A stretch of 48,304 bases of DNA from assembly GCA_017882685.1 (NCBI GenBank), contig JADGPA010000178.1:1-48304 (forward strand), in the 5' to 3' direction. The notes below the pieces were generated by a model that saw only the letters and a list, made by a program, of their open reading frames with translations, did no database searches and was not told where the DNA came from. Every line of letters begins with the position of its first letter. Within the stretch, counting starts at the first letter, position 1. Made by a program: the position numbers and the translations under genes. Shown one piece after another: positions 1-48,304 of this stretch. Origin of the DNA: Propionibacteriaceae bacterium (GTDB lineage: Bacteria > Actinomycetota > Actinomycetes > Propionibacteriales > Propionibacteriaceae).

Positions 1-2
1 AG

Positions 3-716
3 GTTCGTGGCTACCAGCCCGGCCGGTTCTCCTTCAACATCAAGGGTGGGCGCTGTGAGAACTGCGCGGGCGACGGCACCATCAAGATCGAGATGAACTT
101 CCTGCCCGACGTCTACGTCCCCTGCGAGGTCTGCCACGGCGCCCGGTACAACCGGGAGACGCTCGAGGTGCACTACAAGGCCAAGACGATCGCCGAGGTG
201 CTGAACATGCCGATCGAGGAGGCCGCTGAGTTCTTCGCAGCGATCCCCTCGATCGCGCGGCACATGCGGACGCTCGTCGAGGTTGGCCTCGGCTACGTGC
301 GGCTGGGGCAGCCGGCGACCACCCTGTCGGGTGGCGAGGCCCAGCGGGTGAAGCTGGCCTCGGAACTGCAGAAGCGGTCCACCGGGCGCACCATCTACGT
401 GCTGGACGAGCCCACCACCGGGCTGCACTTCGAGGACATCCGCAAGCTGCTCGGGGTGTTGCAGTCCCTGGTGGAGAAGGGCAACACCGTGATCGTGATC
501 GAACACAACCTCGACGTGATCAAGGCGTCGGACTGGGTGATCGACCTCGGTCCCGAGGGTGGGTCACGCGGCGGGCTGGTGATCGCGGAGGGCACGCCTG
601 AGGCGGTCGCGGACAATGCCGCCTCCTACACCGGGGCCTTCCTCAAGCCGATCCTCGCGGGCCGCCGGGTGCCGGTGGCAGGCGAGGAGCCGACCCTTCT
701 GGCCGAGGTGGGCTGA
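3..716 (+). CDS. uvrA: UvrABC excinuclease subunit A, C-terminal part (5' truncated by window edge)
   Basis: This is the last 237 residues of UvrA, the ATP-dependent damage-recognition subunit of nucleotide excision repair; the gene begins before the window. Visible are the C-terminal zinc-finger pairs (CENC near the start and CEVC about 20 residues later), the ABC signature [12 protein letters not shown], Walker B with VLDEPTTGL, and the H-loop IEHNLDVI. The reading frame is open from base 3. The stop codon lies inside a small hairpin shared with the convergent Rieske gene. uvrC lies 1.6 kb downstream, as in many actinobacteria. Confidence 0.97.
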
Positions 717-729
717 GCTTCCGCTCAGC
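712..729. terminator. Hairpin holding both convergent stop codons
   Basis: GCTGAGC (712-718), loop TTCC, GCTCAGC (723-729) form a perfect 7-bp stem. The uvrA stop (714-716) and the stop of the convergent Rieske gene (725-727) sit symmetrically in the two arms. A bidirectional terminator is likely by position; there is no U-run. Confidence 0.5.
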
Positions 730-1126
730 TGATCGTGAGGGTGTCTCCCTCGACCTTCACGGTTGCCTTGGTGAGGGCCTTCTGTGCCGGTCCGGTGAGC
801 ACTGAGCCGTCGGCGAGGGAGTAGGTGCTGCCGTGCCGTCCGCAGACGATGGCTGCGTCGGTCACCTGCTGCACCGGCAGGTTCTGGTGGGTACAGAGGT
901 AGCCGAAGGCCTCGTAGGTACCCGCCTTCGGCTGCGTGACGACGAACTGGCCGACGATCTTGCCGCTGCCCACGGGAACCTCGGACGCCTTGATGGTGGT
1001 GGCGCCGGAAGCCGCCGTGGAGGCTGAGCCGGGAGCGGCTGCGCACCCGCCGAGACAGAGCGTGACCGCGGCAAGGCCGGCCGAGTTGAGCACGACGCGG
1101 CGGGACGGAACGGGATGAGCAGTCAT
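725..1126 (-). CDS. Rieske (2Fe-2S) lipoprotein, putative Tat substrate
   Basis: A 133-residue exported iron-sulfur protein. The N-terminus has a twin-arginine stretch (SRRVVLN), a hydrophobic segment and the lipobox LGGC with Cys28, which suggests a Tat-exported lipoprotein. After a Ser/Ala/Thr-rich linker comes a compact Rieske domain with ligands Cys78-Thr-His80 and Cys95-Gly-Arg-His98. The start is the ATG at 1126, with GGAGG just upstream. The size is only that of a Rieske domain, so it probably passes electrons to or from an unidentified partner. The gene is monocistronic and convergent with uvrA. The electron partner cannot be named from the sequence. Confidence 0.9.
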   Translation of the reverse strand: MTAHPVPSRRVVLNSAGLAAVTLCLGGCAAAPGSASTAASGATTIKASEVPVGSGKIVGQFVVTQPKAGTYEAFGYLCTHQNLPVQQVTDAAIVCGRHGSTYSLADGSVLTGPAQKALTKATVKVEGDTLTIS

Positions 1127-1150
1127 CGGGCCTCCATGGTTGGTGCTCGA

Positions 1151-1163
1151 ATGGTAGAACCAT
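1151..1163. promoter_or_regulatory. Short inverted repeat overlapping a likely -10 of the Rieske gene
   Basis: ATGGT-AGA-ACCAT is a perfect 5-bp inverted repeat. On the minus strand 1151-1156 reads TACCAT, a TANNNT-type -10 lying 25 nt upstream of the Rieske start. A repressor bound here would cover the promoter; no regulator is identified. Confidence 0.35.
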
Positions 1164-1241
1164 CAATCAGTCCGCGGCTGTGTTTGCGCTGTGAATCCGG
1201 GCAGGTGACACGGCCACTGCCGCCGGGTCCGCCTGCGGGGC

Positions 1242-1247
1242 TAACAT
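1242..1247 (+). promoter_or_regulatory. Candidate -10 (TAACAT) for the 1276-2241 gene
   Basis: TAACAT fits the actinobacterial TANNNT -10. Transcription would begin near 1254, leaving a leader of about 20 nt that contains the AGGGGGAG ribosome site. This argues for the ATG at 1276 and against the in-frame ATG at 1246, which lies inside the -10. Confidence 0.45.
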
Positions 1248-1275
1248 GCCGCCACAGGTCCGAGCAGGGGGAGTG

Positions 1276-2241
1276 ATGGCCGAGGAGCAGCAGCCACCGG
1301 CACCGCCGGCGTCCGAACCTCCGGCCCTGGAGCGCAAGGACTGGCTTGGCGCAGGCGGCTCGGTGCTGGCGATCGCGCTTTCGGTGCTCGGCATGAACAA
1401 GGAACCCGTTTTCCGCGGGTGGGCGGTTGCGCTGATGCTGCTCGCCGCGGCAACCGGGATCGCGGCGATCGTGGTCAGCAGGTACCGCCGGGTGACCACG
1501 TCCGCTGCCATTGTGCTGGTGGTGGCCTCAATGGCGATCCTCACCCTCGCCCCCGAGCCGGTGCCGCCGCAGCCTGCACCCACGCCGACGCCCGGGCCGC
1601 AACTTACCCTCAGCCAGGTGGGAGTTGTCGCACCCGACGGCACGGGCTCGCTGGCGACCCTCGATGTGACCGTCCGCAACGACGGTGACCGGGTCGCCGT
1701 GCTCACCGGAGTCGACCTCACCATCGACGACTTCGGGTTCCTGCCAGCCTGCATCTTCGGCAGCAGTCTCGAGGTCAGCGGCACCTACCAGGCGAGCCTC
1801 CCGGACAATCCGTTGCCCGGGACGGTGGTGCGGGTGACACTGCACCAGCAGGTCGAGGCGGGCGGCGTCGACCGGTTCACGATCGCATTGAGGGCACCTT
1901 CCGGCCACGCCGGCACCCAGTCCGGCTCCATCGGCTCGTTCGTCTACCTGCTGCGGTTGTCTGTGGTCCAGGACGCTGCCGGTCCGGCGGTCGCGGCCGG
2001 CCAGGTGCTGGTGGACGCAGGAAGCGCCCTTGACGCCCATGGCACGTTCTACTTCGCGGCCGACCGGGATGCGACTGCCGCCGATGTCGGCACCGGCGGC
2101 GTGTGCGGCGGCGAGGCGGAGTGCGTCCGGCAGCAGGTCACGTGCTGGAACGCCAACCGCTCCACCCTGCTGCCCCTGCTGGCCGTTCCTGACACACGGT
2201 CGGACGGCGGGGACGCGGCCGCGTCTGCACTCGGACGGTGA
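1276..2241 (+). CDS. Hypothetical three-helix membrane protein with extracytoplasmic domain
   Basis: I do not recognise a named family. The 321-residue product starts at ATG 1276, preceded by a strong AGGGGGAG. It has an acidic, Pro-rich N-terminus, three hydrophobic segments (about residues 19-32, 37-55 and 62-78), a Pro/Thr/Gln linker, and a roughly 220-residue beta-rich tail. The tail contains a stretch resembling the extracellular beta-sandwich (CARDB or DUF4352-like) domains, with a repeated pattern of 'VTVRNDGD' type. Three Cys (CGGEAEC and TCW) near the C-terminus could form disulfides outside the cell. It stands alone between the Rieske gene and uvrC. Confidence 0.75.
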   Translation: MAEEQQPPAPPASEPPALERKDWLGAGGSVLAIALSVLGMNKEPVFRGWAVALMLLAAATGIAAIVVSRYRRVTTSAAIVLVVASMAILTLAPEPVPPQPAPTPTPGPQLTLSQVGVVAPDGTGSLATLDVTVRNDGDRVAVLTGVDLTIDDFGFLPACIFGSSLEVSGTYQASLPDNPLPGTVVRVTLHQQVEAGGVDRFTIALRAPSGHAGTQSGSIGSFVYLLRLSVVQDAAGPAVAAGQVLVDAGSALDAHGTFYFAADRDATAADVGTGGVCGGEAECVRQQVTCWNANRSTLLPLLAVPDTRSDGGDAAASALGR

Positions 2242-2265
2242 CGGGAACGCTTCGGGGAGGGGGAA

Positions 2266-2282
2266 CCGGCGGGCACCGTCGG
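2266..2282 (+). terminator. Small hairpin before uvrC
   Basis: CCGGCGG, loop GCA, CCGTCGG: a 7-bp stem with one G-U pair, 25 nt after the stop of the membrane protein and just before a possible uvrC -10 (TATGCT, 2293-2298). It could end transcription of the upstream gene. The short stem and absent U-run make this weak. Confidence 0.3.
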
Positions 2283-2324
2283 CAGCGATGCCTATGCTGG
2301 CTCGGGTGAGGAGAGGACGCGGCC

Positions 2325-4274
2325 ATGGCTGACCCGGCGAGCTATCGGCCAGCCACGGGCACCATCCCGACGGGCCCCGGCGTCTACCGGTTCAGCGACC
2401 GCGAGGGCGGTGTGATCTACGTCGGCAAGGCGATCAACCTGCGTCAGCGGCTCAACTCCTACTTCGCCGACCCGGCAGCCCTGCACTTCCGCACCCAGAC
2501 GATGGTGCGCACCGCAGCCAAGGTGGAGTGGACCCTCGTCCGCAACGAGCTGGAGGCCCTCCAGCTCGAGTACACCTGGATCAAGCAGTACGACCCGCGC
2601 TTCAACGTCAAGTACCGCGACGACAAGTCCTACCCATGGGTGGCGATCACATGGGAGGAGGAGTTCCCGCGCGTCTTCGTCGGTCGCGGCAGCAAGCGCA
2701 GGGGCAACCGCTACTTCGGCCCCTACGCCCAAGCTTGGGCAATCCGCGACACGATCGACTCGTTGCTGCGCGTGTTCCCGATGCGCTCCTGCACCAAGGG
2801 TGTCTTCAACAGCGCTCGCGCCTCCGGCCGCCCCTGCCTGATGGGCTACATCGGCAAGTGCTCAGCACCCTGCGTCGGCCGGATCGACCCTGGGCCCCAC
2901 CGTGAGCTGGTTCAGGACGTGTGCGACTTCCTTGCCGGGCGCACCGGCGCCCTCGTCCGCCGCCTCGAGAGCCAGATGTCGCAGGCCTCCACCAACCAGG
3001 AGTACGAACGGGCAGCCGTGGTGCGCGACCAGCTGTCGGCCCTGCGCCAGGCGACGGAGCGCAACGCCATCGTGCTGGGCGACGGCACCGACGCCGACGT
3101 GGTCGCGCTGGCGGAGGACCCGCTGGAGGTCGCTGTCCAGGTCTTCCACGTGCGCAACGGACGGATCCGCGGTGAGCGGGGCTGGGTGGCCGAACGCAGC
3201 GACGATGGCGACACCGGCCAGCTGCTGGAGCAGTTCCTGCTGCAGCTCTATGCGGAGGACGAACAGGCAATCCCGCCAGAGGTTCTGCTGCCGGCGCTCC
3301 CGGCCACGGCCGAACTGCTCGGGCAGTTGCTCACCGAGCGGCGTGGTTCCCGGGTCCGGTTGCGGGTGCCCCAGCGCGGCGATAAGGCCTCGCTGCTGCA
3401 AACCGCCGCCCGGAACGCCGCCGACTCCCTTGCCATGCACAAGGTGCGGCGGGCCAGCGACCTCTCCACCCGCAACCTCGCCCTTGAGGAACTGCAGCAG
3501 GCGCTCGACTTGCCCACGGCCCCATTGCGGATTGAGTGCTACGACATCTCCCACACCATGGGCACGGAGGTGGTGGCCTCGATGGTGGTGTTCGAGGACG
3601 GCTTGCCGCGCAAGAGCGAGTACCGCCGGTTCATCATCAGGACCATCGAGGGTAGCAACGACGTCGGGGCCATGCGTGAGGTGATCACCCGGCGCTTCAC
3701 CCGCCTCCTGGAGGAGCGGCTGCAGGCCGAGTCCGCGGGGGAGGGACCCCTGCTGGTCGACCCGACCACCGGCGTGCCGCGCAAGTTCGCGTACACCCCC
3801 TCGCTGGTCGTCGTGGACGGCGGCGCCCCCCAGGTCGCGGCCGCGGAGCTTGCGCTCGCCGACCTGGGAGTTGTGGACATCGCCCTGTGCGGCCTTGCGA
3901 AGCGCCTGGAGGAGGTGTGGCTGCCGGGAGAGGAGTTCCCGCTGATCCTGCCGCGTACCAGCGAGGGCCTCTACCTGCTGCAGCGGGTGCGGGACGAGGC
4001 CCACCGGTTCGCGATCACCCATCACCGCAGTCGGCGCAGCGCTTCCATGGTCGAGTCGCTGCTCGACGATGTGCCCGGTCTGGGCGAGATCCGCCGCAAG
4101 GCGCTGCTGAAGTACTTCGGCTCGCTGCGCAAGCTGCGGGCGGCCACCGTCGAGCAGATCGCGGAGGTTCCCGGTATCGGTCCACGCACTGCGCTTGCGG
4201 TCAAGGAAGCACTCGCCGGGCAGGAGGCGCCGGTATCGGTCAACCTGACCACCGGCGAGGTTCTCGAGGACTGA
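2325..4274 (+). CDS. uvrC: UvrABC excinuclease subunit C
   Basis: Nuclease subunit that makes the 3' and 5' incisions around a lesion marked by UvrA-UvrB. The 649 residues match the family length. Residues 14-60 are a GIY-YIG domain ([22 protein letters not shown]). A cysteine cluster (C-x-MGYIGKC-x3-C) follows, then a UVR motif ([15 protein letters not shown]), the RNase H-like domain ([16 protein letters not shown]) and C-terminal helix-hairpin-helix repeats ([26 protein letters not shown]). The ATG at 2325 follows GAGGAGAGG, with TATGCT (2293-2298) as a candidate -10. It heads the uvrC-rapZ-yvcK-whiA run. Confidence 0.98.
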
Positions 4275-4292
4275 GCCGCCGGAGGGCGAATA

Positions 4293-5171
4293 ATGGGGCC
4301 CATGAGCGACAAGCCTGTGCCGGTCCGGCTCCTGGTCATCACCGGGTTGTCCGGCGCGGGCCGACGGACAGCCGGCCACACGCTGGAGGACCTCGGCTGG
4401 TTCGTGGTCGACAATCTGCCGCCGAGCCTGCTGCCAGAGCTGATCGAGACCAGCCGGCAGCGGCAATTCAACCGGGTGGCGGTCGTGCTGGACGTCCGGA
4501 CGCGCTCCGAGTTCGCGCAGATCCCCACGGCGTTCGCCGACCTCGGCCAGGCCGGCGTGGTGCCGCAGATCCTGTTCCTTGACGCCAGTGACGAGGCGAT
4601 CGTGCGCCGGCAGGAGTCGGTGCGCCGTCCGCTGCCGCTGCAGGGCTCCGGCGGCCTGCTGGACGGCATCCAGAAGGAACGCCAGATGCTGGCCGGCATC
4701 CGCGCCAGCGCCGACCTAGTGATCGACACCTCGTCCATCAACGTGCACGAGCTGGCCGCTCGCGTGACGCAGACCTACGGCGGTGGCGACGACCTCGTAC
4801 TCCAGCTCACCCTGATGTCGTTCGGCTTCAAGAACGGCATCCCGATGGACGCAGACATGGTGTTCGACATGCGCTTCCTGCCCAACCCGCACTGGGTACC
4901 GGCGCTGCGCCCGCAGAGTGGCCTGGCCCAGCCGGTCGCTGCCTACGTGCTCGGCCAGGCCGACGCCGAGCCGTTCCTTCAGCACGCGCTCTCGCTGGTG
5001 GAACTGATCACGCCCGGCTACATCCGTGAGGGCAAGCGCAACGCAACGATCGCGATCGGCTGCACAGGCGGCAAGCACCGTTCCACAGCGATCGTCGAGG
5101 AGCTGGCCCGGCGCCTGCGGGAGCGCGGAGTGACCACGGACGTTGTGCATCGGGATCTGGGGAAGGAGTGA
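4293..5171 (+). CDS. rapZ: RapZ/YvcJ-family nucleotide-binding protein
   Basis: This 292-residue protein belongs to the RapZ/YvcJ P-loop family. The E. coli member is an RNase adaptor controlling GlmZ decay; the function in actinobacteria is unsettled. The P-loop region reads GLSGAGRRTAG, so the usual Walker A Lys and Ser are both Arg. 'LGWFVVDNLPP' follows. The conserved C-terminal domain contains IAIGCTGGKHRSTAIVEEL. GGAGGG lies 6 nt before ATG 4293; a second in-frame ATG is at 4302. The stop overlaps the yvcK start (GTGA at 5168-5171), so the two genes are translationally coupled. Confidence 0.95.
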   Translation: MGPMSDKPVPVRLLVITGLSGAGRRTAGHTLEDLGWFVVDNLPPSLLPELIETSRQRQFNRVAVVLDVRTRSEFAQIPTAFADLGQAGVVPQILFLDASDEAIVRRQESVRRPLPLQGSGGLLDGIQKERQMLAGIRASADLVIDTSSINVHELAARVTQTYGGGDDLVLQLTLMSFGFKNGIPMDADMVFDMRFLPNPHWVPALRPQSGLAQPVAAYVLGQADAEPFLQHALSLVELITPGYIREGKRNATIAIGCTGGKHRSTAIVEELARRLRERGVTTDVVHRDLGKE

Positions 5172-6121
5172 GCGCTTTCGCCCAGCCGCCGTCCGTCGTT
5201 GCGTTCGGCGGCGGACACGGCCTAGCGGCCAGCCTCAGCGCGCTGCGCCAACTCACGCACCGGCTCACCGCCGTGGTGACCGTCGCCGACGACGGCGGTT
5301 CCTCGGGCCGCCTCCGCGCCGAGTTCCCGATCCTGCCGCCCGGCGACCTCCGGATGGCGCTGGCGGCACTCTGCGGCGATGACCAGGTGGGACGGGCGTG
5401 GGCGGAGGTGATGCAGTCCCGGTTCCCCGGCGACGGCCCGCTTGGCGGCCACAGCATCGGCAACCTGCTGATCGCAGGGCTGTGGCAGCAGTTGTCCGAT
5501 CCGGTGGCCGGGCTGGACATGGTGGGCGCAATGCTGCACGTGGAGGGCCGCGTCCTGCCGATGGCGGCGGTTCCCCTGGTGATCGAGGCAGACCTGATCG
5601 GGGGCGACCCGGGCTCACCCGACGAGGTCCGGACGGTCGTCGGCCAGGAGGCCGTCGCGCTCACCAGCGGCGATATCAGGGACATCCGGCTCGACCCCGC
5701 CGACCCGCCGGCCGTGCCTGCGGCCCTGCAGGCCGTCCGGGACGCCGATTACCTGGTTCTCGGGCCGGGATCCTGGTACTCCTCGGTGATCCCGCACCTG
5801 CTGGTGCCCGAACTGGCGCGGGCCATCTGCGCAGCGCGCGGCAAGCGCATCCTCACCCTCAACCTCGCCCCGACAGCGGACGAGACCCCCGCCTATACTG
5901 CTGCCCGCCACCTCGAGGTGATCGCACAGCACGCCCCCGCCCTCCGGCTGGACGCTGTTGTCGCCGATCCGTCCTTCGCCGCCGGCGACCAGCATCTGGC
6001 CGCATATGTGGCCTCACTGGGGGCGAAGCTCATCGTCGCCCCCGTCCGCATGCGGGACGGGACGCCCCGGCACGACCCCCACCTGCTGGCGTCGGTGTAT
6101 GCCGGGATCATGGGTCTGTAG
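5168..6121 (+). CDS. yvcK: YvcK/CofD-like gluconeogenesis factor
   Basis: A 317-residue protein of the CofD/YvcK fold. In Bacillus YvcK is needed for growth on gluconeogenic carbon and for normal cell wall synthesis and binds UDP-sugars; in mycobacteria the orthologue (CuvA) acts in wall metabolism. Visible motifs are the N-terminal glycine-rich [45 protein letters not shown] and [15 protein letters not shown]. The GTG start at 5168 overlaps the rapZ stop, with AAGGAG as ribosome site. Length and order are normal for actinobacteria. Confidence 0.95.
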
Positions 6122-6170
6122 TCTTACCCCACCCGCGCGCCCGCAGTTCCGAAAGGCAGTACCGCAGAAG

Positions 6171-7157
6171 ATGGCAATGACCCAGCAGGTGAAGTCCGAG
6201 CTGGCCACCCTGGAGGTGGCGAAGCCTGAGCTCCGCAAGGCCGAGGTGGCCGCCCTGCTCCGGTTCGCCAACGGGCTGCATATCGCCGGCGGTCGCATCG
6301 TCGTCGAGGCAGAACTCGACACCGGCGCAGCCGCCCGCAGGCTGCGGACGGCGATCGCCGAGCTGTTCGGGTTCACGTGCGAGTTCGTCGTGATCACTGG
6401 CAGCGGTCTGCGCAGGGGCACCCGATACGTCGTCCGCCTCATCCGCGACGGGGAGTCGCTGGCCCGCCAGACCGGCCTGATCGACCCGCGCGGTCGCCCC
6501 GTCCGCGGCCTGCCGATCCAGGTGGTCAGCGGTGGGGTCGACGTCTCTGTCGCGGCGTGGCGTGGCGCCTTCCTCGCACACGGCTCGCTCACCGAGCCCG
6601 GACGGTCGATGGCCCTCGAGGTCACCTGCCCTGGCTCCGAAGCGGCGCTCGCCCTGGTCGGTGCAGCCCGTCGCTTGGGCATTTCGGCGAAGGCCCGCGA
6701 GGTGCGCGGTATCGACAGGGTCGTGATCCGCGACGGCGACGCCATCTCGGCGATGCTCACCCGGCTCGGCGCCCACGAGACCGTCCTTGCCTGGGAAGAC
6801 CGCAGGATGCGCCGCGAGGTGCGCGCTTCCGCCAATCGTCTGGCCAACTTCGACGACGCCAACCTGCGCCGCTCTGCGCGGGCAGCCGTCGCAGCGGGGG
6901 CACGGGTCAGGCGGGCACTCGAGATCCTCGGCGAGGACATCCCCGACCACCTGTTGGAGGCCGGAAGGCTGCGCCTTGAGCACAAGCAGGCGAGTCTTGA
7001 GGAGCTTGGTCAGCTGCACCTGCCGCCGCTGACGAAGGATGCCGTCGCCGGCCGGATCCGCCGGCTGCTGGCCACGGCCGACAAGCGCGCCTCCGAGCTC
7101 GGGATCCCCAATACTGAGGCCGGCCTGAGCCCCGAGATGCTCGACGATCGTGATTGA
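6171..7157 (+). CDS. whiA: DNA-binding protein WhiA (sporulation/cell-division regulator family)
   Basis: WhiA joins a LAGLIDADG-like homing-endonuclease domain to a C-terminal helix-turn-helix. In Streptomyces it partners WhiB in sporulation septation; the gene is conserved in non-sporulating Gram-positives. The 328-residue product starts [11 protein letters not shown], as in orthologues, so the ATG at 6171 (or 6177) is chosen although the frame is open further upstream inside yvcK. The endonuclease-like part includes FLAHGSL and [12 protein letters not shown], and the C-terminal HTH includes [16 protein letters not shown]. It follows yvcK by 49 nt, so it may have its own promoter. Confidence 0.95.
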
Positions 7158-7212
7158 TCTGCACGATCGTCCGCATCCGGATGCCCGGCTCACCGCCCGC
7201 ATCCTGAACCGC

Positions 7213-7218
7213 TAGGGT
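7213..7218 (+). promoter_or_regulatory. Candidate -10 (TAGGGT) for the gap operon
   Basis: TAGGGT is a common actinobacterial -10 form. It lies 69 nt before the gap start, giving a leader of about 60 nt with AAAAAGGAG at its end. No clear -35 is visible 16-18 nt upstream. Confidence 0.45.
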
Positions 7219-7226
7219 GGTCTTGA

Positions 7227-8291
<1,065 letters not shown>

Positions 8292-8312
8292 TCTGATCAA
8301 CACTCCGCATTT

Positions 8313-8346
8313 GGGCCGGCTCGCGTCTTATGGCGCGGGTCGGCCC
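8313..8346 (+). terminator. Intercistronic hairpin between gap and pgk
   Basis: GGGCCGGCTCGCG (8313-8325), an 8-nt loop, and CGCGGGTCGGCCC (8334-8346) pair over all 13 positions as RNA, with two G-U pairs. There is no U-run and pgk starts 38 nt later. A partial terminator or an mRNA processing/stability element that uncouples gap from pgk is more likely than a full stop. Confidence 0.6.
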
Positions 8347-8384
8347 GTTGCACGAACGCACCCAGCAAAGAAGAAAGGCAAGAC

Positions 8385-9593
8385 GTGAAGTCCGTATCCG
8401 ACCTTGGTAACCTCCAGGGCTTGCGGGTTCTGATCCGCTGCGATTTCAATGTGCCGCTGGATGGCACCACCATCACCGACGATGGCCGCATCCGCGCGGC
8501 ACTGCCGACCCTCACCCAACTCAAGGACGCCGGCGCCAAGGTGGTCGTGATGGCCCACCTCGGACGCCCCAAGGGCACCGTGAAGCCGGAGTTCTCCCTT
8601 GCGCCCGTCGCCGCCCGCCTTGGCGAGCTGCTCGGCACCGAGATCAAGCTTGCCGGTGACGTCGTCGGCGCAAGCGCCACCGCAACGGTTGCTGGCCTGC
8701 TCGAAGGCGAGATCGCCCTGCTGGAGAACGTGCGCTACGAGCCCGCCGAGGAGTCCAAGGTGGACGCAGAGCGCGAGGAGCTGGCCGCGAAGTATGCGGC
8801 CCTCGGGGACGTGTTCGTCTCCGACGGCTTCGGCGTCGTGCACCGCAAGCAGGCGTCCGTCTACGACGTGGCCAAGCTGTTGCCGAGCGCTGCCGGATCG
8901 CTGGTCGCGAAGGAGGTCAACGTCCTGAAGAAGCTCACCGAGCACGCCGTCAGCCCCTACGTCGTCGTCCTCGGTGGTGCGAAGGTGGCCGACAAGCTGG
9001 CCGTCATCGACAACCTGCTGAAGGTCGCAGACACCCTGATCATCGGCGGTGGAATGGCGTACACGTTCCTCAAGGGCAAGGGCTACGAGATCGGCGCGTC
9101 CATGCTGGACGCGGGGAAGATCGACGCCTGCGCCGGGTACCTGGAGCAGGCGACCGCCGCCGGCAAGCAGATCCTGCTGCCGGTGGATGTCCGGGTCGTC
9201 GAGGACTTCAACATCGGTGCCCGTACCGCGACCGAGGTGACTATCGTGGACGCCGACGCCATCCCTGCCGACCAGCAGGGCGTCGATATCGGCCCCAAGT
9301 CCGAGGCGCTGTTCGCGGACGCCATCCTGGGTGCTGCGACGATCTTCTGGAACGGCCCTATGGGCGTCGCCGAGATCCCGAGCCTCGCAGAGGGCACCGA
9401 TGCGGTCGCCAGGGCGCTCGCTGCCTCCGACGGCTTCTCCGTGGTCGGCGGCGGCGACTCCGCAGCTGCCGTCCGCAACCTCGGCTTTGCCGATGAGGCG
9501 TTCGGTCACATCTCGACCGGCGGCGGCGCATCGCTGGAATACCTGGAGGGCAAAGTGCTCCCGGGTCTGGCTGTCCTTGAAGGAGAGAACTGA
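8385..9593 (+). CDS. pgk: Phosphoglycerate kinase
   Basis: Makes ATP and 3-phosphoglycerate from 1,3-bisphosphoglycerate. The 402-residue product begins at GTG 8385 behind GAAAGG. It has the N-terminal substrate-side motifs [13 protein letters not shown] and [11 protein letters not shown], the hinge region [14 protein letters not shown], and the nucleotide-side motifs [18 protein letters not shown] and [15 protein letters not shown] replaces the more usual SxxGIA after the hinge. The pgk stop overlaps the tpiA start by one base (TGATG at 9591-9595). Confidence 0.98.
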
Positions 9594-10378
9594 TGTCACG
9601 CAAGCCACTGATGGCTGGCAACTGGAAGATGAACCTCAACCACATCGAGGCCACCGGCCTGGTGCAGAAGCTGGCGTGGACTCTGGTCGACGCCAAGTAC
9701 GACGCTGAGAAGTCGGAGGCTGCGGTGATCGTGCCATTCACCGACATCCGCACGGTGCAGACGCTGGTCGAGGGTGACCGTCTTCCGCTGAAGTTCGGCG
9801 CCCAGGACGTCTCCATGCACGCCTCCGGCGCCTACACCGGCGAGGTTTCCGCCGAGATGCTGGCCAAGCTGAACTGCGCCTACGTCGTGGTTGGTCACTC
9901 CGAGCGCCGCGAGTACCACGGCGAGTCCGACGCGATGATCGGCGAGAAGGCCAAGGTGGTCTTCGAGGCCGGCATGACGCCGATCGTCTGTTGTGGCGAG
10001 GTGCTCGACATCCGCAAGGCGGGCACCCACGTCGCGTTCGTTCTCGACCAGGTGAAGGAGTGCCTCGAGGGGCTGACCCCCGAGCAGGTAGCTGCCATGG
10101 TGATCGCCTACGAGCCGGTCTGGGCGATCGGCACCGGTGAAGTCGCCACCCCGGAGGACGCGCAGGAGGTCTGTGGAGCAATCCGCGGCTACGTCAACGA
10201 GACTTTCGGTGCCGATGCCGGCGCTGCCGTCCGCATCCAGTACGGCGGCTCGGTGAAGGCCAGCAACATCGTAGAGATCATGGCCAAGCCGGACGTCGAC
10301 GGTGCCCTCGTCGGCGGCGCGAGCCTGAACGCCGATGAGTTCGCCAAGATCATCATGTTCTACTCCTCGGCCAGCTGA
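9593..10378 (+). CDS. tpiA: Triosephosphate isomerase
   Basis: Interconverts dihydroxyacetone phosphate and glyceraldehyde 3-phosphate. The 261 residues show [10 protein letters not shown] near the start (catalytic Lys in NWKMN), [11 protein letters not shown] (electrophilic His) and [11 protein letters not shown] (catalytic Glu), then the phosphate-binding [10 protein letters not shown] and GALVGGASL. The ATG overlaps the pgk stop, with AAGGAG at 9580-9585. Two hairpins follow the gene, the first at 10401-10432. Confidence 0.98.
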
Positions 10379-10400
10379 GGCTGCCCTCGTCAGGACTCGG

Positions 10401-10432
10401 CCCCTTTCACCGGCTCGCGCCGCTGAAGGGGG
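10401..10432 (+). terminator. Terminator-like hairpin after tpiA
   Basis: CCCCTTTCA (10401-10409) pairs with TGAAGGGGG (10424-10432), one pair being G-U. Inside, CGGC-TCGC-GCCG continues the stem. CTTCGTCTATT follows, a modest T-rich tail. It lies 22 nt after the tpiA stop and fits the end of the gap-pgk-tpiA transcript. Confidence 0.65.
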
Positions 10433-10486
10433 CTTCGTCTATTCCGTGAACGGCTGACGCCGAACACGGTCGAGACTCCTTTGACG

Positions 10487-10517
10487 AACGCCGTCCGGGA
10501 CCAACCCGGGCGGCGTT
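10487..10517 (+). terminator. Second hairpin between tpiA and secG
   Basis: AACGCCGTCCGGG (10487-10499), loop ACCAA, CCCGGGCGGCGTT (10505-10517): a 13-bp stem with one G-U pair, followed by TCGTTGGT. It sits right before the predicted secG promoter, so it may be a second terminator insulating secG. Confidence 0.6.
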
Positions 10518-10541
10518 TCGTTGGTCCGGGGACTGGTGAGT

Positions 10542-10547
10542 TAAGAT
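10542..10547 (+). promoter_or_regulatory. -10 (TAAGAT) for leaderless secG
   Basis: TAAGAT matches TANNNT. The 7-nt spacer 10548-10554 leads directly to GTG 10555. A weak -35 (TTGGTC, 10521-10526) is 15 nt upstream. The in-frame ATG at 10546 overlaps this box and is unlikely to be transcribed. Confidence 0.5.
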
Positions 10548-10554
10548 GCTCGGC

Positions 10555-10839
10555 GTGACTTTGTTGCCCCTCGCGATGACCTGGCCGATCATTACCCTTT
10601 CCGTGGTGTTGATCCTCACCAGCATCGTTCTGGCCCTTTTCATCCTTCTGCACAAGAGCCGTGGCGGTGGCATGTCCGACCTCTTCGGCGGTGGCATGTC
10701 CACGGGGATGGGCGGGTCCTCTGTGGCCGAGCGCAACCTCGACAGGCTGACTGTCACGGTCGGTCTGGTGTGGCTTTGCAGCATCATCGGCCTGCTGGTG
10801 CTCTACCGGTTCTTCCCCGAGATCGGGGCCATGGGCTGA
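10555..10839 (+). CDS. secG: Preprotein translocase subunit SecG
   Basis: Small membrane subunit of the SecYEG channel. From GTG 10555 the product has 94 residues; an ATG at 10546 would add three. Two hydrophobic segments (about residues 9-30 and 66-84) flank the family signature LLHKSRGGGMSDLFGGG and SSVAERNLDR. Start choice rests on the -10 box at 10542-10547 ending 7 nt before the GTG, the layout of a leaderless mRNA, with no ribosome site visible. It lies between tpiA and rbpA, a usual actinobacterial position. Confidence 0.93.
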   Translation: MTLLPLAMTWPIITLSVVLILTSIVLALFILLHKSRGGGMSDLFGGGMSTGMGGSSVAERNLDRLTVTVGLVWLCSIIGLLVLYRFFPEIGAMG

Positions 10840-10875
10840 GGCCCGTTCTTTCTTTGCAGCTAGGAGTGGATCCGC

Positions 10876-11232
10876 GTGGTTGGTGGCAGTGCGATTAGGG
10901 GTAGCCGGGTAGGCGCCGGGCCGATGGGTGAGGCCGAGCGGGGCGATGCCGCGCCGCGGTTGTACGTGTCCTACTTCTGCGCCAATGGCCACGAGACCCG
11001 TCCGGCCTTTGCCGCCGACGCGGTCGTCCCGGAGTCGTGGGATTGCCCGCGATGCGGGCTGCCTGCGAACCTGGACTCGGAGAACCCGCCGCCTCCGCCG
11101 AAGATCCAGCCGTACAAGACCCACCTGGCCTACGTGAAGGAGCGCCGCTCGGACGCCGAGGCTGTCGCGATCCTGAAGGAAGCGCTCGACTCGTTGCGCG
11201 CCCGCAGGGCTGCCGGCGAGGTCATCTACTGA
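10876..11232 (+). CDS. rbpA: RNA polymerase-binding protein RbpA
   Basis: Actinobacterial transcription factor that binds the principal sigma factor and stabilises the open complex. The 118-residue product starts at GTG 10876 behind AGGAG (10862-10866). It has the N-terminal basic tail (AIRGSRVGAG), the core domain with YFCANGHE and CPRCGLPA (three Cys and one His, zinc-type), and the sigma-interaction part THLAYVKERRSDAEAVAILKEAL. The second zinc-like motif CPRC is intact. It probably shares a transcript with secG (36-nt gap). Confidence 0.93.
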   Translation: MVGGSAIRGSRVGAGPMGEAERGDAAPRLYVSYFCANGHETRPAFAADAVVPESWDCPRCGLPANLDSENPPPPPKIQPYKTHLAYVKERRSDAEAVAILKEALDSLRARRAAGEVIY

Positions 11233-11239
11233 GCCTGGC

Positions 11240-11977
11240 TCACATTGAGCAGTCGAAGTAGGGCAGTTCGGCCGCAGAGTCCCGGTCGACCAGCCACAGC
11301 GTGCGTCCCTGTCCGGCCACCCGGCCTGCGGGAAGGTCCGTGTCGCCGGCGAGCGCGCGGGCCAGCGCGGACGCCTTCTCGCTACCACTCACAAGGAACC
11401 ACACCTCCTCGGAGTTGTTCAGCGTCTGGATGGTGAGGCTGATCCGCTCGGCCGGCGGCTTGGGTGCGTCGCTCACACCGATCACCGACTGGGTGGTCGC
11501 CTCACCAGAGACATGGTTGGGGAAGATCGAGGCCACGTGACCGTCCGGCCCCATGCCGAGCAGGCACAGGTCGAAGCGGGTCTCGCCGAGTTCCTTGGCG
11601 TAGGTCGCCGCGGAGGCGCCAGCATCCACCACACCATCGGCGCTTGGCATCGGGTGGGTCCGCCCGGAGTCGAGCGTGAAGTGGCGTGCCAGCAGCGCCA
11701 GCGTGGGGCCCGCGTTGCGCTCGGGGTCGTCGGTGGGCACGAACCGCTCGTCCCCCCACCACAGCTCGAGGCGGGTCGGGTCCAGCTCGGAGCCCGCAAC
11801 CAGCTCCCCGAGGCGGGCGTACAACGACGACGCGATCCGGCCGCCGGTGAGGCACAACTGGGCCACGCGGCCGTCGCCCTGCAGCTCGATCAGCTTCGCC
11901 AGCAGGCGGACGGCGCCGCGGTCGGCGAGGTCGTCGGCGTCGCGATGCTGGACGACCTGGGGTTGACCAGAACTCAT
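11240..11977 (-). CDS. pgl: 6-phosphogluconolactonase
   Basis: Hydrolyses 6-phosphogluconolactone to 6-phosphogluconate, the second step of the oxidative pentose phosphate pathway. The 245-residue product carries the DevB-type motifs LTGGRIASSLYARL (GGxxxxxLY), WWGDERFVP, RNAGPTLALL, GMGPDGHVASIFPN and RISLTIQTLN. The usual 'GGST' near the N-terminus is GGRIAS here. It starts at 11977, overlapping the opcA stop by 4 bp (ATGA), the last gene of the minus-strand zwf-opcA-pgl operon. Confidence 0.95.
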   Translation of the reverse strand: MSSGQPQVVQHRDADDLADRGAVRLLAKLIELQGDGRVAQLCLTGGRIASSLYARLGELVAGSELDPTRLELWWGDERFVPTDDPERNAGPTLALLARHFTLDSGRTHPMPSADGVVDAGASAATYAKELGETRFDLCLLGMGPDGHVASIFPNHVSGEATTQSVIGVSDAPKPPAERISLTIQTLNNSEEVWFLVSGSEKASALARALAGDTDLPAGRVAGQGRTLWLVDRDSAAELPYFDCSM

Positions 11978-12903
11978 GCGTTACGCCCCTGCGTTCGTTC
12001 GGCTGCACGGTCGAGGCGACGCACAAGTGCTGACATGGCTTCAGCGTAGATGGGATCGTCACTCAGCCGCCGGAGTTCTTCGGCAAGAAGCGTGTTCAGG
12101 TCGCGTCGGGGCAGGGCGACCAGCCGCTGCGGCAGTCCGGGAGCGGAGAACTTGGCAAGGTTGCCGTCGGTCCGAACAACGGTGATGGTGTCGTCACCGG
12201 AGCCGAGGGAGACCCCGGTGATCCCGATTCCCGGCTGCTGGCGGTCCAGCGTCACCGGGATGTCGAGACGGTCGCCGAGCCACGCTGCGAGCAGGGTGCC
12301 GGCTGCGTTTTCAGGGGCTGCGGAGACCGAAGCCGTCGTCACGTCCATCGGGTAGGCGTCGAGCGCTGCGGCGAGCAGCCCTCGCCAGCGGGTGAGGCGG
12401 GTCCAGGTGAGGTCGGTGTCGCCGTCACAGTAGTTGCGTGCCCGCACCTCCAGTGCCCCCAGCGGATTGGGGTCGCCCATCGCGTCGGTGATGCGGCGAT
12501 TGCCGAGGCGTCCCACCGGATCCTGGCCGGGAGCCTTCGGGGAGCGGCCCGGCCACCACACGATCACCGGCAGGTCGGGGAGCAGCAGCGGCAGCACGAC
12601 GCTGTCGCGATGCTGTTGCAGTGCACCATGGAACTTGAGCGAGACGATCTCGCCGGGGGCGTCCTCGCCGGCGCGGACGGTTGCGTCCAGCCGGTCGGCG
12701 CGCGCCCGGCCATTGGTCACCAGCAGGATGCGGGACGGGTGCTCGCGTCCTGCCTCGAGACAGGCAGCCAGCGCCCGGTCGTACTCGCTGAGTTCTGCCA
12801 CCACAACGAGCGTGAAGACCAGCCCGCCGCCCACGTTGCGCCGGGACTTGCTCATGGCCTGCTGCACCGCCCCGGTGCCAGTGTCTTTGAGGTTGATGAT
12901 CAT
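11974..12903 (-). CDS. opcA: Glucose-6-phosphate dehydrogenase assembly protein OpcA
   Basis: OpcA is required for assembly or activation of glucose-6-phosphate dehydrogenase in actinobacteria and cyanobacteria. The 309-residue product has the family N-terminus (IINLKDTGTGAVQQAM), the domain with LVFTLVVVAE, HPSRILLVT, LPDLPVIVWWPGRSP, and the C-terminal AAWLGDRLDIPV. AGGAG is 6 nt before the ATG at 12903. It lies between zwf and pgl; the 91-nt gap to zwf holds two hairpins, so expression may differ from zwf. Confidence 0.93.
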   Translation of the reverse strand: MIINLKDTGTGAVQQAMSKSRRNVGGGLVFTLVVVAELSEYDRALAACLEAGREHPSRILLVTNGRARADRLDATVRAGEDAPGEIVSLKFHGALQQHRDSVVLPLLLPDLPVIVWWPGRSPKAPGQDPVGRLGNRRITDAMGDPNPLGALEVRARNYCDGDTDLTWTRLTRWRGLLAAALDAYPMDVTTASVSAAPENAAGTLLAAWLGDRLDIPVTLDRQQPGIGITGVSLGSGDDTITVVRTDGNLAKFSAPGLPQRLVALPRRDLNTLLAEELRRLSDDPIYAEAMSALVRRLDRAAERTQGRNA

Positions 12904-12924
12904 CGGTGCTCCTCTGTGTTCCTT

Positions 12925-12942
12925 GACCGGCTCTCGCCGGTC
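12925..12942 (-). terminator. Hairpin in the zwf-opcA gap
   Basis: GACCGGC, loop TCTC, GCCGGTC form a perfect 7-bp stem 22 nt upstream of opcA. CTTCCCG (12960-12966) and CGGGAAG (12979-12985) can form a second stem nearer the zwf stop. No U-run follows; a processing site or partial terminator is possible. Confidence 0.4.
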
Positions 12943-12994
12943 TCGTCAAGACTCCTCCGCTTCCCGTCGCTCCCGCGCCGGGAAGAGTCGTCGT

Positions 12995-14512
12995 CTATGG
13001 CCGTCGCCAGCTGAAGCCGTCCCTGGCCAGCATGTCGGCAGCGGATTGTGGGCCCCACGTGCCGGAGACGTAGTGATCGGGGGCGGTGCCGAGGTTGGCC
13101 CAGCGTTCGAGCACCGGGTCGAGCAGCTTCCAGGACAGCTCCACTTCCTCGGGCTGCGGGAACAGTGGCTCCGAGCCCAGCAGCACGTCAAGGAGCAGGC
13201 GCTCGTAGGCCTCGGGGCTGGACTCCGCGAAGGAGGAGTCGTAGCCGAAATCCATGTTGACGTCGCGCAGTTCCATCGGCGTTGCCGGCACCTTCGCCCC
13301 GAACCGAAGGGTGATGCCCTCGTCCGGCTGGATCCGCAGAACGAGGGCATTGCTGCCGAGTGAGCGCACGTCGGTGCCGTTGAACGGCAGGTGCGGGGCC
13401 CTGCGCAGGTTCAGGGCCACCTCCGTGACGCGGCGGGGGAGCCGCTTGCCTGTACGCAGGTAGAACGGCACGCCGGCCCAGCGGCGGTTGTCGATGTCCA
13501 CCCTGATCGCAGCGAAAGTGTCGGTGCGCGAGTCGGCGGGGATGCCCTGCTCCTCGAGGTAGCCCGGGACCTCCCTGCCACCGGCCCAGCCCGCGCCGTA
13601 CTGGCCGTGGACGGTGTGCGCGTCCAGGTCGGACGGCGTACGCGCAGCGGCGAGCACCTTTCGCTTCTCCGCGCTCAGGTTGTCCGCGCCGAAGGAGGTG
13701 GGCTCCTCCATCGCGGTCAGGGCGAGGAGTTGTACGAGGTGGTTCTGGATGACGTCGCGCGCCGCGCCGATGCCGTCGTAGTAGCCGGCGCGGCCCTCGA
13801 TGCCGATGTCCTCCGCCATGGTGATCTGCACGTGGTCGATATAGGTGCGGTTCCAGATCGGCTCGAACATGGTGTTGGCGAACCGGAAGGCCAGCAGGTT
13901 CTGGACGGTCTCCTTGCCCAGGTAGTGGTCGATCCGGAAGATGCTGGACGGCTCGAACGCCCGGCCGAGCTTGCGCTCCAGCTGGCGTGCGCTGGCGAGG
14001 TCGTGGCCGAACGGCTTCTCGATCACTACGCGCCGCCAGGAGCCCTTGGGGCGGTTGGCGAGGCCGTGGCGGCGCAGCTGGGCGACGGCGACATCGAAGG
14101 CGCCGGGCGGCACCGAGAGGTAGAACGCGTGGTTGCCGCCGGTGCCCTGGCTCTCGTCGAGGTCGGTCAGGGTGGCCTTCAACCGCTCGAAGGCCTCATT
14201 GTCTGCGAGGTCGCCGGGCACGAAGCGGATGCCCTCCAGCAGCTGCTTCCACACGTCTTCGCGGAACTCCGTCCGGGCGTGCTCCTTGACGGCGTCTTCC
14301 ACCAGTTCCGCGAAGTGTTCGGCCGCCCAGTCGCGGCGGGCGAATCCGACCAGCCCGAAGCCGGGGGGCAGCAGGCCGCGGTTGGCGAGGTCATAGACGG
14401 CGGGCAGCAGCTTCTTGCGGGCCAGGTCGCCGGTCACGCCGAAGAGCACGAGGGCGGACGGTCCGGCCATGCGAGGCAGCCGCGGGTCGCGCTGGTCACG
14501 GAGCGGATTCAC
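12995..14512 (-). CDS. zwf: Glucose-6-phosphate 1-dehydrogenase
   Basis: NADP-linked first enzyme of the oxidative pentose phosphate pathway. From GTG 14512 the product is 505 residues, the normal length; the frame is open to 14998, but that upstream part is a shadow of ctaB. Motifs are NPLRDQRDPRLPRMAGPS, the nucleotide loop LFGVTGDLARKKLLPA, EKPFGHD and the catalytic RIDHYLGKETVQN. A TACAGT -10 box 7 nt upstream of GTG suggests a leaderless transcript. In relatives tal and tkt usually lie between zwf and ctaB; here ctaB is directly divergent. Confidence 0.96.
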   Translation of the reverse strand: MNPLRDQRDPRLPRMAGPSALVLFGVTGDLARKKLLPAVYDLANRGLLPPGFGLVGFARRDWAAEHFAELVEDAVKEHARTEFREDVWKQLLEGIRFVPGDLADNEAFERLKATLTDLDESQGTGGNHAFYLSVPPGAFDVAVAQLRRHGLANRPKGSWRRVVIEKPFGHDLASARQLERKLGRAFEPSSIFRIDHYLGKETVQNLLAFRFANTMFEPIWNRTYIDHVQITMAEDIGIEGRAGYYDGIGAARDVIQNHLVQLLALTAMEEPTSFGADNLSAEKRKVLAAARTPSDLDAHTVHGQYGAGWAGGREVPGYLEEQGIPADSRTDTFAAIRVDIDNRRWAGVPFYLRTGKRLPRRVTEVALNLRRAPHLPFNGTDVRSLGSNALVLRIQPDEGITLRFGAKVPATPMELRDVNMDFGYDSSFAESSPEAYERLLLDVLLGSEPLFPQPEEVELSWKLLDPVLERWANLGTAPDHYVSGTWGPQSAADMLARDGFSWRRP

Positions 14513-14519
14513 GTTGAAG

Positions 14520-14525
14520 ACTGTA
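14520..14525 (-). promoter_or_regulatory. -10 (TACAGT) for leaderless zwf
   Basis: On the minus strand TACAGT lies 7 nt before the zwf GTG. No ribosome site precedes that GTG. A GCCGAC about 16 nt further upstream may be a weak -35. Confidence 0.5.
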
Positions 14526-14559
14526 CAAGCACGTCGTCGCGGTCGGCCGCGGCGGGGCT

Positions 14560-14565
14560 TAGACT
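14560..14565 (+). promoter_or_regulatory. Candidate -10 (TAGACT) for ctaB
   Basis: TAGACT lies 26 nt before ctaB ATG 14592 and is followed by a GAAGGGG ribosome site. It faces away from the zwf -10, 34 bp distant, so the 79-bp gap is a divergent promoter region. Confidence 0.45.
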
Positions 14566-14591
14566 GCACAGACCTTGCGAGAAGGGGTGGG

Positions 14592-15524
14592 ATGAGACCA
14601 GCGGGGGAGGCCGTGCCGCTCGACGCTGTCGCGCTCGCAGACTGGCGCGCCACCGGGCTTGCGTACCTCGCCCTCGCCAAGCCGCGCATCATCGAATTGC
14701 TGTTGGTGACCACCATCCCTGCGATGTTCCTCGCCGCCGGCGGGTTCCCGGAATGGCAGCTGGTGGTGTGGACGCTGGTGGGTGGTACGGCGGCCGCTGG
14801 CAGCGCCAACGTGTTCAACTCGGTGCTGGACGCCGATATCGATGCCCGGATGCGCCGCACGCGTCGGCGCCCCATGGCCCGTGACCTGGTCAGCCCCACG
14901 AAGGCGATCGCCTTTGGTGTCATCCTCGGGGTGCTGGCAACGCTCGTCCTCGGCCTCGGCGCCAACTGGTTGTCTGCGGCCCTTGCCCTGGTGGCCAACC
15001 TCTACTACGTGTTCGTCTACACGATGGCGCTGAAGCGCAGGACGTCGCAGAACATCGTCTGGGGCGGGATCGCCGGATGCTTCCCCCCGTTGATCGGCTG
15101 GACGGCTGTGACCGGCCAGGTGGCGTGGGCGCCGCTCGTGCTGTTCGCAATCGTCTTCGCCTGGACCCCGCCGCACACTTGGGCGCTGGCCCTGCGGTAC
15201 CGGGAGGACTACCAGAACGCCCATATCCCGATGCTGCCCGTCGTCGCCCCGCCGGTGGCCGTGGCCTGGCGCATCCTCGCCTACAGCGTCCTGACGGTGG
15301 CCGTCAGCCTGCTGCTGTGGCCGGTGGCCAACACCGGTTGGCTGTACCCGGTTGTTGCGCTCGTCGCCGGCCTCGCCATGCTCGCAGAGGCGGTTGCACT
15401 TTTGCTGCGTGCGCGTGGTGGCCGCCTCGACGCAGAGCTGAAGCCGATGCGGCTGTTTCACCTGTCGAACAGCTACCTCGCGATCGTGTTCATCGCTGCT
15501 GCGATCGACCCGCTTCTCTTCTAG
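14592..15524 (+). CDS. ctaB: Protoheme IX farnesyltransferase (heme O synthase)
   Basis: UbiA-family membrane prenyltransferase that adds farnesyl to heme b to give heme O, the precursor of heme A for aa3 oxidases. The 310 residues have about nine hydrophobic segments, the Asp-rich site N-S-V-L-D-A-D-I-D (about residues 77-85), LKRRTSQNIVWGG, and the second Asp site ALRYREDYQNAHIPMLPVV. ATG 14592 follows GAAGGGG; an open frame upstream (to 14415) overlaps zwf and is not coding. Its stop TAG shares the CTAG palindrome with the stop of convergent ctaA. Confidence 0.96.
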   Translation: MRPAGEAVPLDAVALADWRATGLAYLALAKPRIIELLLVTTIPAMFLAAGGFPEWQLVVWTLVGGTAAAGSANVFNSVLDADIDARMRRTRRRPMARDLVSPTKAIAFGVILGVLATLVLGLGANWLSAALALVANLYYVFVYTMALKRRTSQNIVWGGIAGCFPPLIGWTAVTGQVAWAPLVLFAIVFAWTPPHTWALALRYREDYQNAHIPMLPVVAPPVAVAWRILAYSVLTVAVSLLLWPVANTGWLYPVVALVAGLAMLAEAVALLLRARGGRLDAELKPMRLFHLSNSYLAIVFIAAAIDPLLF

Positions 15525-16453
15525 CCCACCGACTTGTCAGAATCTCGCTGCGCCATAGCGCCGTGAGTTTCTGACAAGTCGGAGGGTGGGGTGCGGGTGA
15601 GCCACCACAAGTGGGCCAGCGCTGCGGTGAAGAGGGCCGTGCCAGTCATGTGCAGCGTCACCAGCCAGGGCGGCAGGGCGAGGAAGTACTGGGCGTAGCC
15701 GACCGCAGCCTGAACCAGCTCGACGCCCAGCAGAAGCATCACCGCGCGACGTGCGGCGGGGTTGGCACGGCTCGCCAGGGCCAGGCCGATGGTCAGCGCG
15801 ACCACCACCCACACCGTGAGCGAATGCACCCGGGCGGCGGCCAGCAGGTCGAGGCCGTTGCGGGACGCGGCGCCGGCACCCGAGTTGGGCCCGGCCCCGG
15901 TCACGACGACGCCGAGCAGCATCGCGACCATCCCGAACAAGACCAGGGCCCGCACCACCCGTCGCACCGACCGGCCCACCGGAACCGGCCGACGGTAGTA
16001 CGCCTCGTGCACCAGCAGGACGCAGGCGACGATCAGGGCGATCGAGGGGACCAGGTGGGCGCCGACCACCCACGGGTTCAGCTGGACGAGCACGGAGATA
16101 CCGCCGATGACGGCCTGGGCGACGATGCCGACGATCACGCCGATCGCGAGCCCGCGCACCAGCGGACGCGGCGAGCCGGCGGCGTCCCTTGCTCGCAGGG
16201 CTGCCAGCAGGGTGCCGATCGCGACGATGACCAGCACGAACGTGAGCAGGCGGTTGCCGAACTCGATGTAGGCGTGGATGCCGGCGTCCGGGTGGGGCAC
16301 GTAGGAGCCCGGCTCGCACTGCGGCCAGGTCGAGCACCCGAGGCCGGAGGAGGTCACGCGCACCAGACCGCCGGTGACGACGATCGCCACGTTGGAAACC
16401 AGGGACGCGACGGCCCAGCGCCGCAGCGCGGCAGCGGAGCCTACGAGGTCCAT
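15521..16453 (-). CDS. ctaA: Heme A synthase (COX15/CtaA family)
   Basis: Membrane monooxygenase that oxidises the C8 methyl of heme O to give heme A. The 310 residues have about eight hydrophobic helices and the family motifs TGGLVRVTSSGLGCSTWPQC and QLNPWVVGAHLVPS (histidine ligand). The IEFGNR motif carries Asn where many CtaA proteins have the heme-ligand His (EYGHR type), as I recall for other actinobacteria. The last roughly 20 residues (after WWLTR) are encoded by a 54-bp palindrome and look like non-family tail. The start overlaps the ABC permease end by 13 bp. Confidence 0.92.
   Translation of the reverse strand: MDLVGSAAALRRWAVASLVSNVAIVVTGGLVRVTSSGLGCSTWPQCEPGSYVPHPDAGIHAYIEFGNRLLTFVLVIVAIGTLLAALRARDAAGSPRPLVRGLAIGVIVGIVAQAVIGGISVLVQLNPWVVGAHLVPSIALIVACVLLVHEAYYRRPVPVGRSVRRVVRALVLFGMVAMLLGVVVTGAGPNSGAGAASRNGLDLLAAARVHSLTVWVVVALTIGLALASRANPAARRAVMLLLGVELVQAAVGYAQYFLALPPWLVTLHMTGTALFTAALAHLWWLTRTPPSDLSETHGAMAQRDSDKSVG
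15529..15582. repeat. 54-bp imperfect palindrome at the ctaB/ctaA junction
   Basis: CCGACTTGTCAGAA (15529-15542) is repeated inverted as TTCTGACAAGTCGG (15569-15582). Inside, CTC pairs with GAG and GCGC-CATA-GCGC forms the tip. It begins 5 nt after the ctaB stop, so it can end ctaB transcripts, and it lies inside the ctaA reading frame. The symmetry and the way it extends ctaA suggest a bidirectional terminator or an inserted palindromic repeat. Confidence 0.75.
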
Positions 16454-17214
16454 CTGAACACCTTCCTGGCAATGACGACGACCACGACAGCCCAGGCGAG
16501 GGTGACCACGATGGTCCAGCCCGGGAAGGGTCCTGCTGCCCCGTCGCCGGACCAGGCCCGCAGGGCTTCGGCGACGGCTGTGGTCGGGAGCAGGGCAAGC
16601 AGCGGCTGGCTCCAGGCAGGGAAGGCTGCCAGCGGCACCAGCAGGCCGCCGGCTGCGCCCAGCAGGTACACCAGGTTGGCAAGGCCGAGGGTGAGCTCAG
16701 CAGACGCCGTCCCGGCGAGGATGAGCGCAAGACCCGCGAACGCCACCAGCCCGAGCAGGGCGGTGGCCACGGCCACAAGGCTGCTGCCCAGGCCGGGTTG
16801 CGGCGACCAGCCGGCGAGGAGTCCCGCCACCGCCAGCACCACGGCCTGGCCGAGGGCGACGATGGCGACCATCGCAGCCTTGCCCAGGAGCAGGTCGGCA
16901 CGCCGCAAGGGAGTGGCGACCAGGCGCTCCAGCACACCGTAGCGACGTTCGAAGGCAGTCGTGATGGCCGGCGAGGTGAACCCGCTCGACCAGAGGCCCA
17001 GCGCGATCACTGAGGCGATGAAGGGTTCGCGGGCGATTCCGATCCGTGCACCGACGGCCGCGTTGGCGATGATCAGGCCCAGCGGGATCACCAGCGCAAG
17101 CAGCAGCTGTTCACCGTTTCGGACCACCAGCCGGGTCTCGATCAGGGCGTGGCGCCGGATGCGGGCTGCCCGTGGGGCCGGGGCGGCTGCCGGGGTCAGG
17201 TCGAGCCCGCTCAT
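16441..17214 (-). CDS. ABC-2 type exporter, permease subunit
   Basis: A 257-residue membrane protein with an ABC-2/DrrB-type permease pattern: six hydrophobic segments, a long loop with TTAFERRYGVLERLVATPLRRADLLLGKA (the usual amphipathic stretch), and WTIVVTLAWAVVVVVIARKVFRW at the end. ATG 17214 overlaps the stop of the ATPase gene by 4 bp (ATGA); the longer frame to 17775 is a shadow. The substrate is unknown. In many actinobacteria this ATPase-permease pair sits next to ctaA, so a link to heme or oxidase biogenesis has been suspected; nothing in the sequence proves it. Confidence 0.9.
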   Translation of the reverse strand: MSGLDLTPAAAPAPRAARIRRHALIETRLVVRNGEQLLLALVIPLGLIIANAAVGARIGIAREPFIASVIALGLWSSGFTSPAITTAFERRYGVLERLVATPLRRADLLLGKAAMVAIVALGQAVVLAVAGLLAGWSPQPGLGSSLVAVATALLGLVAFAGLALILAGTASAELTLGLANLVYLLGAAGGLLVPLAAFPAWSQPLLALLPTTAVAEALRAWSGDGAAGPFPGWTIVVTLAWAVVVVVIARKVFRWTS

Positions 17215-17918
17215 GCCGCACCCTCGGGCGCGGTGAGGTCGAGGAAGACCTGTTCGAGGCTGCGGCCGGCTGCCAGTTCCGCCACCGTCCCCGCGGCAAC
17301 CGCACGCCCGTGGTCGAGCAGCACCACGTGGTCGGCGAGCTGCTCGGCCTCGTCCATGGCATGGGTGGTCAGGACGATAGCGACGCCGGCAGCGCGGAGG
17401 TCGCGGATCAGCGTCCACACCTGTCGTCGGACATGCGGGTCGAGCCCTGCCGTTGGCTCGTCGAGGAAAACCAGTTCGGGACGTCCGATGATCGCCCCTG
17501 CGAGGTTCACGAGTTGCTGCTGCCCACCGGAGAGGCGGCGGTACGGGGTGCCGGAGAACGCGTCGATGCCGAGCGCGGCGGCCACCTCTTGGGGCGGCAG
17601 CGGAGTGGCGTAAAGGCCGGCGAGGTAGTCGAGCAGTTCGCGGGGACGCACGCCCGACCATGCGCCGGTTGCCTGCGGCATCAGTCCCACCCGATCGTTG
17701 GCGGCCGCTGAGCCGGCCGGTGCTCCGAGCACCTCGATCCGTCCGCCGTGGGGGACGAGGATGCCCGTGCAGCAACGGATCATCGTGGTCTTGCCAGCGC
17801 CGTTCGGGCCGAGGACGGCGGTGACCGCTCCTGCGGCAGCGCTCAGGCTCAGCGAATCGAGCACGACGCGGCCCCCGAGGCTCAGCCGGACGTCGGCGAG
17901 GGTGAGGGCAGCGGGCAC
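17211..17918 (-). CDS. ABC-2 type exporter, ATP-binding subunit
   Basis: A 235-residue ATPase with Walker A GPNGAGKTTMIRC, signature LSGGQQQLVNLAGA, Walker B LVFLDEPTAGLD and H-loop LTTHAMDEAEQLADH. The protein ends shortly after that core, so there is no long C-terminal regulatory part. It starts at GTG 17918, 6 nt after a TAGACT -10 box, which points to a leaderless mRNA. It forms a translation-coupled pair with the permease and is followed by ctaA, in one minus-strand operon. Confidence 0.93.
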   Translation of the reverse strand: MPAALTLADVRLSLGGRVVLDSLSLSAAAGAVTAVLGPNGAGKTTMIRCCTGILVPHGGRIEVLGAPAGSAAANDRVGLMPQATGAWSGVRPRELLDYLAGLYATPLPPQEVAAALGIDAFSGTPYRRLSGGQQQLVNLAGAIIGRPELVFLDEPTAGLDPHVRRQVWTLIRDLRAAGVAIVLTTHAMDEAEQLADHVVLLDHGRAVAAGTVAELAAGRSLEQVFLDLTAPEGAA

Positions 17919-17924
17919 CGGATC

Positions 17925-17930
17925 AGTCTA
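17925..17930 (-). promoter_or_regulatory. -10 (TAGACT) for the leaderless ABC-ctaA operon
   Basis: TAGACT on the minus strand, 6 nt before GTG 17918. No ribosome site is visible before this start. Confidence 0.5.
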
Positions 17931-17954
17931 GGGCTGGCCATAGGTGGAAACGCC

Positions 17955-17988
17955 GGAGCCCCGGACCGACAGGGCGGTCCGGGGCTCC
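17955..17988 (-). terminator. hppA: Strong hairpin after the pyrophosphatase gene
   Basis: GGAGCCCCGGACCG and CGGTCCGGGGCTCC form a perfect 14-bp stem around a 6-nt loop, starting 15 nt after the stop at 18003. On the minus strand GGCGTTTCC follows. This is the best terminator in the window and separates hppA from the downstream ABC operon. Confidence 0.8.
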
Positions 17989-18002
17989 AGGTTTGAGGTC
18001 GA

Positions 18003-20597
<2,595 letters not shown>

Positions 20598-20639
20598 GAT
20601 GCGTCCTTTTGGAAGGTAACTGAATGTTCATTGATGACC

Positions 20640-20694
20640 TGTCACCTTTGACAAGACAAAGTCACCGCCAGCACTCTACGACTACGTGTCGTAG
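20640..20694. promoter_or_regulatory. Structured hppA-sufR intergenic region
   Basis: The 203-bp divergent gap holds several small inverted repeats: TGTCA-CCTT-TGACA (20640-20653), CTTTG-N6-CAAAG overlapping it, and CTACGAC-TACGT-GTCGTAG (20676-20694). TTGTCA occurs on the minus strand as a possible hppA -35. These may be operators or promoter parts; no regulator can be assigned. Confidence 0.35.
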
Positions 20695-20771
20695 TGCTCG
20701 CAACCCGCCACTTCGTGGATGGGGCCATCTCGTATCCGAAGATGTGCCACTGGCTGGGCACCAGGTTGAGC

Positions 20772-20791
20772 CTTACGACGAATTAGGTAAG
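20772..20791. promoter_or_regulatory. Inverted repeat just upstream of sufR, candidate SufR operator
   Basis: CTTAC-N10-GTAAG ends 9 nt before the sufR GTG. Its position over the expected -10 region fits autorepression by SufR, known in other bacteria, but the sequence was not matched to a published SufR box. Confidence 0.4.
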
Positions 20792-20800
20792 AATGGTGTT

Positions 20801-21520
20801 GTGAAAAGCGTGGAGTCGGAGCGGGACGAGGCGGTGACCGAGGCCGAACAGCGGGCAGCGGATGCTTCCACCCGTAGCCGTGTCGCGCGTTCGATCCTCC
20901 AGCACGGCCCGTCCACAGCCAACGAACTCGCGAAGAGGCTGGGCCTCACGCCTGCGGCGGTCCGCCGTCACCTCACGGTGCTCGACAGCATCGGTCAGGT
21001 GACCAGTCGCGAGCAGCGCGTCTACGGCCACCGCGGACGGGGTCGTCCGGCCAAGGCCTTCACCCTCACCGACACCGGCCGCGGCGAGTTCTACCAAGCC
21101 TACGACCAGCTGGCGATCAGCGCCCTTGGCTACCTGCAACGGGTAGCCGGCGAGGACGCGGTAGAGGCGTTCGCTGCGAAGGTCACAGAGTCGGTCACGG
21201 AACGCTTCCATGAACTCGAGGCGGAATATCCGAGTTCTGCTGAGGCGTTGGTGGAGGCATTGACCGCAGAAGGCTTCGTTGCGTCACTCCAACCGGTGGC
21301 CTCCGGCGTCCAGCTGTGCCAGTACCACTGCCCGGTCGCCCACGTGGCGGCCGAGTTCCCGCAACTGTGTGAAGCCGAAACCAAGGCCTTCGCGGAACTG
21401 CTGGGATCCCATGTGCAGCGCCTGGCGACGATCGCGCACGGTGACGGGGTGTGTACCACCCACGTACCGCGTCCGGTGGTAGCCACGATGCATCCGCAAC
21501 ATCCTCCGAAAGGCCGATAG
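20801..21520 (+). CDS. sufR: Fe-S cluster-binding transcriptional regulator SufR
   Basis: Winged-helix repressor of the SUF operon that senses Fe-S status. The 239-residue product starts at GTG 20801 with MKSVESERD; the open frame further upstream has no coding look. An HTH lies at about residues 38-62 (TANELAKRLGLTPAAVRRHL) with the wing RGRGRPAKAFTLT. The cluster-binding part has Cys173, Cys177, Cys190 and Cys218 in QLCQYHCPVAH, PQLCEAET and DGVCTTH. The stop TAG directly abuts the sufB ATG. An inverted repeat upstream may be its own operator. Confidence 0.95.
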   Translation: MKSVESERDEAVTEAEQRAADASTRSRVARSILQHGPSTANELAKRLGLTPAAVRRHLTVLDSIGQVTSREQRVYGHRGRGRPAKAFTLTDTGRGEFYQAYDQLAISALGYLQRVAGEDAVEAFAAKVTESVTERFHELEAEYPSSAEALVEALTAEGFVASLQPVASGVQLCQYHCPVAHVAAEFPQLCEAETKAFAELLGSHVQRLATIAHGDGVCTTHVPRPVVATMHPQHPPKGR

Positions 21521-22963
21521 ATGACATCAACAGTTCCTGTGGCCCCCGGTCTGGGTTCCACCCAGGAAGAACACCTGGAGGCACTCGGCGCCTACCAGTA
21601 CGGCTGGCGGGATTCCGACGCTGCCGGCGCCCTCGCCCGAAGGGGCGTCGACGAGGATGTCGTTGCGAACATCTCGGCCCTGAAGAACGAGCCCGAGTGG
21701 ATGCTGAAGCTGCGGCTCAAGGCGCTCAAGCTCTACCAGCGCAAGCCGATGCCGGCCTGGGGTGCAGACCTCAGCGGGATCGACTTCGACAACATCAAGT
21801 ACTTCGTGCGCTCCACGGAGAAGCAGGCCAACACCTGGGAGGACCTGCCCGAGGACATCAAGCGCACCTACGACCGCCTCGGCATCCCCGAGGCCGAGAA
21901 GATGCGGCTGGTCTCAGGCGTGGCCGCCCAGTACGAGTCCGAGGTGGTCTACCACAAGATCAACGAGGAGCTGGAGCGCCAGGGAGTCATCTTCCTGGAC
22001 ACCGACACCGGCCTGCGCGAGCACCCGGAGATCTTCGAGGAGTACTTCGGCTCGGTGATCCCGGTCGGGGACAACAAGTTCGCCTCGCTGAACAGCGCTG
22101 TGTGGTCGGGTGGTTCCTTCATCTACGTCCCCAAGGGCGTGCATGTCGCCATCCCGCTGCAGGCCTACTTCCGGATCAACACCGAGAACATGGGCCAGTT
22201 CGAGCGCACGCTGATCATCGCCGACGAGGGCTCCTACGTGCACTACGTGGAGGGCTGCACTGCGCCGATCTACTCTTCGGACTCGCTGCACTCTGCCGTG
22301 GTCGAGATCATCGTGAGGAAGAACGCCCGGGTGCGCTACACGACCATCCAGAACTGGTCGACGAACGTGTACAACCTGGTCACCAAGCGGGCCACCTGTG
22401 ACGAGGGTGCGACCATGGAATGGATCGACGGCAACATCGGTTCCAAGGTCACCATGAAGTACCCGGCGGTCTACCTGCTCGGCGAGCATTCGCGTGGCGA
22501 GACACTCTCGATTGCGTTCGCCGGCGAGGGCCAGCACCAGGACGCCGGCTCCAAGATGGTGCACGCCGCCCCGCACACCTCGAGCTCGATCATCTCGAAG
22601 TCGGTTGCCCGGTCCGGCGGACGCGCGTCCTACCGCGGTCTGGTGCAGGTGCAGGAGGGTGCCCACCACTCCGCCTCCTCGGTGAAGTGCGATGCCCTGC
22701 TGGTCGACACCATCTCCCGATCGGATACCTACCCCTACGTCGACGTCCGCGAGGACGAGGTCTCGATGGCCCACGAGGCGACGGTCTCGAAGGTGAGCGA
22801 CGACCAGTTGTTCTACCTGATGAGCCGGGGGATGGGCGAGGACGAAGCGATGGCGATGATCGTGCGCGGCTTCGTCGAGCCGATCGCCCGGGAACTGCCG
22901 ATGGAGTACGCGCTCGAACTCAACCGGCTGATCGAACTGCAGATGGAAGGGGCCGTGGGCTGA
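21521..22963 (+). CDS. sufB: Fe-S cluster assembly scaffold protein SufB
   Basis: Scaffold subunit of the SufBCD complex where new Fe-S clusters form. The 480 residues show the family start region ([22 protein letters not shown]), the beta-helix core with [22 protein letters not shown] with a conserved Cys, [17 protein letters not shown], and [21 protein letters not shown] at the end. No intein is present, unlike some mycobacterial SufB. ATG 21521 begins the base after the sufR stop, so the two are co-translated. Confidence 0.97.
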
Positions 22964-22992
22964 GGCCCCGGCTCAGCGATCGAGAAGAAAAG

Positions 22993-24177
22993 ATGACTGT
23001 GACGACTGCTGTGCCCAATCTGGCCGAAGCCGTGGAGACGAGTGTCGCCTCCAACCTGCATCCGGTTGCCTCCTTCGACCTTGCCGATCATCCGGTGCCG
23101 AACGGACGCGAGGAGGTGTGGCGGTTCACCCCGCTGCGCCGCCTGCGCGGCCTGATGGACGGCGCCCCGAGCGATGCCCGCCTGGGCTGGCATGCGAACC
23201 TGCCGGCCGGGGTGACCCGCACCGAGGTGTCCACAGCCGACGCGATCGCGCTCGGCCTGCCCGCCCCGGTTGACCGGCCCTCTGCGCTCGCGGTGGCTGA
23301 GTCCGGTGGGGCGGTGGTCTACGAGATCGCGCCCGGCAGCCAACTGGCCGAGCCGATGGTGGTCGAGCTCAGCGGCAACGGGCTTGAGCAAACCGTCTAC
23401 GGGCACCTGGTCTTCAAGATCGGCGCCCACGCCGGAGCCACCATCGTGCTCCGGCACACAGGTTCGGCGCGCTTCAACTCCAGCGTCTCGGTGCTGGTCG
23501 GCGAAGGCGCGCACCTCAACTTCGTCGGGCTGCAGGACTGGGCCGACGACGCCGTCCACCTCGGCCATGTCGGGATCCGGATCGGCCGGGACGCGCGGGT
23601 GCGCACCGTGACCGCGAGCCTTGGCGGCGACCTGGTGCGGCTGGTGGAGACCTCCGAGTACGACGGACCCGGCGGGGTGCTGGAGCAGTTCGGGCTGTAC
23701 TTCGTGAACGCGGGCCAGCACATCGAGCACCGCCTGTTCATCGACCACAACCAGCCGCACACCCGCAGCCGGGTCGACTACCGCGGCGCCCTCCAGGGCG
23801 AGGGTGCGCACTCGGTCTGGGTCGGTGACGTGCTGATCCGCAAGGTCGCCGAAGGCATCAACACCTACGAGACCAACAAGAACCTGGTGCTGACCGACGG
23901 TTGCCGCGCCGATTCGGTGCCAAACCTCGAGATCGAGACCGGCGAGATCGAGGGTGCCGGACACTCCTCGACGACCGGGCGGTTCGACGATGAGCAGCTG
24001 TTCTACCTGCGCTCCCGCGGCATCCCCGAGGACGAGGCCCGGCGGCTGGTCGTGCACGGCTTCTTCGCCGACATCATCCGCCGGATCGGCGTCCCTGATG
24101 TGGAGAGCCGCCTGCTGGCCGCGGTCGACAAGGAGCTCGAGATCCTCGTCGGCATCCCGCTGGAGGTCGCCAAGTGA
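22993..24177 (+). CDS. sufD: Fe-S cluster assembly protein SufD
   Basis: Paralogue and partner of SufB in the SufBCD scaffold. From ATG 22993 (after GAGAAGAAAAG) the product has 394 residues; the longer frame to 22420 overlaps sufB. It shows NGREEVWRFTPLRRLRGL at the N-terminus (the SufD-typical WRFTP), a beta-helix core, and RVDYRGALQGEGAHSVWVGD, AGHSSTTGRFDDEQLFYLRSRGIPEDEARRLVVHGFF. The stop overlaps the next start as GTGA. Confidence 0.96.
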   Translation: MTVTTAVPNLAEAVETSVASNLHPVASFDLADHPVPNGREEVWRFTPLRRLRGLMDGAPSDARLGWHANLPAGVTRTEVSTADAIALGLPAPVDRPSALAVAESGGAVVYEIAPGSQLAEPMVVELSGNGLEQTVYGHLVFKIGAHAGATIVLRHTGSARFNSSVSVLVGEGAHLNFVGLQDWADDAVHLGHVGIRIGRDARVRTVTASLGGDLVRLVETSEYDGPGGVLEQFGLYFVNAGQHIEHRLFIDHNQPHTRSRVDYRGALQGEGAHSVWVGDVLIRKVAEGINTYETNKNLVLTDGCRADSVPNLEIETGEIEGAGHSSTTGRFDDEQLFYLRSRGIPEDEARRLVVHGFFADIIRRIGVPDVESRLLAAVDKELEILVGIPLEVAK

Positions 24178-24509
24178 GCTTCGTTCGTGCCTGCTCGGTC
24201 GCCGAGGTGCCGCTGGGGACCGCGGTTGGCATCGACCTCGGCGGCGACGCCGACATCGCCCTTGTCAACACGGAGGTCGGCTTCTTCGCGATCCGGGACG
24301 TGTGCTCACACGCCGAGGTGCCACTCAGCGACGGTGACGTCGATGGCGCCACTCTCGAGTGCTACATGCACGGTTCCAGGTTCGACCTGCGCACCGGCTT
24401 CCCGTTGGAGCTGCCGGCCACCCGCCCCGTCCCCGTCTACCCGGTCCGGGTGGATGGTGACCACGTATTCGTAGACCCAGAAAACCCAATCGATTCCCAG
24501 GAGCAGTAG
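24174..24509 (+). CDS. Rieske-type ferredoxin of the SUF operon
   Basis: A 111-residue soluble Rieske protein, with ligands Cys44-Ser-His46 and Cys63-Tyr-Met-His66 and no signal peptide. Actinobacterial SUF operons typically carry such a bphA3-like ferredoxin between sufD and sufC; it may deliver electrons during cluster assembly, which is not established. GTG 24174 overlaps the sufD stop, and the stop is 4 nt from sufC. Confidence 0.93.
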   Translation: MSFVRACSVAEVPLGTAVGIDLGGDADIALVNTEVGFFAIRDVCSHAEVPLSDGDVDGATLECYMHGSRFDLRTGFPLELPATRPVPVYPVRVDGDHVFVDPENPIDSQEQ

Positions 24510-24513
24510 CCAA

Positions 24514-25281
24514 ATGTCAGAACTCCGCATCAGCGACCTGCATGTCGACGTCTTGACCGAGAGCGGGCCGAAGGAGATCCTCAAGGGGGTCAACCTGAGG
24601 GTCGGCAGCGGCGAGGTCCACGCGATCATGGGTCCGAACGGGTCCGGCAAGTCGACCCTGGCCTACTCGATCGCCGGCCACCCGAAGTACGTGATCACTT
24701 CCGGCTCGGTGACCCTCGACGGCGTCGAGCTCACCCACCTGAAGGTCGACGCGCGCGCCAAGGCCGGGCTGTTCCTTGCGATGCAGTACCCGATCGAGGT
24801 GCCCGGTGTCTCGGTGGCCAACTTCCTGCGGACGGCCAAGACCGCCCTCTCCGGTGAGGCGCCCAAGGTGCGCACTTGGGTGAAGGAGGTCAATGCGGCC
24901 CTCGAACGGATCGGGCTGGACGGAACCTTCGCCGCGCGTTCAGTGAACGAGGGCTTCTCCGGCGGGGAGAAGAAGCGCAACGAGATCGCGCAGCTGGAGC
25001 TTCTGAACCCGAAGTTCGCGATCCTTGACGAGACCGACTCCGGCTTGGACATCGATGCGCTGCGGATCGTCTCCGAGGGGGTCAACCGCTACATGGCCCA
25101 GGGTGACCGCGGGCTGCTGCTGATCACGCACTACACGCGGATCCTGAACTACATCAAGCCCGACTTCGTGCACGTCTTCGTCGACGGCCACATCGTGGCC
25201 GAGGGTGGCGCCGAACTGGCCGACCGCCTTGAGGTCGATGGTTACGACCGGTTCGTGAAGGCCGCCAAGGTCGATGCCTGA
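24514..25281 (+). CDS. sufC: Fe-S cluster assembly ATPase SufC
   Basis: ABC-type ATPase of the SufBCD complex. The 255 residues include Walker A GPNGSGKSTLAYS, the SufC-style signature GFSGGEKKRNEIAQL, Walker B FAILDETDSGLDIDAL and the switch His in LLITHYTRIL. No membrane partner is present; it pairs with SufB and SufD. The coding end overlaps sufS by 8 bp. Confidence 0.97.
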   Translation: MSELRISDLHVDVLTESGPKEILKGVNLRVGSGEVHAIMGPNGSGKSTLAYSIAGHPKYVITSGSVTLDGVELTHLKVDARAKAGLFLAMQYPIEVPGVSVANFLRTAKTALSGEAPKVRTWVKEVNAALERIGLDGTFAARSVNEGFSGGEKKRNEIAQLELLNPKFAILDETDSGLDIDALRIVSEGVNRYMAQGDRGLLLITHYTRILNYIKPDFVHVFVDGHIVAEGGAELADRLEVDGYDRFVKAAKVDA

Positions 25282-26584
25282 GCCGCTGATGGCCCTCGAC
25301 CTGACCGAGCCCCCCTTGGCCCCGGTCACGGTCGGCTATGACGTTGAACGGATCCGCCGGGACTTCCCGATCCTGCAGCGCCGGGTCGGGGATTGGCCCC
25401 TGGTCTACCTCGACTCGGCCAACACCTCGCAGAAGCCGGTGCAGGTGGTGAAGGCGCTCGAAGAGCACTACCTGGAGCACAACGCCAACGTCGCGCGGGC
25501 GATGCACACCCTCGGTGCGGAAGCCACAGAGGCCTTCGAAGGCGGCAGGACGAAGGTGGCCGACTTCATCGGGGCTGCCGGTCCGCAGGAGATCGTGTTC
25601 ACCAAGAATGCGACCGAGGCCCTCAACCTGGTCGCGCACAGTCTCGGCGGCCGGCTTTCCGCAGGAGACGAGATCGTCATCTCCGTGCTGGAGCACCACT
25701 CCAACATCGTGCCGTGGCAACTGCTGGCGCAGCGCACCGGCGCCGTCCTGCGGTGGTTCGACATCACCCCGGACGGACGGCTCGACCTGGAGGCTGCCGC
25801 CGCCCACCACCTGATCAACGAGCGCACCCGGATCGTCTCGGTCGCCTGGGTGTCCAACGTGCTGGGCACGGTCAACCCCATCTCGGAGATCGCCGCCATG
25901 GCGCACCGGGTGGGTGCGCATGTCGTCGTGGACGGATCGCAGGGTGTGCCTCAGTTGCCCACCGATGTGGCAGCTCTCGGCGCTGACCTGATGGCCTTCA
26001 CCGGCCACAAGATGCTGGGCCCCACGGGCATCGGAGTCCTCTGGGGCCGCTACGAGCTGCTCGACACGCTGCCGCCGTTCCTGGGCGGAGGGGAGATGAT
26101 CGAGGTCGTCCGGCTGTCGGGGTCGACATTCGCCCCACCGCCGCGACGGTTCGAGGCCGGGACGCCGCCGATCGCCCAGGCTGTCGGGCTGGGCGCTGCC
26201 ATCGACTACCTGGACGGTGTGGGCATGGCCAACGTCGCCGCCCACGAGCAGAGGATCACCGCGTACGCCCTTTCTCGGCTGTCCGCCATCGACGGCGTCG
26301 GGATCCTCGGTCCGACGAAAGCGGTGGACCGGGGCGGCGCGATCTCGTTCACGCTGGCAACAGCCGACGGCCTCGAGGTGCACCCTCACGACGTGATGCA
26401 GCTGCTCGACTCCCACGGCATCGCCGTTCGCGGCGGGCACCACTGCGCGCGTCCGCTGCACGACCGGTTGGGCATCGGTGCGTCCAGCCGGGCTTCGGGG
26501 TACCTGTACACCACCCTGGCCGAGATCGACGCCCTGGCCGACGGCCTTTCCTACGTCCGCGACTTCTTCGGAGGAAAGCGATGA
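25274..26584 (+). CDS. sufS: Cysteine desulfurase SufS
   Basis: PLP enzyme that takes sulfur from cysteine for Fe-S assembly. The 436-residue product has the PLP Lys246 in FTGHKMLGPTG, and the persulfide-forming Cys391 in RGGHHCARPLH. The short segment around that Cys fits the SufS class that works with SufU. ATG 25274 lies within the sufC end; a later in-frame ATG at 25289 is possible. The stop overlaps the sufU ATG (ATGA). Confidence 0.96.
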   Translation: MPEPLMALDLTEPPLAPVTVGYDVERIRRDFPILQRRVGDWPLVYLDSANTSQKPVQVVKALEEHYLEHNANVARAMHTLGAEATEAFEGGRTKVADFIGAAGPQEIVFTKNATEALNLVAHSLGGRLSAGDEIVISVLEHHSNIVPWQLLAQRTGAVLRWFDITPDGRLDLEAAAAHHLINERTRIVSVAWVSNVLGTVNPISEIAAMAHRVGAHVVVDGSQGVPQLPTDVAALGADLMAFTGHKMLGPTGIGVLWGRYELLDTLPPFLGGGEMIEVVRLSGSTFAPPPRRFEAGTPPIAQAVGLGAAIDYLDGVGMANVAAHEQRITAYALSRLSAIDGVGILGPTKAVDRGGAISFTLATADGLEVHPHDVMQLLDSHGIAVRGGHHCARPLHDRLGIGASSRASGYLYTTLAEIDALADGLSYVRDFFGGKR

Positions 26585-27042
26585 GTGTTGAGGCGATGTA
26601 CGCCGACATCATCCTGGACCACTACAAGGCCAAGCATCACAGCGGGTTGCGGGAGCCGTACCAGGCGCAGGTGGCGCACGTGAACCCCACCTGCGGCGAC
26701 GAGGTGCTGCTGCGGGTGGCGCTCGACGGTGACCGGGTGACCGACGTCTCCTACGAGGGGGTCGGGTGCTCGATCTCCCAGGCGTCCACCTCTGTGATGA
26801 GCGACCTGGTGATCGGCAAGACGGTGGAAGAGGCGCTGGCCCTTCATGCCGAGTTCACAGAAATGATGCATTCGATGGGCTCGGCCGAGCCCGATGAGGA
26901 CCGGCTGGAGGACGCCGTCGCGTTCGTCGGCGTGGCCCAATTCCCGGCCAGGGTGAAGTGCGCCCTGCTGGGCTGGTCGGCGTTCAAGGACGCGGCCGCG
27001 CAGGCGCTGGCAGCCACCGGCGCCGGGAAGGAACAGCAATGA
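26581..27042 (+). CDS. sufU: Sulfur-transfer protein SufU
   Basis: Zinc protein that accepts sulfur from SufS. The 153 residues follow the IscU/SufU fold with zinc ligands Cys38, Asp40 (NPTCGDE), Cys63 (GVGCSISQAS) and Cys127 (ARVKCALLGW). The insertion between the second and third Cys, typical of SufU, is present. Its start overlaps the sufS stop, and its stop overlaps the next ATG. Confidence 0.96.
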   Translation: MSVEAMYADIILDHYKAKHHSGLREPYQAQVAHVNPTCGDEVLLRVALDGDRVTDVSYEGVGCSISQASTSVMSDLVIGKTVEEALALHAEFTEMMHSMGSAEPDEDRLEDAVAFVGVAQFPARVKCALLGWSAFKDAAAQALAATGAGKEQQ

Positions 27043-27413
27043 CCCAGAACATCCGTCCGTCCGACCTCGTGCAGGACACATTCCCCGACCAGATCGGCGG
27101 CGCCCGCCCGACCGAAGATGACGTGCTGGAGGCGATGAAGGACGTCGTCGACCCCGAACTGATGGTCAACGTGGTCGACCTCGGCCTGGTCTACGGCATC
27201 ACGATCGACGACGACAACAACGCCACCATCGACATGACGCTCACCTCGCCGACCTGCCCCCTGACCGACCGGCTGGAGTACGACACCCAGTTGGCACTCG
27301 AGGGCCTGGTCAACTCGGTGACCCTGAACTGGGTGTGGCTGCCGCCGTGGAGCCTGGAGATGATCACCGACGACGGCCGGGAGCAGCTCCGCTCGATCGG
27401 CTACAACCTGTAA
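27039..27413 (+). CDS. sufT: SufT-like MIP18/DUF59 protein, SUF operon
   Basis: DUF59 (MIP18) protein of 124 residues, last in the SUF operon; relatives act in Fe-S cluster maturation or delivery. It has DVVDPELMVNVVDLGLVYGI and MTLTSPTCPLTDRLEYD with the conserved Cys in the TSPTCP loop. ATG 27039 overlaps the sufU stop as ATGA, so the open frame upstream is not used. Confidence 0.93.
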   Translation: MTQNIRPSDLVQDTFPDQIGGARPTEDDVLEAMKDVVDPELMVNVVDLGLVYGITIDDDNNATIDMTLTSPTCPLTDRLEYDTQLALEGLVNSVTLNWVWLPPWSLEMITDDGREQLRSIGYNL

Positions 27414-27434
27414 CCACCTCCGCGCTCCGAACAA

Positions 27435-27455
27435 GCCACAGCTTGATCCTGTGGC
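27435..27455 (+). terminator. Hairpin after the SUF operon
   Basis: GCCACAG, loop CTTGATC, CTGTGGC: a perfect 7-bp stem 21 nt after the sufT stop, before the next promoter region. No U-run; likely the SUF terminator by position. Confidence 0.45.
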
Positions 27456-27482
27456 CGACGGGCTTTGCTTCATACGGGAAAA

Positions 27483-27502
27483 GTGATATCACTTAGATAT
27501 CA
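27483..27502. promoter_or_regulatory. Tandem GATATCA boxes in the SPFH gene leader (candidate operator)
   Basis: The sequence contains the palindrome GTGATATCAC (27483-27492) and a second GATATCA (27496-27502); the two GATATCA copies start exactly 11 bp apart, one helical turn. They lie 27 nt upstream of the SPFH start, ahead of its GAAGGAG site. Ribbon-helix-helix proteins often bind such turn-spaced short boxes, and one is encoded right downstream. Confidence 0.6.
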
Positions 27503-27528
27503 GTTTTTCTGTGAAGGAGTGAGGTTCG

Positions 27529-28500
27529 ATGTCTGAGGAAACCGGATTCGATGACCAGGCGGCCACCGGTGGTGAGCCGGCCGGAGTGCCGGTGGGTCAC
27601 GCAGGAGCCAGGGTGGGCGTGGAGGAGCGAGCGGCCTGGACGGCCAACGGTTTCGTCCCGCTCGTCTTGTCGATCGTTTGCTTCATCGGCGCGCTCAGGA
27701 GCTTCATCTACCTGGCCGAGCGTGGCGATGCCGGACTGGACGCCGGACCGTGGGGATGGTTCGCCGCACTGCTGGTCGTCCTGACGGGGCTCCTGGCAGC
27801 CTCGATCACGGTCGTCTCTCCCGGCGACACCCGGGTGTTGCAGTTCTTCGGCCGCTACATCGGAACCGTCCGCCGCCCCGGGCTGACCATGGTGGTCCCG
27901 GCCTCCAAGGGCCGCAAGGTCTCGGTGAAGGTGCGCAACTTCGAGACCCATGAACTCAAGGTGAACGACGCAGACGGTAACCCGGTGAACATCGCGGCGA
28001 TCATCGTCTGGCAGGTCGCCGACACAGCTAGGGCGGTGTTCGCCGTTGAGAACTACACCGGCTTCGTCGAGGTGCAGGCCGAATCGGCCCTGCGTCACGT
28101 GGCGACCAGCCATCCCTACGACAACGCCGGACCGGGGGAGGAGTCGCTGCGCGGGTCCACGGATCTGGTCGCTGCGGAACTCGCAGCGGAAGTGGCGGAC
28201 CGGATCGCCATCGCCGGACTCGAGGTGGTGGAAGCCCGGATCTCCAGCCTCGCCTACGCCCCTGAGATCGCCCACGCCATGCTGCAGCGGCAGCAGGCCA
28301 CAGCGGTGATCGCAGCAAGGGAGAAGATCGTCGAAGGTGCGGTCAGCATGGTGCAGGGCGCGTTGCGCCAGCTCGAGGCCAACGACGTCGTGACGATGGA
28401 CGACGAGCGCAAGGCGGCCATGGTCTCCAACCTGCTGGTCGTGCTGTGCAGTTCGTCCCAGGCCACGCCCGTGATCAACACCGGATCGCTGTACACCTGA
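27529..28500 (+). CDS. SPFH/band-7 domain membrane protein
   Basis: A 323-residue protein with two hydrophobic segments (about residues 43-66 and 80-101) followed by an SPFH/band-7 domain: VVSPGDTRVLQFFGRYIGTVRRPGL, VNIAAIIVWQVADTARA, LRHVATSHPYD. A region rich in Ala/Gln (MLQRQQATAVIAAREKIVEGA) matches the domain's helical end. Relatives (stomatin, flotillin) oligomerise at membranes; the actinobacterial role is not known to me. ATG 27529 follows GAAGGAG. The gene forms a two-gene unit with the ribbon-helix-helix protein 2 nt downstream. Confidence 0.9.
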   Translation: MSEETGFDDQAATGGEPAGVPVGHAGARVGVEERAAWTANGFVPLVLSIVCFIGALRSFIYLAERGDAGLDAGPWGWFAALLVVLTGLLAASITVVSPGDTRVLQFFGRYIGTVRRPGLTMVVPASKGRKVSVKVRNFETHELKVNDADGNPVNIAAIIVWQVADTARAVFAVENYTGFVEVQAESALRHVATSHPYDNAGPGEESLRGSTDLVAAELAAEVADRIAIAGLEVVEARISSLAYAPEIAHAMLQRQQATAVIAAREKIVEGAVSMVQGALRQLEANDVVTMDDERKAAMVSNLLVVLCSSSQATPVINTGSLYT

Positions 28501-28502
28501 GC

Positions 28503-28727
28503 ATGGCCGAGCCGACCGGGCCGGGCCCGCAGCGGGTGGAGCGAAAGCCAATCCTGCTGCGGCTCGACCCCGCGGTCCATGAGGCGCTCGCCCGCTGGGC
28601 TGCCGACGACCTGCGATCGCTCAACGCCCACATCGAGATGCTGCTGCGCCAGTCCCTCGCGAAGACCGGGCGCGCACCGAAGGACGCGGGCCCGCTTCCG
28701 AAACGGGGCCGCCCGACGACGTCCTAG
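28503..28727 (+). CDS. Small ribbon-helix-helix (Arc-like) DNA-binding protein
   Basis: A 74-residue basic protein. A short beta strand (PILLRLD, about 16-22), a helix (PAVHEALARWAADDLRS) and a second helix (LNAHIEMLLRQSLAKTG) match the Arc/CopG fold; a disordered basic tail follows. ATG 28503 begins 2 nt after the SPFH stop; no upstream codon of the longer open frame is convincing. The 'AHIEMLLRQSL' pattern is the one annotated as Arc or HicB-like in many actinobacteria. It probably represses its own operon through the GATATCA boxes (inference). Confidence 0.85.
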   Translation: MAEPTGPGPQRVERKPILLRLDPAVHEALARWAADDLRSLNAHIEMLLRQSLAKTGRAPKDAGPLPKRGRPTTS

Positions 28728-29653
28728 CGGGGCGTGAGGTTCACGCCGGCAAGCATGCAGCGGACGGAGCCGCCGGCCAGCTCGATGGTGGGTATCGAGA
28801 GCGGAAGCAGCCGGGCCGATCGCTCGATCACGGCCCGCTGGCCAGTCGTCAGCGCGGCAGCGGCCCGGGACGACAGTGCCAGCAGGTGTCCGTCTCTCCC
28901 GGTGAGCTCCATCGCATTGCCTGCGAAGTCGGCCACCTGGGCGAAGCTCAGGTCGAGCACCGTCCGTCCACTCTCCTCGAGCCGTCCCGCCACCTCCGCG
29001 CGGCGGTCGGGGTCGCTGATTGCGGCGAGGCAGGCAAGGGCGTACTCGGTGGCGATCGTGAGCAGCACGTTGGTGTGGTAGATCGGCCGACCATCTGCGC
29101 CGGCGGTGGGGAAGGCCATCGGCTCGTAGCCGAAGGCCGTGCAGAAACGCTCGAGGATCACCGGGTCGGCCCGGTGCGAGCTGGCAACGTAGGCGATCCG
29201 CTCGAGGTGATCGAACACCATCGCTCCGGTGCCCTCGAGGAACAGGTCGTCGTACTCCAGCCCCGAGTAGTCGATGACCTCCTGCACCCGGTAGTTGCTC
29301 TTCAGCAGGTCGATCACGTCGCTGCGGCGCTCCCGGCGCCGGTTGGGCGCGTACATCGGGTAGATCGCGATCCTGCCGCCGTGGTGGGTGGAGAACCAGT
29401 TGTTCGGGAACACCGAGTCGGGTGTGTCCAGCTGCCCGAAGTCGTCGAAGACGTGCACCCGCACGCCGGCCGCAGCCAGGGCGTCAACGCAGTCGTCGAA
29501 CTCGTGCCGGGCAGCGCTGGCCACAGCATCGCTCGTCGACTGCCGCGGCGGCGCCTGGAAGGCGTTGTCGGCCAGCGTCTGCGGGTTCACGGCGAACCGG
29601 TGCGGGCGCACCATCACCACCGCCGTTGGCGCCTGCACGTTCCGGAAGTTCAC
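28724..29653 (-). CDS. Amidinohydrolase of the arginine deiminase superfamily, CtlX-like
   Basis: From GTG 29653, with GAGGAGG 5 nt upstream, the product has 309 residues (a TTG at 29692 is in frame but overlaps a -10 box). Motifs include DTPDSVFPNNWFSTH, LEGTGAMVFDHLERIAYVA, YHTNVLL and the C-terminal GGSVRCMLAG with the likely nucleophile Cys299. These fit the CtlX/dimethylarginine-hydrolase branch, which cleaves guanidino or citrulline-type compounds; the true substrate is open. The gene converges on the RHH gene, sharing a CTAG stop palindrome, and diverges from the transglutaminase-like gene. Confidence 0.85.
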   Translation of the reverse strand: MNFRNVQAPTAVVMVRPHRFAVNPQTLADNAFQAPPRQSTSDAVASAARHEFDDCVDALAAAGVRVHVFDDFGQLDTPDSVFPNNWFSTHHGGRIAIYPMYAPNRRRERRSDVIDLLKSNYRVQEVIDYSGLEYDDLFLEGTGAMVFDHLERIAYVASSHRADPVILERFCTAFGYEPMAFPTAGADGRPIYHTNVLLTIATEYALACLAAISDPDRRAEVAGRLEESGRTVLDLSFAQVADFAGNAMELTGRDGHLLALSSRAAAALTTGQRAVIERSARLLPLSIPTIELAGGSVRCMLAGVNLTPR

Positions 29654-29675
29654 CGCGGCCTCCTCATCCGACGCA

Positions 29676-29681
29676 AGCTTA
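29676..29681 (-). promoter_or_regulatory. Candidate -10 (TAAGCT) for the CtlX-like gene
   Basis: TAAGCT on the minus strand, 22 nt before GTG 29653; a start near 29669 would give a 16-nt leader with GAGGAGG. It overlaps the region of the opposite promoter. Confidence 0.4.
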
Positions 29682-29685
29682 GGGT

Positions 29686-29712
29686 TTGACAAGGGGCAGG
29701 GCAGGGCAGGAT
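29686..29712 (+). promoter_or_regulatory. Candidate promoter for the transglutaminase-like gene
   Basis: TTGACA (29686-29691) is a perfect consensus -35. CAGGAT (29707-29712), 15 nt downstream, is a weak -10, ending 6 nt before GTG 29719. This again suggests a leaderless start. The short spacer lowers confidence. Confidence 0.4.
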
Positions 29713-29718
29713 GGGCCC

Positions 29719-30513
29719 GTGATCAGAAACATCGGCTGCCACCTCGAACTGACCCTGTCCGGCCCGTCGGAGCTCGTCTTCTCCGTGAGCGCTGCCCGCG
29801 GGCTGCCGCTGTCCACGGAATTCCTTGTCGTGAGCGCTGCAGGCCAGCTGGTCACGCCGAAGGAGGTTCTGGACGACCACGGCACCCGACTGCACCTTGT
29901 GCGCGCTGACGCCGGCCCACTTGTGCTCGACTACACCGCGACCATCGATGGCGTTGCGGCGCCCGCTGAGGTGACCGAGGTCGACCGGCTGCGCTACCTT
30001 CGGCAGAGCCGCTACTGCGAGGCCGATTCCCTTGCCCCCACCGCTGCCGCCGAGTTCGCAGGCCTCACCGGGCCGGCGTTGCTGGTGTCGGTGGCCGAGT
30101 GGGTGAACCAGCGCGTCGCCTACGTCTCCGGCTCCAGCACAGGCACCGACAGTGCCCTGGACACCCTGCTTGCCCGCCGCGGGGTCTGCCGTGACTTCGC
30201 CCACCTGGTCATCGCGCTGCTCCGCGCCCTCGGCGTGCCAGCCCGGCTGGCCGCTGTGTACGCCCCCGGCCTCAGCCCGATGGAGTTCCACGCCGTGGCA
30301 GAAGCCCTTGTCGACGACCAGTGGTGGGCCGTGGACGCCACCCGGCTGGCCCCGCGCCAGAGCCTGGTGCGGGTCGCCACCGGACGAGACGCTGCCGATA
30401 CCGCCTTCCTCTCCAGCTTCGGGGACTACGTCGAACTCAATGCCCTCGAGGTGACGGCTGTCGTCGGCGACTTCGAACTCGATGATCAGAGCACGCTCAC
30501 CGCGCTCTGGTGA
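29719..30513 (+). CDS. Transglutaminase-like cysteine peptidase/transferase
   Basis: A 264-residue cytosolic protein of the transglutaminase-like superfamily. A short N-terminal beta domain precedes the core, with the triad Cys in RRGVCRDFAHLVIALLRALGVPAR, His in MEFHAVAEALV and Asp in WAVDATRLAP. GTG 29719 (VIRNIGCHLELTL) is chosen over upstream TTG 29686. It overlaps the convergent kinase gene by 17 bp at the 3' end. The biological substrate is unknown. Confidence 0.88.
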   Translation: MIRNIGCHLELTLSGPSELVFSVSAARGLPLSTEFLVVSAAGQLVTPKEVLDDHGTRLHLVRADAGPLVLDYTATIDGVAAPAEVTEVDRLRYLRQSRYCEADSLAPTAAAEFAGLTGPALLVSVAEWVNQRVAYVSGSSTGTDSALDTLLARRGVCRDFAHLVIALLRALGVPARLAAVYAPGLSPMEFHAVAEALVDDQWWAVDATRLAPRQSLVRVATGRDAADTAFLSSFGDYVELNALEVTAVVGDFELDDQSTLTALW

Positions 30514-31396
30514 ACTCCGCGTCTGCGAGGGTCTCGGCGAGCCCGTGCCGGGCGATCCCGGCGAGGGCCGGCATGTTGTCGCTGGACTGTGCGAACACCG
30601 CTGCGAGGCCGAGCGCCCAGGCCCACGCCCTCGTCCAGGTGGCTGCGTCGTAGGTGCCCGACAGGCTGCACAGCGCCCGGAACCGGGCCCGGGCCGGGGA
30701 GTCGAACGCCAGCCAGGCGACGGCCAGGTCACTGGCGGGGTCGCCCGCGCAGAGGTCGCCGAAGTCCAGCACCCCGGTCAACTCGCCGTCCGCGCCGAGC
30801 AGGAGATTCATGGGGTGTGGGTCGCCGTGCAGCCACAACGGAGCGCCTGACCAGGCCGGGACGGCGGCAGCACGCTGCCAGTCGGCCACGGCTGCCTGGC
30901 CGGCGACCGCGCGGATCCTCGGGAGCCAGCCGTGGGCACGAGCGGCAAGGGGGACGCCGCGGAACGGGTTCATCGGGGCGTCCGCATCAGCGGGCACGTG
31001 CAGGGCGGTGAGGAACGCGGCCAGCCCAGGGGCTGCCGCCGCCCGTCCCGGCACCGGCACGTCGGCGGCGCTGTGGCCCGGCAGCCGCGGCACCACCGTC
31101 CAGCGCCACGGGTAACCCCGGGCAGGACGGCCGGCGAAGACCGGCACCGGAACGGGGAAGGGGAGCCGCGGGGAGAGCCGGGGCAGAAAGGTGATCTCGT
31201 GCTCGATCAGGGCAGCCGCTGCCTGGCGCCGGGGGAGCCGCACCAGCAGGTCGGGACCGAGCGCGAACAACTCGTTGTCCCAGCCGTGCTCGAAGGCCTC
31301 CACATGGGGGTCGGCGTGGTGCGGGCACTGCTCGGCGAGCAGACGCGAGACCAGGGCGGCGTCGATGTGCACCTCTGCTGCGGGAATCCTGGCCAC
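30497..31396 (-). CDS. Aminoglycoside phosphotransferase (APH)-family kinase
   Basis: A 299-residue kinase-like protein with the Brenner motif WLHGDPHPMNLLLGADG and DFGDLCAGDPASDLA. The upstream part has the ATP-binding beta sheet (FALGPDLLVRLPRR). GTG 31396 is 6 nt after TACCCT, so the mRNA is probably leaderless; the open frame to 31591 overlaps the divergent ABC-F gene. Family members phosphorylate small molecules or antibiotics; the target here is unknown and resistance cannot be inferred. Confidence 0.85.
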   Translation of the reverse strand: MARIPAAEVHIDAALVSRLLAEQCPHHADPHVEAFEHGWDNELFALGPDLLVRLPRRQAAAALIEHEITFLPRLSPRLPFPVPVPVFAGRPARGYPWRWTVVPRLPGHSAADVPVPGRAAAAPGLAAFLTALHVPADADAPMNPFRGVPLAARAHGWLPRIRAVAGQAAVADWQRAAAVPAWSGAPLWLHGDPHPMNLLLGADGELTGVLDFGDLCAGDPASDLAVAWLAFDSPARARFRALCSLSGTYDAATWTRAWAWALGLAAVFAQSSDNMPALAGIARHGLAETLADAEFTRAR

Positions 31397-31402
31397 CGCG
31401 AC

Positions 31403-31412
31403 AGGGTAGCCT
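31403..31412. promoter_or_regulatory. Overlapping divergent -10 boxes in a 25-bp gap
   Basis: AGGGTAGCCT reads TACCCT on the minus strand (31403-31408, 6 nt before kinase GTG 31396) and TAGCCT on the plus strand (31407-31412, 9 nt before ABC-F ATG 31422). The two boxes share TA. Both start codons follow without a ribosome site. Confidence 0.55.
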
Positions 31413-31421
31413 TGCGGGGCG

Positions 31422-33020
31422 ATGTTGGTGGCAAGGGAAGTCGAGGTCCGGGCGGGAGCCCGGCTGCTGCTGTCCGCGGCGTCGTTCCAGGTGGCGGCCG
31501 GTGACAAGATCGGCCTGGTCGGACGCAACGGCGCCGGCAAGACCACCCTCACCCGCATCCTTGCGGGGGAGTCACTCCCCGCAGCGGGCATCGTGACCCG
31601 TACCGGGCAGATCGGCTACCTGCCGCAGGACCCGCGCACCGGCGACGTCACCCAGCTGGCGAAGGACCGCATCCTCTCCGCCCGCGGCCTCGACCAGATC
31701 CTGCGGCGACTGAACGCCCACACCATGTCGATGTCGGAATCGGTCGGTGAGGAGCTGGAGTCGGCGATGGCCTCCTACTCGCGCGCCGAGGAGGAACTCG
31801 CCGCTGCCGGCGGCTACGCCGCCGACTCGGAAGCTGCCCGGATCGCTGCCAACCTCGGTCTGCCCGACCGGGTGCTCGGCCAGCAGATCGGCACCCTTTC
31901 CGGCGGCCAGCGTCGCCGCGTCGAGCTCGCCCGCATCCTGTTCTCCGGTGCAGACAACCTGCTGCTGGACGAGCCCACCAACCACCTGGACGCCGACTCG
32001 ATCGTCTGGCTGCGCAGCTTCCTCGCTGCCTACTCGGGCGGGCTGATGGTGATCTCCCACGACGTCGGGCTGCTCGAGGCCACCGTCAACAAGGTCTTCC
32101 ACCTCGACGCGAACCGCGCGGAGCTCGACGTCTATTCGATGGACTGGAAGCGGTACCTGCTGCAGCGCGAGACCGACGAGAAGCGGCGCAAGCGTGAGCG
32201 TGCCAACGCCGAGCGCAAGGCCGAGACGCTGATGGCGCAGGCCGACAAGATGCGCGCGAAGGCAACCAAGGCCGTCGCAGCGCAGAACATGGCGAAGCGT
32301 GCGGAGAGGCTGCTGTCAGGCCTGGAGGAGACACGGGCTGTGGACAAGGTGGCGCGGATCCGCCTGCCCAAGCCCGCACCCAGCGGCAAGACTCCGTTGA
32401 CAGCCAAGGAGCTGAGCAAGTCGTATGGATCGCTGGAGGTCTTCACCGACGTCGACCTCGCAATCGACCGCGGGTCAAAGGTCGTTGTCCTCGGCCTGAA
32501 CGGTGCCGGCAAGACAACGCTGCTGCGCATCCTCGCCGGCATCGAGTCCTCCGACACCGGCAAGGTGCTCCCCGGCCACGGCCTGCGGCTGGGCTACTAC
32601 GCCCAGGAACACGAGACCCTGGACGTGTCCCGCAGCGTGCTGGAGAACATGGTGACCGCTTCGCCAGAGCTCAACGAGACCGAGGTCCGCAGGATCCTGG
32701 GCTCGTTCCTGTTCAGCGGCGACGATGTGGAAAAGCCTGCGCGGGTGCTGTCCGGTGGCGAGAAGACCCGGCTGGCCCTGGCGATGCTGGTGGTCTCTGC
32801 AGCCAACGTGCTGCTGCTCGACGAGCCGACCAACAACCTGGACCCGGCTTCCCGCGGCGAGGTGCTGAACGCGCTCCGCGACTACGCGGGTGCCGTCGTC
32901 CTTGTCACTCACGACGAGGGGGCGGTGCATGCCCTCGAACCTGACCGGGTGCTCCTGCTGCCCGACGGGGACGAGGACCTGTGGAACCCCGACTATGCCG
33001 ACCTGATCAGCCTCGCCTGA
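31422..33020 (+). CDS. ABC-F family ATPase
   Basis: A 532-residue protein with two ABC ATPase halves and no membrane region. First half: Walker A GRNGAGKTTL, signature TLSGGQRRRVEL, Walker B LLLDEPTNHLD. A charged linker (about residues 235-300, rich in Arg/Lys/Glu) follows; second half: Walker A GLNGAGKTTLL, signature VLSGGEKTRLAL, LLLDEPTNNLD. ABC-F proteins bind ribosomes and modulate translation; some give antibiotic tolerance. It corresponds in position to Rv1473 of M. tuberculosis. It converges with the aminotransferase gene through a 6-bp hairpin. Confidence 0.95.
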   Translation: MLVAREVEVRAGARLLLSAASFQVAAGDKIGLVGRNGAGKTTLTRILAGESLPAAGIVTRTGQIGYLPQDPRTGDVTQLAKDRILSARGLDQILRRLNAHTMSMSESVGEELESAMASYSRAEEELAAAGGYAADSEAARIAANLGLPDRVLGQQIGTLSGGQRRRVELARILFSGADNLLLDEPTNHLDADSIVWLRSFLAAYSGGLMVISHDVGLLEATVNKVFHLDANRAELDVYSMDWKRYLLQRETDEKRRKRERANAERKAETLMAQADKMRAKATKAVAAQNMAKRAERLLSGLEETRAVDKVARIRLPKPAPSGKTPLTAKELSKSYGSLEVFTDVDLAIDRGSKVVVLGLNGAGKTTLLRILAGIESSDTGKVLPGHGLRLGYYAQEHETLDVSRSVLENMVTASPELNETEVRRILGSFLFSGDDVEKPARVLSGGEKTRLALAMLVVSAANVLLLDEPTNNLDPASRGEVLNALRDYAGAVVLVTHDEGAVHALEPDRVLLLPDGDEDLWNPDYADLISLA

Positions 33021-33028
33021 GCGCGAGG
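33011..33028. terminator. Small hairpin at the ABC-F/aminotransferase junction
   Basis: CCTCGC, loop CTGAGC, GCGAGG: a 6-bp stem that includes the ABC-F stop codon and lies between the two convergent genes. Plausible bidirectional terminator; weak. Confidence 0.4.
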
Positions 33029-33029
33029 A

Positions 33030-34451
33030 CTACATCAGTTCGGACGCCCTGGTCAGCACGTCGCGCAGCATGCCGGCGATCTCCGCGAACTCCGGCTCGC
33101 CGATGGTCAGCGGGGGAGCGAGCTGGATCACGGGGTCGCCCCGGTCGTCAGCGCGGCAGTAGAGGCCGGCCTCGAACAGGGCCTTGGAGAGGAAGCCGCG
33201 CAGCAGTCGCTCCGACTCGGCGTCGTTGAAGCTCTCCCGCGTCGCCTTGTCCTTGACCAGCTCAATGCCGTAGAAGTAGCCGGCGCCACGGACGTCGCCG
33301 ACGATCGGCAGGTCGCGCAGGCCGTCCAGTTCGGCCCGGAAAGCAGGCGCCAGGTTGGCCACTCGCTGGTTCAGGCCCTCGCCCTCGATGAGGTCGAGGT
33401 TGGCCATCGCGACGGCCGCGGAGACCGGATGCCCGCCGAAGGTGAAGCCGTGGGCGAAGGACGTCGTGCCGTGCCGGAACGGTTCGAAGAGACGGTCGGA
33501 GGCGATCATCGCCCCGATCGGGGCGTAGCCGCTGCTCATCCCCTTGGCGCAGGTGATGATGTCGGGCACGTAGTCGAAGTCATCACAGGCGAACATGGAA
33601 CCGATGCGGCCGAAGGCGCAGATGGTCTCGTCAGAGACTAGGAGCACGTCGTAGGAGTCACAGATCTCGCGGACGCGCTCGAAGTAGCCGGGAGGTGGCG
33701 GGAAGCAACCCCCGGAGTTCTGCACGGGCTCGAGGAAGACGGCCGCGACGGTGTCGGCGCCCTCGAACTCGATTGCCTCGGCGATGCGGTTGGCCGCCCA
33801 CTGGCCGAAGGCGTACTCGTCGGCCCGCAGGTACTCCGGTGCGCGGTAGAACCCGGTGTGCGGCACCTTCACGGCGCCCGGTACCAGCGGCTCGAACGGC
33901 GCCTTGGCCGAAGGGATGCCGGTGATCGAGAGGGCGCCATGCGGCGTGCCGTGGTAGGCGATGGCGCGGGAGATCACCTTCGTCTTCGTAGGACGTCCGG
34001 TGAGCTTGTAGTACTGCTTGGCCAGTTTCCACGCGGACTCGACGGCTTCGCCGCCCCCGGTGGTGAAGAACACGCGATTCAGGTCGCCCGGCGCGTAGCC
34101 CGCCAGGCGCTCCGCGAGCTCGATGGCAGCGGGGTGCGCGTAGCTCCACAGCGGGAAGTAGGCCAGCTTCGCCGCCTGTTCTGCTGCGGCCTGCGCCAGT
34201 TCGACGCGACCGTGCCCCACCTGAACGGTGAACAGCCCGGAAAGGCCGTCGAAATAGGAGCGACCCTTGTCGTCCCAGATCCGGTGGCCCTCGCCGCGGA
34301 CGATGATCGGCACGTCAGCACCCAGGCCGCCGGCACCGGTCGACTCGTACACGGAGTGTCGGGTGAAGTGACCCCAGAGGTGGTCGCGGGCGGCCTGTGC
34401 CAGCGGGGTGCCGGTGCGGGTGGTCGCGGTCGTGGCGGTGTCGATGCTCAT
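33030..34451 (-). CDS. Class III aminotransferase, putrescine-type
   Basis: PLP enzyme of 473 residues. It has TGGGEAVESAWKLAKQYYK, Asp274 in SDETICAFGRIG and the PLP Lys303 in CAKGMSSGYAPIGA. In gene context it resembles the Streptomyces polyamine aminotransferase that converts putrescine to 4-aminobutanal with pyruvate as acceptor. It overlaps the Lrp gene by 4 bp (ATGA) and is divergent from the aldehyde dehydrogenase, which would take its product. Related omega-amino-acid substrates remain possible. Confidence 0.85.
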   Translation of the reverse strand: MSIDTATTATTRTGTPLAQAARDHLWGHFTRHSVYESTGAGGLGADVPIIVRGEGHRIWDDKGRSYFDGLSGLFTVQVGHGRVELAQAAAEQAAKLAYFPLWSYAHPAAIELAERLAGYAPGDLNRVFFTTGGGEAVESAWKLAKQYYKLTGRPTKTKVISRAIAYHGTPHGALSITGIPSAKAPFEPLVPGAVKVPHTGFYRAPEYLRADEYAFGQWAANRIAEAIEFEGADTVAAVFLEPVQNSGGCFPPPPGYFERVREICDSYDVLLVSDETICAFGRIGSMFACDDFDYVPDIITCAKGMSSGYAPIGAMIASDRLFEPFRHGTTSFAHGFTFGGHPVSAAVAMANLDLIEGEGLNQRVANLAPAFRAELDGLRDLPIVGDVRGAGYFYGIELVKDKATRESFNDAESERLLRGFLSKALFEAGLYCRADDRGDPVIQLAPPLTIGEPEFAEIAGMLRDVLTRASELM

Positions 34452-34954
34452 CTGGTGCCCCAGTCGTAGTGCTGTTTGTTGAGTTTCAGATAGACGAAGG
34501 TCTCGGTGTGGGTGACCTCGGGGATCGTCCGGATCTGGGTCATCAACACGTCGAGGAGTTCCGCGTCGCCCTCGCAGACCACCTCCACCAGAAGGTCGAA
34601 GCTGCCGGCGGTGGTGACCACGTAGTCGATCTGTGGGATCTCGCAGAGCCGGTCGGCGACCGGGCTGACGTCGCCCTGGGTCTTGATCCCGATCATGGCC
34701 TGACGGGTGAAACCCACCACCAGCGGGTCTGTGACCGCGACGATCTGCATCACGCCGGTGTCGATGAGCCGTTGCACCCGCTGCCGCACAGCGCCCTCCG
34801 ACAGGCCCACTTCTGCAGCGATGCTGACGAAGGGCCTGCGCCCGTCCTGCTGGAGCAGTTCGATGATCCGCTTCCCGACAGCATCCGTCAGCGCAGGACG
34901 GCTGTTCGCCGCGGCCGTTGGTTCCGCGGCAGGGTTGCCGCGCTGTTGTGCCAT
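34448..34954 (-). CDS. Lrp/AsnC-family transcriptional regulator
   Basis: A 168-residue regulator starting at ATG 34954 (the longer frame to 35323 overlaps the dehydrogenase). An HTH occurs at about residues 30-64 (KRIIELLQQDGRRPFVSIAAEVGLSEGAVRQRVQRL), followed by an AsnC ligand domain ending LVEVVCEGDAELLDVLMTQIRTIPEV. It leads the aminotransferase gene and is divergent from the aldehyde dehydrogenase-transport operon, so it probably controls both in response to a polyamine or its product (inference). Confidence 0.92.
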   Translation of the reverse strand: MAQQRGNPAAEPTAAANSRPALTDAVGKRIIELLQQDGRRPFVSIAAEVGLSEGAVRQRVQRLIDTGVMQIVAVTDPLVVGFTRQAMIGIKTQGDVSPVADRLCEIPQIDYVVTTAGSFDLLVEVVCEGDAELLDVLMTQIRTIPEVTHTETFVYLKLNKQHYDWGTR

Positions 34955-35106
34955 GTCACGATCCTGCCCTACGATTGTCGCAGTTGGCAAACGGAAGTTC
35001 TGCGGTATTCGTGTAATGGGCGTGTAACAAGTACGGATTATGGTGCTTTGGCAGCGGCAGCTATCTTCGCTCCACGAGCGGATGATCCGACGAGGGAGGG
35101 GTTCGG

Positions 35107-36552
35107 ATGACCGAGGTGCCCAGCCTGCGGAATTTCGTGGGAGGCGATTACGCAGAGCCGTCCACCGCAGCGTTCGGTGAGGTGGTCGACCCTGCGACGG
35201 CACGGGTGATCGCCCGCGCCCCGATTTCCGCTGCGGCAGACGTGGACGCAGCGTACGCGGCGGCAGACAGCGCCTTCCGCACCACGTGGGGCCGCACGAC
35301 TCCTGCCGAGCGCCAACTGGCATTGCTGAAGATGGCCGACGCCATCGAGGCGCGGGCTGGCGAGTTCGTCGCCCTTGAGGCGCAGCAGACCGGTAAGCCG
35401 CTCGCGCTCACCGCGTCCGAGGAACTGCCGCCGATGATCGACCAGCTCCGCTTCTTCGCCGGAGCGGCGCGCGTGCTCGAGGGACGGGCAGCCGCCGAGT
35501 ACATGACCGGCCACACGTCCTGGATCCGGCGCGAGCCGATCGGCGTCGTCGGCCAGGTGACGCCCTGGAACTACCCGCTGATGATGGCTGCGTGGAAGAT
35601 CGCGCCCGCCCTCGCCGCCGGCAACACCGTCGTCCTCAAGCCGGCGGAGACCACCCCGCTGACCACCCTCCTCCTCGCCGAGGTTGCCGCGGAGTTCCTG
35701 CCGCCCGGCACGCTGAACGTCGTCACCGGCGATCGCGAGACCGGCCGGCTGGTCGTCGAGCACCGCACTCCGGCGCTGGTCGCCATCACCGGGTCTGTGC
35801 GCGCCGGGGCTGAAGTCGCAGCGAGCGCAGCCCCGTCGGTGAAGCGGGTGCACCTTGAGCTCGGGGGCAAGGCCCCCTGCATCGTCTTCGACGACGCCGA
35901 TATCGAGGCAGCCGTCGAGGGCCTCGGCATCGCCGGGTTCTTCAACGCCGGCCAGGATTGCACCGCCGCCACCCGGTTGCTGGTGCACGAGCGCATCCAC
36001 GACGACTTCGTCGCTGCGCTCGCGGAGTTCGCCTCGAGGACGGTCGTCGGCCCGCCGTCGGACGCCGATGCCCTGTTCGGCCCGGTGAACAACGCAGGCC
36101 AGCTCAGTCGTGTCGCCGGCTTCATTGACCGGCTGCCCGATCACGCAACCCTGGCCGCGGGCGGGCAAAGGCTCGCGCGCCTTGGGGAGGGCTACTTCTA
36201 CGCGCCCACCGTTGTCTCCGGCCTGAAGCAGGACGACGAGGCGATCCAGTCCGAGATCTTCGGTCCCGTGATCACCATCCAGTCCTTCAGCGACGAGCAG
36301 CAGGCACTCACCTGGGCCAACGGGGTCGACTTCGGCCTGGCCTCCAGCGTCTGGACGAAGGACTTCGGCCGGGCGATGCGTGTGAGCAAGGAACTCGACT
36401 TCGGCTGCGTGTGGATCAACACCCACATCCCGCTGGTCGCCGAGATGCCGCACGGCGGCTTCAAGCGAAGCGGCTACGGCAAGGACCTGTCCATGTACGG
36501 CTTCGAGGACTACACCCGCATCAAGCACGTCATGGCAAACATCAACTCCTGA
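35107..36552 (+). CDS. Aldehyde dehydrogenase, probable 4-aminobutanal dehydrogenase
   Basis: NAD(P)-dependent enzyme of 481 residues. Asn155 (TPWNYPL), Glu251 (LELGGKAPC) and the nucleophile Cys285 (NAGQDCTAA) are present. With the putrescine-type aminotransferase next to it, oxidation of 4-aminobutanal to GABA is the likely role; succinic semialdehyde as substrate is also possible because no separate gabD is in the window. ATG 35107 follows GGGAGGGG. It heads the transporter operon. Confidence 0.9.
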
Positions 36553-36577
36553 GCCCGACCAACACCAAGGAGGCGGT

Positions 36578-37807
36578 ATGTCCGATCGGCAGCCACCAGA
36601 GCCGAGTCCATTCACCACGGCCATCGTCCGCGGGGCACTCACCCGTCGGACGGCGCTCACCGGCCTCGCTGGGCTGGCAGCCACCGGGCTCCTGGCCGCC
36701 TGCGGCTCGCCCGGACGCAACGCGTCCGCCTCCGGTTCTGCCAGTCAGGCACCCAAGGCCGCGGCCACCGACCTCTCTGAAGCGGACAAGCTGGTCAACT
36801 GGTCGAACTGGCCCGAGTACATCGACGTCGACGCCAAGGGCAAGCACCCCAGCATCGACGGCTTCACGAAGGCGACCGGCATCAAGGTCAACTACAACGA
36901 GGACTACAACGACAACGACGAGTTCTTCGCCAAGGTCCGTCCCCTGCTGGACGCGGGTCAGGACACCGGACGCGACACGTGGGTGAGCACCGACTGGATG
37001 GTGGCGCGGCTGATCCGCCTCGGCTACGTGCAGAAGCTCGACTACGGCAACATTCCGAACCTCACCAACCTTGAGCCCTCGCTCAAGGACGTCCCCTTCG
37101 ACCCGGGCCGCGTTTACTCGCTCCCGTGGCAGATCGGCTTCGTCGGCATCGCCTACAACCCGAAGGCGACCGGAGGGCGCAAGGTCACCTCCGTCGACCA
37201 ACTGCTGCACGACCCGGCGCTGAAGGGCAAGGTGACGATGCTCACCGAGATGCGCGACACCGTCGGGCTTGTCCTGATCGAGCAGGGCAAGAACCTTGCC
37301 AACGTGACCGCAGACGACTTCACCGCAGCACTGGCCGTCGTGCAGGCGGCCAAGGACGCCGGCCAGCTCAAGGGGTTCACCGGCAACGAGTACACCAAGC
37401 CGCTTGCCTCCGGGGACACGGCGGCCTGTGTCGCATGGACCGGCGACGTGGTGCAGCTGCGGGCCGACAATCCCCAGCTGGGCTACACGCTGGGGGAGAA
37501 GGGCATCCCGATGTTCTCCGACAACTTCGTGATCCCCAACTTTGCCAAGCACAAGCTGAACGCGGAGAAGCTCATCAACTACTACTACGACCCGAAGGTG
37601 ATGGCCGAGGTGACGGACTACGTCAACTACATCTCCCCGGTCGCCGGCGCGAAGGATGAGCTGGTGAAGAAGGACCCCCAGGTTGCGAGCAACGAGCTCA
37701 TCTTCCCCAGCCAGGAGGTACTGGCGAAGACCCAGACGTTCCGGGCACTGACAGCGGAAGAGGAAACCTCGTTCAACCGCCAGTTCCAGGCCGTGGTGAC
37801 GGGCTGA
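36578..37807 (+). CDS. potD: Polyamine ABC transporter, substrate-binding lipoprotein
   Basis: A 409-residue binding protein. A Tat-like TRRTALTGLAG signal ends in LLAACGS with lipobox Cys42. The mature part has LVNWSNWPEYIDVD, a PotD-type opening, plus YSLPWQIGFVGIAYN and a C-terminal helical region. AAGGAGG precedes ATG 36578. It is followed by potA, potB and potC with close or overlapping spacing. Confidence 0.93.
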   Translation: MSDRQPPEPSPFTTAIVRGALTRRTALTGLAGLAATGLLAACGSPGRNASASGSASQAPKAAATDLSEADKLVNWSNWPEYIDVDAKGKHPSIDGFTKATGIKVNYNEDYNDNDEFFAKVRPLLDAGQDTGRDTWVSTDWMVARLIRLGYVQKLDYGNIPNLTNLEPSLKDVPFDPGRVYSLPWQIGFVGIAYNPKATGGRKVTSVDQLLHDPALKGKVTMLTEMRDTVGLVLIEQGKNLANVTADDFTAALAVVQAAKDAGQLKGFTGNEYTKPLASGDTAACVAWTGDVVQLRADNPQLGYTLGEKGIPMFSDNFVIPNFAKHKLNAEKLINYYYDPKVMAEVTDYVNYISPVAGAKDELVKKDPQVASNELIFPSQEVLAKTQTFRALTAEEETSFNRQFQAVVTG

Positions 37808-37809
37808 CC

Positions 37810-38934
37810 ATGGCGACGACCAGGGCTACTCCCGGCGACCTCAAGCTTGTCCAGCTGACGCGGAATTTCGAAGACTTCGTTGCCGTTGCCGGCATCGACC
37901 TGGTGGTGCCGGGCGGTTCGTTCTTCGCTCTGCTCGGGCCGTCCGGCTGTGGCAAGACGACGACCCTGCGCATGGTGGCCGGCCTGGAGGAACCGACGTC
38001 GGGCCAGATCCTGCTCGGTGCAGATGACATCACCGGTACGCGCGCCTACCAGCGCAAGGTGAACACGGTCTTCCAGAGCTACGCCCTGTTCCCGCACCTC
38101 AGCGTGCTCGACAACGTAGGCTTCGGCCTGCGGCAGCGGAAGATGGGCGACTGGCGTCGGCGCGCGATGGAGGCGCTCGAGCTGGTCAAGCTTGCCGACC
38201 GCGCGAAGCAGCGTCCCCGCCAGCTGTCCGGCGGGATGCAGCAGCGGGTCGCGCTGGCCCGCGCGATCGTCAACGAACCCGACGTCCTGCTGCTCGATGA
38301 GCCGCTGGGCGCACTCGACCTCAAGCTGCGTCGGGAGATGCAGATCGAGCTCAAGCGCATCCAGCAGGAGGTCGGGATCACCTTCATCCATGTCACCCAC
38401 GACCAGGAGGAGGCCATGACCATGGCCGACACCGTCGCGGTGATGCGGGCAGGGCGCCTCGAGCAGGTCGGCGCTCCCGCCGACCTCTACGACCATCCGG
38501 CGACGACGTTCGTCGCCAACTTCCTCGGCCAGTCGAACCTGCTACCCCTGGAAGGGTTCAGCGATCCTGGCGGCGAGTTCGTGACCGCCCATGCCCACGG
38601 CATCGGGCTGGTGGTGGAGCGCGCGCAGTTGCCGGCCGGGATGGTGGTCACGACGCAAGTGGCCGCCGTCGACTCCGCAGTGCACCTGGGCATCCGTCCG
38701 GAGAAGCTGCGGATCCTCGGCCCCAACGACCCGCCGAGTGCCAACCGGCTGGGCGGCCTGGTCACCGATGCCTCCTTCAACGGGGTGGCGACCACCTACC
38801 TGGTCTCGATGCCGTGGGGCCAGGAACTGACCGTCACCCGGCCCAATGACGGCTCGCCGCGGGCGCACAGGGGTGACGAGGTGACGCTGGGCTGGGACCC
38901 CAACCAGGCCTTCGTCCTGGCAGAGGCAGACTGA
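37810..38934 (+). CDS. potA: Polyamine ABC transporter, ATP-binding protein
   Basis: A 374-residue importer ATPase with Walker A GPSGCGKTTTLRM, signature LSGGMQQRVALARA, Walker B LLLDEPLGALD and H-loop HVTHDQEEAMTM. A C-terminal TOBE-type domain follows. It starts 3 nt after the potD stop region and its stop overlaps the potB ATG (TGATG). Confidence 0.95.
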   Translation: MATTRATPGDLKLVQLTRNFEDFVAVAGIDLVVPGGSFFALLGPSGCGKTTTLRMVAGLEEPTSGQILLGADDITGTRAYQRKVNTVFQSYALFPHLSVLDNVGFGLRQRKMGDWRRRAMEALELVKLADRAKQRPRQLSGGMQQRVALARAIVNEPDVLLLDEPLGALDLKLRREMQIELKRIQQEVGITFIHVTHDQEEAMTMADTVAVMRAGRLEQVGAPADLYDHPATTFVANFLGQSNLLPLEGFSDPGGEFVTAHAHGIGLVVERAQLPAGMVVTTQVAAVDSAVHLGIRPEKLRILGPNDPPSANRLGGLVTDASFNGVATTYLVSMPWGQELTVTRPNDGSPRAHRGDEVTLGWDPNQAFVLAEAD

Positions 38935-39854
38935 TGGCCGCCCTCACGCAGGCAGCTGTGGGTGCGGAGGCTCCGGTTTCGCGTCCCCGCCGGCGCGGTG
39001 GACTGGTGCCGCTGGTGCTGCTTGCCCCGGCCCTGTTGTGGCTGGTGGTCTTCTTCGTCGTGCCGACCATCTCGCTTGCGTCCCAGTCGCTGCAGACCGG
39101 CGACATCGACAACGGCTTCACGCTGACCTGGAACTTCGCGGTCTACGCCGAAGCGATGGCACGCTACTGGCCGCAGTTCCTTCGCTCGATGGTCTATGCC
39201 GCATCCGCGACCCTTGGGACCCTCGTCCTCGGCTACCCGCTCGCCTGGTTCATCGCCCACCGCTCGGGACGATGGAAGAACGTGCTGCTGGTGCTGGTGG
39301 TTGCACCCTTCTTCACGAACTTCCTGATCCGCACGCTGGCCTGGCAGATCATCCTCACCGACAACGGCCCGGTGACCGGCTTCTTCCGGGCGACCGGGCT
39401 CACCGCCGTGCTCCAGGCCATGGGGCTGACGGACAACGACTCGCTGTTGGGCTCCCAGTTCGCCGTGATCTGCGGCCTGGTGTACAACTTCCTGCCGTTC
39501 ATGGTGCTGCCGCTTTACACGATCCTCGAGCGTCTTGACGTCCGGCTGCTGGACGCGGCCGGTGACCTGTACGCCAACGGCTGGCAGACGTTCTGGAGGG
39601 TGATCTGGCCACTGTCGCTTCCCGGTGTTGTCTCCGGCACGCTGTTGACGTTCATCCCCGCCGCGGGCGACTACATCAACTCCCGGCTGTTGGGCAACAC
39701 CCAGACGGTCATGATCGGGCAGGTCATCGACGCGCAGTTCCTGCGAGTCCTCGACTACCCGATCGCCGCAGCGCTGTCGTTCATCCTGATGGCGGCGATC
39801 ATCGTCCTCGTGGCCGGTTACGTCCGCGCTGCCGGCACGGAGGAGCTGGTGTGA
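38934..39854 (+). CDS. potB: Polyamine ABC transporter, permease
   Basis: A 306-residue permease. Six hydrophobic helices and the EAA-type loop (LDAAGDLYANGWQTFWRVIWPLSLPGV) are visible. The first helix follows a short basic N-terminus (RPRRRGG). The ATG overlaps the potA stop and the stop overlaps the potC start. Confidence 0.93.
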   Translation: MAALTQAAVGAEAPVSRPRRRGGLVPLVLLAPALLWLVVFFVVPTISLASQSLQTGDIDNGFTLTWNFAVYAEAMARYWPQFLRSMVYAASATLGTLVLGYPLAWFIAHRSGRWKNVLLVLVVAPFFTNFLIRTLAWQIILTDNGPVTGFFRATGLTAVLQAMGLTDNDSLLGSQFAVICGLVYNFLPFMVLPLYTILERLDVRLLDAAGDLYANGWQTFWRVIWPLSLPGVVSGTLLTFIPAAGDYINSRLLGNTQTVMIGQVIDAQFLRVLDYPIAAALSFILMAAIIVLVAGYVRAAGTEELV

Positions 39855-40663
39855 TGGCGTGGCTCCGACGCAACCTCGTCGTCATCGTCGGCCTTCTCGT
39901 CATGGCCTACATCCTGATGCCGAACCTCGTGGTCACGATGTTCTCGTTCAACAAGCCGAACGGCCGCTACAACTACGAGTGGACCCAGTTCTCCCTCGAC
40001 GCATGGCTCAACCCGTGCGCCAGCGCCGGGTTGTGCGAGTCCCTCGGGCTGAGCCTCTGGGTGGCCGTTGTCGCAGCGCTCGTGTCCACCGTGATGGGCA
40101 CCATGGCTGCCTTCGCCCTTGGCAGGTACCGCTTCCGTGGACGCGCGGCGACGAACCTACTGGTGTTCTTCCCCATGGCGACGCCAGAGGTGGTGATGGG
40201 GTCCTCCCTGCTCACCCTCTTCATCGCCATGGGCATCCCGTCCGGGCAGGTGACCATCCTGATCGCGCACATCCTCTTCACGGTCTCGTTCGTGGTCACG
40301 ACGGTGAAAGCGCGCGTCGCGTCCCTTGACCCGGCGCTGGAGCAGGCTGCTGCCGACCTGTACGCGACGCCGTCCCAGGCGTTCTGGAAGGTGACGTTCC
40401 CGCTGGTCGCACCCGGCATCGCGGCCGGTGCGCTGCTTGCCTTCGCGCTCAGCTTCGACGACTACATCGTCACCAACTTCAACGCGGGGGCGACCACCGT
40501 CACCTTCCCGATGTTCGTCTGGGGCGCCGCGCAACGGGGGACCCCGGTGCAGATCAACGTTGTCGGCACCGTCATGTTCTTCGGGGCCCTCGCCATCGTC
40601 GGCTTCGGCCAGCTGATCGGGGCGCGGCTCCGAATCGGATCAAGGAGAAAGGAAGCGCTGTGA
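39851..40663 (+). CDS. potC: Polyamine ABC transporter, permease
   Basis: The second permease, 270 residues from GTG 39851 (an ATG 3 nt later, 39854, is equally good). Six helices are visible and the EAA loop reads EQAAADLYATPSQAFWKVTFPLVAPGI. The GTGA at 39851-39854 couples it to potB. Confidence 0.93.
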   Translation: MMAWLRRNLVVIVGLLVMAYILMPNLVVTMFSFNKPNGRYNYEWTQFSLDAWLNPCASAGLCESLGLSLWVAVVAALVSTVMGTMAAFALGRYRFRGRAATNLLVFFPMATPEVVMGSSLLTLFIAMGIPSGQVTILIAHILFTVSFVVTTVKARVASLDPALEQAAADLYATPSQAFWKVTFPLVAPGIAAGALLAFALSFDDYIVTNFNAGATTVTFPMFVWGAAQRGTPVQINVVGTVMFFGALAIVGFGQLIGARLRIGSRRKEAL

Positions 40664-41907
40664 TGCGCGTACTCGTGGTTGGTTCCGGCGGTGTGGGCGA
40701 TGCGGTCGCCCGGATCGCCGCCCGGCGGGGGTTCTTCGAGACGATGGTTATGGCCGACTACGACCTCGCCCGTGCCGAGAAGGCGGTGGCAGCCGCGGAG
40801 GCCTCCGGTGGTGGTGGACGCTTCATCGCCGCGAGGGTGGACGCCTCCGACGCGGACTCGGTCAGTGCACTCGTGCAGGAACACGGGATCACCCACGTAC
40901 TGAACGCTGTCGACCCGCGGTTCGTGATGAGCGTCTTCACCGGTGCGTTCGCCGCCGGCGCCGACTACCTGGACATGGCGATGAGCCTCTCCCACCCGCA
41001 CCCGGACAACCCCTACACCGAGGTCGGGGTGAAGCTCGGCGACGACCAGTTCGCCCAGGCACAGGCCTGGGAGCAGGCCGGACGGCTGGCACTGGTCGGG
41101 ATCGGCGTCGAGCCGGGCCTGTCGGACGTGTTCGCGCGGTACGCCGCCGACCACCTGTTCAGCCAGATCGACGAGCTCGGCACACGGGACGGCGCCAACC
41201 TCGTGGTGCGGGACGAGAATGGTGAGGAGATCTTCGCGCCCAGCTTCTCGATCTGGACCACCATCGAGGAGTGCCTCAACCCGCCGGTGATCTATGCGGC
41301 GGACCGGGGCTGGTACACCACGCCGCCATTCAGCGAGCCGGAGGTGTTCGACTTCCCTGACGGCATCGGGCCGGTCGAGTGCGTGAACGTCGAGCACGAG
41401 GAAGTGCTGCTGATGCCGCGCTGGGTGGACGCGAAGCGCGTCACCTTCAAGTACGGACTCGGCGACGAGTTCATCGGGGTGCTCAAGACGCTGCACGCCC
41501 TTGGCCTTGACAAGACCGAACCGGTGCGCGTGAAGGGTGTCGAGGTGTCGCCGCGGGACGTGGTGGCAGCCGTCCTGCCCGACCCGGCGACGATCGGGCC
41601 ACGGATGACCGGCAAGACCTGCGCGGGTCTCTACGTCACCGGCACCGGCAAGGACGGCAACCCGCGCAAGACCTACCTGTACCACGTGGTCGACAACGAG
41701 TGGTCGATGGCGGAGTTCGGTGCGCAGTGCGTCGTGTGGCAGACAGCGATCAACCCGGTGGTGGCCCTTGAGCTGCTGGCGACCGGCATCTGGTCGGGCG
41801 CCGGCGTCTGCGGGCCGGAGTCGTTCGACGCCGTCCCGTTCCTCGACCTGCTCGCCGGCGCTGAGCCGGCCGGCTTCGGCTCGGCCTGGGGCATGGAGGA
41901 CCGATGA
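40660..41907 (+). CDS. Saccharopine dehydrogenase-like oxidoreductase in polyamine operon
   Basis: A 415-residue protein. An N-terminal Rossmann domain (VLVVGSGGVGDAVARIAARRG) leads to a saccharopine-dehydrogenase-like C-terminal domain (ECVNVEHEEVLLMPRWVD, KRVTFKYGLGDEF, VLPDPATIGPRMTGKTC). In layout it resembles carboxynorspermidine synthase, which joins a polyamine precursor to aspartate semialdehyde. The operon is catabolic, so here it may split or form a C-N bond in a polyamine conjugate (inference). GTG at 40660 overlaps potC, and the stop overlaps gabT. Confidence 0.85.
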   Translation: MMRVLVVGSGGVGDAVARIAARRGFFETMVMADYDLARAEKAVAAAEASGGGGRFIAARVDASDADSVSALVQEHGITHVLNAVDPRFVMSVFTGAFAAGADYLDMAMSLSHPHPDNPYTEVGVKLGDDQFAQAQAWEQAGRLALVGIGVEPGLSDVFARYAADHLFSQIDELGTRDGANLVVRDENGEEIFAPSFSIWTTIEECLNPPVIYAADRGWYTTPPFSEPEVFDFPDGIGPVECVNVEHEEVLLMPRWVDAKRVTFKYGLGDEFIGVLKTLHALGLDKTEPVRVKGVEVSPRDVVAAVLPDPATIGPRMTGKTCAGLYVTGTGKDGNPRKTYLYHVVDNEWSMAEFGAQCVVWQTAINPVVALELLATGIWSGAGVCGPESFDAVPFLDLLAGAEPAGFGSAWGMEDR

Positions 41908-43250
41908 CGGCCGGCACGATCGAACAGACGCGTCGCCTCGTCACGGAGCTCCCGGGGCCGAAGTCGCGGGAGCTGGCTCTGCGCCGCAAGGCCGCGGTCT
42001 CCCACGCTGTGAGCGTCGGCATGGAGGTCTACATCGACCGGGCGGAGGGAGCGATCCTCGTCGACGTTGACGGCAACCAGCTGATCGACCTCGGCTCGGG
42101 CATAGCCGTGGCTTCTGTCGGCCACGCCGACCCGCGTGTCGTCGCAGCCGTCACCGAACAGGTGGCCCGGTTCACCCACACCTGCTTCATGGTCACCCCG
42201 TACCAGGGGTATGTGGAGCTGTGCGAGAAGCTGGCGGAGCTCACCCCGGGCACCCACGAGAAGCGTTCCGCCCTGTTCAACTCCGGCGCGGAAGCCGTGG
42301 AGAACGCGGTCAAGATCGCCCGTGCCCACACCGGACGCACGGCTGTGATCGCCTTCGACCACGCCTACCACGGCCGCACCAACCTCACCATGGCGCTCAC
42401 GGCGAAGGTGATGCCCTACAAGGCAGGGTTCGGCCCGTTCGCCCCCGAGATCTACCGGGTGCCGATGGCCTACCCCTACCGCTGGCCGACCGGGCCCGAG
42501 AACTGCGCGGACGAGGCGTTCGCGGAGTTCACCTCGCGGGTGCACGTCCAGGTGGGGGAGGAGAACGTCGCAGCTGTTCTGGTGGAACCGATCCAGGGCG
42601 AGGGCGGCTTCATCGTCCCTGCCGCCGGTTTCCTCGCCCGGGTGGCGCAGTGGTGCCGCGACTTCGGCATCGTGTTCATCGCTGACGAGATCCAGACCGG
42701 CTTCTGCCGTACCGGGGACTGGTTCGCCTGTGACCGGGAGGGCATCGTGCCCGATGTGATCACGACGGCGAAGGCGCTCGGCGGCGGGATGCCGATCGCT
42801 GCCGTCACCGGCAGGGCGGAGATCATGGACGCGCCGGTGGTCGGCGGGCTCGGCGGCACCTATGGCGGCAATCCGGTGTCCTGTGCCGCTGCGCTCGCCG
42901 CGATCGAGACCATGACCCAAGGCGGCCTGGTGGACCGCGCCCGGCGCATCGGCACGGAGATTGATCATCGCCTGCGCGAGCTGTCGGCGCAGTTCCCGCA
43001 GATCGGCGACATCCGCGGACGGGGGGCGATGATGGCGATGGAGCTGGTGCGTCCCGACGGGTCGAAGACCCCTGACGCCGTCCTCACCAAGGCAATCCTT
43101 GCCGGCTGCGCACGTCGTGGTCTTGTCGCCCTCGGCTGCGGCACCTATGGCAACGTGATCCGCCTGCTGCCGCCGCTCGTGATCGAGTTCAGCCTGCTTG
43201 CCGAGGCCCTCGACATCCTCGCGGAGTCGGTGGCCGAAGCCACCGCTTGA
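41904..43250 (+). CDS. gabT: 4-aminobutyrate aminotransferase
   Basis: Converts GABA plus 2-oxoglutarate to succinic semialdehyde and glutamate. The 448 residues show SALFNSGAEAVENAVKIAR, AFDHAYHGRTNLTMAL, Asp261 in IADEIQTGF and the PLP Lys290 in TTAKALGGG. ATG 41904 overlaps the preceding stop. It is the last gene of the polyamine operon and completes the putrescine-to-succinic-semialdehyde route encoded here. Confidence 0.95.
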   Translation: MTAGTIEQTRRLVTELPGPKSRELALRRKAAVSHAVSVGMEVYIDRAEGAILVDVDGNQLIDLGSGIAVASVGHADPRVVAAVTEQVARFTHTCFMVTPYQGYVELCEKLAELTPGTHEKRSALFNSGAEAVENAVKIARAHTGRTAVIAFDHAYHGRTNLTMALTAKVMPYKAGFGPFAPEIYRVPMAYPYRWPTGPENCADEAFAEFTSRVHVQVGEENVAAVLVEPIQGEGGFIVPAAGFLARVAQWCRDFGIVFIADEIQTGFCRTGDWFACDREGIVPDVITTAKALGGGMPIAAVTGRAEIMDAPVVGGLGGTYGGNPVSCAAALAAIETMTQGGLVDRARRIGTEIDHRLRELSAQFPQIGDIRGRGAMMAMELVRPDGSKTPDAVLTKAILAGCARRGLVALGCGTYGNVIRLLPPLVIEFSLLAEALDILAESVAEATA

Positions 43251-43251
43251 C

Positions 43252-44463
43252 TCAGTTACGCTGTGCGAGCTGGACGCCGCCAACGTAGCCGGCGGCCAGC
43301 CCGAGGGCCAGGTGCCTGATCGATTCCTCCGCCGGCAGGAACGTCGGATGGTGCAATCCCACGCGGTGCCGAGCGCCGCTGGACGGGGCGCCCGTGCCAA
43401 CGAACATCATCAGGATCGGGGCAATCCGGGAGTAGTGCGAGAAGTCGTCCGCGCCACAGGAACGGAACGGTTCGTGCGCAACCGGCATACCCAGATGGGT
43501 CAGCAGCGGGTCCACCAACTGCACCAGGCGGCGGTCGTTGTTCAGCACCGGGTCGCCGACGATCAGGTTCACCTCGGCCCGCGCCCCACGCGCGGCAGCG
43601 GTGTGCTCGGCGAGTCGCCGGATTGCGGCGTGCAGGTGGGTGCGGTCCGACTCGTACATGGTGCGGATCACGCCGTGCAGTGATCCGCTCTCCGGAATGA
43701 TGTTGTGCGCAGTGCCTGCCTCCATACGACCCACCGTGATCACCGCAGCATGGATCGGGTCGATGGTCCGGCTCACCAGCTCCTGGAGGCCGGTCACGAT
43801 GTTGGCAAGGATCGGGATCGGGTCGATCGCGACGTGCGGGTAGGCGCCGTGGGCCGGCTCGCCGTGCACGACGATGTCGAACTGGTCGGCCGCGGCGTTC
43901 ACAGCTCCCACGCCGGTGCTGATCACGCCGCCGGGAACCCGCGGCTGCACGTGGCCGCCGATGACAGCGCACACCTGGTGCTCGGCGAGCAGCTGAGAGG
44001 TGACGACGTCCTCCGCCCCGGAGGGCTGGGTCTCCTCGCGCGGCTGGAACAGCCCGACGAGTCCGACCGGCAGCTTGTCGACACGGCGCGCGGCCTGCAG
44101 CAGCAGCCACAACGCCGCGAGGTGCACATCGTGTCCGCAGGCGTGCATGGCCCCGTTCGTCGATGCCCATTCCAGGCCTGTGCGTTCGACCAGCGGCAGC
44201 GCGTCCAGTTCTGCGCGGATCGCCACTGCAGGGCCGGGCGGGCCGACCCGGACGAGAAACCCCGTATCGGCGACGCGGGTGGCGCGGAGGTTCGGCAAGG
44301 CGTGGCGCAGGCGCTCGGCCGTCGGCCGCTCCGCGCCGCTCAGGTCGGGGTGGCGGTGCAGCTCCCTGCGCAGTGCGCGGGCGTGCACCAGGTCCTGGTT
44401 GAGGTGCTCCACCAGTTTTGCCAGCAGTGTGGTCGCGGCCGGGTCCGGCCAGGGGATCACCAT
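43252..44463 (-). CDS. M20-family amidohydrolase
   Basis: A 403-residue zinc hydrolase of the M20D type (hippurate/IAA-amino acid hydrolase-like). LRRELHRHPDLSGAE, the metal motif HACGHDVHLAALWLLL (Cys109, His111), and QPREETQPSGAEDVV (acidic metal ligand) are present, and HRVGLHHPTFLPAEE lies near the C-terminus. Starts at ATG 44463. It converges with gabT with a single-base gap. N-acyl amino acid or acyl-polyamine derivatives are reasonable substrates (inference). Confidence 0.9.
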   Translation of the reverse strand: MVIPWPDPAATTLLAKLVEHLNQDLVHARALRRELHRHPDLSGAERPTAERLRHALPNLRATRVADTGFLVRVGPPGPAVAIRAELDALPLVERTGLEWASTNGAMHACGHDVHLAALWLLLQAARRVDKLPVGLVGLFQPREETQPSGAEDVVTSQLLAEHQVCAVIGGHVQPRVPGGVISTGVGAVNAAADQFDIVVHGEPAHGAYPHVAIDPIPILANIVTGLQELVSRTIDPIHAAVITVGRMEAGTAHNIIPESGSLHGVIRTMYESDRTHLHAAIRRLAEHTAAARGARAEVNLIVGDPVLNNDRRLVQLVDPLLTHLGMPVAHEPFRSCGADDFSHYSRIAPILMMFVGTGAPSSGARHRVGLHHPTFLPAEESIRHLALGLAAGYVGGVQLAQRN

Positions 44464-44488
44464 GAGCCCATCTTCCCAGCGGTGGTGG

Positions 44489-45295
44489 TCACGAGGACAG
44501 CGGCCGGAAGGTCTGGACGGTGATGTCGATGGTCACCGTGCCGCCGGCGACCTCCTCCGGCACCCGGTGGAAGGCGTTCGGTCCCATCGCGATCAGGTCG
44601 GCGGCGAGCCCGGCCGACACCTCGACCTGTCGCCGGAGCAGCCGGGTGTCGTGCAGTTCGAAGAACTCCGAAGCCGCAGCGGCGAGCTGATCGGCCTTGT
44701 CGGGCGGCACTTCGAGCAGGCCGTGCCGGTCACGCAACCCGGCAAGGTGCCCGGGGCGCGGGGTTGCCACGACCAGCATGCCGTCGGGACGCAGCGCGCG
44801 GGCGAACTCGGGCAGGTTGCGGGGGGCGAAGACGCACAGGACTGCGTCGAGGCAGCGGTCGCGCACCGGCAGCGGCTTCCACACGTCGGCGACAACCGCA
44901 GCGATGCGCGGGTCGGTACGCGAGGCGACCTTCGCTGCCGCCTTCGAAACGTCCAGCGCCACCCCGATCGCCGCCGGGTCTTCGCCGAGTGCTCGGGCAA
45001 GGTAGTACGCCGTGCCCGAGCCCACCTCGAGTATCGACATCCGGCCGGCGACCTGGGCTGCCACCTGCTCCGCGACGGGCTCAAAGACGCCAGCGGCGTG
45101 CACCCGGCCGCGGGCCGCCAGCATTGCAGCGGTGTCTGCATTGGCCGGCTCGGGGCCGCCGAGGAGGTTCAGGTAGCCCTGGCGTGCGAGGTCGAAGCTG
45201 TGGCTGTTCACGCAGTGCAGCGATCCGTCGGCCACGCCGAGGCCGGACCGGCAGACCGGGCAGGCCAGAAGGTCGGTGGCCACGTCGATGGCCAT
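44489..45295 (-). CDS. rlmA: RlmA-type 23S rRNA (guanine-N1)-methyltransferase
   Basis: A 268-residue methyltransferase. A zinc-ribbon part (CPVC, then CVNSHSFD) precedes the Rossmann MTase fold (ILEVGSGTAYYLARAL, VALDVSKAAAKVAS). This arrangement is characteristic of RlmA(I/II), which methylates G745/G748 of 23S rRNA. The Streptomyces fradiae TlrB member gives tylosin resistance, so macrolide effects are possible. The ATG at 45295 overlaps the stop of the META gene (TAATG). An open frame to 45964 is a shadow. Confidence 0.85.
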   Translation of the reverse strand: MAIDVATDLLACPVCRSGLGVADGSLHCVNSHSFDLARQGYLNLLGGPEPANADTAAMLAARGRVHAAGVFEPVAEQVAAQVAGRMSILEVGSGTAYYLARALGEDPAAIGVALDVSKAAAKVASRTDPRIAAVVADVWKPLPVRDRCLDAVLCVFAPRNLPEFARALRPDGMLVVATPRPGHLAGLRDRHGLLEVPPDKADQLAAAASEFFELHDTRLLRRQVEVSAGLAADLIAMGPNAFHRVPEEVAGGTVTIDITVQTFRPLSS

Positions 45296-46074
45296 TACGC
45301 CGCCCGGAACTCCAGGCCGGTGCCGTCCGCAGCCTTCAGGGTGAGGGTGTCGCCGACGATGGCGTAGTTGGTCGCAGCTTCGAGTGCGGTGAGGACAGCA
45401 GTCTCCTGCGCGTTCTCGTCCGGATTGGCGCAGGCCACCTTCGTGCTCATCAGGGGCCCGGCCTTGAAGCTGCTGCCGTCGATCCTCACCTGGCCGCGGA
45501 AGGTGTTGCAGGCCTTCCCACTGAGTTGGTCTCCGCTCACCTGCAGGGTGACCGTACTGCCGGCGACGGGCGAGGCTGTGGCGGCCTTCGCGACGATCGC
45601 GGAGAGTTGCCAGATGGTCCCCGTGAGCGGCTTCGGGGTCTCCGCAGGGGTCGGCTGCGGCTGCAAGGCCAGCACGACCTTCCCCGAGGTGTCGAGCAGC
45701 TCGGCGGCGGTACCGGCCGAACGGACGCCGACCTTGGCAGCCAACGCGCTGGTGAACGCCTGCTCCTGGGTCATCACTGCCTCGGGCGCACACGCCATGG
45801 CGGTCATTGCGCCGGGGGTCAACTTCACGGTGCTCCCCGTCTGGGAGAAGCCGGCAACGAACTGGTTGCAGCTGGCCATTCCGGACGCGCGGTCCCCGGC
45901 GAAGGCAATGGTGGGCTGGTGCCCCGCCAGTGTGGCTGTCCCGCCGATCGCAGTGACCACCCATGACGTGCCGTCCAGCTTCGGCGCGCTCGCCCCCGGC
46001 GCGGTCGGGGTCGGCGAACTGCAGGCGGCCAGGAGGGCGAACAGCCCAACCGTCAGGATCCAGTGCTTCCTCAC
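45295..46074 (-). CDS. Lipoprotein with two META domains
   Basis: A 259-residue secreted lipoprotein. From GTG 46074 (GAGGAGG lies 4 nt upstream) it has a signal peptide and LLAACSS lipobox, then two META (DUF306) repeats: one beginning LDGTSWVVTAIGG with CNQFVAGF and TAMAC, one beginning LTGTIWQLSAIV with CNTFRGQV and STKVAC. META proteins are often envelope-associated; their job is unclear. GTG overlaps the SURF1 stop, and the stop overlaps the rlmA ATG. Confidence 0.88.
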   Translation of the reverse strand: MRKHWILTVGLFALLAACSSPTPTAPGASAPKLDGTSWVVTAIGGTATLAGHQPTIAFAGDRASGMASCNQFVAGFSQTGSTVKLTPGAMTAMACAPEAVMTQEQAFTSALAAKVGVRSAGTAAELLDTSGKVVLALQPQPTPAETPKPLTGTIWQLSAIVAKAATASPVAGSTVTLQVSGDQLSGKACNTFRGQVRIDGSSFKAGPLMSTKVACANPDENAQETAVLTALEAATNYAIVGDTLTLKAADGTGLEFRAA

Positions 46075-46874
46075 GTCGCCTCCTCGCGGCCGGTTGCCGG
46101 CGCCTGGGCGGCGCGCCGCATCGCCCGCACGTCCGAGCGGATCAGCAGCACCAGGCCGAGACCCGCCATTCCTGCGAACGTGAACCATTGAATCGCATAC
46201 GAGAAGTGGTTGCCTTCCGTGAGCTCCGGCGGGGTGACCGGCGCGAGGTCGCCGGATTGCGCCGGCGTGATGTCGATGACCGACACGAACCCGTTCACGA
46301 GCGGGTAGGGCAGGGTCCCTGCGACTGCGGCTGAGTTGACAAGGCGGACCGTGTTGCTGGGCGCGACCGGAGTCGTCGCCGCCTGGCTGCCCTGCTCGTC
46401 ACGGCGGACGTAGCCGAGGATGGCCACCTCGCCGGCCGGCGGGGCCGGCAGCGTCGCCGGGTAGTCCTGGTCGTTGGGTTTGGTGCCGAAGCCGCGGTCG
46501 ACGAGCACCCAGGCCCCCGTCGTGGTGTGCAGTGGGGTGAGGACCTCGTAGCCGCTGGCCGGCCCGAGGGAGCGGTAGCGCACCATGAACTGGTGGTCGG
46601 GGTCAAAGGTGCCGCGCACCGTCACCCGCTGCCACTGGTCGGCCTCGACGATCGTGCGGGTGTAGATCGCGGCGAAGTCGGCCACTGGGGTGTTCTCGTG
46701 AGCAACGACGGAACTGTTCATCGCCCGCCGTTGGTCGAGCCGGTCGAGCTGCCAGCGTCCGAGGTTGACGAAGGCGATGGTGAGGGCGACCACGAAGACA
46801 GCGAGTGCCAGCCAGCGCAGCCAGGGCCTGCGGCCGATGGGGGGCGTGCCCATCGGGGTGTCGAGGAGCTTCAT
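46071..46874 (-). CDS. SURF1-family cytochrome oxidase assembly protein
   Basis: A 267-residue protein with two hydrophobic helices, one near residues 21-40 and one near the C-terminus (FTFAGMAGLGLVLLI). It holds the SURF1 signatures FVNLGRWQLDRL, GTFDPDHQFMVRYRSL, GYEVLTPL and WVLVDRGF. SURF1 aids heme A insertion into aa3 oxidase, which fits ctaA and ctaB earlier in the window. ATG 46874 overlaps the DUF3099 stop (ATGA). Confidence 0.93.
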   Translation of the reverse strand: MKLLDTPMGTPPIGRRPWLRWLALAVFVVALTIAFVNLGRWQLDRLDQRRAMNSSVVAHENTPVADFAAIYTRTIVEADQWQRVTVRGTFDPDHQFMVRYRSLGPASGYEVLTPLHTTTGAWVLVDRGFGTKPNDQDYPATLPAPPAGEVAILGYVRRDEQGSQAATTPVAPSNTVRLVNSAAVAGTLPYPLVNGFVSVIDITPAQSGDLAPVTPPELTEGNHFSYAIQWFTFAGMAGLGLVLLIRSDVRAMRRAAQAPATGREEAT

Positions 46875-47194
46875 CGGGGCTCGTCCACCACCGAGCCATC
46901 GATGATCTCCGCACTCGGTAGCGCCGGCCGGTGGACCGGTTCCGGGGCCTCCACCTCCGGGGGGCGACGAAGGTCGATCGCGTTGGCCAGCATCACGGCG
47001 ATCGTCGGCAGCACGGCCGCAGCCACCAGCAGGATCAGGTTCCAGGGGAGCGGGGTGACAGTCGCGGAGAGGAAACACGCCACCCGGACGGCCATCGTCC
47101 ACAGATAGCGGGTGCGGCGCTCATCGTTATCGAGGGAGCGGCGCTTCCTGGCGCTGGTGATCAGCGTCGGTTTGGGTGCACTCGCCGGACTCAC
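46871..47194 (-). CDS. DUF3099 family membrane protein
   Basis: A 107-residue protein from GTG 47194. A basic N-terminus (ARKRRSLDNDERRTRYLW) is followed by two hydrophobic helices (about residues 30-46 and 50-70) and an acidic tail. I place it in DUF3099 by this ARxxSxxxxxxRRxRYL pattern. A TAGGCT -10 box lies 7 nt before GTG, so it is probably leaderless. It opens the DUF3099-SURF1-META-rlmA operon, opposite to fabG. Confidence 0.85.
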   Translation of the reverse strand: MSPASAPKPTLITSARKRRSLDNDERRTRYLWTMAVRVACFLSATVTPLPWNLILLVAAAVLPTIAVMLANAIDLRRPPEVEAPEPVHRPALPSAEIIDGSVVDEPR

Positions 47195-47201
47195 GGCACC
47201 C

Positions 47202-47207
47202 AGCCTA
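47202..47207 (-). promoter_or_regulatory. -10 (TAGGCT) for the leaderless DUF3099 operon
   Basis: TAGGCT on the minus strand, 7 nt before GTG 47194. It forms a divergent pair with the fabG -10. Confidence 0.5.
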
Positions 47208-47235
47208 GGTCGCAGACTCGGGGGCAGCTTTCCGC

Positions 47236-47241
47236 TAGCGT
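47236..47241 (+). promoter_or_regulatory. -10 (TAGCGT) for leaderless fabG
   Basis: TAGCGT, 6 nt before GTG 47248 and with no ribosome site. The -35 region would overlap the opposite -10 at 47202-47207. Confidence 0.5.
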
Positions 47242-47247
47242 TGCGCC

Positions 47248-47976
47248 GTGACTGAACTCTCAACAAATCCACGCCCCCGTAGCGTGATCGTGACCGGTGG
47301 CAATCGGGGCATCGGTCGGGCCATCGTCGAACGCTTCGTCGCCGCCGGCCACAAGGTCGCCAGCCTCGACATGGGCGGGGAGCCCCCGGAGGGCGCCCTC
47401 GGCTTCGCTTGCAACGTGACCGACGCCGAGCAGGTGGACGCGGCCTTCGCCGCCGCGGAGGAGGCCAACGGCCCGGTCGAGATCCTGGTCGCCAACGCCG
47501 GCATCACGAAGGACACGCTCATCCTGCGCATGGGCGATGCCGAATGGGACGCCGTCATCAGCGTGAACCTGACCGGCGCCTTCCGCTGTGCGAAGCGGGC
47601 AACCAAGAGCATGATCCGCGGACGCTGGGGCCGCATCGTCTTCACAGGCTCGGTCGTCGGTCTGTACGGCTCGCCTGGCCAGGTGAACTACTCAGCGTCC
47701 AAGGCTGCTCTTGTCGGCGTGGCCCGCTCGCTCACCCGCGAGGTGGGGTCCCGCGGCGTCACAGCCAATGTCGTCGCCCCCGGCTTCATCGAGACCGACA
47801 TGACCGCCGTCCTCCCCGAAGACGTCATCGCGCGGTACCTCGCGTCCATCCCGGCCAACCGGCTTGGCCAGCCGTCGGAGGTGGCCGCAGCGGTGGCCTT
47901 CCTTGCTTCCGAAGAAGCCGGTTTCATCAGCGGCGCTGTCATCCCGGTCGACGGTGGCCTCGGCATGGGTCACTGA
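47248..47976 (+). CDS. fabG: 3-oxoacyl-ACP reductase FabG
   Basis: NADPH-dependent beta-ketoacyl-ACP reductase of type II fatty acid synthesis, 242 residues. It shows VTGGNRGIGRAI (TGxxxGIG), NAGITKD, the catalytic Ser-Tyr-Lys in TGSVVG and YSASKAALVG (YxxxK), and PGFIETDMT. It precedes the FabI/InhA gene by 10 nt, the fabG1-inhA order of mycobacteria. GTG 47248 sits 6 nt after TAGCGT, a leaderless layout. Confidence 0.96.
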   Translation: MTELSTNPRPRSVIVTGGNRGIGRAIVERFVAAGHKVASLDMGGEPPEGALGFACNVTDAEQVDAAFAAAEEANGPVEILVANAGITKDTLILRMGDAEWDAVISVNLTGAFRCAKRATKSMIRGRWGRIVFTGSVVGLYGSPGQVNYSASKAALVGVARSLTREVGSRGVTANVVAPGFIETDMTAVLPEDVIARYLASIPANRLGQPSEVAAAVAFLASEEAGFISGAVIPVDGGLGMGH

Positions 47977-47986
47977 GAGGCTCGAC

Positions 47987-48304
47987 ATGGGAATCCTTGA
48001 AGGCAAGAACATCCTAGTCGCCGGCGTCACCATGAACACCTCGATCGGCTACCGGGTGGTCGAACTCGCGCAGGCGGAGGGCGCCAACGTCGTCGTGTCG
48101 AACTTCGGCAGGGCGATGAGCCTCACCGAGCGGGTTCTCAAGCGCCTAGAACCGCCGCCGCCGCTGCTGGAGCTGGACGTGACCGACGACGACCACCTGG
48201 CCACCCTTGCCGATCGACTTGGTGAGCACTTCGACCACCTCGACGGTGTGGTGCACTCGATCGCCTACGCCAACCCCGAGACGGCGCTCGGGGGCAAGTT
48301 CCTC
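47987..48304 (+). CDS. fabI: Enoyl-ACP reductase (FabI/InhA), N-terminal part (truncated by window edge)
   Basis: The first 106 residues of an NADH-dependent enoyl-ACP reductase. GILEGKNILVAGVTMNTSIGY matches the InhA nucleotide-binding start (the InhA SGIITDSSIA region). LLELDVTDDDHLATLADRL and LDGVVHSIAYA follow, and the protein runs off the end. ATG 47987 lies 10 nt after the fabG stop, with GAGAGG upstream. The active-site Tyr and Lys are beyond the window. Confidence 0.92.
   Translation, partial: MGILEGKNILVAGVTMNTSIGYRVVELAQAEGANVVVSNFGRAMSLTERVLKRLEPPPPLLELDVTDDDHLATLADRLGEHFDHLDGVVHSIAYANPETALGGKFL

Follow-up and report, generated by a model that had tools for sequence, protein, structure and literature searches.

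The systems closest to the locus described here are the ribbon-helix-helix (RHH) autorepressors and the regulators that are held at the membrane, both of which are known. The Arc repressor of phage P22, a member of the MetJ/Arc group, binds two half-sites of the TAGA type lying about a turn apart, and the half-site of FitA is TGCTATCA. PutA and Mlc come off DNA when they are bound at the membrane; PutA, which uses an RHH domain, combines enzyme and repressor in a single polypeptide, and the membrane anchor of Mlc is a sugar transporter. For most bacterial SPFH proteins we know of no established function or signal. The available part of Hinderhofer et al. (2009, PMC2636767) describes conserved operons with NfeD only for the groups SPFH1, SPFH2, and SPFH5, and the other groups as having no neighboring NfeD gene. 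In the accessible portion of a further source (PMC3920265), the RHH protein Omega of pSM19035 is described together with NATCACN heptads. In the literature searched, where subscription journals and preprints are thinly covered, we found neither a pairing of a bacterial SPFH gene with an RHH, HicB, Arc, or CopG gene (CopG by title; RHH turned up solely in the title of a cited reference) nor any SPFH protein that comes with a dedicated transcription factor, in agreement with the first-pass annotation of this DNA, which knew of no described system of this form.

The window, that is, the whole analyzed stretch of 48,304 nucleotides, is one contig of a draft Propionibacteriaceae genome (2.99 Mb, 88.9% complete). 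On its forward strand, an SPFH/band-7 gene (27529..28500, 323 residues) is followed after 2 nt by the gene of an Arc-like RHH protein of 74 residues (28503..28727), and these open reading frames agree with the arrangement originally annotated. The assignment of the first product relies on the Pfam Band_7 domain (84.5 bits against a cut-off of 23.6, E-value 1.2e-23), on hydropathy, and on profile matches in the PDB to QmcA (8z5g, 2.4e-8), PH stomatins, human stomatin, and HflK. Identity with the HflK equivalog (TIGR01933) was rejected at 23.4 bits against a curated cut-off of 159.4, and no NCBIfam family scored above its cut-off for either protein of the window. Two hydrophobic stretches, at about residues 42-63 and 75-98, precede the SPFH domain; from hydropathy and charge, the protein appears to be seated in the membrane with the SPFH domain and the C-terminus in the cytoplasm, and, by homology to QmcA and stomatin, it probably assembles into a ring or a cage.

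The small protein was identified by its open reading frame, by Pfam (HicB at 1.3e-5, above the cut-off; Arc at 0.008, below it), and by matches of the RHH profile to the Arc repressor structures 1u9p (4.6e-8) and 1arq (9.2e-4); a further match, 9pio chain G, is likewise an Arc sequence. Among 80 RHH members, the families matched were RHH_5 (54/80), Arc (41/80), and HicB (35/80). The protein ends in a KRGRP tail (residues 67-71, codons at 28701..28715, forward strand, as read from the sequence), which we take to be AT-hook-like. A [KR]-[RP]-GRP stretch is frequent at the C-terminal end of RHH proteins from Actinomycetota; GRP is present in 30 of the 80 aligned proteins, mostly actinobacterial by record title, and with this low count an AT-hook tail was dismissed as a core part of the system. 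Public names of the RHH gene beside SPFH differ, and include HicB family antitoxin, Arc family DNA-binding protein, and PTS ascorbate transporter subunit IIC (RHH genes at L228 2713-2904, L253 3297-3497, and L254 3238-3435).

On the 5' side of the leader lie suf-type genes, including an FeS_assembly_P gene just upstream of SPFH. On the 3' side, the pair is followed on the opposite strand (28724-29692) by a homolog of the citrulline-utilization hydrolase CtlX (NF046062, 402 bits against a cut-off of 334), and no NfeD gene is found beside the SPFH gene of the window. An inverted repeat with 7-bp arms, GCCACAG-N7-CTGTGGC, lies at positions 27435-27455, after the FeS_assembly_P gene and ahead of the SPFH promoter; it possibly marks the end of the suf-type operon, and no run of T follows it. 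Given this repeat, the boxes described below are not the only conspicuous structure of the leader, as had been asserted. A rough clustering of open reading frames from 80 loci, in GC-rich DNA where such calling is poor, gave no third operon gene: nothing beyond SPFH recurred in more than eight loci.

Two GATATCA boxes are located in the leader on the forward strand, at 27485-27491 and 27496-27502, at the annotated start-to-start distance of 11 bp, and the first indeed falls within a perfect palindrome, GTGATATCAC (27483-27492). Box 1, the octamer TGATATCA kept in relatives (27484..27491, forward strand), lies inside AAAAGTGATATCACTT and holds a putative -10 hexamer, TATCAC (27487-27492). Box 2, AGATATCA (27495..27502, forward strand), starts 11 bp further on; some relatives carry GATAT at +11 or +22. 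By its position, TTTGCT (27464..27469, forward strand) is the putative -35 element, with TTGCTT (27465-27470) as an alternative. Taken alone, the window is weak evidence, with four matches to GATATCA against a shuffle mean of 1.21 and four of 100 shuffles reaching four. The exact box pair occurs once in the 2.99-Mb genome, at this leader, and the next best pair, AGATAACAGTTTGATATCG (G000:C200:32996-33014, on either strand), has two mismatches. It is the conservation in relatives, not the counts within the window, that places the box pair far beyond chance as judged from sequence.

The gene pair is widely conserved. In a search of 60 relatives, SPFH matches came from 53 genomes, about 32 of them near full-length orthologs and the rest distant SPFHs, and among the 30 best loci an RHH gene stands behind SPFH in all except one (L017). 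When genome contigs were scanned with the SPFH alignment and the best 80 of at least 584 loci were taken, which is not a random sample, 75 of these 80 had an RHH gene directly 3' of SPFH and in the same orientation. By record title, the 80 loci span about ten phyla or groups, namely Actinomycetota, Bacillota, Acidobacteria, Gemmatimonadetes, Gammaproteobacteria, Deinococcota, Bacteroidetes, Ignavibacterium, Planctomycetota, and Eisenbacteria, with many metagenome-assembled genomes among them; a system confined to Actinobacteria was rejected on this distribution.

Searches that start from the RHH protein lead to the same pair. Among 396 genomes from the phylum, 48 have RHH, and SPFH lies just upstream on the same strand in all 30 actinobacterial RHH loci examined (that of the window included), of which 23 carry the octamer. 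In Bacillota (199 genomes), RHH is present in 51 genomes, SPFH in 48, and both in 46; SPFH is again just upstream in 30/30 RHH loci examined and the octamer in 25/30, three of these loci repeating already named ones. In the Kutzneria family (150 genomes), all 93 genomes with SPFH also contain RHH, adjacent in 87 (gap of at most 377 nt) and split in six. The first-pass annotation had proposed a search for adjacent SPFH and Arc-like genes in actinobacteria, and its reading was to fall if pair or boxes were not conserved among relatives; the outcome was the opposite. SPFH matches were also obtained from 14 plasmid and seven phage records, the phage records all lacking annotation. Two of the latter, unverified Listeria and Enterococcus records (L251 and L252), contain an SPFH gene without RHH, box, or tail, and may represent host DNA.

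The boxes are conserved together with the pair. After one duplicate had been removed, 95 of 109 loci had the octamer TGATATCA within 250 nt upstream of SPFH, compared with 0.56 on average and three at most in 200 shuffles, which excludes a chance motif; the runner-up palindromic octamer reached 5/109. Further GATAT copies lie around the octamer at +11 (26/95), +22 (13/95), and -11 (7/95). On its own the strict double box lacks specificity, and as a phylum marker it failed, matching in 12 of 296 genomes, where only the copy of the window is at an SPFH gene and two are at FitA-like RHH genes. Among the 154 loci with RHH and octamer, scanned over 32 positions for a 5/6 match to TTGACA, 79 have such a hexamer, and in 29 of the 79 it precedes the start of the octamer by exactly 20 nt, which is the peak. 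This distance corresponds to a 17-nt spacer between the TTGACA-like hexamer and TATCAC/T, and therefore box 1 probably overlaps an extended -10 element and box 2 would cover the expected transcription start. A search of 40 named genomes with SPFH for TGATATCANNNNGATAT returned 25 rows at about 19 distinct places in 17 genomes (backward control, two); 12 of these places are before SPFH and seven elsewhere, a distribution that does not support a large regulon.

The box can be compared between SPFH loci with and without RHH. In the 193 loci with enough flank, RHH and octamer occur together in 154, RHH only in 26, neither in 12, and the octamer only in one, that is, the octamer is present in 154/180 loci with RHH versus 1/13 without (Fisher p 7.8e-9), where the RHH-less class, 13 loci here and three in the later test set, includes some unverified phage or plasmid records. 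Scoring the pair TGATATCANNNTGATATCA at 12/16 or better in 190 loci gave both in 168, RHH only in 10, neither in 11, and the box only in one. The 10 of 178 RHH loci with a poor or absent box (below 12/16) include L084, L144, and L256, and L348 from the test set is a similar case. On a quick SPFH tree, RHH changes nine times, yielding eight independent pairs. The box changes the same way as RHH in a mean of 5.7 (octamer) or 6.3 (pair score) of these and the opposite way in 0.0, with a median sign-test p of 0.031 and ranges up to 0.375 (octamer) and 0.219 (pair score); on a tree built without the tail columns the same holds in about 6.8/8 (median p 0.016). In these comparisons the box tracks the RHH gene rather than SPFH.

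The one octamer-bearing locus among the 13 without adjacent RHH is L110, from Kutzneria sp. CA-103260, where the sole RHH gene lies alone about 0.75 Mb away. This genome and five others of its family are the split genomes mentioned above, and all six have TGATATCACATTGATAG in the SPFH leader and TGATATCTACATGCTAG in that of the solitary RHH gene. One of them (G712) keeps the boxes in spite of diverged flanks. Because the six share one event or few, they are to be counted as one natural experiment. Solitary RHH genes were seen elsewhere too. For instance, a solitary Arc-like gene of Bacillota (L303, G670:C1:2101000-2103500) has TGATATAATTTTGATATCA 49 nt before the RHH domain and no SPFH gene in that stretch, and the solitary or orphaned RHH genes L249, L259, and L300 have no evident box.

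We suggest that the RHH protein very probably binds the boxes and represses the operon. Self-repression, first proposed from the window, draws support from the occurrence of pair and boxes in many phyla, from the box tracking RHH on the SPFH tree, and from the presence of boxes at both promoters of the split genomes. For the unit as a whole we favor, with reasonable though far from complete confidence, an autoregulated membrane-sensing module, in which the RHH protein represses its own operon and the tail of the SPFH protein docks it at the membrane. The best-surviving alternative is plain autorepression by RHH, with the tail serving SPFH assembly and retained by those lineages that keep RHH. 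It suffices for the pair, the boxes, and the split genomes. It also fits human stomatin, whose C-terminal strand, in the accessible part of the report (PMC12344292), forms a barrel at the narrow end of the cage where the last 8-10 residues are unresolved; by analogy, the SPFH tail would sit at the same end, and could serve assembly or gating there. The distribution of the tail argues against this alternative, and we regard it as a serious but improbable explanation.

The tail of the window protein, PVINTGSLYT (residues 314-323, codons at 28468..28497, forward strand), is the proposed docking site for RHH, a role suggested by its co-occurrence with that gene. The C-terminal consensus of SPFHs with RHH is P-[VI]-[VI]-N-[TA]-G-[ST]-L-Y, and SPFHs without RHH mostly differ from it. 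The strict form N-x-G-[ST]-L-Y, a motif first found post hoc, ahead of the Pseudomonadota test described below, is present in 167/178 proteins with RHH versus 1/12 without (Fisher p 4e-11). The motif as later fixed gives 176/180 versus 1/13 and, in all 201 loci with the flank filter lifted, 179/183 versus 2/18. The two tailed loci without an adjacent RHH are L110, where RHH is elsewhere, and L191, where the box is present and the contig ends 311 nt after SPFH. The SPFH protein ends zero, one, or two residues past the tail aromatic in 181 of 183 loci with RHH (zero or one in 180). In the eight independent pairs of the tree, the tail goes the same way as RHH in 6.8 and the opposite way in 0.0 (median p 0.016).

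Three further observations bear on the tail. In the split genomes it is kept in 6/6 SPFHs with no RHH gene behind them, so it is not merely a part of the leader of the next gene. A second SPFH gene of genome G824 (L301), with no RHH beside it, has neither tail nor box, and the same genome contains a paired SPFH, which speaks against a tail retained for assembly. Finally, under a rule set in advance, 398 genomes of Pseudomonadota were searched, giving SPFH in 46, 45 of them new. The 42 loci with RHH have the tail in 42/42, a pair score of at least 12 in 41/42, and the exact octamer in 36/42, and the three without RHH, a small class, have the tail, the pair score, and the octamer in 0/3 each. 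Sequestration of the small protein by its membrane partner, as the first-pass annotation proposed, gains support from a tail nearly confined to loci with RHH; a direct contact between tail and RHH seems to us slightly better than an even bet.

A toxin-antitoxin-like arrangement, in which excess SPFH is harmful and RHH is an antidote that binds the tail and co-represses the operon together with SPFH, appears considerably less plausible than plain autorepression. In the available parts of two sources (PMC2812701, PMC3920265), RHH antitoxins of the HicB, FitA, and RelB types autorepress with the partner as co-repressor, and the HicB match of the window protein, together with the NCBI name of HicB-family antitoxin for one such RHH, is in keeping with this. 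So is the finding that in two actinobacterial genomes (L154 and L155, both 1501-1518) a FitA-like RHH gene without SPFH starts directly behind TGATATCAAAACGATATCA; a different RHH family thus seems to use a nearly identical operator. The partner, however, is a membrane protein of the SPFH type instead of a nuclease and comes first in the operon; two of the 48 Bacillota genomes with SPFH are without RHH, so SPFH alone is tolerated at least there. A PADLOC search for anti-phage systems returned no match for the SPFH or the RHH protein, which also led us to set aside an anti-phage system. A toxin-antitoxin module as such, with a HicA, PIN, or RelE toxin, is rejected by SPFH being the partner in both sets of 30 RHH-first loci.

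Activation of the operon by RHH would place boxes at the promoter just as well, and some RHH proteins, such as AmrZ in the part of the literature available, both activate and repress; we nevertheless consider it very unlikely given the position of box 1 on the -10 element and of box 2 on the expected start region, which is that of a repressor. Least credible of all is a reading of the octamer as nothing more than an extended -10 element (TGnTATCAT) that does not serve as an operator, since, although the octamer's 17-nt distance from a -35-like hexamer fits and a -10 element alone would conserve part of it, the octamer is missing from 12 of 13 SPFH promoters without RHH, copies recur at +11 and +22, and the split RHH promoters carry boxes too.

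Returning to the membrane-sensing module, we propose that the RHH protein would bind as dimers to TGATATCA boxes spaced by one turn of the helix. With box 1 on the extended -10 element and the next boxes over the start region, such binding would block RNA polymerase, as promoter anatomy and co-evolution suggest. The extreme C-terminus of the SPFH protein may be the docking peptide, a role that its co-occurrence with RHH points to, and free tails in excess would then remove the repressor from DNA, so that the amount or state of SPFH assemblies could set the level of operon expression. Provided that docking occurs, we lean toward its derepressing the operon rather than co-repressing it. A bolder version, which we put forward tentatively and think somewhat more apt to fail than to hold, makes the SPFH assemblies repressor traps: many tails at the open end of the cage would bind RHH dimers cooperatively, and the cage, by assembling or opening as the membrane state changes, would release or capture the repressor. 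In this version the cage, the repressor, and the 11-bp-phased operator would form one ancient, horizontally moving sensor of about ten phyla, and a new route would lead from membrane state to transcription.

An SPFH subfamily with its own transcription factor, operator, and short mutable peptide would make its signal readable by a promoter fusion. It offers a testable function both for proteins annotated only as SPFH domain-containing and for small proteins named antitoxins, and it is a compact case of a probable operator sequence nearly unchanged across phyla. The three parts, SPFH gene, RHH gene, and box, recur together across many groups of bacteria and appear to have co-evolved, which suggests that bacteria may link a membrane protein straight to the control of its gene.

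Several features of this unit are shared with known systems, and others set it apart. The RHH protein belongs by profile to the same fold family as Arc and shares an R-S-x-N stretch with it, whereas here the putative operator consists of TGATATCA arrays, the partner gene codes for SPFH, and many phyla have the unit on the chromosome. The Omega heptads contain ATCAC, as does GATATCAC; Omega, so far as the available part of its source describes it, works with heptad arrays in plasmid functions, in contrast to the 11-bp phased octamers here. With FitAB, RelBE, and HicAB, the locus has in common a two-gene operon, a probable RHH autorepressor, a putative operator over the -10 element, and a likely protein partner, but it lacks a toxin, its membrane SPFH partner is encoded first, and a tail motif stands at the SPFH C-terminus. 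Like the NfeD operons described for SPFH1, SPFH2, and SPFH5 in the part of the source available, it combines an SPFH gene with a conserved operon partner, which here is predicted to bind DNA and is not NfeD. Finally, if docking derepresses the operon, the unit would resemble PutA and Mlc, with the difference that here the presumed repressor is a separate protein and the tail of an SPFH protein would hold it.
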